Shown here: piece after piece, positions 1-47,803 of the stretch
Layout: every line of letters starts with the position of its first letter
How positions within the stretch are numbered: the first letter of the stretch is position 1
NCBI RefSeq assembly: GCF_029243085.1
Contig: NZ_JAQWSS010000084.1
Location: forward strand, 1 to 47,803
Length of the DNA: 47,803 nucleotides
Source of the DNA: Candidatus Thioglobus sp.
GTDB lineage: Bacteria > Pseudomonadota > Gammaproteobacteria > PS1 > Pseudothioglobaceae
Reading direction: 5' to 3'
Notes under the pieces: generated by a model
Database searches by the model: none
The model's input: only the letters and a program-made list of their open reading frames with translations
What the model was told of the DNA's origin: nothing
Translations under genes and position numbers: made by a program

Positions 1-74
1 AAAAATTCAAATATCACAACTGCTACAACTAATGCTATAGCAACAGTTGGAATACTAAAAAAATTACTCTTCAT
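1..74 (-). CDS. Partial CDS (N-terminus only, runs off the left edge); putative membrane protein
   Basis: Minus-strand ATG at 74 overlaps the 3' end of the eptA ORF; reads MKSNFFSIPTVAIALVVAVVIFEF..., hydrophobic and open to the edge. Confidence 0.45.
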   Translation of the reverse strand, partial: MKSNFFSIPTVAIALVVAVVIFEF

Positions 75-1659
75 ATGATAGATAATCCATATTTTTGTCA
101 TACACTGTTGACCTAATATTCATCAGTCCTAAGAGTGTATGAAACATGCCGTCATGTGTCGTAGAGCTTTTAACTGTTTTTTGTAGGTCTTGTTGATTAA
201 TTTCCTTTGCAAATTGATCGTCAAACCACATAATTGAGCTAACATGAGTTTGCTCTTTTGGTGCTATAAAATACGGCATGCCGTGCAAATATAAGTTATT
301 TTCACCTAAAGATTCACCATGATCACTCATATAGAACATAGCAGTTTTATGAGTTTTTTGATTATTTTTCAATAGTTCAACCACTTTAGCAAGAAAATAA
401 TCTGTATAAACAATGGTATTGTCATAGGCGTTGTTAATTTGCTCGTTCGTGCATTCATTTAGTTGATTGGTTTCGCACACAGGTTTATATTTCTCAAATT
501 CTGCTGGATAACGCTTGTAATAAGCCGGACCGTGACTGCCCATCATATGTAAAACAATCATAATATCCTGATTTTTACGATCGTCTATATATGACTGCAA
601 CCCAACCAGCATCCCTTCATCACGACATTCATTGTCACAAATGGTATTACTATTATTTGACTGATAGTCTTGATATTCAACTCGATCTGCAACACTCTTT
701 GAGCTAGAGTTATTATCACGCCACAATACATTAACCCCTGCTGTTGATAAAACATCTAAAGCATTGCTCATATTTTTTCCTTGGGCATGAGAATAATCAC
801 TCTTAGTTAGCTTTGAAAACATGCATGGTAAAGATACTGCAGTATCGGTGCCACAAGAACTCATCTGGGAAAAGCTAATTACATCTTGCTGAGCAAGCAA
901 TGGATTGGTGTCTCTTTCATATCCATTTAATGAAAATCGGTCAGCTCTAGCGGTTTCTCCTGCGACAACAATGACTATTTTTTTACTCTTGTCATTCCTT
1001 TGAATAGTGGCATCTTGGCCAATGGTGACAAATGGTGCATTAGCGCTTTTAAACTGATTGCCAGTATACTTGCCGATTGCGTATAAGAAATAAGTTGGAT
1101 TAATGTGCAATCTAAGTTGTTTATTTTCTCTCGCAAATGACGTATAAGCTTTTGAAAACAACAGTGTCACCAAAACAAATACCATAATTAGAACCACAAT
1201 GGCTTTAAACTTACTCCACAACATTGAGGATATCGCTGTCTTTTTAAGCTCTAGTTTATAAACCCATATTGAAGGTAAAACACCTAATACCACAAAATAT
1301 ACGATTAACTTAAAACTAAACAGATCGAGTGATTCTGACAAGTTAGTTTCCAAGGTATTAACAATCATATTATCATCGAAAACAGTGCCGTAACTGTTGG
1401 CAAAGTAACTAACAACAGAAGAGGATAACAATATAAAAATTAAAATGGGCTTAACACTATAACGATAAGCTACTAACAACAAAAAAACTGACAAGAAGGA
1501 AAAGAGCCAAACTAGCAAAGAGACTACAAAACCAAGATTCTCAGAGAGCGGATAGACTACTATTGTCTCTGTAAAAAACTTAACATTGCCTGTTAAGGTT
1601 ATAAACAATGAAACGATCAGTACAAGCGACGTAATGGAGATTTTCTGAGTAAAATTCAT
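64..1659 (-). CDS. eptA: Phosphoethanolamine transferase (EptA/sulfatase-like membrane enzyme)
   Basis: N-terminal TM helices then periplasmic sulfatase fold: VVAGETARADRFSLNGYERDTNP, HMMGSHGPAYYKRYP, YMSDHGESLGENNLYLHGMPY. Confidence 0.88.
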   Translation of the reverse strand: MNFTQKISITSLVLIVSLFITLTGNVKFFTETIVVYPLSENLGFVVSLLVWLFSFLSVFLLLVAYRYSVKPILIFILLSSSVVSYFANSYGTVFDDNMIVNTLETNLSESLDLFSFKLIVYFVVLGVLPSIWVYKLELKKTAISSMLWSKFKAIVVLIMVFVLVTLLFSKAYTSFARENKQLRLHINPTYFLYAIGKYTGNQFKSANAPFVTIGQDATIQRNDKSKKIVIVVAGETARADRFSLNGYERDTNPLLAQQDVISFSQMSSCGTDTAVSLPCMFSKLTKSDYSHAQGKNMSNALDVLSTAGVNVLWRDNNSSSKSVADRVEYQDYQSNNSNTICDNECRDEGMLVGLQSYIDDRKNQDIMIVLHMMGSHGPAYYKRYPAEFEKYKPVCETNQLNECTNEQINNAYDNTIVYTDYFLAKVVELLKNNQKTHKTAMFYMSDHGESLGENNLYLHGMPYFIAPKEQTHVSSIMWFDDQFAKEINQQDLQKTVKSSTTHDGMFHTLLGLMNIRSTVYDKNMDYLSYEE

Positions 1660-1726
1660 GTTTTATATCAAACGTAATAAATGTCGATTATTATATTACG
1701 TAATGATCTTTCTTAGAAGCCAACAT

Positions 1727-2401
1727 ATGATTAATTCACACGCACATTTAGATTTTGACAATATGAATTCAGTTGCAGAAAATGCAGTTGCTATTGTGCC
1801 TAGTATTGGCCAGCAAAATTGGATCGATGTACAAATGTACCCTTATTTTGCTTTTGGCATTCATCCGTGGATGGTTGAATCTCACTCACAGCAAGAACTT
1901 GACCATTTAGAGTATTTAATTAAATGCAATAATCCAGTTGCAATTGGTGAATGTGGACTAGATTACATTAAAGATATTGACAAAGAAACGCAACTGCATT
2001 TTTTTAATTCTCAACTGATAATGGCGGAAAAATACGATCTTCCTATAATCATTCATGCAGTCAAAGCTACTGAAGATGTTATCTTTCTACTAAAAAAATA
2101 CTCAAAATTAAGGGGTGAAATTCACGGTTTTTCTGGCAGTGAATCTCAAGCCAAACAATTAACTAGTATGGGGTTTTATCTTGGTTTTGGTATGCAAATT
2201 CTTAATCAAAAATCAACCAAAATTCGACAAATTGTTAAAAACTGTCCGCTGGAATTTATATTGATTGAGACTGATGACCATCATAATCCGAATGATTTAC
2301 AGCTAGTGGCAGAAGAGATTGCCAAGCTTAAGAAAATTCCAATAGACACTGTGACCACTCAATGTGATAATAATGCTATTTTATTATTTAACTTAAAATA
2401 A
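1727..2401 (+). CDS. TatD family metal-dependent hydrolase (short form)
   Basis: MINSHAHLDF, AIGECGLDYI, LPIIIHAVKA, IETDDHHNP motifs. The ORF opens at 1658; ATG 1727 fits the family start. Confidence 0.8.
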   Translation: MINSHAHLDFDNMNSVAENAVAIVPSIGQQNWIDVQMYPYFAFGIHPWMVESHSQQELDHLEYLIKCNNPVAIGECGLDYIKDIDKETQLHFFNSQLIMAEKYDLPIIIHAVKATEDVIFLLKKYSKLRGEIHGFSGSESQAKQLTSMGFYLGFGMQILNQKSTKIRQIVKNCPLEFILIETDDHHNPNDLQLVAEEIAKLKKIPIDTVTTQCDNNAILLFNLK

Positions 2402-3138
2402 TGGCTGGAAGTTGTGCGCGTACTGAAATACTACTAGGTCAAAACGGCTTGGCACGATTGGCCGAATCCCACGTGGTCATTGCTGGACTTGGTGGTGTAG
2501 GTGGCGCCTGTGCTGAAAGTCTGTGTCGAGCTGGCATTGGCACCCTGACTTTAATTGATTTTGACATTGTTGAAACAACTGACCTAAACCGACAAATTAT
2601 TGCGCTTAACTCTACTTTGGGACTCAAAAAGGTAGATGTATTGGCTGATAGGTTGCATGATATCAACCCAACGACTGTTATCATTAAGCGCGATGAGTTT
2701 ATTGATCGAGAGAAGGCTCAATTAATAGCTCTGAATGAGGACTATCATTTTGTGGCAGATTGTATCGATGCAATTGCCTATAAAACCGTCCTAATAGATA
2801 GCTGTAATAAATCAGGCATGGCTATTATTTCAAGCATGGGTGCTGGCGGCAGACTGGATCCAACACAAGTGAAAATTTCGCGCATGGATAAAACTCAAAA
2901 CTGCGCTCTAGCTAGGGAAATGCGCAAACAACTTAGAAACATCCGCGCCTCAATGAAATTTCCTGTAGTGCATTCTACTGAATTACAAATTAAAGCCTTG
3001 CCACATAAAGCAGTTACTGAGACAGATACAGCGCCAGCTGGAAGACCTAGAGCTGTAAATGGTGCAATTTCCTATATGCCCAATATCTTTGGACTCATGA
3101 TGGCAGGCCATATTATTCAAACTTTATTAAAATCTTGA
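2401..3138 (+). CDS. tcdA: tRNA threonylcarbamoyladenosine dehydratase (TcdA/CsdL, E1-like)
   Basis: GLGGVGGACAESLCRAGIGTLTLIDFDIVETTDLNRQ nucleotide-binding motif and MGAGGRLDPTQVKISRMDKT. Confidence 0.85.
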   Translation: MAGSCARTEILLGQNGLARLAESHVVIAGLGGVGGACAESLCRAGIGTLTLIDFDIVETTDLNRQIIALNSTLGLKKVDVLADRLHDINPTTVIIKRDEFIDREKAQLIALNEDYHFVADCIDAIAYKTVLIDSCNKSGMAIISSMGAGGRLDPTQVKISRMDKTQNCALAREMRKQLRNIRASMKFPVVHSTELQIKALPHKAVTETDTAPAGRPRAVNGAISYMPNIFGLMMAGHIIQTLLKS

Positions 3139-3162
3139 CATAATTTAAACAAGGAAATACTT

Positions 3163-3717
3163 ATGGTTAGTACTGAAACACCTATTTGTGACTTTAATTC
3201 ACCGGCAGTTAATTTTGAACTAAAGGGTGTCGATGGAAAAACTCACACTCTAGAGAGCTGCAAAGGCGAGAAAGGCTTATTAGTTATGTTTATTTGTAAT
3301 CACTGTCCTTATGTAAAGGCGATTATTGATCGAATCATTCGTGACACTGGAGAATTAAAAGCAATGGGCTTAAATACGGTGGCCATTATGTCGAACAACC
3401 CTGATGAATATGAAGCGGATTCTTTCGAAAATATGAAAAAAATAGCTGAAGAAATGAATTTCCCTTTTCCTTATTTGATCGATGAAACACAAGAAATCGC
3501 TAAATCCTATGGCGCAGTTTGCACGCCTGATTTTTTTGGCTATAACAACAAACTCGAATTACAATATCGAGGTCGTCTAGACGCATCACGCAAAGAAAGC
3601 GCAGCTGAAGATGTTAAACGTGACCTTTTCGATGCAATGAAACAAGTGGTCATTAACGGCAAAGGTCCGTTAGAACAAATCCCATCAATGGGCTGTTCTA
3701 TTAAGTGGCTCGACTAA
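3163..3717 (+). CDS. Thioredoxin-fold protein (AhpC/TSA-like)
   Basis: FICNHCPYVKAIIDRI, thioredoxin-like architecture, TPDFFGYNNKLELQYRGRLD. Confidence 0.8.
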   Translation: MVSTETPICDFNSPAVNFELKGVDGKTHTLESCKGEKGLLVMFICNHCPYVKAIIDRIIRDTGELKAMGLNTVAIMSNNPDEYEADSFENMKKIAEEMNFPFPYLIDETQEIAKSYGAVCTPDFFGYNNKLELQYRGRLDASRKESAAEDVKRDLFDAMKQVVINGKGPLEQIPSMGCSIKWLD

Positions 3718-4046
3718 AAGGTGAGCACCTTATCAGAGTGCTTAATAATTGTATGTAAATCATCCAAGGTAGACATTGAACAAAAATTGGAGGATTTAGA
3801 TTGTCTAATCTTTAGACATGTTCCGCAGGCAAATATTTTGCCACCTTGATCGACAAATTCTTGCATTAGTTCTGTAATCTTAAACTGGCCATTATCCAAT
3901 GTTTCACTCTCTACACCCTTTGCCAATAAAAACACTTGAACTACCTCATTTTTACCTAAGGAAAAAACACCAATTCTGAATGCATTAAATACAGTTTCAG
4001 GATCATTAGAATAGATAATCATTCCAAGCTTCATCACAACCTCCAT
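3714..4046 (-). CDS. DsrE family protein
   Basis: MKLGMIIYSNDPETVFNAFRIG...VQVFLLAKGVE...GGKIFACGTCLKIRQ, typical of the DsrE/DsrF-like fold. Confidence 0.75.
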   Translation of the reverse strand: MEVVMKLGMIIYSNDPETVFNAFRIGVFSLGKNEVVQVFLLAKGVESETLDNGQFKITELMQEFVDQGGKIFACGTCLKIRQSKSSNFCSMSTLDDLHTIIKHSDKVLTF

Positions 4047-4150
4047 AAAGTTCGTATCTTATTAAGATTGTACGCCTAATTAATATAATAAAAAACTGAT
4101 ATAACATAGTTAGCGTATAATTGCGTTCTTTGCCTGTCTTATAAATCCGC

Positions 4151-6025
4151 ATGTCTGAACAAAAAACTGATAATCAATCACAAAAAACATTTAATGATTT
4201 AGGTCTTTCCAATTCGATTCTAAGTGTACTAGATACTATTGGATATGAAACCCCTTCTCCGATTCAGGAGCAGTGTATCACTCATCTTTTAAACGGCGAG
4301 GATATCATTGGTCAGGCGCAAACAGGTACTGGAAAAACAGCTGCTTTTGCTCTTCCGTTATTAGATAATATTGATCTTAACTTAAATGCGCCTCAGCTAC
4401 TCATTTTAGCGCCAACACGTGAACTGGCTATTCAGGTTTCAGAAGCCGTTCAAACTTATGCACGTGGCATGAAGGGTTTTCATGTGCTGCCAATTTACGG
4501 TGGACAATCTTATGATGTTCAACTGCGTCCTTTAAAGCGCGGTGTTCATTGTGTAGTAGGAACGCCTGGTCGTGTGATGGATCACATCAAAAAAGGCACT
4601 TTGAAGTTAGAAAACTTAAAGTCATTTGTACTAGATGAAGCCGATGAAATGTTAAAGATGGGCTTTATTGACGATATTAAATGGGTAATGGAGCGCATTC
4701 CTGAACAACGTCAAATTGCACTTTTCTCTGCTACCATGCCAAGTGTGATCAAGCGTGTTGCTGAAAAATTTTTAAACAAGCCTAAAGTTGTTCAAGTCAA
4801 AAACAAAACTGAAACAGCGCCAACTATTACTCAAAAATACTGTCTAGTTGGCGGCTTACAGCAAAAACTTGACGCACTAACTCGAATTCTAGAAGTGACA
4901 GAGTTTGACGCGATGATTATCTTTGCGAGAACCAAAACTTTGACAGTTGAATTAGCAGAGAAACTTTCAGCTAGGGGATTTACTGCTGAGGCGATAAATG
5001 GCGATATTCAGCAAAATCAGCGTGAGCGCTTGATTAATAACTACAAAAAAGGCAAGATTGACATTCTAATTGCAACTGACGTTGCGGCTCGTGGACTAGA
5101 TGTACCACGTATTTCTCATGTAGTGAACTATGATATTCCTCAAGATGCAGAAACTTATGTACACCGAATTGGTCGTACTGGTCGAGCTGGACGCGAAGGT
5201 GAAGCAATTTTATTTGTCACTCATCGTGAGCGTCGTATGCTTAACAATATTGAGCGTGTAACACGTCAAAAAATTGAGCCTATTGAGCTACCTACTGCAA
5301 AAATCATTAATGAAAAACGTATTGACACGTTTAAGAAAAAAATAACAGAAACTATTAACAATCAAGATTTAAGCATCTTCGAAAAACTTGTTACTGAGTT
5401 TCAAGAAGCTAACGAAGACAGTTCGCATCTTAAAATTGCAGCAGCGTTGGCACATATTGCACAAGGTAACGAGCCTTTACTATTGTCTGAAAAAGAGCCA
5501 AGCTTTGGCAGAGATCAAAAACCAGGTGAAGAGAAAATTGTACCAGTAGAGGCAACTCCGCTAAAAGATCATCCGCAAATTCCAATGCGTCGCTATAAAA
5601 TCGAAGTGGGCAATAGTAACAATATTAAGCCGGGAAATATTCTCGGCGCCATTGCTAATGAAGCAGATATGGATAGTGAATACATTGGCTCTATTCAAAT
5701 TTTTGATCATTTTTCGACTGTTGATTTACCAGATGAAATGCCCAAAGAAATATTTGAGGTGTTGAAAAAAACAACAGTTAATGGCAAGCGCTTGAATATT
5801 GCTGAATTAACCGAAAAAAACAACAAGGCAACCGTTGGTGGCTTACAAAAATCTAAACGAAACTTTGGCCGTAAGAAGTTTTCTAAAGACTCGCGTGGTG
5901 GCAACCGAGGCTCTAGAGATGGCGGTCGAGGCTCTAGAGATGGCAGAAAAGGTGGTGGAGATAACAAGGGTGGCGGTCGTAATAAACCTAAATTCTCACG
6001 CTCTAAACCTAAAAACAATTCTTAA
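4151..6025 (+). CDS. deaD: DEAD-box ATP-dependent RNA helicase with Gly/Arg-rich tail
   Basis: AQTGTGKTAAFALP, PTRELA, DEAD, SAT, ARGLD, HRIGRTGRAGR motifs; C-terminal RNA-binding domain and RGG-like tail. Confidence 0.9.
   Translation: MSEQKTDNQSQKTFNDLGLSNSILSVLDTIGYETPSPIQEQCITHLLNGEDIIGQAQTGTGKTAAFALPLLDNIDLNLNAPQLLILAPTRELAIQVSEAVQTYARGMKGFHVLPIYGGQSYDVQLRPLKRGVHCVVGTPGRVMDHIKKGTLKLENLKSFVLDEADEMLKMGFIDDIKWVMERIPEQRQIALFSATMPSVIKRVAEKFLNKPKVVQVKNKTETAPTITQKYCLVGGLQQKLDALTRILEVTEFDAMIIFARTKTLTVELAEKLSARGFTAEAINGDIQQNQRERLINNYKKGKIDILIATDVAARGLDVPRISHVVNYDIPQDAETYVHRIGRTGRAGREGEAILFVTHRERRMLNNIERVTRQKIEPIELPTAKIINEKRIDTFKKKITETINNQDLSIFEKLVTEFQEANEDSSHLKIAAALAHIAQGNEPLLLSEKEPSFGRDQKPGEEKIVPVEATPLKDHPQIPMRRYKIEVGNSNNIKPGNILGAIANEADMDSEYIGSIQIFDHFSTVDLPDEMPKEIFEVLKKTTVNGKRLNIAELTEKNNKATVGGLQKSKRNFGRKKFSKDSRGGNRGSRDGGRGSRDGRKGGGDNKGGGRNKPKFSRSKPKNNS
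5906..5947 (+). repeat. Two tandem copies of a ~21-bp unit encoding the RG/RD-rich DeaD tail
   Basis: CGAGGCTCTAGAGATGGCGGT then CGAGGCTCTAGAGATGGCAGA. Confidence 0.85.
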
Positions 6026-6037
6026 ACATTAAATTTA

Positions 6038-6051
6038 ACCTGTTAACAGGT
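6038..6051. repeat. Perfect 14-bp palindrome between deaD and the cold-shock gene
   Basis: ACCTGTTAACAGGT equals its own reverse complement; no following U-tract. Confidence 0.8.
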
Positions 6052-6187
6052 GTAAAGTACGTTAAAATGCACGTGCTGGTAAAGTATACAGCTGCTATTT
6101 ATATTGTTTTGACTGATGGTTTCATCCTCTCTAAGTTATAAATGTGGTCTATTTTTACGGTATTTTTTTAAACTTATAGGAGACATC

Positions 6188-6391
6188 ATGTCTACAACAG
6201 GAAAGGTTAAGTGGTTTGACGCAAAGAAAGGTTTTGGTTTTATTGAGCAAGAAAGTGGTGACGATGTATTCGTTCACTTCCGTGCTATCCAAGGCGACGG
6301 TTACAAGTCACTAGAAGAAGGTCAAGAAGTAGAATTTGATTTAGAAGATGGTGCTAAAGGTCCACAAGCGGCTAACGTACATCCTCAGTAA
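6188..6391 (+). CDS. Cold-shock domain protein
   Basis: [31 protein letters not shown], with upstream AGGAG. The ORF-track start 6116 gives an unlikely N-terminal extension. Confidence 0.93.
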
Positions 6392-6411
6392 CTTTATAGT
6401 TATTTGAATTC

Positions 6412-6441
6412 AAAAAACCCAGCTTGAACGCTGGGTTTTTT
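6412..6441 (+). terminator. Rho-independent terminator after the cold-shock gene
   Basis: AAAAAACCCAGC-TTGAAC-GCTGGGTTTTTT: 12-bp stem, 6-nt loop, T-tract. Confidence 0.9.
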
Positions 6442-6469
6442 ATTGTCTAAAATTCGTTAAAATAGACTC

Positions 6470-7885
6470 ATGAAAACATACTATTGGTACGACTACGAGA
6501 CTTTTGGAATCAACCCAAAGACAGATCGAATTTCTCAATTCGCTGGAATTAGAACAGATGAAAATCTTAATATACTAGATGAGCATATGTTTTATTGTAA
6601 ACCAACTAATGACTGTCTACCATCGCCAGAAGCCTGCAATGTAACAGGAATAACACCTCAATTGTGCGCTCAAAAAGGCATGATTGAGCACGAGTTTATT
6701 AAGAAAATACAACTTGAGTTTGCCACGCCAAACACCTGTATTGCAGGCTATAACTCAATCCGATTTGATGATGAATTTACCCGTTACACCTTGTATCGAA
6801 ATTTCATGGACCCTTATGCATGGCATTGGCAAAATGGCAATACACGCTGGGATATATTAGATGTAGTTCGAATGTGTTATGCACTAAAAAAAGACAATAG
6901 TCTTAAATGGGTTTATGATGATAACGGTAAGCCTATTTTTAAATTAGATCGACTTTCCCCTGCTAATGGAATTGAGCACGCCAATGCACATGATGCTCTC
7001 GCTGATGTGCGTGCAACCATAGCACTTGCTAGAATTATAAAATCCACGCAACCAGGATTATTTGACCATGCATTTAAATTGCGAGAAAAGAAATTTGTTG
7101 AATCCAGTCTTAACTTATTTGAGCCTATGCTGCACACTTCTGGCATGTACCCAGCAGATAAGTCGTGTACACGTCTTTCTGTAGCACTTGCCTACCATCC
7201 TCAATATAACGATCGGGCTATTGTCTTTAATTTAGATCAAGATCCGTCAGTATTACTAGAAATGAGTACGGATGAGCTCAGAACGCTTACGTTTACCAAG
7301 CAAGCAGAATTGCCATCAGGTGTTAATCGGTTACAAATTAAAGATTTGGTTTTTAATAAAAGCCCAATGTTTGTCACTAATATTTACAAAATCGATCCAA
7401 AAATTGCGGAACAATTGCAAATTAATATGGAGCTTTGCCTTCAACACCTCACTTTTATTAAATATAATCAAGTTGCCATTGAGAAAGCGGTTCAAGATTT
7501 ATACAGTAATAATCAAGATTTTTCTGATAACAATGACGTTGACCAATCTTTATATGGTGGGTTTATGGATAATACTGATAAACGTATCGCCCAACAGCTA
7601 CAAACACTCAGCATTACCGAACTCAAGAATTTCCATCCAAAGTTTAAAGATGAAAAGCTTGCTAATTTACTCATCCATTTCAAAGCTAGGAATTATCCTG
7701 AATGCTTAACTGATGATGAAGCTGAAAACTGGTTTGAAATAGTACAAGGTAGAGTTCAAGCTGGAGAAAATGGTTATCTTTCAATTGATCAATATTTCCA
7801 ACGTATTAATATTATGCGTGAACAGTATCCACAAAAAGAATCGCTTTGGCAACAACTCGAAAGCTATGGAGAATCTTTCTTTTAA
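6470..7885 (+). CDS. sbcB: Exodeoxyribonuclease I
   Basis: YYWYDYETFGINPKTDRISQFAGIRTDENLN, GYNSIRFDDEFTRYTLYRNF, AHDALADVRAT. Confidence 0.92.
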   Translation: MKTYYWYDYETFGINPKTDRISQFAGIRTDENLNILDEHMFYCKPTNDCLPSPEACNVTGITPQLCAQKGMIEHEFIKKIQLEFATPNTCIAGYNSIRFDDEFTRYTLYRNFMDPYAWHWQNGNTRWDILDVVRMCYALKKDNSLKWVYDDNGKPIFKLDRLSPANGIEHANAHDALADVRATIALARIIKSTQPGLFDHAFKLREKKFVESSLNLFEPMLHTSGMYPADKSCTRLSVALAYHPQYNDRAIVFNLDQDPSVLLEMSTDELRTLTFTKQAELPSGVNRLQIKDLVFNKSPMFVTNIYKIDPKIAEQLQINMELCLQHLTFIKYNQVAIEKAVQDLYSNNQDFSDNNDVDQSLYGGFMDNTDKRIAQQLQTLSITELKNFHPKFKDEKLANLLIHFKARNYPECLTDDEAENWFEIVQGRVQAGENGYLSIDQYFQRINIMREQYPQKESLWQQLESYGESFF

Positions 7886-7964
7886 GTTTTTTCAGCTCGT
7901 TTTGCTATTTATTTAGATTTCAGGTATAATCTTTGGCTATTGAGAAATTAAGCAAAAGAGAAGA

Positions 7965-8597
7965 ATGAACGCTGAGACTCGTTTCGAAATGTTTGAAAGG
8001 TTACTGAAAAAGATACCTAACCCTACAACAGAACTAAACTATGAAACACCCTTTGAGCTACTGGTAGCAGTTACTTTATCTGCTCAAGCAACAGACAAAA
8101 GCGTCAACAAAGTTACTGATAAATTATTTCCTATTGCCAACACCCCTGAATCTATCTTTGAGTTAGGTGAAGATACTCTTAGAGATACGATTAAAACGAT
8201 TGGATTATTTAATTCAAAAGCCAAGCATATTATTCAAGCTTGTAAAATTTTAATCGACAAGTACGATTCAAAAGTACCTGAAACACGCAAAGAATTAGAA
8301 GCATTACCAGGTGTTGGACGTAAAACAGCAAATGTTGTTCTTAATACTGCTTTTGGTCATCCGACAATTGCAGTTGATACACACATCTATCGTGTTGCTA
8401 ATCGCACTGCAATTGCTAGTGGAAAAACAGTGCTTGAAGTTGAAAAAAAATTAGTTAAATTTATTCCTGATGAATATCGAGTTCCAGCTCACCATTTAAT
8501 GATTCTACATGGTCGCTATACTTGCAAAGCGCGCTCTCCATTATGTACAGAGTGTATTTTATTAGACTTGTGTGAATACGAAGAAAAAAACCTATAG
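7965..8597 (+). CDS. nth: Endonuclease III
   Basis: LLVAVTLSAQATDKSVNKVT, LPGVGRKTANVVLN, VDTHIYRVANR, CKARSPLCTECILLDLC Fe-S motif. Confidence 0.95.
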   Translation: MNAETRFEMFERLLKKIPNPTTELNYETPFELLVAVTLSAQATDKSVNKVTDKLFPIANTPESIFELGEDTLRDTIKTIGLFNSKAKHIIQACKILIDKYDSKVPETRKELEALPGVGRKTANVVLNTAFGHPTIAVDTHIYRVANRTAIASGKTVLEVEKKLVKFIPDEYRVPAHHLMILHGRYTCKARSPLCTECILLDLCEYEEKNL

Positions 8598-8605
8598 TCT
8601 GATCT

Positions 8606-9025
8606 GTGCTCTATACTCAAAACAGGACTGAGCAACGAAAATTTTTAGCCAAAGCCTGGCAGAAGTTTTTAGATAAAAAAATTCTTGACCCTTTAGAAGA
8701 TCAACTAACACGAGTGATTGAAATTCATCCTGAATATCACACACTTATTCAAAATATTGAATCTGATTATTTCCCTGAACAAGGAGAGGTAAATCCCTTC
8801 TTGCATATTAATTTACACCTATCGCTTAGAGAGCAGCTTTCTATTAATCAGCCTCATGGCATTAAAGAAATTTATCAAAAAATTTTAAATAAATGTAGTG
8901 ATGTGCATGAAGCAGAACATCAGATGATGGATTGCATTGCAGAGATGATTTTTTCTGCGCAAAAAAATAATGCAGCGATGGATCATCAAGCCTATATTCG
9001 TTGCCTGGAACAAAAGTCCAATTAA
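8606..9025 (+). CDS. DUF1841-like conserved protein
   Basis: GTG start at 8606; NPFLHINLHLSLREQLSINQPHGIKEIY resembles the DUF1841 family. Confidence 0.65.
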   Translation: MLYTQNRTEQRKFLAKAWQKFLDKKILDPLEDQLTRVIEIHPEYHTLIQNIESDYFPEQGEVNPFLHINLHLSLREQLSINQPHGIKEIYQKILNKCSDVHEAEHQMMDCIAEMIFSAQKNNAAMDHQAYIRCLEQKSN

Positions 9026-9029
9026 TAAT

Positions 9030-9878
9030 ATGACTGTTCCATTAGAAACACTAATCGAACAGCATCTAAATCATTCAATAATTAGTAAAAATTCTATTGG
9101 CACAGGGATCTTTGAAGCTTATAAGATAACACTATCTAATGGCCAAACATACTTCGTTAAATACCAATCAACCTCATCACAACAGCTAATAAATGAGGCT
9201 AATATGTTGCGCATGTTGGGCGGCACAATATATACACCCAAGGTATTAGCAAATTGTAAACACTGTTTAATTCTTGAATGGATTGAGGAGCGATTTAAAC
9301 AATCCAATCAAGCGCAATTAGGAAGGGACTTAGCATCCCTACATAGAATTACACAAGATTATTATGGTTTTAATGTGGATAATCACATTGGCACTACTCC
9401 TCAATTAAACGCGTCAGACAAACATATTAATAATTGGATAGATTTTTTTTGGAACTATCGATTGCTATTTCAAATCAATCTGGCAAATACCAATGGACAT
9501 TTAAATCGCGTTGATTATCAATCTTTGATGGCTGTTAAAGATACCCTACCAAGCTTGATAGATATTGATATTACTCCCGCCCTACTTCATGGTGATTTAT
9601 GGTCAGGCAATGTGATGAGTACAGATTCCGGACCTTGTTTTATTGATCCAGCTTGTTATTTTGGTCATCGTGAAATAGATTTTTCGCTCACCTTTATGTT
9701 TGGCGGATTTACCGAAGAGTTCTATAGCACCTATGAGCAAGAATTCCCATTTGACCAAGGCTTTGAACAAAGAAAGCCTTTGTATATGCTGTACCATTAT
9801 TTAAACCATTTGAATATTTTTGGCAGTGGATATCATGCCAACGTTATGAACTGTGTTAGCCAATTAAAAGCTAGCTAG
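9030..9878 (+). CDS. Fructosamine kinase family protein
   Basis: YFVKYQ, LGRDLASLHRITQDYYGF, LLHGDLWSGNVM, GPCFIDPACYFGHREIDFSLTFMFGGF. ATG 9030 preferred over ORF start 8970. Confidence 0.85.
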   Translation: MTVPLETLIEQHLNHSIISKNSIGTGIFEAYKITLSNGQTYFVKYQSTSSQQLINEANMLRMLGGTIYTPKVLANCKHCLILEWIEERFKQSNQAQLGRDLASLHRITQDYYGFNVDNHIGTTPQLNASDKHINNWIDFFWNYRLLFQINLANTNGHLNRVDYQSLMAVKDTLPSLIDIDITPALLHGDLWSGNVMSTDSGPCFIDPACYFGHREIDFSLTFMFGGFTEEFYSTYEQEFPFDQGFEQRKPLYMLYHYLNHLNIFGSGYHANVMNCVSQLKAS

Positions 9879-10492
9879 ATCTTCCAATTAACAAAGTTAG
9901 TTAGCAATTGTAAGCCATCATGTTGAGACTTCTCAGGATGAAACTGAACGGCAAACATATTATCTTTCGCCACCGCACAAGTAAAATCCATTCCGTAATT
10001 AGTGACACCGGCAACAACTGCAGCATCAGCTTCGGAGACGTAATAGCTATGAACACTATAAAATCTGGAATTATCGTCGATATTGTGCCAAAGCGGATGG
10101 GCTATCGATTGTTTAACAGTGTTCCAGCCCATATGTGGAATTTTTAATTCATTTTTTTCAAACTTGACCACATTTCCAGGAATGATTGATAGTCCATCTG
10201 TACCATTATTCTCTTGAGAATGATCGAATAAAAGTTGTAATCCCAAGCAAATTCCTAAAAAAGGCTTTTCTTGTGCAGATTTTTTAATAACATCAACTAG
10301 TCCGTGCTCATTAAGTGCCTGCATGCAAGCGCCCATTGCTCCTTGTCCGGGAAAGACGATACGATCTGAACTGCTTATTAAATTGGCATCATTTGTAAGA
10401 AATATCTGATCATTTGGAGCGACATGCTCAATGGCTTTTTGCACACTGCGCACATTGCCCATGCCATAATCGACAATTGCAATACTTTGCAT
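9875..10492 (-). CDS. hisH: Imidazole glycerol phosphate synthase subunit HisH
   Basis: VDYGMGNVRSVQKA, FPGQGAMGACM, FLGICLGLQLLF, VQFHPEKS. Confidence 0.95.
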   Translation of the reverse strand: MQSIAIVDYGMGNVRSVQKAIEHVAPNDQIFLTNDANLISSSDRIVFPGQGAMGACMQALNEHGLVDVIKKSAQEKPFLGICLGLQLLFDHSQENNGTDGLSIIPGNVVKFEKNELKIPHMGWNTVKQSIAHPLWHNIDDNSRFYSVHSYYVSEADAAVVAGVTNYGMDFTCAVAKDNMFAVQFHPEKSQHDGLQLLTNFVNWKI

Positions 10493-10504
10493 AATTATAA
10501 ACCC

Positions 10505-11086
10505 CTACAAAGAGCCTTTAGTTGAAGGAATAATTCCTGCTTGACGTTCATCAGGTGTAATTGCCATTCTTAACGCTCTGCCAAACGCCTTAAAGATGGT
10601 TTCTGCTTGATGATGTGAGTTAACCCCTTTTAGATTATCAATATGTAGTGTTACCAAAGCATGATTCACAAAGCCAGTAAAAAACTCAGAGAATAAATCT
10701 ACGTCAAATGTTCCAATTAAGGCGCGAGTAAATCTTACATTTAAATCCAAACCTGGACGACCAGAAAGATCCAACACAACACGAGACAACGCTTCATCTA
10801 ATGGTACATATGAATGCCCATAACGAGTAAATCCTTTCTTATCGCCAACAGCTTGAAAAAAAGCCTGGCCAAGTGTAATGCCGATATCTTCAACACTATG
10901 ATGATCATCAATTTCAGTATCGCCATCACATTTAATGGTTAAGTCCATTAAACCATGGCGAGCTATTTGATCAAGCATGTGATCTAAAAAAGGCACGCCT
11001 GTGTCAATATTAGCTTTGCCTGTTCCGTACAGGTTAAGTTCAACTGTAATATCAGTTTCGTTGGTTTTTCTAGATACTTTAATCAT
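10505..11086 (-). CDS. hisB: Imidazoleglycerol-phosphate dehydratase (monofunctional)
   Basis: [52 protein letters not shown]. Confidence 0.95.
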
Positions 11087-11099
11087 GTTTATTATCTTT

Positions 11100-12125
11100 T
11101 TATAAATACTCTTTAATCAAGATTTCAGCGATTTGAATAGTGTTTAACGCTGCACCTTTACGAATATTGTCAGAAACTACCCATAAGTTTAAACCTTTCT
11201 CATGAGAGATGTCTTCACGAATACGACTAACAAACGTATCATCATTGTTAGTTGCCTCAACAAACGGTGTTGCATAACCACCGTCTTCACGTTTATCCAT
11301 AACAGTCACACCATCAGCTGTTGATAGAATTTTGCTCGCCTCTGCTGCCGTAATTTTGGTTTTGGTTTCAATATTAATCGCTTCAGAATGACCATAAATA
11401 ACTGGAACACGAACTGCAGTTGGGTTAACTAAGATGCTTTCATCTTCAAAAATCTTTTTAGTTTCCCAAACCATTTTCATTTCTTCTTTGGTATAGCCAT
11501 TCTCTTGGAATACATCGATGTGAGGTATTACATTAAAAGCAATTTGCTTTGGATACACGTCAATATCAATATCAGTATTACCACCTAATAATTTTGCTGA
11601 TTGATCTGTCAGTTCAGAAATGGCTTCTTTACCTGAACCTGATACAGCCTGATAAGTAGCAACATTAATACGCTCAATGCCTACTGCATCATAGATTGGC
11701 TTCAATGCTACTAACATCTGAATCGTTGAGCAGTTGGGATTAGCAATGATATTACGTTGAGTATAACCAGCAATCGCATGTGGATTAACTTCTGGAACCA
11801 CCAATGGGATATCTTCATCACGTCTAAAGTGCGCCGTATTATCAATAACAATACAACCAGCTTCTGCGGCAATAGGAGCGTATTTTTCAGAAATACTGCC
11901 ACCTGCTGAAAAGAGGCCAACTTGCGCTTGTGAAAAATCAAACTTATCTAAATCTTGAACCGTCCAGCTTTTACCCTGACAAAAGACTTTTTTGCCGGCA
12001 GAGTTGGCGCTTGCCAATGGATATAGATTGTCAATAGGAAAATTTCGCTGCTCTAAAATTGAAAGGATAGTTTCGCCCACAGCGCCTGTTGCGCCTACAA
12101 CGGCAACATTAAATTTCTTACTCAT
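11100..12125 (-). CDS. asd: Aspartate-semialdehyde dehydrogenase
   Basis: [42 protein letters not shown]. Confidence 0.93.
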
Positions 12126-12190
12126 AAGTTTAATAAATTGAAAATTATAAAATCATAGTTATTATACTCGATTTTATAAAATAACATTCA

Positions 12191-12205
12191 GCCTAAAAAT
12201 TAGGC
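12191..12205. repeat. Short inverted repeat downstream of the Nif3-like gene, possible weak terminator
   Basis: GCCTAA-AAA-TTAGGC; no strong T-tract. Confidence 0.35.
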
Positions 12206-12240
12206 CAACTCTTTGAGTTTAAAGCTATTTAGAGTAATTA

Positions 12241-12981
12241 TTAAACAATATTATCAATATCAATATATTGATAATCTAATGAATATTTTTGACTTAAATG
12301 CTGACCTAGCGCCTGCACACCATATCGCTCGGTAGCGTGATGCCCTGCAGAAATAAACGCAATGTCATTTTCTTTAGCAATGGCAGGAATTTGTTCGGAA
12401 ATTTCTCCGGTAATAAAGCAATCAGCATGACTATCAATAGCATGTTTAATATAGTTTTGAGCACCACCACTACACCAAGCCACTTTGTTCATTTTCTTAT
12501 CTTGGGTGCCAAAAGACAAAGTTTGGCGTGATGTTGCACATTCAATAATATTACAAAGCTCTGTAAGAGTAGCGCTTGATTCGCCTTCCCATACCAAGGT
12601 GTCACCAATCGGCCGAGGGTTTTTAAGATTGAATAATCGCGCCAATTGCGCATTATTCCCAACAATTGGATGCGCGTCTAATGGCAAATGATAAGCAAAT
12701 AAATTAATATTATTTTCCAGTAAAGCTTTAATGCGATTTTTCTTTATACCGGTAAGGGTTTGCACCTCACCCTTCCAAAAAAAACCATGATGAACCAACA
12801 GCGCGTCAGTCTTTTCATCAATTGCTCGATCAATCAAATCTTGGTTGGCACTGACACCAGAAACAATGCTCTGAATATCTGTTTTTCCTTCAATTTGAAG
12901 TCCATTTGGACAATAATCATTAAATTTAACAATATTTAAGTATTTATTAATATATTTTTCTAAGGTTTTATTGTCAATCAT
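12241..12981 (-). CDS. Nif3-like dinuclear metal centre protein
   Basis: NDYCPNGLQIEGK, LLVHHGFFWKGE, AYHLPLDAHPIVGNNAQLA, SAGHHATERYGVQALGQHL. Confidence 0.9.
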   Translation of the reverse strand: MIDNKTLEKYINKYLNIVKFNDYCPNGLQIEGKTDIQSIVSGVSANQDLIDRAIDEKTDALLVHHGFFWKGEVQTLTGIKKNRIKALLENNINLFAYHLPLDAHPIVGNNAQLARLFNLKNPRPIGDTLVWEGESSATLTELCNIIECATSRQTLSFGTQDKKMNKVAWCSGGAQNYIKHAIDSHADCFITGEISEQIPAIAKENDIAFISAGHHATERYGVQALGQHLSQKYSLDYQYIDIDNIV

Positions 12982-12991
12982 TGATGTCGCC

Positions 12992-14056
12992 TTACAGAGT
13001 GTAAAACTGCTTTACTATTTGCATAAATAACTGATTTTGATCATTATCACCTACGGTTACACGCAAACAATCAGTTAACTTTGGTGCACTGCTAAGATTT
13101 TTAATCAATACGCCATTCTCTTTTAAATAATCAAATAATTCTTGTGCTCTAGGCGCCTTAAATAAAATAAAATTAGCTTGTGAAGGATATACAGTTAAGC
13201 CAGACACCCTCTCTAATTCTATTAATAGTAGCTGGCGCTGTTCAATAATGATTGCTGCATTTTTATTAATTTCTGCCTTTTCTGTTAATAAAAAATTAGC
13301 ACTCACTTGAGTCAAGGTATTGATGTTATAAGGTAGGCGTAATTTATCTAACTCTGCGACTGTTTCTTGAGCGCCCACTAATAAGCCCAATCGCAAACCT
13401 GCAAACCCGATTTTGGACACTGTGCGTAATACAACTAAATTTGGATATTTAGCAATATCATCTATAAAACTGTCGCCCGCATAAGCATAATAAGCTTCAT
13501 CCAAAACCACCATAGCATCGGTGGACTGAATAATAGTTTCAATCTCTACTCTATCAAATGTATTGCCCGTTGGGTTATTGGGATATGCAATAAAAATTAG
13601 CTTAGGGTTATGCTTTTCAATAGCTTGCAACATGAGTGCTAAATCTAATTGATAATCTTTGGTTAGTGCCACACCCTGATAATTTAATCGTGTAAATTTT
13701 GCAATCATGTCATACATGACAAAACTTGGCTCAACACTTAAGATTGTATCATTGGTTTCGCAAGCCAATGCCAAAAGCTGGATTAATTCATCTGAGCCAT
13801 TACCTAACAAAACACCGAAATCATCAGCAATATCCATTAGTTGTCGTAATGTCTGATTTAATTCCTCAGCACCTGGATTTGGATAACGATTAAGCTCACT
13901 GTCAGCCAAATAAGCCAAATATTGACCAATTAAATCATCAGGCAAGGGAAAAGGAGACTCCATGGCATCAAGTTTAACCATGTCGCCTGATGGGGGTACA
14001 TGATATGCGTTAATCGCTTGAATGTCAGATCTTAGCCAATTATTTATAAAACTCAT
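12992..14056 (-). CDS. hisC: Histidinol-phosphate aminotransferase
   Basis: LDAMESPFPLP, LLGNGSDELIQLL, YPNNPTGN, VLDEAYYAYAG, SKIGFAGLRLGLLVG. Confidence 0.93.
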   Translation of the reverse strand: MSFINNWLRSDIQAINAYHVPPSGDMVKLDAMESPFPLPDDLIGQYLAYLADSELNRYPNPGAEELNQTLRQLMDIADDFGVLLGNGSDELIQLLALACETNDTILSVEPSFVMYDMIAKFTRLNYQGVALTKDYQLDLALMLQAIEKHNPKLIFIAYPNNPTGNTFDRVEIETIIQSTDAMVVLDEAYYAYAGDSFIDDIAKYPNLVVLRTVSKIGFAGLRLGLLVGAQETVAELDKLRLPYNINTLTQVSANFLLTEKAEINKNAAIIIEQRQLLLIELERVSGLTVYPSQANFILFKAPRAQELFDYLKENGVLIKNLSSAPKLTDCLRVTVGDNDQNQLFMQIVKQFYTL

Positions 14057-14057
14057 A

Positions 14058-14810
14058 TCAAGGGGTTATTCTATTGGGATGATATTGTATTTTACCTATT
14101 CGTTTGGCATTTAACAAAGTTTGGTATGTGTAGTCTAAAGCACGCTTAACAGCTATATGCATCTCAATTTTTGAAGCTATTAGCGCACTAATAGCACTTG
14201 ATAGTGTGCAGCCAGAACCGTGATAATCACCAGGTAATTTGTGATAAGAAAAACATTTAAATAATTTACTCTGATGGTAAAGCCGATGCTCAATCAATTG
14301 TTCAGAGGTGTCAGTTGTTGTCAACAAAACCCATTCACAAGGCAGTGAAGCGATAGCCTCTTGCTCACTCAATCCTGGTGCTAGAGCCTTTAATTCAGCA
14401 ACATTTGGGGTTAATAAACTCACCTTTGGCAGCAATTCTTGTTTCAATGCTTGAATAGAGTCTTGTGTTAATAATTCGTCTGTCGTACTGGCTTTAATAA
14501 TAGGGTCAAGCACAATCCAATGGTTTGTATTTAGCCAACTTGCGATTGTATTAATTTGCTTAGCAGATGATAGTAGACCAATCTTAACAACATTCATTTG
14601 AATATCATCAGTCAACATGTCCAGCTGTTTTTTGATGAATTGATCATCCACTGCTTGGACAGCACCAACTTGCTGTGTATTTTGAGCAGTAAGCGTGGTA
14701 ATAATGGGCAGAGGTGTCACCCCAAATTGATTAATGGTTTCAATATCGGCAGCCATACCAGCGCCACCACAAGGGTCAAGACCAGATAAAACTAAGACGC
14801 AATCAAGCAC
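14058..14810 (-). CDS. thiD: Hydroxymethylpyrimidine/phosphomethylpyrimidine kinase
   Basis: SGLDPCGGAGMAADIETINQFGVTPLPIITTLTAQNT, GDYHGSGCTLSSAISA. Confidence 0.88.
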   Translation of the reverse strand: MLDCVLVLSGLDPCGGAGMAADIETINQFGVTPLPIITTLTAQNTQQVGAVQAVDDQFIKKQLDMLTDDIQMNVVKIGLLSSAKQINTIASWLNTNHWIVLDPIIKASTTDELLTQDSIQALKQELLPKVSLLTPNVAELKALAPGLSEQEAIASLPCEWVLLTTTDTSEQLIEHRLYHQSKLFKCFSYHKLPGDYHGSGCTLSSAISALIASKIEMHIAVKRALDYTYQTLLNAKRIGKIQYHPNRITP

Positions 14811-14819
14811 AAAGATTAT

Positions 14820-15440
14820 TTATTTAGATTCTTTTTCGATTAAATAATTGACCACTTTAAACATTGCTAATTCACCACCTGCATGAGAAGCGTCAGTCCA
14901 GTATTTACCGTTAACAACAATAGCAGGTACGCCTGAAGTGTGATATTTCACTGTATTAAGCTTAGATTTATTAACCTTAACTCTCACAGAGAAAGACTTA
15001 AATGCATTATTTGCTTTATTTTTATCAATGCCATGATCACCTAACCAGTTAACAAAATCACTTTGAGTAGTAAAGGCTATTTTTTGTAAATGAATAGCGT
15101 CAAACAATTTACCATGTAGGCGCTCAACCTCACCAAGCTGTTCCAACACATAATAAAAAATTGCGCCGTTAACCCATCGATCAGAAAAAACAGCAGGTTG
15201 ACGGATGAATACCGCATTATTTGGCAAAGTCTTAACCCAATTGTTTAATACTGGCTCTACATTGAAACAATGCGGACAGTAATACCAAAACAACTCTCTA
15301 ACTTCGATTTGCTCTTTTGTTGTCGTCTTAACTGGCTTATCAAGTTTTATATAATGCTCACCCTCTGTATAAGAGCCTGCAAAAGCAAACATTGAAAGAT
15401 TTAACAACAGTACAGACAAAATAAATTTAATTTTATGCAT
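14820..15440 (-). CDS. dsbA: Thiol:disulfide interchange protein DsbA
   Basis: Signal peptide MHKIKFILSVLLLNLSMFAFA; FWYYCPHCFNVEP active site; SGVPAIVVNGKYW. Start placed at the signal-peptide Met with upstream GGAGA. Confidence 0.88.
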   Translation of the reverse strand: MHKIKFILSVLLLNLSMFAFAGSYTEGEHYIKLDKPVKTTTKEQIEVRELFWYYCPHCFNVEPVLNNWVKTLPNNAVFIRQPAVFSDRWVNGAIFYYVLEQLGEVERLHGKLFDAIHLQKIAFTTQSDFVNWLGDHGIDKNKANNAFKSFSVRVKVNKSKLNTVKYHTSGVPAIVVNGKYWTDASHAGGELAMFKVVNYLIEKESK

Positions 15441-15456
15441 AAGTTTCTCCGGAATG

Positions 15457-15948
15457 CTAAAGGATTTTTTCAATATTATACTGCGATAATTCGAATTGGT
15501 TTTTGCTTTGAAAGGCCTGCCAAAGCTGCTGGTAAGTTTTTCTCTCAATTGGATGAATGTCATTGCCACTTAGTTGAGCCAGTGGCGCCAAAACAAACGA
15601 ATATATCATAATATCATCTCTAGGTAGGTTCTGCTCTGGCGCAATAATGTCATCATAAATAACCAAGTCCAAGTCAATGATTCGAGATGAAAATTTAGGC
15701 TGAGATCGATCTCGGCCAAAAGTTTTCTCAATACTCTTTAAGACTGCATTTACATCTTCAATACACAGCTGTGTCGTCGCATTGACGCCTACATTGTAAA
15801 AGTCATCGCCATCAAATCCTGCGGAAGGCGACTCAAAAATATCAGAAATCTTGATGTCAGAAAAATTCAGTTTCAAAAAATCAATAGCGCCCACAATATT
15901 CACTTCGCGATCTTGGTTTGAGCCAATATTAATATGAATTTTAGCCAT
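15457..15948 (-). CDS. folK: 2-amino-4-hydroxy-6-hydroxymethyldihydropteridine pyrophosphokinase
   Basis: INIGSNQDRE, FYNVGVNATT, FGRDRSQPKFSSRIIDLDLVIYDD. Confidence 0.88.
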   Translation of the reverse strand: MAKIHINIGSNQDREVNIVGAIDFLKLNFSDIKISDIFESPSAGFDGDDFYNVGVNATTQLCIEDVNAVLKSIEKTFGRDRSQPKFSSRIIDLDLVIYDDIIAPEQNLPRDDIMIYSFVLAPLAQLSGNDIHPIERKTYQQLWQAFQSKNQFELSQYNIEKIL

Positions 15949-16297
15949 TTTTATAGCGATTAATAATAACGCCTACACCCTGTGCACCGGTAACAGCTTT
16001 GCCTTTGTTGAGCGTCAGCTTAACCTTTTCAACCGTAAACTCGTTAAGAATAATTTCGCAAATTCTTTCAGCAAGCGTCTCAACCAACTGAAACTCACTA
16101 TTTTTAACAAAATCAATTAAGCGCTTTGAAACCGCCTTATAGTCAAGCGTCTGGTCAATATGATCAGTCTTACTTGCAGGAACAATATCAAAACCCATTT
16201 CAATATCTAACGTGATATCTTGACGAATTTCACGTTCCCAATCATAAATACCAATAACACAGTCAATTTTTAATCCTTGTATAAATACAATATCCAT
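15941..16297 (-). CDS. folB: Dihydroneopterin aldolase
   Basis: IQGLKIDCVIGIYDWEREIRQ, LDYKAVSKRLIDFV, VETLAERICEIIL. Confidence 0.92.
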   Translation of the reverse strand: MDIVFIQGLKIDCVIGIYDWEREIRQDITLDIEMGFDIVPASKTDHIDQTLDYKAVSKRLIDFVKNSEFQLVETLAERICEIILNEFTVEKVKLTLNKGKAVTGAQGVGVIINRYKNG

Positions 16298-16342
16298 AGT
16301 AACATTTTGAGCAATTAAACTCTTTTAAAAATTCAAGCCACT

Positions 16343-16936
16343 ATGTTACCCGAGTTCTCTTTTGCAATCATCCTTAGCTATCTTATTGGCTCCATTTCAA
16401 CTGCCATCCTTGTTTGTAAAGCGCTAAACTTACCAGACCCAAGAACTCAAGGCTCTAATAATCCAGGTGCAACCAATGTTTTACGTATTGGCGGCAAGAA
16501 AGCGGCGGCTATTACGTTAGTTGGTGATGGTCTTAAAGGTGCCTTACCAGTAGCAATCGCCCTTTATGTTGGGTTTGATCTAACAGATGCTACATGGGTC
16601 GCATTAGCTGCGTTCTTAGGGCATGTGTATCCAATATTTTTCGGCTTTAAGGGTGGCAAGGGTGTCGCTACTTTTTTAGGCGGGTTATTTGCATTAGGTT
16701 TAACAATTGGTGCTAGCTTTGCTTTGATCTGGGTTTTTGTTGCCAAAGTATTAAAGATCTCCTCTTTGTCAGCATTAATCGCTACTTTACTAACTCCTGT
16801 ATTTTTCTTTTATTTAAGTAACAATAATCTTCATGCGACTTATATCATCACTATCATATGTCTCTGGATTTTTTACACTCATAGAAGCAATATTAAACGC
16901 ATACTTTCAGGTAGAGAAGATTCGATTAAGTCTTAA
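16343..16936 (+). CDS. plsY: Glycerol-3-phosphate acyltransferase PlsY
   Basis: AIILSYLIGSISTAILVCK, GSNNPGATNVLRIGGKKAA, GHVYPIFFGFKGGKGVAT. Confidence 0.94.
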   Translation: MLPEFSFAIILSYLIGSISTAILVCKALNLPDPRTQGSNNPGATNVLRIGGKKAAAITLVGDGLKGALPVAIALYVGFDLTDATWVALAAFLGHVYPIFFGFKGGKGVATFLGGLFALGLTIGASFALIWVFVAKVLKISSLSALIATLLTPVFFFYLSNNNLHATYIITIICLWIFYTHRSNIKRILSGREDSIKS

Positions 16937-17684
16937 TATTAATCCCTCTTTTTAATAAATAATAAGCAACAGTTGCTAGGATTAAAATCATTGACAGCAA
17001 TACAACTATTGATATAGAAAAATCAGTGGTAGAACTCCCCAAAAATCCCATTCTGAAGCTATCCACCATATAATAAATTGGATTGAACTTACTCATCATT
17101 TGCCAAAACTCTGGCAGGATATCAACACTATAAAACATACCGCCTAAGTAAGTCATTGGCATCAATATAAAGGTCGGAACAATTGAAATATCATCAAATG
17201 ATTGAGCAAAGACTGCATTAATAAATCCAGCCAACGAAAACAAAACAGCCGTTAATAAAAAAGTAATTAGCACAACCCAAATACTGTGTATTTGCAGGTC
17301 AACGAAAAAAGATACCGCAATAAAAACACCAAGTCCCACCGTAAATCCACGTGCAATACCGCCAGAAATATAGCCCAATAAAATCACCCAATAAGACACT
17401 GGGGAGATTAATAACTCTTCAATACTATGGTTAAATTTAGCCAAAAAGAATGATGAGACTGTATTGGCATAAGCATTTTGAATAACGGTCATTAAAATAA
17501 TACCAGGAATAATGAAGTGTAGATAATCCACTCCTTGCATTGGCCCGATACGCTCGCCCATCAAGCCACCAAAGATTAATAAATACAATGAAGTCGTGAT
17601 AATGGGTGGAAATATGGTCTGCACCCAAATTCGTGAAAATCTTAAAATCTCTTTAACAACAATTGTTTTGTATGCAATCCACAT
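16926..17684 (-). CDS. yadH: ABC-2 type transporter permease (YadH-like)
   Basis: RIWVQTIFPPIITTSLYLLIFGGLMGERIG, TFDDISIVPTFILMPMTYLGGMFYS-type sequence (SFDDISIVPTF). Confidence 0.85.
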   Translation of the reverse strand: MWIAYKTIVVKEILRFSRIWVQTIFPPIITTSLYLLIFGGLMGERIGPMQGVDYLHFIIPGIILMTVIQNAYANTVSSFFLAKFNHSIEELLISPVSYWVILLGYISGGIARGFTVGLGVFIAVSFFVDLQIHSIWVVLITFLLTAVLFSLAGFINAVFAQSFDDISIVPTFILMPMTYLGGMFYSVDILPEFWQMMSKFNPIYYMVDSFRMGFLGSSTTDFSISIVVLLSMILILATVAYYLLKRGINIKT

Positions 17685-17685
17685 G

Positions 17686-18600
17686 CTAACCAGCCTTTGA
17701 AGTTAAGCGTAAAAATAAAGTCTCTAGTCGATTTTGCGCACTTCTAACATGCTCAATTTCTACACCTTGTTTACTTAATTCATTTAAAGCAGAACTAATA
17801 TTGATGCCATCTAAAATAACCTGAAGTGAGTAGTCATCTAGTCTTTTAGCTTCAAAGCTAACTTCTGGCAGAACAGCAGGCAAAACTTTAGCGCTTTCTA
17901 AGATTAACACTTGCTGTGAAACTTTAGCTAACAATTTCTTCATGCTACTTTGCTCAATGATTTGACCCTTATCCAAAATAGCAATATTACGGCATAAAGA
18001 CTCAGCCTCTTCTAAATAATGAGTTGTGAGAATGATTGTCATCCCTTCGGCATTTAACTCCTTTAAAAACGCCCACATGGATCGACGAATCTCAACATCA
18101 ACACCTGCACTAGGCTCATCAAGAATTAGAATTTTTGGCTGATGGATTAAAGCCCTTGCCAACATTAAACGTCTTTTCATGCCGCCCGATAATGACTTAG
18201 CAATATCTTGGCGTTTATCCCAAAGCTCTACTCGCCTTAACAAGGATTCAGCCTTAATTTTAGCCATTCGATGACTAATGCCATAATATCCTGCCTGATT
18301 AATTAAAATCTCTTCAATTGGCTCAAATGGATTAAAGTTAAATTCCTGCGGCATAAGTCCAATCATGCGTTTTACATTGTTAAGCTGTGTAGCTTGATTC
18401 ATTCCCAACACATTCACCTCACCAGAAGTTTTATGCAACAACGAGCAAATAATGCCAATCATGGTGGTTTTTCCAGCGCCATTACTACCTAAAAGTGCAA
18501 AGAAATCACCTTGAGCTACGGTGAGATTAACTTGTGATAATGCCTGAACATTATTAGCATAAGTTTTGGTTAGATCTGAAATTAATAGTGCATTTGGCAT
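17686..18600 (-). CDS. yadG: ABC transporter ATP-binding protein (YadG-like)
   Basis: LLGSNGAGKTTMIGII, LSGGMKRRLMLARALIHQPKILILDEPSAGVD; directly paired with the permease. Confidence 0.87.
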   Translation of the reverse strand: MPNALLISDLTKTYANNVQALSQVNLTVAQGDFFALLGSNGAGKTTMIGIICSLLHKTSGEVNVLGMNQATQLNNVKRMIGLMPQEFNFNPFEPIEEILINQAGYYGISHRMAKIKAESLLRRVELWDKRQDIAKSLSGGMKRRLMLARALIHQPKILILDEPSAGVDVEIRRSMWAFLKELNAEGMTIILTTHYLEEAESLCRNIAILDKGQIIEQSSMKKLLAKVSQQVLILESAKVLPAVLPEVSFEAKRLDDYSLQVILDGINISSALNELSKQGVEIEHVRSAQNRLETLFLRLTSKAG

Positions 18601-18731
18601 TTAACAAAAGTCCAATAAGAAAATAAATCAAGCTGACAAAGATAATATCAAAAGTATTTTAACATTTATCTCCTTTTTACGCCTATTTTTGCGATAATTA
18701 TCATCTTTAAATGAGTAGTGAAATTTACATT

Positions 18732-20279
18732 ATGTCTGCGATAAAAAATATAGAATTACCTGATATTGGTGACTTTGATGAAGTTGAGGTTATTGAGATT
18801 TTAGTGAATGTTGGCGACACAATTGAAGTTGATGATAGCATTATAACTTTAGAAAGCGATAAGGCGTCAATGGAAATTCCAACACCTAGTGCTGGTGTTG
18901 TTAGTAGCATTAGTGTGAATATAGGCGATAAAATCAAACAAGGTGATGTTGTTATCGCCATAGAAAGTGCCGAAGAAAACGCGACAGATAACAATTCTGC
19001 TGCTGCAGAAATAGATGCTACTACAGAATCTAGCACTCAAATTATGCCTGTTATAGTGCCTGATATTGGTGACTTTGACGAAGTTGAAGTAATTGAGATT
19101 CTTGCCAATGTTGGCGATGAACTTTCAGAAGAAGATAGTATTATTACACTTGAGAGTGATAAGGCATCAATGGAAATTCCAACACCAGTTGCTGGAAAGG
19201 TTGTTGAAATCAATATTGCTTTAGGTGATAAACTCAGCCTGGGTGATTTAATTCTCAACATAGAGACAACTAACTCTGGTTCGGTAGCAATTGAAACTCC
19301 GATAGAAACAACACCTGTACAAACACCTGTAACAGCTCCAACTCCAGCAGTTAAGAAAGTTGAGACAGCACTAGATCAATCAATTTCAACCTTACCAAAG
19401 GGTGAATCTCATGCCTCACCTTCTATTCGCAAATTAGCAAGAGAGCTTGGTGTTGATCTTAGCACAGTATCAGGCACTGGCCCAAAAGGCAGAGTGCTTG
19501 ATGAAGATTTAAAGAGCCACGTTAAACAAATTATTACCTCGGGTGGAACAGGTGCTGGATTGCCAAAAACACCGGTTATTGATTTTTCTAAATTTGGTGA
19601 CACGGAAACACTGGCCTTATCAAGAATTAATAAGTTATCAGGCAAACATTTGACTGCATGCTGGCTAAACATTCCTCATGTAACTCAGTTTGATGAAGTT
19701 AATATCGACCAAATGGAGAGCTTTAGACAGGAGCAAAAGGCCAAAGGGGTTAAACTAACGCCATTAGTATTTATCATGAAAGCTGTAGTTCAAGCGCTAA
19801 AGAATCACCCTCGTTTTAACGCTTCTTTAGATGAATCTGGCGAAAACCTTATTATTAAAAAGTACTTTAATTTAGGTATTGCCATGGACACACCTAATGG
19901 TTTAGTTGTGCCGGTGATCAAAGATGTTGGCGGAAAATCATTAACCGATCTTGCCACAGAATTAGCGCAGACTTCAGCCAAAGCACGTGACGGCAAGCTT
20001 AAGCCAGCAGACATGCAAGGCGCAGGATTTACCATTTCTAGTCTAGGAGGTATTGGTGGTACGCAATTTACCCCGATTGTAAATTCTCCAGAAGTTGCTA
20101 TTTTGGGCGTTTCAAAATCACAAATGAAACCAATCTGGGACGGCAAAAACTTTATCCCAACTTTAACTTTACCATTAGCTCTATCATACGACCACCGTGT
20201 CATTGATGGTGCACAAGGCGGACGCTTTATGGCTGATCTAAACTCAATTTTAAGCGATATCAGAGAGATTTTATTATGA
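18732..20279 (+). CDS. aceF: Dihydrolipoamide acetyltransferase (pyruvate dehydrogenase E2), two lipoyl domains
   Basis: Two copies of LPDIGDFDEVEVIEIL...ESDKASMEIPTP; E3-binding motif ASPSIRKLARELGVDLS; catalytic SYDHRVIDGAQGGRF. Start may be 18711 or 18732. Confidence 0.92.
   Translation: MSAIKNIELPDIGDFDEVEVIEILVNVGDTIEVDDSIITLESDKASMEIPTPSAGVVSSISVNIGDKIKQGDVVIAIESAEENATDNNSAAAEIDATTESSTQIMPVIVPDIGDFDEVEVIEILANVGDELSEEDSIITLESDKASMEIPTPVAGKVVEINIALGDKLSLGDLILNIETTNSGSVAIETPIETTPVQTPVTAPTPAVKKVETALDQSISTLPKGESHASPSIRKLARELGVDLSTVSGTGPKGRVLDEDLKSHVKQIITSGGTGAGLPKTPVIDFSKFGDTETLALSRINKLSGKHLTACWLNIPHVTQFDEVNIDQMESFRQEQKAKGVKLTPLVFIMKAVVQALKNHPRFNASLDESGENLIIKKYFNLGIAMDTPNGLVVPVIKDVGGKSLTDLATELAQTSAKARDGKLKPADMQGAGFTISSLGGIGGTQFTPIVNSPEVAILGVSKSQMKPIWDGKNFIPTLTLPLALSYDHRVIDGAQGGRFMADLNSILSDIREILL
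18757..19201 (+). repeat. Direct repeat encoding duplicated lipoyl domains of AceF
   Basis: CCTGATATTGGTGACTTTGA(T/C)GAAGTTGA(G/A)GT... and AAGGC(G/A)TCAATGGAAATTCCAACACC occur twice, about 300 bp apart. Confidence 0.85.
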
Positions 20280-21682
20280 TTACTAAAACCCAAGTTGTTG
20301 TTATTGGATCTGGTCCAGGTGGCTATACAGCTGCATTTAGAGCAGCCGATCTGGGCAAAGAGGTAACCTTAATTGAGCGCTATGAAGCGCTGGGTGGTGT
20401 TTGTTTAAATGTTGGTTGCATCCCATCAAAAGCGTTATTACATACAGCTGAGGTTATCAACGAAGCCAAAGAGGCGTCGCATCTTGGTGTTACTTTTAAC
20501 GAACCTGATATTAACATCGATAACGTGCGTGGCAACAAAGAAAGTATAGTATCTAAACTAACAGGCGGAATCAAAGCACTTGCCAAAGCAAGAAAGGTTA
20601 ATGTGGTTACTGGCTACGGAAAGTTTATCTCTAATAACCAAATTGCTATCAATGACAGTGATGAAATTATAGAATTTGAACAATGCATTATTGCCGCAGG
20701 TTCACGTGTCACCAAAATTCCTGCATTTCCATTTGATGATCCGCGAGTTATGGATTCAACAGATGCACTAGATTTAGAAAATATTCCAGAGCGTCTATTG
20801 ATTGTTGGCGGCGGTATTATTGGACTGGAAATGGCCACTGTTTATGCTGCGCTTGGTAGTGAAATAACTGTTGTAGAATTATCAGACCAATTGATTGCTA
20901 GTGCTGATAAAGATATCGTCAGCCCATTATTTAAACGTATTAAAAATCAATACGCTAATATTTTCTTGAGCACTAAAGTTGCTAGCATGGAAGCATTGGA
21001 CGAAGGAATTAAAGTTGGATTTGAAGGTAAAAAAGCACCAGAATTCGACACCTTTGACAAAGTGTTAGTTTCAATTGGTCGCAGTCCTAATGGTCAATTA
21101 ATCGATGCCAACAAGGCTGGGGTTGAAGTTGATGATTGGGGATTTATTAATGTTAATAAACAAATGAAAACCAATATTGATAATATTTATGCCATTGGTG
21201 ATATTGTTGGCCAACCAATGCTTGCACATAAAGCTGTGCATGAAGCAAAGGTTGCTGCTGAAGTGATATGTGGACATAATTCAGGTTTTGACGCACTCAC
21301 TATTCCATCTGTTGCCTACACCGATCCCGAAGTGGCTTGGACAGGCAAAACTGAAAAAGAACTTAAGGCAGAAGGCGCTGACTACGAAGTAGGTAAGTTT
21401 CCATGGGCAGCTTCAGGTAGAAGTTTAAGTATTGGCAGAAGTGAAGGTGTATCAAAAGCGCTATTTGACAAGAAAACAGGTCGAATTTTAGGCATGGGAA
21501 TTTGTGGAACCAATGCAGGGGAACTGATTGCCGAGCCTACGCTAGCCATTGAAATGGGTTGCGATATGTCAGATATTGCGCTAACCATTCATGCACACCC
21601 TACTTTATCTGAGACCACTGCATTTGCCGTTGAAATGGCAGAAGGCACAATTACTGATTTACTACCTCCAAAAAAACGATAA
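20276..21682 (+). CDS. lpdA: Dihydrolipoyl dehydrogenase (E3)
   Basis: VVVIGSGPGGYTAAFRAADLGKEVTLIERYEALGGVCLNVGCIPSKALLH; IHAHPTLSE. ATG overlaps the aceF stop. Confidence 0.95.
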   Translation: MITKTQVVVIGSGPGGYTAAFRAADLGKEVTLIERYEALGGVCLNVGCIPSKALLHTAEVINEAKEASHLGVTFNEPDINIDNVRGNKESIVSKLTGGIKALAKARKVNVVTGYGKFISNNQIAINDSDEIIEFEQCIIAAGSRVTKIPAFPFDDPRVMDSTDALDLENIPERLLIVGGGIIGLEMATVYAALGSEITVVELSDQLIASADKDIVSPLFKRIKNQYANIFLSTKVASMEALDEGIKVGFEGKKAPEFDTFDKVLVSIGRSPNGQLIDANKAGVEVDDWGFINVNKQMKTNIDNIYAIGDIVGQPMLAHKAVHEAKVAAEVICGHNSGFDALTIPSVAYTDPEVAWTGKTEKELKAEGADYEVGKFPWAASGRSLSIGRSEGVSKALFDKKTGRILGMGICGTNAGELIAEPTLAIEMGCDMSDIALTIHAHPTLSETTAFAVEMAEGTITDLLPPKKR

Positions 21683-21688
21683 TATATT

Positions 21689-22345
21689 ATGAACATCTCT
21701 CAAGCCAGAAAAAATGCTATTGATAATCAGATCCGTCCATGGGGCGGTTTAGACTATATTGCCAACAACGCTCTCAGAGACATACCTAGAGAGAATTTCG
21801 TACCCGAGAACTACAAGAATCTTGCTTTTGCTGATATAGAAATTCCTTTAACTGACAAATCAAAGATGCTCTCTCCAAAAGTAGAGGGTCGTTTACTTGA
21901 TGCACTAGACATTAAAAAGAACGAAACTGTTTTAGAGGTGGGTACAGGTAGTGGCTATTTAACTGCAGTGCTATCCAAACTCTGTCAATCGGTTACCAGT
22001 ATTGAAATTAATGAAGAACTAAGCAATTCTGCTCAACAAAGAATCAATGATCTTGGTATTTCCAACGTTACTTTGGAAGTTGGCGATGCCTCAAAAGGCT
22101 GGCGACGTTCTACTGATTTTTACGATGTAGTGGTTATCAGTACATCAGTACCAAAGATCACTGGGCGCTTCTTTCACTTGCTAAATGTTGGTGGACGAAT
22201 TTTTGTTGTTGAGGGGACAGGAAAAGCAATGAGTGCAAAAATTATTACTCGACTTAGCGAACACAAATGGGATACGAAATCATTGTTTGAAACCCAACTA
22301 GATGTCATGCAAGGTTTAGAAACGGCAGCAAAATTTGAATTTTAA
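21689..22345 (+). CDS. Protein-L-isoaspartate O-methyltransferase family protein
   Basis: ARKNAIDNQIRPWGGLD, MLSPKVEGRLLDAL, VLEVGTGSGYLTAVLSKL. Confidence 0.85.
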   Translation: MNISQARKNAIDNQIRPWGGLDYIANNALRDIPRENFVPENYKNLAFADIEIPLTDKSKMLSPKVEGRLLDALDIKKNETVLEVGTGSGYLTAVLSKLCQSVTSIEINEELSNSAQQRINDLGISNVTLEVGDASKGWRRSTDFYDVVVISTSVPKITGRFFHLLNVGGRIFVVEGTGKAMSAKIITRLSEHKWDTKSLFETQLDVMQGLETAAKFEF

Positions 22346-22368
22346 TCCAACTTAAATCATCCGATTAC

Positions 22369-24744
22369 ATGAATACATTTTTTGATTTTGTTTTAAAAAA
22401 ATCTATTTTAGGCATAACCCTGCTATTAATTATTGCAGGGTTTTTTGTCTCTCAAATTCCAAATTTTCAGTTTGATGCCTCTTCAGACTCTTTAGTACTT
22501 GAAGGCGATGACAATCTAGCATTCTACCAACGCATAAAAAAGAATTATGGCTCTGATGATTATCTAGTTATCTCTTACCAAGTTAAGAATAACTTACTTG
22601 ATCCGCAACAACTAACTCATTTAGCAAATTTTAAGAGTGATTTAAAAAATATTAAGCAAGTTGAGTCGGTTACTAGTATTTTGGATGTGCCACTTTTCCG
22701 CTCACCACCATTATCATTAAGTGATTTAGCTGGAGAAAACATAACCATCGAAAATGGGAATGCCAATCTTTCACTTGCCATTAATGAATTTAAATCTTCG
22801 CCACTATATGGAAATAACTTAGTCAGCAAGGATGGGCAAACAACAGCTATTCTAATAACTTTAAAAGACAACCAAAGATTTATAGAGCTTAGGGAAACGC
22901 GTGACGCAATGCGTGTTGAGCGTACAAATAACAATCTAGATCCGAGTCAATTAGCCAAGCTTAAAAGCATAGAAAGACAAGTCCTGCGTAATACAAGCAC
23001 GCAAAACAACCAACAAGCTCAAACGATTGCTCAGATTCGTGCGCAAATTATTAAATATTCTGACAAGGCCAGTTTATTCTTAGGCGGCTTGCCAATGATC
23101 ACTACTGATATTGTTAGTTATATTAGTAGTGATTTAATCGTCTTTAGTTTGGCGGTTATCGGCTTAATGACATTGGTTTTGGCAATCATCTTTAAGGGAT
23201 TGCGTTGGGTTGTCATGCCAATTGCCATTAGCATTACTGGCGCATTAATAATGACCGGCCTGCTAGCATTCTTAGAATGGAAAGTGACTGTTATTTCGAG
23301 TAATTTCTTCTCATTATTACTGGTCATGACTCTCTCAGTGATTATTCATCTGGTGGTTCGATACCGTGAATTAGCACAGCTTGATCCTAATCTTGATTCG
23401 CAACAACTGATTAAAAATACATTAACACAAATGTTTAAACCTTGCTTGTTCACTACACTTACTACTTTTGCGGCATTTATTTCGCTACTAATTAGTGGCA
23501 TTCGCCCTGTTATTGACTTTGGCTGGATGATGTCAATAGGTGTTACTATAGCGTTAACTCTTTCCTTTCTGGCATTTCCAATGGTTATGTCGCTACTACC
23601 TAAACCAAAGATTGCCGCACATAAAACTGAACTAGGATTTACTACCGCTTTAGCTAAATTTGTTGAACGTTTTGGCAATCACTTATTGGTGGCTCTTGTT
23701 GTGTTTATTGCCATTGCGGGTATTGGTATTAACAAACTTAGCGTGGAAAATCGTTTTATTGATTACTTCAAAGAAAGTACGGAAATCAACCAAGGTCTCA
23801 CATTAATTGACAAAGAGCTTGGCGGCACAATTCCTTTGGAAATTGTCTTTGAAGATTTAGCAGAAGACTATTGGTATGATGAAGACTTGCGTAACGAAGT
23901 GCATGCAATACATAACTACCTTGATAGTTTGAAAGAAACTGGGAAAGTCTTATCCATTGACACGCTAATGAGCATCTTAACCGAAGCCAATAATGGTGAG
24001 CCGCTTAATGGTTTTTTCTTAAACATCGTCCGCAGTCAAATTCCTGAATCAGCTAAAAAACACGTGTTAGATCCATATATTTCAGAAGATAGTGGGCAAT
24101 TACGCATCGTTGTTCGCATTCAAGAAACTAATCAAGATTTAAAAAGAGATGAACTAATCAATAGAATTAATCACCATATCTCTGATGAATTTGGTTTTCG
24201 CCCTGAAAGTTTCCGTCTCAGTGGCATGTTAGTGCTTTATAACAATATGTTACAAAGCTTATTTGACTCTCAAATAAAAACCATTGCTGTTGTCTTTGGT
24301 ATTATTTTCATTATGTTTTTATTTGTGTTTAAATCTGTGAGCTTGTCCATATTAGCTCTAATTCCAAACACCTTACCATCACTCTTCATTTTAGGCATTA
24401 TGGGTTTGGCCAATATTCCACTTGACTTAATGACTATTACCATCTCAGCCATTGCCATCGGTATTGGTGTAGATAATGCTATTCACTATATTCACAGATT
24501 CAAGGATGAATTCAAAAAAGATGGTGATTATACGAAAACCATGTATCGTTCCCATGCAAGCATTGGTTTGGCCATGTTCTACACTTCAATTACGGTTGCT
24601 CTTGGATTTTTAATTCTAGCGCTATCCAATTTTATTCCAAGTATCTATTTCGGTGTTTTTACTGCCATTGCCATGTTAAGTGCACTAATAGCGAATTTAA
24701 CACTATTGCCAAAACTCATCTTAATGGTCAGGCCAAAAATTTAA
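22369..24744 (+). CDS. MMPL/RND family exporter
   Basis: Two repeats of a large periplasmic loop plus multi-TM bundle; TISAIAIGIGVDNAIHYIHRFKDEF RND/SSD-type motif. Confidence 0.82.
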   Translation: MNTFFDFVLKKSILGITLLLIIAGFFVSQIPNFQFDASSDSLVLEGDDNLAFYQRIKKNYGSDDYLVISYQVKNNLLDPQQLTHLANFKSDLKNIKQVESVTSILDVPLFRSPPLSLSDLAGENITIENGNANLSLAINEFKSSPLYGNNLVSKDGQTTAILITLKDNQRFIELRETRDAMRVERTNNNLDPSQLAKLKSIERQVLRNTSTQNNQQAQTIAQIRAQIIKYSDKASLFLGGLPMITTDIVSYISSDLIVFSLAVIGLMTLVLAIIFKGLRWVVMPIAISITGALIMTGLLAFLEWKVTVISSNFFSLLLVMTLSVIIHLVVRYRELAQLDPNLDSQQLIKNTLTQMFKPCLFTTLTTFAAFISLLISGIRPVIDFGWMMSIGVTIALTLSFLAFPMVMSLLPKPKIAAHKTELGFTTALAKFVERFGNHLLVALVVFIAIAGIGINKLSVENRFIDYFKESTEINQGLTLIDKELGGTIPLEIVFEDLAEDYWYDEDLRNEVHAIHNYLDSLKETGKVLSIDTLMSILTEANNGEPLNGFFLNIVRSQIPESAKKHVLDPYISEDSGQLRIVVRIQETNQDLKRDELINRINHHISDEFGFRPESFRLSGMLVLYNNMLQSLFDSQIKTIAVVFGIIFIMFLFVFKSVSLSILALIPNTLPSLFILGIMGLANIPLDLMTITISAIAIGIGVDNAIHYIHRFKDEFKKDGDYTKTMYRSHASIGLAMFYTSITVALGFLILALSNFIPSIYFGVFTAIAMLSALIANLTLLPKLILMVRPKI

Positions 24745-24756
24745 TATTTTTATCGT

Positions 24757-26307
24757 ATGTCCAAACAGCATCAATTCGACGTTTTAATCATTGGCACAGG
24801 TAGTGCTGGATTAATGAGCGCTCTACAATTATCAAAAAACCTTTCTATTGCACTAATTGCCAAAGACCAGCTATTAGAGGGTAGTTCTTTTTATGCACAA
24901 GGTGGAATTTCAGCTGTTTTAGATGCGCATGACAATTTTGACGCACATGTTGCCGACACCCTGTCTGCCGCTTGTGGCTTGGCTGATAAAAAAGCGGTTA
25001 GCTTTATGGTAGAAAACGCTCCTGCAGCTATTGCCTCATTAGAAGAGTCTGGTGTTAATTTCACTAGATCTAATCAAGATTATCATTTAACGACCGAAGG
25101 TGGCCATACTCACAGGAGAGTGGCACATGTTGCTGACAAAACTGGTCAATCAATACAAGTAAACTTGCTAGATAACGTTAAACAGTATGAAAATATCACA
25201 CTGTTTGAAGAATACATTGCTATTGATTTGCTCATTCAAAAAAATCAATGTCATGGCGCTTACATCCTTAACAAACACACACATCAAGTTGAAAGTTTTG
25301 TGGCCCATAAAACCATTTTAGCAACTGGGGGTGCGTCCAAAATATATCGCTACACTTCTAACCCTGATACTTCAACAGGCGATGGGATTGCCATGGCTAA
25401 GCGCGCTGGCTGCAATATTGTTAACATGGAATTTGCACAATTTCACCCAACTTGTCTTTATCATCCACACGCCAAATCATTTTTAATCTCTGAGGCAATT
25501 CGTGGAGAGGGAGGTCAGCTACATCTAGAAAATGGTGAGAAGTTCATGCATAAATATGATGGGCGTGGCGAGCTCGCCCCTAGAGATATTGTTGCTAGAG
25601 CTATCGATTCAGAGATGAAATCTGGCGGCTTTGACTGTGTCTATTTGGATATATCATTTAAAGGCAAAGACTGGATCAAGAAACACTTTCCTACCATCTA
25701 CGCTAAATGCAAAGACTTCGGTATAGATATTTCCAAACAGTCTATTCCTGTTGTGCCGGCGGCACATTACACCTGTGGTGGTATTAATACTGATCTTAAT
25801 GGAAAAACCGATCTTACAAATCTATATGCTATTGGCGAAGTAGCACATACTGGCGTACATGGCGCCAACCGTATGGCTAGCAATTCATTATTAGAATGCA
25901 TTGTGTTTGCCAAATCTTGCGCCCGTGATATTAATCACCAAATCTCAAATTCAAATTATATTGAATTTGAACCCTGGGATGCTTCTCGAGTTGAACCCTC
26001 TAAAGAGAAAGTTGTTATTACCCATTTATGGGATGAAGTGCGTTCAATTATGTGGAATTTTGTTGGCATTGTTCGTTCCGATAGACGTTTAAATTATGCC
26101 AATCACAGGCTAGAACAAATTGAAACAGAGGTAAATGAGTATTACAGTTTATATCTAATATCAAGCGATCTTATTGAGCTCAGAAATTTAGTTAAAACTG
26201 CTCAAATTATTATTCAATCAGCACTATTTAGAGATGAAAGTCGAGGCTTGCACTTTAATGAAGATCATCCAAGCCAATCTAAAAACACAAAAAACACTAT
26301 AATATAA
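24757..26307 (+). CDS. nadB: L-aspartate oxidase
   Basis: [78 protein letters not shown]. Confidence 0.93.
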
Positions 26308-26309
26308 TT

Positions 26310-26801
26310 ATGTTACTCCCAATACTGCATTATCCAGATAAGCGTCTTCGAACTAAAGCCTCTCCAATTGAAGTGGTTAATGATGAAATTCGCACCCTGG
26401 TTAAGAATATGTTTGAAACCATGTACGATGCCCCTGGAATAGGGCTTGCGGCAACTCAGGTTGATCACCACATTCGCCTCATTGTTATTGATACATCAGA
26501 AGACAAGTCTCAGCCACTGTGCTTGATTAATCCAGAAATTATTGCAAAGGATGGTGAGCTAGAATGGGACGAAGGCTGCCTATCTGTACCAAATTATTAC
26601 GAATGTGTAACGCGCGCTAATCATATCAAAGTTAAAGCGCTAAATGAACATGGTGAAGAATTTGAACTAGAGGCGCAAGAATTACTGGGTGTTTGCATTC
26701 AACATGAAATTGATCATTTAGATGGGGTGCTATTTGTTGACCATTTATCCAAACTTAAGCAAAGACGTTTGCTTGAAAAAACTAGAAAAGAAAAGAAATA
26801 A
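26310..26801 (+). CDS. def: Peptide deformylase
   Basis: [49 protein letters not shown]. Confidence 0.95.
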
Positions 26802-26810
26802 GTTAGTGTT

Positions 26811-27785
26811 GTGTCGATTCAAATTGGGCCTTACACTCTAAATTCATCTGCATTGCTTGCACCTATGGCTGGCACCAGTGATAAGCCTTTTAGAATGCTA
26901 TGTAAATCTCTAGGTGCTGGACTTACTACCTCTGAAATGGTTGTTATTCAAGAGCATTTACTCAATACGAACAAGTCAAAATATCGTCTAGATTTTGAAG
27001 GTGAAGTTCAGCCAATTAGCATTCAAATTGCCGGATCGGATGCTATAGAGTTGGCGCAATCTGCTATTAAAGCTGTTACCTATGGCGCTGATATCATTGA
27101 TATCAATATGGGTTGTCCTGCCAAAAAAGTCTGTAATAAGGCCGCCGGTTCAGCACTCATGCAAGATGAGCAATTAGTGCAAGACATCTTAGAGGCGGTA
27201 GTCGATTCTGTTGACATCCCAGTTACACTTAAAATGCGAACTGGATGGAGTGCTAATAATAAAAATGCCCCTACTATTGCCCAAATTGCACAACAAGCAG
27301 GCATTAAGATGTTAAGCATACATGGGCGTACAAAAGAAGATAAATACAACGGCATGGCCGAATATGACATTATTAAATCGATAGTTAGCCAAGTGGATAT
27401 TCCAGTCATCGCTAATGGTGACATAACTAGCGCCGAAAAAGCTAAAGAAGTGCTTGACTACACAAACGCTTCTGGCGTTATGATTGGTCGAGCCACTCAG
27501 GGAAATCCTTGGATTTTTTCTCAAATTGATCATTACCTAAAAACAGGAAAAATAGCTGACCCTGTACCACTTGAAGTTAAGAAAGTCACGATCCTTCATC
27601 ATATTCAACAAATTCATGAGTTTTATGGTGATTTTTTGGGATTGAGACTCGCCAGAAAGCATATTCTTTGGTATGCTACGCACCTTGACGAAAATCACGT
27701 TCAGAAATTTTGGAATTCTATTAACAAAGTAACCGAACGTAGACAACAATTCAACCTTTTTAAAGACTATTTAAACCGATTATGA
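26811..27785 (+). CDS. dusB: tRNA-dihydrouridine synthase B
   Basis: GTG start; ALLAPMAGTSDKPFRMLCKSLGAGLTTSEM, DINMGCPAKKVCNKAAGSALM; immediately precedes fis. Confidence 0.93.
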   Translation: MSIQIGPYTLNSSALLAPMAGTSDKPFRMLCKSLGAGLTTSEMVVIQEHLLNTNKSKYRLDFEGEVQPISIQIAGSDAIELAQSAIKAVTYGADIIDINMGCPAKKVCNKAAGSALMQDEQLVQDILEAVVDSVDIPVTLKMRTGWSANNKNAPTIAQIAQQAGIKMLSIHGRTKEDKYNGMAEYDIIKSIVSQVDIPVIANGDITSAEKAKEVLDYTNASGVMIGRATQGNPWIFSQIDHYLKTGKIADPVPLEVKKVTILHHIQQIHEFYGDFLGLRLARKHILWYATHLDENHVQKFWNSINKVTERRQQFNLFKDYLNRL

Positions 27786-28012
27786 GTTCGATGGATTTAC
27801 CCACTTGTATCAATGCAAAATTAGATCGCTATTTTGAGCAACTCGATGGCGAGCAAGCCTCTGGCGTTCATAAAATGGTGATTAACGAGGTAGAGCCTAT
27901 TGTTATTAAATTTGTTTTAGATTTGGTCAATAACAATCAAAGCGAAGCATCACGTGTACTTGGTATCAATCGTGGCACATTAAAGAAAAAAATCGAACTT
28001 TACAAGCTTTAA
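27782..28012 (+). CDS. fis: DNA-binding protein Fis
   Basis: C-terminal LVNNNQSEASRVLGINRGTLKKKIELYKL; overlaps the dusB stop, the classic dusB-fis arrangement. Confidence 0.93.
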   Translation: MSSMDLPTCINAKLDRYFEQLDGEQASGVHKMVINEVEPIVIKFVLDLVNNNQSEASRVLGINRGTLKKKIELYKL

Positions 28013-28061
28013 CACTTTATAATAATTTTCTTTATTATTCATTAAAAATCAAAGGAATAAC

Positions 28062-29603
28062 ATGTCTATACAACGTGCGCTAATCAGTGTTTCTGATAAA
28101 ACTGGTGTTATCGAACTTGCTCAAGCACTTGCTACAAATAACATCGAAATTTTATCTACAGGTGGCACAGCTAAGCTCTTGGCAGATAATAACATTCCGG
28201 TCATTGAAGTATCTGATTACACTGGCTTCCCTGAAATGATGGCCGGTCGTGTTAAGACCTTAAATCCTAAAATTCATGGCGGTATTTTGGCACGCCGTGG
28301 CCTTGATGAAGATGTGATGGCGCAAAATGATATTAATCCAATTGATTTAGTAGTGGTTAATCTCTACCCCTTCCAAGCAACCATCGCCAACCCTGACTGC
28401 ACACTAGAAGATGCGATTGAAAATATTGATATTGGCGGCCCTGCAATGCTTAGATCTAGTGCCAAAAACCATGCATCAGTTACTGTTGTAGTTGATAGCG
28501 CTGATTATCAAACGGTTATAGATGAAATCAGTGCAAATGGTGACACAACACTAGAAACTAGAACAAAATTAGCGCTAAAAACTTTTGAGCATACAGCGCA
28601 ATACGATGGCGCTATTGCCAACTACTTAGGCAAAGGCGAAGATGGTTTTTCTAATACCATGAATCTTCAATTTCATAAAACACAGTCAATGCGCTACGGT
28701 GAAAACCCACACCAAGCAGCCGCATTCTACAAAGAGAATAACATTAAAGAGGCTTGTGTAGCATTAAGCACCCAATTCCAAGGTAAGGAAATGTCCTACA
28801 ACAACATGGCTGACGCTGATGCAGCATTAGAATGTGTACGCACATTTGATGAACCTGCCTGTGTCATCGTTAAACATGCTAACCCTTGTGGTGTGGCTGT
28901 TAGATCAAGCATCTTTGAAGCTTATGACGATGCATTTAAAACAGATCCGACTTCCGCCTTTGGCGGCATTATCGCCTTCAATCGTAACCTAGATAAAGAT
29001 ACTGCACAAACCATTATTGATCGTCAATTCGTTGAAGTAATCATTGCACCAAGCGTTGATGATGATGCCAAAGAAGTATTATCAGCTAAACAAAATGTCC
29101 GCGCTCTTGAGTGCGGCAATTTAACCAAGGCACAACCCTCACTCGATTATAAACGAGTCACTGGCGGTCTACTTGTACAAGACAAAGACCTGGGCTCAAT
29201 CGCCAAAGATGATGTGAAATGTGTGAGCGACATCCAACCAACAGATGAACAAATGAATGACTTAATGTTTGCCTGGAAAGTAGCAAAAGCCGTTAAATCC
29301 AACGCCATTGTTTATGTTAAAAATCAAATGACTATTGGTGTTGGCGCTGGCCAAATGTCTCGTGTTTACTCAGCTAAAATTGCAGGTATTAAGGCAGCCG
29401 ATGAAGGGCTTGTGGTTGAGGGTTCAGTAATGGCATCAGATGCCTTCTTCCCATTCAGAGACGGTATTGACGCTGCAGCAGAAGCCGGCATTAAGGCTAT
29501 TATTCAGCCAGGTGGCTCAATGCGTGATGACGAGGTGATTGCAGCAGCAAATGAACATGGTATAGCAATGGTGTTTACAGGCATGCGTCACTTTAAACAT
29601 TAG
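28062..29603 (+). CDS. purH: Bifunctional AICAR transformylase/IMP cyclohydrolase
   Basis: [62 protein letters not shown]. Confidence 0.96.
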
Positions 29604-29611
29604 GAGTTATC

Positions 29612-30025
29612 ATGTCTATTGAAAAAATGACAGTTTTTCCAATGATTCATTCAATCACGATTGATCAAGAACAAGAATTGGTGACTGAACTAGTACAAGA
29701 CTTGCAAGATGAAGAAGCAGTTAAAGCAAATTTACTAGAATCTATTGCAACTGTAAGGATGTATGAAAATATAAACTTTTACCCGTTATCTCCACCAACC
29801 TTCGTTGAGGATGTTATGGGTAGTTTTGCCCAAATGGGCATGAGTAAACATCTAACAATTTCTGATAACACCTATCACGATATTTTTGGATACCCAGGCT
29901 GTACACGCGTATGGGAATTGCCCTTATTGTTTAGAGATCAGGTTGAATCGGCATTAACAGGTTATGAAGTTAGCTACGATTCTGAAACATGGGAAATTCT
30001 AGAAGTGACTCCATTAGAGGGTTAG
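29612..30025 (+). CDS. Conserved hypothetical protein downstream of purH
   Basis: Intact 137-aa ORF with ATG 9 bp after purH and upstream AGGAG; no family recognised. Confidence 0.7.
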   Translation: MSIEKMTVFPMIHSITIDQEQELVTELVQDLQDEEAVKANLLESIATVRMYENINFYPLSPPTFVEDVMGSFAQMGMSKHLTISDNTYHDIFGYPGCTRVWELPLLFRDQVESALTGYEVSYDSETWEILEVTPLEG

Positions 30026-30099
30026 TTGTCAATATAGATCATTACCTCAAATAATATCGCTACAAATCCAATCAAATTTCCAATAAAAATATTGTTAGA

Positions 30100-31473
30100 T
30101 TAAGAAAGAATCCTTACTCTAAAAGTTTTCCCTTTCAGTTTATCGTTTTGAATTTTCTTTAAGGCTGTTTTAACCAGTGCAGTTTCAACTGCAACATAAG
30201 ACCAATTACTAGCAACCGTAATTTTGCCAATTTTATCACCAGGAATTCCGCCCTTTCCAGTGAGTCCGCCAACAATATCGCCAGGTCGAAGCTTTTGCTT
30301 TTTTCCACCATCAATTTTCAACGTAGTCATGACTGGCTTCTTAACTGGCTTATCAAGATGCACCTCACTAGGTAAATCATCAGGACTTATTTCAATCTCT
30401 AAAGACTCAAGTTTTCTGGTCTCTCTATCACTGTAGAAAGTTGCAGCAACGCCACTACGCCCAGCTCTACCTGTACGCCCAATACGATGGACATGAACCT
30501 CAGGATCATGAGCAATGTTAAAATTAATCACCATATCAAGTGAATCAATATCCAAACCCCTAGCAGCAACATCAGTTGCCACTAACACGGAAACACTTTT
30601 ATTAGAAAAACGAATTAATGCTTGATCACGCTCCCGTTGTTCTAAATCACCATGTATCGCTAATGCATAAAAACCATAATAGATCAATTCATCTGCCACA
30701 TCCTGGGTATCACGCTTCGTATTACAAAATACTAAAGCCGATTCTGGCTTATTCTTAGCCAATATCAGACGCAATGCGGTCATACGCTCATCATCAGAAT
30801 TAGTTTGATAGAAATATTGCTTAATGGTAGACTCTTCATGCGTGGAAGGTGCGCAAACAGTAGATGGGTCGTTCATAACCCGAGCTGCAATATCATCAAT
30901 CTCTTGCGGATACGTCGCACTAAACAATAAGGTTTGTCGATGACTTGGAATTTTTTCAATAATATCGTCAATTGCATCTTGGAAGCCCATATCCAGCATA
31001 CGATCAGCCTCATCAAGAACTAGTGTATCGATATGATCAAGTTTCAATGTGCGTTTACGCAAATGCTCTTCTATGCGACCCGGCGTTCCAACCACAATAT
31101 GCGCACCATGCTCCAAAGAACCAATTTGAGGGCCAAATGGCGCTCCACCACACAAAGTTAATACCTTAATATTATGAATTGCTCTGGCTAATTTACGAAT
31201 CTCGCTTGCCACTTGGTCAGCTAACTCTCGGGTCGGGCATAAAACGATTGCTTGGATTTTATATGACTTAACATCAAGTTTATTTAACAACCCCAATCCA
31301 AAAGCAGCTGTTTTTCCAGAGCCAGTTTTGCCTTGACCAATAACATCCTTACCCGTTAGAATCATAGGCAAACTCAATGCCTGAATCGGTGTCATAGAGC
31401 TGTAACCCAAGGAGTCTAGGTTTTTTACCAAATCAACATTTAAGGTTAGGCTGGAAAAGCTTAAGTCATTCAC
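30100..31473 (-). CDS. dbpA: ATP-dependent RNA helicase DbpA
   Basis: DEAD-box motifs GQGKTGSGKTAAFGLGLL, DEADRMLDMGF, ARGLD; C-terminal DbpA-type domain LRPGDIVGGLTGKGGIPGDKIGKI. Confidence 0.9.
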   Translation of the reverse strand: MNDLSFSSLTLNVDLVKNLDSLGYSSMTPIQALSLPMILTGKDVIGQGKTGSGKTAAFGLGLLNKLDVKSYKIQAIVLCPTRELADQVASEIRKLARAIHNIKVLTLCGGAPFGPQIGSLEHGAHIVVGTPGRIEEHLRKRTLKLDHIDTLVLDEADRMLDMGFQDAIDDIIEKIPSHRQTLLFSATYPQEIDDIAARVMNDPSTVCAPSTHEESTIKQYFYQTNSDDERMTALRLILAKNKPESALVFCNTKRDTQDVADELIYYGFYALAIHGDLEQRERDQALIRFSNKSVSVLVATDVAARGLDIDSLDMVINFNIAHDPEVHVHRIGRTGRAGRSGVAATFYSDRETRKLESLEIEISPDDLPSEVHLDKPVKKPVMTTLKIDGGKKQKLRPGDIVGGLTGKGGIPGDKIGKITVASNWSYVAVETALVKTALKKIQNDKLKGKTFRVRILS

Positions 31474-31598
31474 AATAAATTCACATTTATAAAATTAATA
31501 AGTGTGAATTTTACGCTGATATGTTTTCAATAGAAGCGCAACCCATTTTATATTACCCCTTTCAAATGTCAGAAAAACACTATATTTTTATAAAAAAC

Positions 31599-31628
31599 TA
31601 GACACTTCTCAAGGAAGCAGGTGATAAT
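31599..31628 (+). promoter_or_regulatory. Predicted sigma70 promoter for 6S RNA
   Basis: TAGACA (31599-31604), 18-bp spacer, GATAAT (31623-31628), a few nt before the 6S 5' end. Confidence 0.6.
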
Positions 31629-31635
31629 ATTAATT

Positions 31636-31808
31636 GTCTGTTGTACTTGTGATTGGCTATATCCCCTGAGCCGATAAATAAACAACTAAGGATATGAGAT
31701 AGATTGCTATTGAGCAAGCCCACCTTGAAGTGGGAAGCCTGCGGTACTCTTCGAATTTCCGCCTTGAACCTTACTGGTTCAGGTTTCTGCCAACACGGTG
31801 CAATGGAT
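31636..31808 (+). ncRNA. ssrS: 6S RNA
   Basis: Contains the CCCCTGAGCCGATA and GCCTGCGG...CCGCCTTGAACC(TTACT)GGTTCAGG blocks. The terminal stem TTGTACTTGTGATTGGC pairs with GCCAACACGGTGCAA. It sits directly upstream of ygfA, the conserved ssrS position. Confidence 0.87.
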
Positions 31809-31827
31809 CCCAAATTCTTCGGCTATA

Positions 31828-32388
31828 ATGCAAAATATGAAAGCACTACGCCAATCCCTCCGACAACAAAGAAACAATATCACTCCATCCGATCGGATTA
31901 AATTTTCCAAAAAACTTTTGCCACAGGTGCAAAAAATGGCGAATTTTCATCATGGCCAAAAAGTAGCAATTTATTTACCAAATGATGGCGAAATTGACCC
32001 AAAATACTTACTAAAATTCCTTAATTTATTAAAAATAAGCGTATATCTACCCATATTATCTGGAAAAAAACTTAAATTTGCAAAAATAGGTAAAAATTTT
32101 AGAAAAAACCAATATGGTATTTTAGAACCCGTTTTTAGTCAAATTCTAGCTGCCAAACAGATGAATATTATCTTTATGCCATTAGTCGGGTTCGATAAAA
32201 ATAAGAATCGAATTGGCATGGGTGGCGGATATTATGATCGCACTTTAGCCTTTAAAAAAAGACAGAAAGTCTTTAAAAATCCGAAGCTATACGGTCTTGC
32301 TTTTGACTGTCAGCGAGTTGATCAGCTTGATGCTCAAGATTGGGACATCTCTTTAGATGCGATTATCACGCCAAGTACCATTTATTAA
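31828..32388 (+). CDS. ygfA: 5-formyltetrahydrofolate cyclo-ligase
   Basis: ALRQSLRQQRNNI, VAIYLPNDGEIDP, MPLVGFDKNKNRIGMGGGYYDRTLAF. Start is ATG 31828 or 31837; track start 31798 lies inside 6S RNA. Confidence 0.88.
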   Translation: MQNMKALRQSLRQQRNNITPSDRIKFSKKLLPQVQKMANFHHGQKVAIYLPNDGEIDPKYLLKFLNLLKISVYLPILSGKKLKFAKIGKNFRKNQYGILEPVFSQILAAKQMNIIFMPLVGFDKNKNRIGMGGGYYDRTLAFKKRQKVFKNPKLYGLAFDCQRVDQLDAQDWDISLDAIITPSTIY

Positions 32389-33539
32389 GAATTGCCTAAT
32401 GCGTGTTTTTGAAAAAATGACTTTAAGGTTGGATTTTCATTGATAACATTCATGCCAAAACCGCGCAACCATCTAAGTGGTTCGTTGTTTTCTTTATAAA
32501 TCCAGTTAAGCCCAGTCATTGTTTTGGCCATTAATTCATTATCCAGGCGTCGCGCTCTAGCATATTTTCTCAAAACCATAAAGTCATCCAAATTGTAATT
32601 ATTATCAGTTATTTGTTTTGATAATTCCACAATATCTGAAAAACCTAGGTTAACACCTTGGCCTGCTAAAGGATGAATATTATGTGCCGCATCACCAATT
32701 AAGGCTAAATGCTTCTTAACATATTCTTCAGCGCTGCGTTCAATGAGTGGAAATGCCTGTATTGGACTTGTTATCGTAAATTCACCGAATCGATATTCAA
32801 CGCCAGCGGACAACCGTTTAGCGAATTCCAATGTAGATAACTGTATTAGTTCATCTGCCAATGGATTCTCAGCTGACCAAACAATTGAAGCTTTATGTTC
32901 ACTTAAAGGCAATAAGGCAATAATACTATCGGACAGGAATCGTTGCCATGTTGTCTCTTCAAACCCATGTTCAGACTCAATATTACAAATAATGGCCTTT
33001 TGTTGATAGTCTGTATCAGCGGTTATAATGCCTGCAAGCTCTCTTACTTTAGACCTTGCCCCATCGGCGCCAATTAACAAATGACAATTAATTAATGATT
33101 GATCATCTAATTCAAGCTCATAACCTTGCTCTAATTTAATCAAATTGGTCACTTTTGCCGATATAAACTCAACATTAGTACTCTCTAAACATTGATATAG
33201 AGCAGACTGTATCGCATCATTTTCTACAATATGGCCCAAATGCTCTAGATTTTCATCTTCTGCATCAAAGGCGATACTTCCATGTGAATTTTGATCCCAG
33301 ACTTTAGTAGATTTGAACAATTGCTTACGTCTAATATGATTCCATACGCCAAGATCATTTAATAGTTGTTCCGATTTTGGTGTAATGGCACTAACACGAG
33401 CATGAAAATCATCTGTTAATTCTGGATTTGGATTGTTAGGTTCAATAATTGCAATGCTGAAATCATGGTGCGACATGTTTAATGCAAATGCTTGACCTAC
33501 CATTCCACCGCCAACAATGACAATATCAAATTGTTTCAT
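32385..33539 (-). CDS. UbiH/UbiF/VisC/COQ6-family FAD-dependent hydroxylase
   Basis: FDIVIVGGGMVGQAFAL, LIGADGARSKVRELAGI, LIGDAAHNIHPLAGQGVNLGF. Confidence 0.9.
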   Translation of the reverse strand: MKQFDIVIVGGGMVGQAFALNMSHHDFSIAIIEPNNPNPELTDDFHARVSAITPKSEQLLNDLGVWNHIRRKQLFKSTKVWDQNSHGSIAFDAEDENLEHLGHIVENDAIQSALYQCLESTNVEFISAKVTNLIKLEQGYELELDDQSLINCHLLIGADGARSKVRELAGIITADTDYQQKAIICNIESEHGFEETTWQRFLSDSIIALLPLSEHKASIVWSAENPLADELIQLSTLEFAKRLSAGVEYRFGEFTITSPIQAFPLIERSAEEYVKKHLALIGDAAHNIHPLAGQGVNLGFSDIVELSKQITDNNYNLDDFMVLRKYARARRLDNELMAKTMTGLNWIYKENNEPLRWLRGFGMNVINENPTLKSFFQKHALGNS

Positions 33540-34849
33540 TATTCTCCTGCTACGGTCATCTCATTAATCATTATTGAGCCCACCTTAATATTGCTGCGAT
33601 GATCTACATCAGAGCCAATATGTTCAATCCCTAGCAACATCTCTTTAAGATTTCCTGCAACCGTAATACCTGATACAGGATATTGGATTTCACCATGTTC
33701 GACCCAAAAACCTAATGCGCCACGAGAGTAATCCCCTGTAGTGGCGTTAACACCTTGGCCCATTAATTCTGTTACTAATACACCTTTGTCCATTGATTTA
33801 ATCATATCATTTAAATCGCCCGAATAGCTATGCTCAATGATTAGATTATTAACACCACCTGCATTAGCAGTGGTTTGCAAACCAAGTTGGTTGGCTGAAT
33901 ATTGACTAAGTACATATTGCTTAACATGGCCAGCTTCAACAAAATACTGTTTTCTTTTTAAAACGCCGTCTCTATCAAACGCTTTTGCGCCGATGGTTTT
34001 TTTAGCAAATGGATTTTCCAAAACGCTAATACTTTCTGGCAATATAATTTGATCAATACTATTAAGTAAAAATGTCGATTTTTTATATTGTTTTGATCCG
34101 CCTAAAGCGCTAATTAATTGAGAGAAAAGACCGCCTGATACTTTTGTCGAAAATATCACTGGACACTTTTGAGTAGGTAAAGATCGCGCACTAAGCTTAC
34201 TTTTTGCAAGTATTGAAGCTTCGTCGCCCACTGTTTCCGGTGTCTCTAAATCTTGTGAATCAAGTGCAACTGTATATTCATAGGCAGTTTGCATATCATT
34301 ATCTTTCTTGGCAATCACACTACAGCTAAGAGAGTGCCTGGCGCCTTTTTGCACACTCATCATGCCGTTAGAATTAGCATATAATCCTTCGCCTTGATAA
34401 CTTGACACCTCAGCACCATCTGAATTGTTAATATCACTATGGGTTAACGCCTGGGCCTCACAACGTGTTGCCAAATCAATACTATGGGCTGGATCCAATT
34501 CCCATGGATGATACATATCTAAATCAGGAAACTCATAAGCCATCAATTCTTTTGGCGCCAGGCCATTAAATGGATCAGCTTGAGTAAATTTAGCAATCAA
34601 ACATGCAGATTCAATAGTCTTTAAGATGCCATTAGCACTAACATCAACACTAGATGCGTGACCTTTGGAGTTGCCCATATAAACATTGATGTCGAATGAC
34701 TTGTCTAAATGATATTCGAGCGTTTCGACTTTGCCTAAACGTACAGCAGTAGAAACGCCAGAACTGCTACTTAGCGAAATTTCATAGTCGCTAATATCAA
34801 ACTTCTTTAGTAAATCTATAGCTTGTTGTGCGGTGTTTTCTAATGACAT
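33539..34849 (-). CDS. pmbA: TldE/PmbA metalloprotease subunit
   Basis: GVSTAVRLGKVETLEYH, NVYMGNSKGHASS, GVNATTGDYSRGALGFWVEHGEIQYPVSGITVAGNLKEML. Confidence 0.92.
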   Translation of the reverse strand: MSLENTAQQAIDLLKKFDISDYEISLSSSSGVSTAVRLGKVETLEYHLDKSFDINVYMGNSKGHASSVDVSANGILKTIESACLIAKFTQADPFNGLAPKELMAYEFPDLDMYHPWELDPAHSIDLATRCEAQALTHSDINNSDGAEVSSYQGEGLYANSNGMMSVQKGARHSLSCSVIAKKDNDMQTAYEYTVALDSQDLETPETVGDEASILAKSKLSARSLPTQKCPVIFSTKVSGGLFSQLISALGGSKQYKKSTFLLNSIDQIILPESISVLENPFAKKTIGAKAFDRDGVLKRKQYFVEAGHVKQYVLSQYSANQLGLQTTANAGGVNNLIIEHSYSGDLNDMIKSMDKGVLVTELMGQGVNATTGDYSRGALGFWVEHGEIQYPVSGITVAGNLKEMLLGIEHIGSDVDHRSNIKVGSIMINEMTVAGE

Positions 34850-34853
34850 ATAG

Positions 34854-35645
34854 TTAAGTTAGATAGTCTAAGTCGGATGGTTGTGGGGTATTAGTCTGGC
34901 CATATGGCTTGTGTATATCCATTTGTGGCTGATGAGTATTTATATGCCCATGTGGCTTGGTATTAAGTATTGAGTTAATCGGCATCCATAAAGCTGCAAT
35001 TCCTAAAGCAATAATCAATAAACCTGATACTCTTCTAACAACAGGCTTCTGCACTAAAGTATTCAGCTGAGTAGACACGCTAGCCATCAACAACAAGCTT
35101 GGCAAAGTGCCTAATCCAAATGCCAGCATAATCATGCCGCCCTGCTCCGCAGAGCCTGAAATAATAGCAAAACTTAAAGCGCCATATACCAATCCACACG
35201 GTATTCCACCCCACAAGAGTCCTGTAAAAAATGCACTTTTTAGGCTTTTAATAGGTAAAAACCGCTGAGTTATAGGTTGTAATCTAACCCACAATTTAGC
35301 GCCTATTTTTTCTAATACCTGAATGCCTGACGACCAATTACCGATGTACAAACCCACCATAATCATCAAGACGCCTGAAAATATCCTAAGACTCTTATCC
35401 AAAACATTCATTTGTAATGATTGCGTTAACAAGGCGCCAACCAAACCAAAAATAGCGCCCATCAAAATATAACTAAGAATTCGACCAATGTTGTAATTAA
35501 GATGGAATAAAGCAACTTTTTTGGGATTGGCCCTAACTTGTGGATCAAGACCAGCTGTCAGCATGGCAACAACACCGCCGCACATACCTAAACAATGCAC
35601 GCCACCTAGCAGCCCCATTAGAAAAACACTAATCAGAACTTCCAT
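34854..35645 (-). CDS. TauE/SafE-like / DsbD_2-type membrane protein with His-rich C-terminal tail
   Basis: FLMGLLGGVHCLGMCGGVVAMLT, GLLWGGIPCGLVYGAL, multiple TM helices; tail KPHGHINTHQPQMDIHKPYGQTNTPQPS. Confidence 0.8.
   Translation of the reverse strand: MEVLISVFLMGLLGGVHCLGMCGGVVAMLTAGLDPQVRANPKKVALFHLNYNIGRILSYILMGAIFGLVGALLTQSLQMNVLDKSLRIFSGVLMIMVGLYIGNWSSGIQVLEKIGAKLWVRLQPITQRFLPIKSLKSAFFTGLLWGGIPCGLVYGALSFAIISGSAEQGGMIMLAFGLGTLPSLLLMASVSTQLNTLVQKPVVRRVSGLLIIALGIAALWMPINSILNTKPHGHINTHQPQMDIHKPYGQTNTPQPSDLDYLT
34876..34958 (-). repeat. Degenerate ~48-bp-period repeat encoding the His-rich tail
   Basis: Two copies of AAGCCA(C/T)ATGG...AATAC(T/C)C(A/C)(T/A)CA(G/A)CCA, encoding KPHGHINTHQPQ and KPYGQTNTPQPS. 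Confidence 0.65.
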
Positions 35646-36493
35646 TAAAGCTTGCCTGTTTGTATGTGGCGAGACACTTCAAGCAAGTGAATGCGTCGAG
35701 AGTCTGTTTTTAATACTTTAAAGTTAAACCCCTGCAAAGTGATTTTATCCATTTGTTCAGGCAATCGAGTGAAGCCAGAAATAACAAATCCAGCGACTGT
35801 ATCAACATTTTCAGCTATTAGTCTCGTTACAAAAAACTCATTAAATTCTTCAATTGGTGTATCGGCCTTAAGCAAATAACGACCATCACCAAAATCAATA
35901 ATATTATCTTCTTCTAAGTCATGCTCATCTTCAATCTCACCAACAATTTGTTCTAGAACATCTTCCAGTGTCACTAAGCCAGCAATCTCTCCGTACTCGT
36001 CCATCACAATTGCTATATGCGATTTTTTTTGTTGAAAATCTCTCAGTAAAGAGCCCAGTGTTTTACTTTCTGGCACCAAGATTGCTGTACGTAAATATTC
36101 TTTATAGTTAAATTCGTTACGCTTATCACCTGCTAAATAACTAAGTAAATCCTTGGCCAAAACAACACCTAAGATTTTGTGGCGTTTTGAATCAATAATT
36201 GGAAAACGAGAATGAGCTGATTTGATCATGATATCAAGCAACTCTTTGGTATCTGAATGATGCTCAATAGTAACCATTTTTGATTTTGGCACCATGACAT
36301 CTCGAACTTCCATATTCTCAAGCTGCATTGTGCCTTCAATGATATTGCGGCTATGAAAATCAATCACGTGATTAGCTTCAGCCTCTTTAAGCGTTTCTAA
36401 CAACTCTTTGCGTGAGCCAAGTGGCGTGTGAAAAAATTGCTTAATTAGCCTTTTAAAAAATGATTGTGTCGACGGAGGTTGATCTTCGTTCAT
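35645..36493 (-). CDS. corC: CorC/HlyC-type CBS-domain protein
   Basis: VRDVMVPKSKMVTIE, SRFPIIDSKRHKILGVVLAKDLL, IAIVMDEYGEIAGLVTLEDVLEQIVGEIEDEHD. Confidence 0.9.
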   Translation of the reverse strand: MNEDQPPSTQSFFKRLIKQFFHTPLGSRKELLETLKEAEANHVIDFHSRNIIEGTMQLENMEVRDVMVPKSKMVTIEHHSDTKELLDIMIKSAHSRFPIIDSKRHKILGVVLAKDLLSYLAGDKRNEFNYKEYLRTAILVPESKTLGSLLRDFQQKKSHIAIVMDEYGEIAGLVTLEDVLEQIVGEIEDEHDLEEDNIIDFGDGRYLLKADTPIEEFNEFFVTRLIAENVDTVAGFVISGFTRLPEQMDKITLQGFNFKVLKTDSRRIHLLEVSRHIQTGKL

Positions 36494-36531
36494 GTAGCTT
36501 GGTATTAATTAAAGGTATATTTTATCAAAAA

Positions 36532-36828
36532 TTAGGTTTTTTTTCCACTACGCATTTTTTTTCCTTGAGCAGCGCGCTCTTTACGCACTTGCTTAGGATC
36601 AGCAATTAATGGCCTATAGATCTCAACTCGGTCTTTTTCTCGTAAAACAGTATCTAACTTGGCAATTTTTCCGAAAATTCCCGTCTTGTCTTTGAGTAAG
36701 TCAATTTGCGGATAACTATCTAAAATACCTGATAATTCAATGGCTTGCTTAAGAGTAACACCCTCTTCCACCTCTAAACTTAACAAAGTTTGCTTATCTT
36801 CCAATGCGTAAGCAACCTCTATATTCAT
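36532..36828 (-). CDS. RnfH family ubiquitin-fold protein
   Basis: VAYALEDKQTLLSLEVEEGVTLKQAIELSGI, VGIFGK-like (TGIFGKIAKLDTVLREKDRVEIYRPLIADPKQVRKERA). Confidence 0.88.
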   Translation of the reverse strand: MNIEVAYALEDKQTLLSLEVEEGVTLKQAIELSGILDSYPQIDLLKDKTGIFGKIAKLDTVLREKDRVEIYRPLIADPKQVRKERAAQGKKMRSGKKT

Positions 36829-37562
36829 TAGCCTTGCTGATCACACAATTGCTGCGCTTGAGCAAAATCAAGTGTGCCTTCATAAATAGCTCGACCGGTA
36901 ATGGCGCCGCCAATACCATGATGTGCTGCACTCAAAAGATTGGTAATATCGTCCATATTAGTAATGCCACCAGAAGCAATAATATCAATTGAAGTTTGTT
37001 TTGCAAGATCGGCGGTCGCCTCTACATTAACACCCTGCATCATACCGTCACGGGCAATATCAGTATAGACAATTGAACTTACGCCGTCTTGTTCAAATTT
37101 CTTCGACAATTCCACCACATGTAAATCTGTTTGTTTGGCCCAGCCTTCAGTTGCCACTAAGCCGTTATTGGCGTCCAGGCCTACAATAATTTTTCCTGGA
37201 AATTCTCGACATAGTTCTGAGACAAACTCTGGATGCGTAACTGCCATCGTGCCAATAATCAGATAGCTAATGCCTGCCTCTATGTATGTATTGGCAATAT
37301 TCATATCACGAATACCGCCACCAATTTGCACAGGTAAATCGGGAAACGCTTTGGTGATTTCAGTCACACTAGCTGCGTTAATTGGCTTACCCTCAAAGGC
37401 ACCATTCAAATCTACTAAATGTAGGCGTTTAGCACCTTGATTAACCCATTGTGCCGCCATTTCAGCAGGATTATCGGAAAACACCGTCGTATCATCCATC
37501 AGACCTTGTCTTAGACGCACACACTGGCCATCTTTTAAATCAATTGCGGGAATAATTACCAT
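36828..37562 (-). CDS. hisA: Phosphoribosylformimino-5-aminoimidazole carboxamide ribotide isomerase
   Basis: [58 protein letters not shown]. Confidence 0.95.
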
Positions 37563-37567
37563 TTTTT

Positions 37568-39073
37568 TTATCCATTATATCGACGGTAACCAATTGCCTC
37601 AATCAAATGCTGTGACTCTATAGTATCAGCATGATCTAAATCGGCAATGGTTCTAGCCACTTTTAAAATTCGATGATAAGCTCTTGCAGACAAATGCAAT
37701 TGATCCATTACATTTTCTAACAACTGCTTATTATCTGCACTCAAGATAATTAAACTATCGACCTCATTGGCATCCAGCTGATCATTTAATTTACCTTGTC
37801 TTTTCAACTGTCTATTATAACAATCCAATACGCGCACTCTAATCGTTTCGCTGTTTTCTGTTGTCTTATCCTGTGGACTAAGCAAAACCTCTTTTGACAC
37901 AGGTGGTACATCTAATATCATATCAATACGATCTAACAAGGGGCCGGAAATTTTCATCTGGTACTTACTAATTTGATCTTCAGTACAATGACACTTACTC
38001 GTACCATCTCCATAATATCCACAAGGACACGGGTTCATTGCACCAACAAGTTGAAAATTAGCTGGAAAAGTTACTTGCTGTTGAGCACGTGAAACATGCA
38101 CCTCGCCGCTTTCCAGGGGTTGTCTTAACACTTCTAGAACGTGACGAGGAAATTCTGGCAATTCATCTAAAAATAACACCCCTCCATGCGCCAGTGAAAT
38201 TTCTCCTGGTCTCGGGCTTGACCCACCTCCTACTAATGCAACTGCCGAAGAAGAATGGTGTGGCGATCTAAAGGGTCGAATATAAAATTGTGATAAATCG
38301 ATAGATTTATTGGCTACTGAATAAATAGCAGCGCGTTGTAAAGCTGCCTCATTATCAAGTGACGGTAAAATTGATGGCAGCCTTTCGGCCAACATGGTTT
38401 TTCCAGAGCCAGGTGTGCCACGAAGCAGTAAATTATGCCCACCACTAGCAGCAATTTCTAAGGCGCGTTTAGCATGATATTGACCCTTAACTTGAGAAAA
38501 ATTCTTGTCATGCTTAGTGTCAAAATCAGGCTGAATCATTGGTCTTTCAAGTGTGCCAATTCCAGTTATAAATTCACAAACTTGCAATAAATTCTTAGCA
38601 GGCAGTATGCGCGCTTCCTGCGCCAAAACACATTGTTCATGATTATCATAAGGAATAACTAGGTCATGACTGTCTTTGTGTGCTGCAATGACCGCTGGTA
38701 ACAAGCCCTCAGTTGAATGAAGTAACCCATCTAACCCCAACTCACCATAGAATTCAAATTGGGCAATATCAATATCTGGCTTTATTTGCCCTGAAGCAAT
38801 CAACACCCCTAGTGCAATTGGTAAGTCGTAACGCCCACTAGACTTAGGTAAATTAGCAGGCGCCAAACTAACCGTGATACGTCCTTTAGGCAGCTTAAAT
38901 CTTGAATTCATTAATGCAGAACGCACCCGATCCTTACTCTCTCTAACCGCACCTTCAGGCAAACCAACAATTGAGAATCCTGGCAAGCCCCCTGAGATAT
39001 GCACTTCAATAGTAACAACGGGCGCATCTAGCCCAGTCGAAGCACGAGTAAACACTTTAGAGAGTTGGCTCAC
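37568..39073 (-). CDS. comM: YifB/ComM family Mg-chelatase-like ATPase
   Basis: [81 protein letters not shown] 39073 gives a 4-nt overlap with the tsaD stop (GTGTGA context). Confidence 0.9.
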
Positions 39074-40095
39074 ACTGCCTCCAATTCTTCTAAGCTCCAT
39101 CTTGGTTGAATGACAATTTCACCGCCTGGCGACACTTGACCTTTACTTAGGCGTAAATGCCCAGCTAAAGCGATCATGGCACCGTTGTCGGTACAAAATT
39201 CTTGCCGAGGATAAAATACTTTAGCGCCAAGCTTTAACCCCATTGCATCAAGCTCTTGTCGTAATGACAAGTTAGCACTAACACCGCCTGCCACAACTAG
39301 CGTACTTCTTTTTGTTTGCTCTAGGGCACGTCGACACTTAATCATCAAAGTTGATGTGGCAGCTACCTCAAACGCTTTGGCAATATCAGCCTTTTGCTCT
39401 GGATGCTTGGCGAAAGTGTTACGTGCAAAAGTCTTAAGTCCGCTAAAGCTGAAATCTAGCCCTGGGCGGTCAATCATGGGTCTTGGAAATTTAAACTGAG
39501 TTTCATCCCCCTGCTCAGCTAATGCCGCTAATGCCGGCCCACCTGGATAACCCAACCCTAAAATTTTGGCCGTTTTATCAAAAGCTTCGCCGACAGCATC
39601 ATCTAACGACTCTCCTAATATCTTATATTCACCAATTGCCTTAACATCGATTAACATGGTGTGTCCGCCCGAAACCAATAGTGCCACGAACGGAAAACTT
39701 GGCTGATTATCCTCCAATAAAGGTGCCAATAAATGACCCTCCATATGATGAACACCTAGTGATGGTATCTTTAAACTCCATGCCAATGATTTAGCGACCG
39801 CACTACCAACCAATAAAGCGCCAGCAAGGCCAGGGCCTGCTGTATACGCAACACCACTAATATCAGATAAGCTTAGCTTAGCATCGGCTAATACTGATTT
39901 TATCAGTGGCAACGCACGTTGGATATGGTCACGTGAAGCCAATTCTGGCACTACCCCGCCATATTCCGCATGAATTTCAACTTGTGAAAATAACTGATGG
40001 CCAATTAAGCCTTTTTCGCTATGGTACAGTCCTATGCCGGTTTCATCGCATGAACTTTCAACGCCTAAAGTAATAAAAGGTTTAGTGGCCAACAT
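39070..40095 (-). CDS. tsaD: tRNA N6-adenosine threonylcarbamoyltransferase
   Basis: [65 protein letters not shown] 40095 preferred. Confidence 0.95.
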
Positions 40096-40816
40096 TTGAC
40101 TCACCAAGATATACACTCTTAACCTCTGCATTATCTAGAATGGTTTGCTTGTCACCTTGGGCAATGATGCCGCCAGCATGTAATACATAAGAGTGGTCGC
40201 AAGTGTCTAGCATTTCACGATAGTTATGATCTGTAATTAATACACCAATACCTTTGTCTTTTAAATGATAAATAATTTGCTGAATGTCGCCAACAGAAAT
40301 TGGGTCAACACCAGCAAAAGGCTCATCCAATAAGATGAACTTAGGATCCATGGCCAAAGCTCTAGCAATTTCAACGCGTCGTCTTTCGCCACCAGACAAA
40401 CTCAAGCCATCAATGTGGCGAATATGCTCAATATTAAACTCAGCCAGCAACTCTGCCAATCGATGTTTTCTGTTAGCCTTATCAAGTGTGGAATTTAATT
40501 CCAATACTGCCATAATATTATCTTCGACTGATAATTTGCGAAAAATAGAAGGCTCTTGAGGTAGATAACCCAGTCCTAGCTTAGAGCGTTTATGCATTGG
40601 CATTTTACTAACCTTAATGTCATCAATAAACACTTGACCCTTGTCCGCTCTAACCAAGCCACAAGCAATATAAAAACAAGTTGTCTTGCCGGCACCATTC
40701 GGGCCAAGCAAACCCACAATTTCCCCTGATTTAACTTCAAATGAAACATCTGAAACCACTTCTCGACGTGCATATTTTTTATTAATATTTTTAACAGTCA
40801 GTGTATTTAAAGCCAT
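40082..40816 (-). CDS. lptB: LPS export ABC transporter ATP-binding protein
   Basis: [80 protein letters not shown]. Confidence 0.93.
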
Positions 40817-40851
40817 GATAATTCGATTAAATGTTTAACAGATATCTTACC

Positions 40852-41610
40852 CTAAACAAGGCGTATTTGTTTAGAGCTATAGACCTCAAACACTTGATTA
40901 TCGGCCTCTATCAATAATGCGCCTTGTTGGTTAACACCTGTTACAATGCCGATAATTATACTTTCATTTATTTCAACCTCAACTTGCTTGCCCGACAAAT
41001 AGTCCGTGTTTTCCCAAGATTTTAGAAAATAAGACAATTGATGAGTTGAGAACAATTGACAATACGTCAGTATGCTATTAATTAGTGCAACACTTAGGTC
41101 TTCGATCGCTGGCATATCTTGAATTGGCATTATGCTCGATAAGTCTATCCAAGGGGAGATGCATTCAAATGAGTCGCTTAGATTATAATTTAGACCAAGT
41201 CCAATAACTACAGACTGACATTCTCCTTGCACTGAGTTTTCAATTAAAATCCCAGCCAACTTTTTATCACCAACAAACACATCATTTGGCCATTTAAGCT
41301 TAGCATCAATAATACCAAATTCTGCTAGAGTCTGGATGATTGCAAGCCCTATTACTAGACTCAAGCCATTTAATGCGATACTAGAAGCAAACACATGTCG
41401 AATTGAAAGTAATACGCTTGTATCCTTTTGACTTAGCCAAGTTCGGTTATATTGACCCTTTCCTTGAGTCTGTTCTCTAGCAATACAAATTTGAGTTATT
41501 GCAGAAAATTCTAAAGTTGACAAATAGTGGTTGGTACTTGGAATTGAGTCAAAGACAGTAAGCTCGACTGGTAATTTTATTTGGTCCTTTATATAAGAAT
41601 AATCAGCCAT
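40852..41610 (-). CDS. birA: Biotin-[acetyl-CoA-carboxylase] ligase (catalytic form without HTH domain)
   Basis: FDSIPSTNHYL, AREQTQGKGQYNRTWLSQ, LKWPNDVFVGDKKLAGILIE, VVIGLGLNYN. Confidence 0.9.
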   Translation of the reverse strand: MADYSYIKDQIKLPVELTVFDSIPSTNHYLSTLEFSAITQICIAREQTQGKGQYNRTWLSQKDTSVLLSIRHVFASSIALNGLSLVIGLAIIQTLAEFGIIDAKLKWPNDVFVGDKKLAGILIENSVQGECQSVVIGLGLNYNLSDSFECISPWIDLSSIMPIQDMPAIEDLSVALINSILTYCQLFSTHQLSYFLKSWENTDYLSGKQVEVEINESIIIGIVTGVNQQGALLIEADNQVFEVYSSKQIRLV

Positions 41611-41945
41611 ACAACAATCAGCAACATTAAAGACAACCAAACAGCAGCCGAACCCATATCTTTGGCAGCTCCAGATAAAACATGATATTCGTCGCCAATT
41701 CGATCTACTACAGACTCGATGGCTGAATTAAGAATTTCGACAATTAGCACCAAAAACACTGTTGCAATTAAGATACTCTGCTCAATACCAGTCTTACCAA
41801 AAATCATAGCAAGAGGAATCAGTATGACCGATAGCCATACCTCTTGTCTGAAAGCTGCTTCAGACTTGTAACAGGCTTTCAGGCCTTTCATTGAAAATTC
41901 AAATGCGGTAAAAATTCTTCTCAAGCCGGTTGCTTCATTTTTCAC
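41589..41945 (-). CDS. dgkA: Diacylglycerol kinase
   Basis: KACYKSEAAFRQEVWLSVILIPLA, LVLIVEILNSAIESVVDRIGDEYHVLSGAAKDMGSAAV. Confidence 0.94.
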   Translation of the reverse strand: MKNEATGLRRIFTAFEFSMKGLKACYKSEAAFRQEVWLSVILIPLAMIFGKTGIEQSILIATVFLVLIVEILNSAIESVVDRIGDEYHVLSGAAKDMGSAAVWLSLMLLIVVWLIILI

Positions 41946-42001
41946 GAATGACTCCGTAAGTGGTTAAAATAGTTAAATCAATTTTACACACATGTTTAAT
42001 T

Positions 42002-42736
42002 ATGAAAATAGCATTAGGGGTTGAATACATGGGCACAAACTTCCATGGATGGCAACTACAAAAATCTGGCATTCGCACCGTACAACAGGTCGTTGAAAAG
42101 GCATTATCTAAAATTGCCAATCACCCAGTTAGGGTTTTTTGCTCTGGTAGAACAGACGCTGGTGTACACGCCATTGAACAGGTTATTCACTTTGAAACTA
42201 ATGCGATTCGTGAAGATAAAGCTTGGCTTTTTGGTGGCAATGTAAACCTTCCTCATGATGTTAACTTTGTTTGGGCTAAACGTGTCGATGATGATTTTCA
42301 TGCTCGCTTTAATGCGTGTGCTAGACGTTATCATTACAAAATTCACAATACTAAAGTTCGATCAGCTATTATTGGCAAGCATTCACTTTGGGAGCCTAGA
42401 GCACTTAATATTGACCATATGAACCAGTCTGCCCAATTCTTATTGGGTAAGCATGATTTTTCAGCGTTTAGAGGTAGTTTATGTCAAGCTAAGTCCCCTA
42501 TTAAAACCATTGAATATATCCGCCTAAGCAAACAGGATAATGAGATTTTAATTGACATTAAAGCAAACGCTTTTCTACATCATATGGTGCGTAATATTGT
42601 TGGTACTTTATTGCGAGTAGGCAAAGGTGAAAAGTCGATTGACTGGGTTAAAGAAGTCTTGGATTCCAAACAACGAAAAGAGGCTGGTGCAACTGCCCAG
42701 CCTCAAGGTTTATATTTTGTAAAAGCGTTTTACTAA
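42002..42736 (+). CDS. truA: tRNA pseudouridine synthase A
   Basis: MKIALGVEYMGTNFHGWQLQ, VFCSGRTDAGVHAIEQVIHF, FLHHMVRNIVGTLLRVG. Confidence 0.95.
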   Translation: MKIALGVEYMGTNFHGWQLQKSGIRTVQQVVEKALSKIANHPVRVFCSGRTDAGVHAIEQVIHFETNAIREDKAWLFGGNVNLPHDVNFVWAKRVDDDFHARFNACARRYHYKIHNTKVRSAIIGKHSLWEPRALNIDHMNQSAQFLLGKHDFSAFRGSLCQAKSPIKTIEYIRLSKQDNEILIDIKANAFLHHMVRNIVGTLLRVGKGEKSIDWVKEVLDSKQRKEAGATAQPQGLYFVKAFY

Positions 42737-42737
42737 T

Positions 42738-44681
42738 CTAAAACACAATATTAATCATTGTTAACATAACCACTAAGAATAATATAGTCATAATGCCACC
42801 AGCTTTAATAAAGTCAGCGACTTTATAACCACCAGGGCCCATGATTAACGCATTAACCTGGTGTGTGGGAATTAAGAATGAATTTGAAGTGGCAATTGCA
42901 ACAGTCAGTGCATATATAGCAGGATCTGCACCAACCTGGATTGCAATGTTAACCGCAATAGGAACCAATAAAATAGTGGCGCCTACATTTGACATGACCA
43001 AAGTAAAGAAAGTTGCCAATACCGCAATAGCGGCTAATATAATCCAAGGTGCCATATCACCAACGACTGCTACCGTTTCTTGAGCAATCCAAAGCGCTGT
43101 ACCAGTTTTAGAGACAGCTAAACCCAGTGGAATCAAACTTGCAAGCAAGAATACCGTTTTCCATGACACTGCTCTGTAAGCCTCTTCAATTTTCAGAACA
43201 TTAGTTAAAATCATACCTAATGCACCAGTCATCAATGCAATTGATAGTTTGATGTCGGTAAACAATATTAAAAACAGCGCAATACCGAAGAAAACACCTG
43301 CCCATTTTACTTTTTCAGGTCTGGTTTCTTCTTGCTTAGGATATTCAGACGTTACGATAATAAAATCTTTGTTGTTTTGTAATCGTTCTAAATCTTCCCA
43401 ACAAGTGTGGGCCACAATAGTATCACCGGATTGGAACTCAATATCTCGAATACCGTCTCCTTCCTTTAATGTTTCACCGTTACGATGCAGAGCAACCATA
43501 GCCAAACCATACGTCTTTCTCAACCAAACATCTCTAGCAGTTTTGCCAATTAAATTTGAGTTCGGTGGTATGACTACTTCAGCTGTTCCACAATTTTGTG
43601 TTGAAAGCAAATCGGTAAATTGTTCAATTTTATCCAAAAGTTCAAGTTTGAATCCACTAACAAAACTTTCAACGCTAGCACGTGATGTCAATACGCCAAT
43701 TGTTGTATCTGGCTGAATAGTAGTATCTCTGTCAACAGAATCCTGACCAATAATGCCATTCCCCTTATCATCTTGTAAAGCTACCACCCGAACTTTGGAA
43801 ATAGTTTCTATCTCATCTAATTTTAATCCGACAAGTTTACTATCGGCTGGAACTCTAATCTCATATAAATCATAATCAATCTTGTACACTTTTTGAAAAT
43901 ATTCAATCGCAGAGACGCTCGTATCTTTCTTTTCTTTCTGCGTTGGCAGTACAAACTTTCCGGCAATCATAAAATAGATAATGCCAGTAGCAACCAGTGC
44001 AATTCCTATTGGTGTTACCGAAAACAAACTCCATGTATCCATTTGGTTTTCAGCTGACAGACCTTGATTAGTTGTCAATATTAGATCGTTTAACAAAATT
44101 AATGGACTAGAGCCAACCATAGTCATAGTTCCGCCCAATATAGCTGTAAAACCCATTGGCATAAGTAATCTTGACATTGGCACACCTGACTTTGACGAGA
44201 TACGACTTACCACTGGAATAAACAATGCGGCAGCGCCAACATTTTGCATAAATGAAGATATAAATCCAACTGTTGACGATACAATCGGAATAATCTTAGT
44301 CTCAGATTTTCCGCCATTTTTAAGAATAAAAGTTGCAACCTTGGTCATCAACCCTGTTTTATCCAGCCCAGCTCCGATTATCATTACCGCAATAATTGAC
44401 ATTACAGCGTTAGAAGAAAAGCCATCAAACAATCTATTGTTATCAACCAATCCTTCTTCTAAACCCATAATGGTGTAAATCAGTGGCAATGAAGTTAAAC
44501 CTAAAATTACCATGATCGTAACAGCGGCTTCATCTACATCGACCACTTCAAATGCAAATAAATAAATTGTTAATAATAAGATAGCTAACATCCAAGCAAT
44601 AGAAATAGTCGGAGTAATTGTTGATAAATATAGTGCGAAAATCGCAAAAATAATACCTGCAGTAATTTTAATATTTGGCAT
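42738..44681 (-). CDS. SLC13/DASS-type permease with cytosolic RCK_C (TrkA_C)-like domains
   Basis: Multi-TM N- and C-terminal halves (MSIIAVMIIGAGLDKTGLM, SNVGATILLVPIAVNIAIQVGADPAIYALTVAIATSNSFLIPTHQVNALIMGPGGY) flanking two soluble stretches with RCK_C-like RVPADSKLVGLKLDEI and VIPPNSNLIGKTARDVWLRKTYGLAMVALHRNGE. Confidence 0.87.
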   Translation of the reverse strand: MPNIKITAGIIFAIFALYLSTITPTISIAWMLAILLLTIYLFAFEVVDVDEAAVTIMVILGLTSLPLIYTIMGLEEGLVDNNRLFDGFSSNAVMSIIAVMIIGAGLDKTGLMTKVATFILKNGGKSETKIIPIVSSTVGFISSFMQNVGAAALFIPVVSRISSKSGVPMSRLLMPMGFTAILGGTMTMVGSSPLILLNDLILTTNQGLSAENQMDTWSLFSVTPIGIALVATGIIYFMIAGKFVLPTQKEKKDTSVSAIEYFQKVYKIDYDLYEIRVPADSKLVGLKLDEIETISKVRVVALQDDKGNGIIGQDSVDRDTTIQPDTTIGVLTSRASVESFVSGFKLELLDKIEQFTDLLSTQNCGTAEVVIPPNSNLIGKTARDVWLRKTYGLAMVALHRNGETLKEGDGIRDIEFQSGDTIVAHTCWEDLERLQNNKDFIIVTSEYPKQEETRPEKVKWAGVFFGIALFLILFTDIKLSIALMTGALGMILTNVLKIEEAYRAVSWKTVFLLASLIPLGLAVSKTGTALWIAQETVAVVGDMAPWIILAAIAVLATFFTLVMSNVGATILLVPIAVNIAIQVGADPAIYALTVAIATSNSFLIPTHQVNALIMGPGGYKVADFIKAGGIMTILFLVVMLTMINIVF

Positions 44682-44711
44682 AGTAATAATAAGTTTAAGT
44701 TAAAAGAAAGC

Positions 44712-46469
44712 CTATGAAATTAAATGTTTTAAAGGGCTTTTAGATGCGGCATCTTCATCACCAAGCTCACGCCAAGCAAAACGAAGCGCATCAGTTCGTC
44801 GATCGTAAAAGCGGTTTTCACCGTATCTGTCCATAAATCCTGCTCGTTTTAGCACTTTTTCAATACCTTCAGTACGAGCAAATATAATCTCAACACCATT
44901 GGAAGAGCAACGATCCAATAATCTAGTAAGCATATCTTCACCACTTGCATCAATCCAATTAATTCCGGCCATATCAACAATAATATACTTTAAGCATTTT
45001 TGCTTTGATGAAATCAAGTCAAGAATCTTATCTTCAAAATAGCCTGCATTTGCAAAATAAAGGGAACCTGAATATTTAACAATAGAGACAACTTCGCAGC
45101 GTTCTAATTTATTTTCTAATGCATTGACCAGCATAGCAGAGCCATCATGGGCGGAAAGCTCTGTAAATCTTGGTTCCATCGTACGATAAAGGAACAATCC
45201 TAATGATAATATTATTCCAATCAGGATTCCATCTTCTAAATGTGGCGCAGCTATTAACGTTAAGACAAAGGTAACAACTGCAACTACTGCATCATGCTTT
45301 TCAACTTTCCATGCCTGTTTTATTGGTTCAATTTTAATCAAATTGAGCACTGCAGTCATAATAACAGCTGCTAATGCTGCTTGAGGGATATGATATAACA
45401 AAGGTGTTAGCCATAATAGTGTAAAGCCTACTAATACGGCAGTAACAACTGAAGAAAAGCCCGTCACAGCACCTGCTGAAATATTTACTGCTGAACGTGA
45501 AAAAGAGCCAGAGATAGGGTAGCCTTGAAAAGCTCCAGCAGCAAAATTAGCTAGGCCTTGACCCATTAGCTCCTGATTAATATCTAAACGTTGTTTTGTT
45601 TTAGCTTGCATTACCTTGGCAATTGCAATCGCCTCCATGAAACCAATTAATGCAATAGTAATGGCAACCACCATCATTCCGCTCATAGCTGAGAAGTCAA
45701 ATTCTGGCATAATCAGACTAGGCAAACCCTCTGGAATCTTGCCAACAATAACACCTCCAAAACCACCTTCCTCAACTGGTTTGCCAAAATCTATCAAATA
45801 AGAGAAATATGTCGTAATCGCTACAGCTATCAATACTCCTGGTAATTTAGGCTGATATTTTCTAATTACAATAATAATGCTAGCAGCAAAGATGGCGATC
45901 ACTAATGTCAAAAGATGGACGTCATTCGTGGCATTAACAACCGTTCCCCAAACCTGTTCGTAACTTTGTTCACCAGAGCCTTTTGAAACGCCGAAAATTT
46001 TATTTAACTGCGAGGTGGCGATAATAATAGCGGCTGCATTGGTAAACCCTACAACAACTGGATGAGATAAAAAATTAATAACAAATCCAAGCTTTAATGC
46101 GCCCATAGCTAATCGAAAGAAGCCAACCATGAATGCTAATAAGGAAGCATAAGCTGCATAAGTTACCATGTCAGCCCCTTCTGGAACTACCATTGGTATT
46201 GCTGCTGCAGTTAATAAAGAAACAATCGCAACAGGGCCAGTAGCTAATTGGCGCGAAGAGCCCATTAAGGCGGCTATCATTACTGGAAAGAATGAAGAGT
46301 AGAGGCCATACTGTGGAGCTAATCCTGCCAGTTGTGCATATGCCATTGACTGTGGCACCAATACCAATGCAACTGTTAATCCAGCTACCATGTCAGCTCT
46401 TAAGACTTTTTTATCTTTGAGTTCGTGTATCCATGCCAAAAAAGGCAAATATTTTGCAAATTTATTCAT
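44712..46469 (-). CDS. SulP family inorganic anion permease with STAS domain
   Basis: ADMVAGLTVALVLVPQSMAYAQLAGLAPQYGLYSSFFPVMIAALMGSSRQLATGPVAI, GSFSRSAVN, C-terminal STAS (IVDMAGINWIDASGEDMLTRLLDRC). Confidence 0.93.
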   Translation of the reverse strand: MNKFAKYLPFLAWIHELKDKKVLRADMVAGLTVALVLVPQSMAYAQLAGLAPQYGLYSSFFPVMIAALMGSSRQLATGPVAIVSLLTAAAIPMVVPEGADMVTYAAYASLLAFMVGFFRLAMGALKLGFVINFLSHPVVVGFTNAAAIIIATSQLNKIFGVSKGSGEQSYEQVWGTVVNATNDVHLLTLVIAIFAASIIIVIRKYQPKLPGVLIAVAITTYFSYLIDFGKPVEEGGFGGVIVGKIPEGLPSLIMPEFDFSAMSGMMVVAITIALIGFMEAIAIAKVMQAKTKQRLDINQELMGQGLANFAAGAFQGYPISGSFSRSAVNISAGAVTGFSSVVTAVLVGFTLLWLTPLLYHIPQAALAAVIMTAVLNLIKIEPIKQAWKVEKHDAVVAVVTFVLTLIAAPHLEDGILIGIILSLGLFLYRTMEPRFTELSAHDGSAMLVNALENKLERCEVVSIVKYSGSLYFANAGYFEDKILDLISSKQKCLKYIIVDMAGINWIDASGEDMLTRLLDRCSSNGVEIIFARTEGIEKVLKRAGFMDRYGENRFYDRRTDALRFAWRELGDEDAASKSPLKHLIS

Positions 46470-46503
46470 GATTTAACCCATCTGTACAACACAAGATTAG
46501 CAG

Positions 46504-46556
46504 TTAACTAGACTTTATTTCTTAAAAGAATAATTTGTATTCTTTTATCTAGTTAA
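46504..46556. repeat. Nested inverted repeat in the SulP upstream leader
   Basis: Outer arms TTAACTAGA (46504-46512)/TCTAGTTAA (46548-46556); inner arms AAAAGAAT (46524-46531)/ATTCTTTT (46539-46546). Confidence 0.8.
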
Positions 46557-46619
46557 GTAACGTTAGAAACTTATAAACCATAGAAGTTAATAAGACGGAG
46601 ATCCGATTCATATAAGCAG

Positions 46620-46628
46620 ATTATAACA
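46620..46628 (-). promoter_or_regulatory. Candidate extended -10 promoter for the SulP transcription unit
   Basis: Minus strand reads TGTTATAAT (TGn-TATAAT), implying a leader of roughly 140-145 nt before the SulP ATG; no good -35 seen. Confidence 0.45.
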
Positions 46629-46653
46629 TACTCATAGTCTGTGCACGTTAGTT

Positions 46654-46907
46654 TTAGAGGGTGTTACGAATGACTAGTTCGTTATAATCGAATTTTTTAC
46701 TTCTCAGAATACTAACATCACTAATACCTAGCAACAGATCAATAAAAGGTTGTTTTAATAACTCTATAGTCCTTTTTTTAAACCTATGGCGGTAACAAGA
46801 ATAACACTTAGAAATTCATAGATTTCAGCAGGCAGACGGCTCTCTGCTCGCATTAATCCAGCTATCAACCCTAATATAACGGATAGTACAATTGGAACTA
46901 GAGCTAT
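46654..46907 (-). pseudogene. Degenerate N-terminal remnant of an SbtA-like sodium-dependent bicarbonate permease
   Basis: Manual translation of the minus strand from ATA (46907; no in-frame ATG/GTG/TTG at the expected start): [I]ALVPIVLSVILGLIAGLMRAESRLPAEIYEFLSVILVTAIGLKKGL*. Another frame continues just after the A7 tract: IELLKQPFIDLLLGISDVSILRSKKFDYNELVIRNTL*. VLFFxLGxIAGLxRSDLRLPxxIYExLSxYLLxAIGLKGGVEL is the pattern I associate with the SbtA N-terminus. Confidence 0.68.
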
Positions 46908-46943
46908 TAATCAATCACTCTAAGGATAGCTATAAATTTAACT

Positions 46944-47747
46944 TTATGCAAAGAAAGTGCTGACTGCCGCGCCCAATGTATCTCGCATATCAATATCATC
47001 AGTTAGTGGCTCTACTAATGCCATGTGACAAGCATCCTCAGGACTAATACCTTTAGAAATAAGTTGACCTGCATAAATCAATAAACGAGTAGACATACCT
47101 TCATCCAGTCCATGGCCTTTTAAATTACGTGAACGCTGTGCAACCTGAACTAATTTTTCAGCTGTTTCTCTGTCAATTCCAGTCTCATGTGCAACAATAG
47201 AAACTTCTGTTTCACTAGGCGGATAATCAAAAGACATGCCACCAAAACGCTGCTTAGTGGATTGTTTCAAATCCTTCATCATTGATTGATAGCCTGGATT
47301 GTAAGAAATTACAATTTGAAAATCTGGATGTGCATCAACTTGCTCACCTTTTTTCTCAAGCGGCAATTGACGACGATGGTCGGTCAAAGGGTGAATAACA
47401 ACCGTTGTATCTTGGCGCGCTTCAACAATTTCATCAAGATAACAAATAGCACCAATACGTGCCGCAGTAGTTAATGGTCCATCTTGCCACTGCGTACCAT
47501 TCGCATCAAGCAGGAAGCGTCCTACTAAATCTGATGCAGTCATATCTTCATTACAAGCAACACTAATTAATGGCTTTTGCAACTTCCAAGCCATATATTC
47601 AACAAATCTTGACTTACCACAACCTGTTGGACCCTTAATCAAAACAGGCATTCTGGCAGAATACGCCGCCTCATAACGTTCAACCTCTTGTCCAACCTTA
47701 TGGTAGTACGGCTCTTCAGTTATCATATATTGACTAGTGTCTATCAT
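46944..47747 (-). CDS. cbbQ: CbbQ/NirQ/NorQ family MoxR-type AAA+ ATPase (RuBisCO activase component)
   Basis: YHKVGQEVERYEAAYSARMPVLIKGPTGCGKSRFVEYMAWKL, CNEDMTASDLVGRFLL, DGPLTTAARIGAICYLDEIVEARQDT; upstream GGAAAG. Confidence 0.87.
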   Translation of the reverse strand: MIDTSQYMITEEPYYHKVGQEVERYEAAYSARMPVLIKGPTGCGKSRFVEYMAWKLQKPLISVACNEDMTASDLVGRFLLDANGTQWQDGPLTTAARIGAICYLDEIVEARQDTTVVIHPLTDHRRQLPLEKKGEQVDAHPDFQIVISYNPGYQSMMKDLKQSTKQRFGGMSFDYPPSETEVSIVAHETGIDRETAEKLVQVAQRSRNLKGHGLDEGMSTRLLIYAGQLISKGISPEDACHMALVEPLTDDIDMRDTLGAAVSTFFA

Positions 47748-47803
47748 TTTCTTTCCTTTCGATTAATTTATATCAATGTTAGAATACATTTTACCTAACT
47801 ATT

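Follow-up and report, generated by a model that had tools for sequence, protein, structure and literature searches.

In Thiomicrospira pelophila, sbt-CS and sulP-CS adjoin the carboxysome locus, and each of these transporter genes rescued carbonic-anhydrase-deficient E. coli at low CO2 (PMC12628692). We analyzed a 47,803-nt stretch of DNA (the window), which is a contig of the draft assembly G000 (122 contigs, with an estimated contamination of 3.78%). A genome of the same genus, G001, resembles T. pelophila in having SbtA- and SulP-family transporters beside its alpha-carboxysome locus. In contrast, of these two transporters the window's genome has kept only SulP intact, and its sbt gene is dead, as judged here from the sequence.

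The SbtA and SbtB proteins of G001 match the cyanobacterial proteins by sequence (Synechocystis Slr1512/Slr1513; PDB 7cye, 6wue, and 7cyf), whereas the window retains only about 61 N-terminal residues of SbtA and 11 C-terminal residues of SbtB. The gene order of G001, cbbO–cbbQ–sbtA–sbtB, is also found in two gammaproteobacteria from outside the family: G240 (L182) and the isolate S140_32 (L025). Their SbtA is 77% identical to that of G001, but we saw no carboxysome-linked SulP of this type beside their sbtAB.

We conclude that the interval between cbbQ and SulP in the window is, very probably, what remains of a defunct bicarbonate-uptake unit of two genes, sbtA–sbtB, that closed an alpha-carboxysome operon at its 3' end. 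This reading is carried by homology, an intact copy in the sister genome, a deletion, relaxed selection on what is left, and intact neighboring genes. As a kind, an sbtA/sbtB pseudogene is ordinary, and its setting is less so: the relic is of moderate interest because the Thioglobus/SUP05 clade has been reported to lack genes for DIC transporters (PMC10880623), and an alpha-carboxysome operon with linked transporters is found here in close relatives of Ca. T. autotrophicus EF1.

The cbbQ–SulP interval and its intact counterpart

The gap between cbbQ and SulP spans positions 46470-46943 (474 bp). On the minus strand it encodes ALVPIVLSVILGLIAGLMRAESRLPAEIYEFLSVILVTAIGLKKGL and then a stop, and another frame goes on with IELLKQPFIDLLLGISDVSILRSKKFDYNELVIRNTL. 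A T7 tract (A7 on the minus strand) lies at 46773-46779, and the expected start, at 46905-46907, reads ATA. On all of these points, our re-reading agrees with the sequence-only reading, which had proposed that this is a decayed sbtA that lost its start, its frame, and its C-terminus.

The first fragment matches Pfam's Sbt_1 (PF05982) with E = 2.6e-8 and 34 bits (the cut-off is 27), across profile positions 1-42. Taken together, the two fragments score 35.1 bits across positions 1-56. A full-length SbtA in one frame would cover about 308 profile positions; what is left in the window corresponds to positions 1-62 and contains internal stops. NCBIfam gave zero matches for the fragments, which is uninformative because the intact SbtA and SbtB of G001 have no match there either. 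In a search of the whole genome, the cbbQ–SulP interval was the sole place in G000 with Sbt_1. We also sought a compensating second copy of Sbt_1, SbtB, a second SulP, or DabA in the window's genome and found none.

In G001, the same interval between cbbQ and SulP holds an intact sbtA (L003:1489-2421; 310 amino acids; Sbt_1 E = 1.7e-114) and an intact, PII-like sbtB (L003:2434-2736; 100 amino acids; P-II E = 2.9e-23). In an alignment, the entire window interval is collinear with this pair. Two BLAST segments abut at window positions 46723/46724, and exactly 1,029 bp of G001 is missing between them. The deletion is in frame (1,029 = 3 x 343): sbtA runs to about codon 61 and is followed directly by the 11 codons that end sbtB. 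At the junction (46723-46724, minus strand), we looked for a long direct repeat that could lie behind the deletion; only the dinucleotide TT is shared.

The relic of sbtA (46723-46907, minus strand) corresponds to roughly codons 1-61 of 310. Its extent rests on the Sbt_1 match, the alignment to the intact gene, and the BLAST segment boundary at 46723. Besides the lost start codon (46905-46907, minus strand; ATA instead of the ATG of G001), it is frameshifted at the A7 tract (46773-46779, minus strand). This is more than a slip of a single base: relative to the intact copy the window has a net gain of two bases, and substitutions flank the tract. The relic of sbtB (46687-46722, minus strand) consists of the last 11 codons (SDVSILRSKKF) and the former stop codon, which now reads GAT. 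With just these 11 codons left, the window's copy lacks the P-II domain (PF00543).

The significant Sbt_1 match and the intact homolog at the same locus in G001 uphold the proposal of a decayed sbtA beside cbbQ, but not of a relic of sbtA alone. The second fragment had been attributed wholly to SbtA, which we reject: it is a hybrid, in which IELLKQPFIDLLLGI comes from SbtA and SDVSILRSKKF is the C-terminal end of SbtB, a PII-like regulator. Nor was the C-terminus lost gradually, as the main lesion is the internal deletion that fuses sbtA to sbtB. With an intact ortholog at the locus in G001 and disabling lesions in the window, the window's sbtA is a pseudogene and not a functional member of Sbt_1.

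We propose that sbtA, encoding a sodium/bicarbonate symporter, and sbtB, encoding its PII-like partner, once stood at the 3' end of the alpha-carboxysome operon, and that the internal deletion removed the greater part of sbtA and almost the whole of sbtB. The loss of the start, the frameshift, the loss of the stop codon of sbtB, and unconstrained substitutions are further lesions; the order of these mutations is inferred. Of the transporter's 310 residues, only some 60 at the N-terminus are left, out of frame, and we do not expect a functional product. The intact unit presumably transported bicarbonate, as judged from its sequence.

Substitutions in the relic and other explanations

Between the window and G001, 19 of the 38 differences in the sbtA relic are at codon positions 1 and 2, versus 8% of the differences in cbbQ and 14% of those in SulP, so the flanking genes are still constrained. 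To assign the changes to branches, we used the homologs from L025 and G240 as two outgroups. There were 10 amino-acid changes on the window's branch and 1 on the branch of G001 (binomial p = 0.012). With either outgroup, the second-position changes were 9 and 0 (binomial p = 0.004). These counts are small, yet they agree with a loss of constraint on the window's sbtA.

Could the deletion be a misjoin in the assembly of an organism with an intact sbtAB? With a draft in 122 pieces and some estimated contamination, the junction could conceivably be chimeric or reflect a mixture of strains, and strain-like variants of cbbL are found at the ends of contigs C7 and C31. However, both flanks of the junction are collinear with G001, and the lost start, the frameshift, the lost stop of sbtB, and the nonsynonymous excess do not depend on the join. 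We consider a misjoin improbable. It is even less probable that the relic has kept a coding role, for a short functional peptide or leader, either a 34-codon ORF that starts with TTG or an SbtA–SbtB fusion. The deletion by itself would leave such a fusion in frame, but the frameshift and the loss of the start disrupt it, and positions 1 and 2 are hit as often as position 3, mostly on the window's branch.

Because the sequence is short and membrane-like, its similarity to Sbt_1 might in principle be due to chance hydrophobic resemblance. Given the E value, the way the relic aligns, codon by codon, with an intact gene at this locus, and the adjoining tail of sbtB, the chance of this is negligible, and the intact syntenic copy in G001 refutes it.

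The same interval in related genomes

To examine the distribution of these genes, we searched 83 genomes of the order. Sbt_1 is present in just two of them, G001 and the window's genome, while CsoS2 is present in four (G000, G001, G010, and G026). Within the Thioglobus/SUP05 family, alpha-carboxysome operons are found at L121, L122, L144, and L181. DabA was not found in any of the six genomes that we examined for it.

The slot after cbbQ varies. In G026, SulP follows directly, with a gap of 164 nt between the called ORFs. In G010 (L122:9997-11316) and G008 (L123:1477-2796), the slot holds a second SulP-family transporter of 439 amino acids, which has no match to the STAS domain. Homologs of this 439-residue protein are found elsewhere in G001 and G026, but not in G000.

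In a midpoint-rooted tree, the CbbQ proteins of G240 and L025 fall in one group with this family's carboxysomal CbbQ (support of 0.993). The simplest reading is that sbtAB arrived with the operon and was then lost or replaced on several occasions; alternatively, the line of G000 and G001 may have gained it later. Overall, we lean slightly towards the view that the Thioglobus/SUP05 family has a carboxysome-bearing branch, absent from the literature that we searched, in which the contents of the cbbQ–SulP slot are in flux: G026 has no transporter there, G001 has sbtAB, G010 and G008 each have a second SulP, and the window has the relic of sbtAB. If so, these would be natural strains for testing the redundancy of SbtA and SulP. 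A relative of EF1 that is losing SbtA–SbtB but keeps SulP also offers a direct comparison for which bicarbonate transporter the carboxysome needs, and in which water chemistry.

The carboxysome operon and the remaining candidate transporter

On one side of the relic is cbbQ (46944-47747, minus strand), which encodes the AAA+ subunit of the RuBisCO activase. It is intact (267 amino acids; 99% identical to G001) and ends the carboxysome operon ahead of the relic. Upstream of cbbQ, the alpha-carboxysome operon of G001 comprises csoS2, csoSCA, csoS4A/B, a bacterioferritin-like gene, acRAF, mcdA, and cbbO (csoS4A/B, mcdA, and cbbO are named from resemblance and position). The counterpart in G000 is on contig C31 (L144), with cbbS, csoS1, csoS2, csoSCA, csoS4A/B, acRAF, mcdA, and cbbO. 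The end of C31 overlaps the end of the window by 16 exact bases (47788-47803, minus strand), and therefore cbbO adjoins cbbQ. The setting is thus more than RuBisCO genes alone: the relic lies at the end of an alpha-carboxysome operon, next to the csoS2, csoSCA, csoS4A/B, acRAF, and cbbO of C31.

The bacterioferritin-like gene on C31 (L144, about 5330-5612) is also a relic: its 5' part is degraded, most of its middle is deleted, and its 3' end is retained. This gene is intact in G001 and G010 (143 amino acids). Because it decayed in the same way, by internal deletion, it counts in favor of decay at the cbbQ–SulP interval as well. At the corresponding position in L024, there is no ORF of at least 80 amino acids. 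The end of C7 (L191) and the start of C31 (L144) both fall within cbbL; they resemble each other without being identical, which suggests that strain variation broke the assembly there. We looked for a clean overlap from cbbL (C7) to cbbS (C31) and did not find one.

On the other side of the relic is an intact SulP-family anion transporter (44712-46469, minus strand; 585 amino acids; 96% identical to G001). At this locus it is the one candidate left for bicarbonate transport, as judged from its sequence, although it scores well below the curated cut-off for BicA (158.7 versus 880 bits). By analogy with the sulP of T. pelophila, which rescued E. coli, this SulP may suffice for uptake; it is the most likely supplier of bicarbonate to the carboxysome and presumably made sbtAB dispensable. 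Beyond it is an intact SLC13/CitMHS-type anion transporter with TrkA_C domains (42738-44681, minus strand; 647 amino acids), in the same order as in G026.

Upstream of SulP, a block that contains TATAAT (46620-46640, minus strand) is conserved in G000, G001, and G026 and is a possible promoter for SulP. A consensus scan for sigma-70 sites found none in the gap, and no terminator was found there. Positions 46505-46565, also upstream of SulP, form an imperfect 28-nt inverted repeat that is 71% complementary, with 5 nt between the arms.
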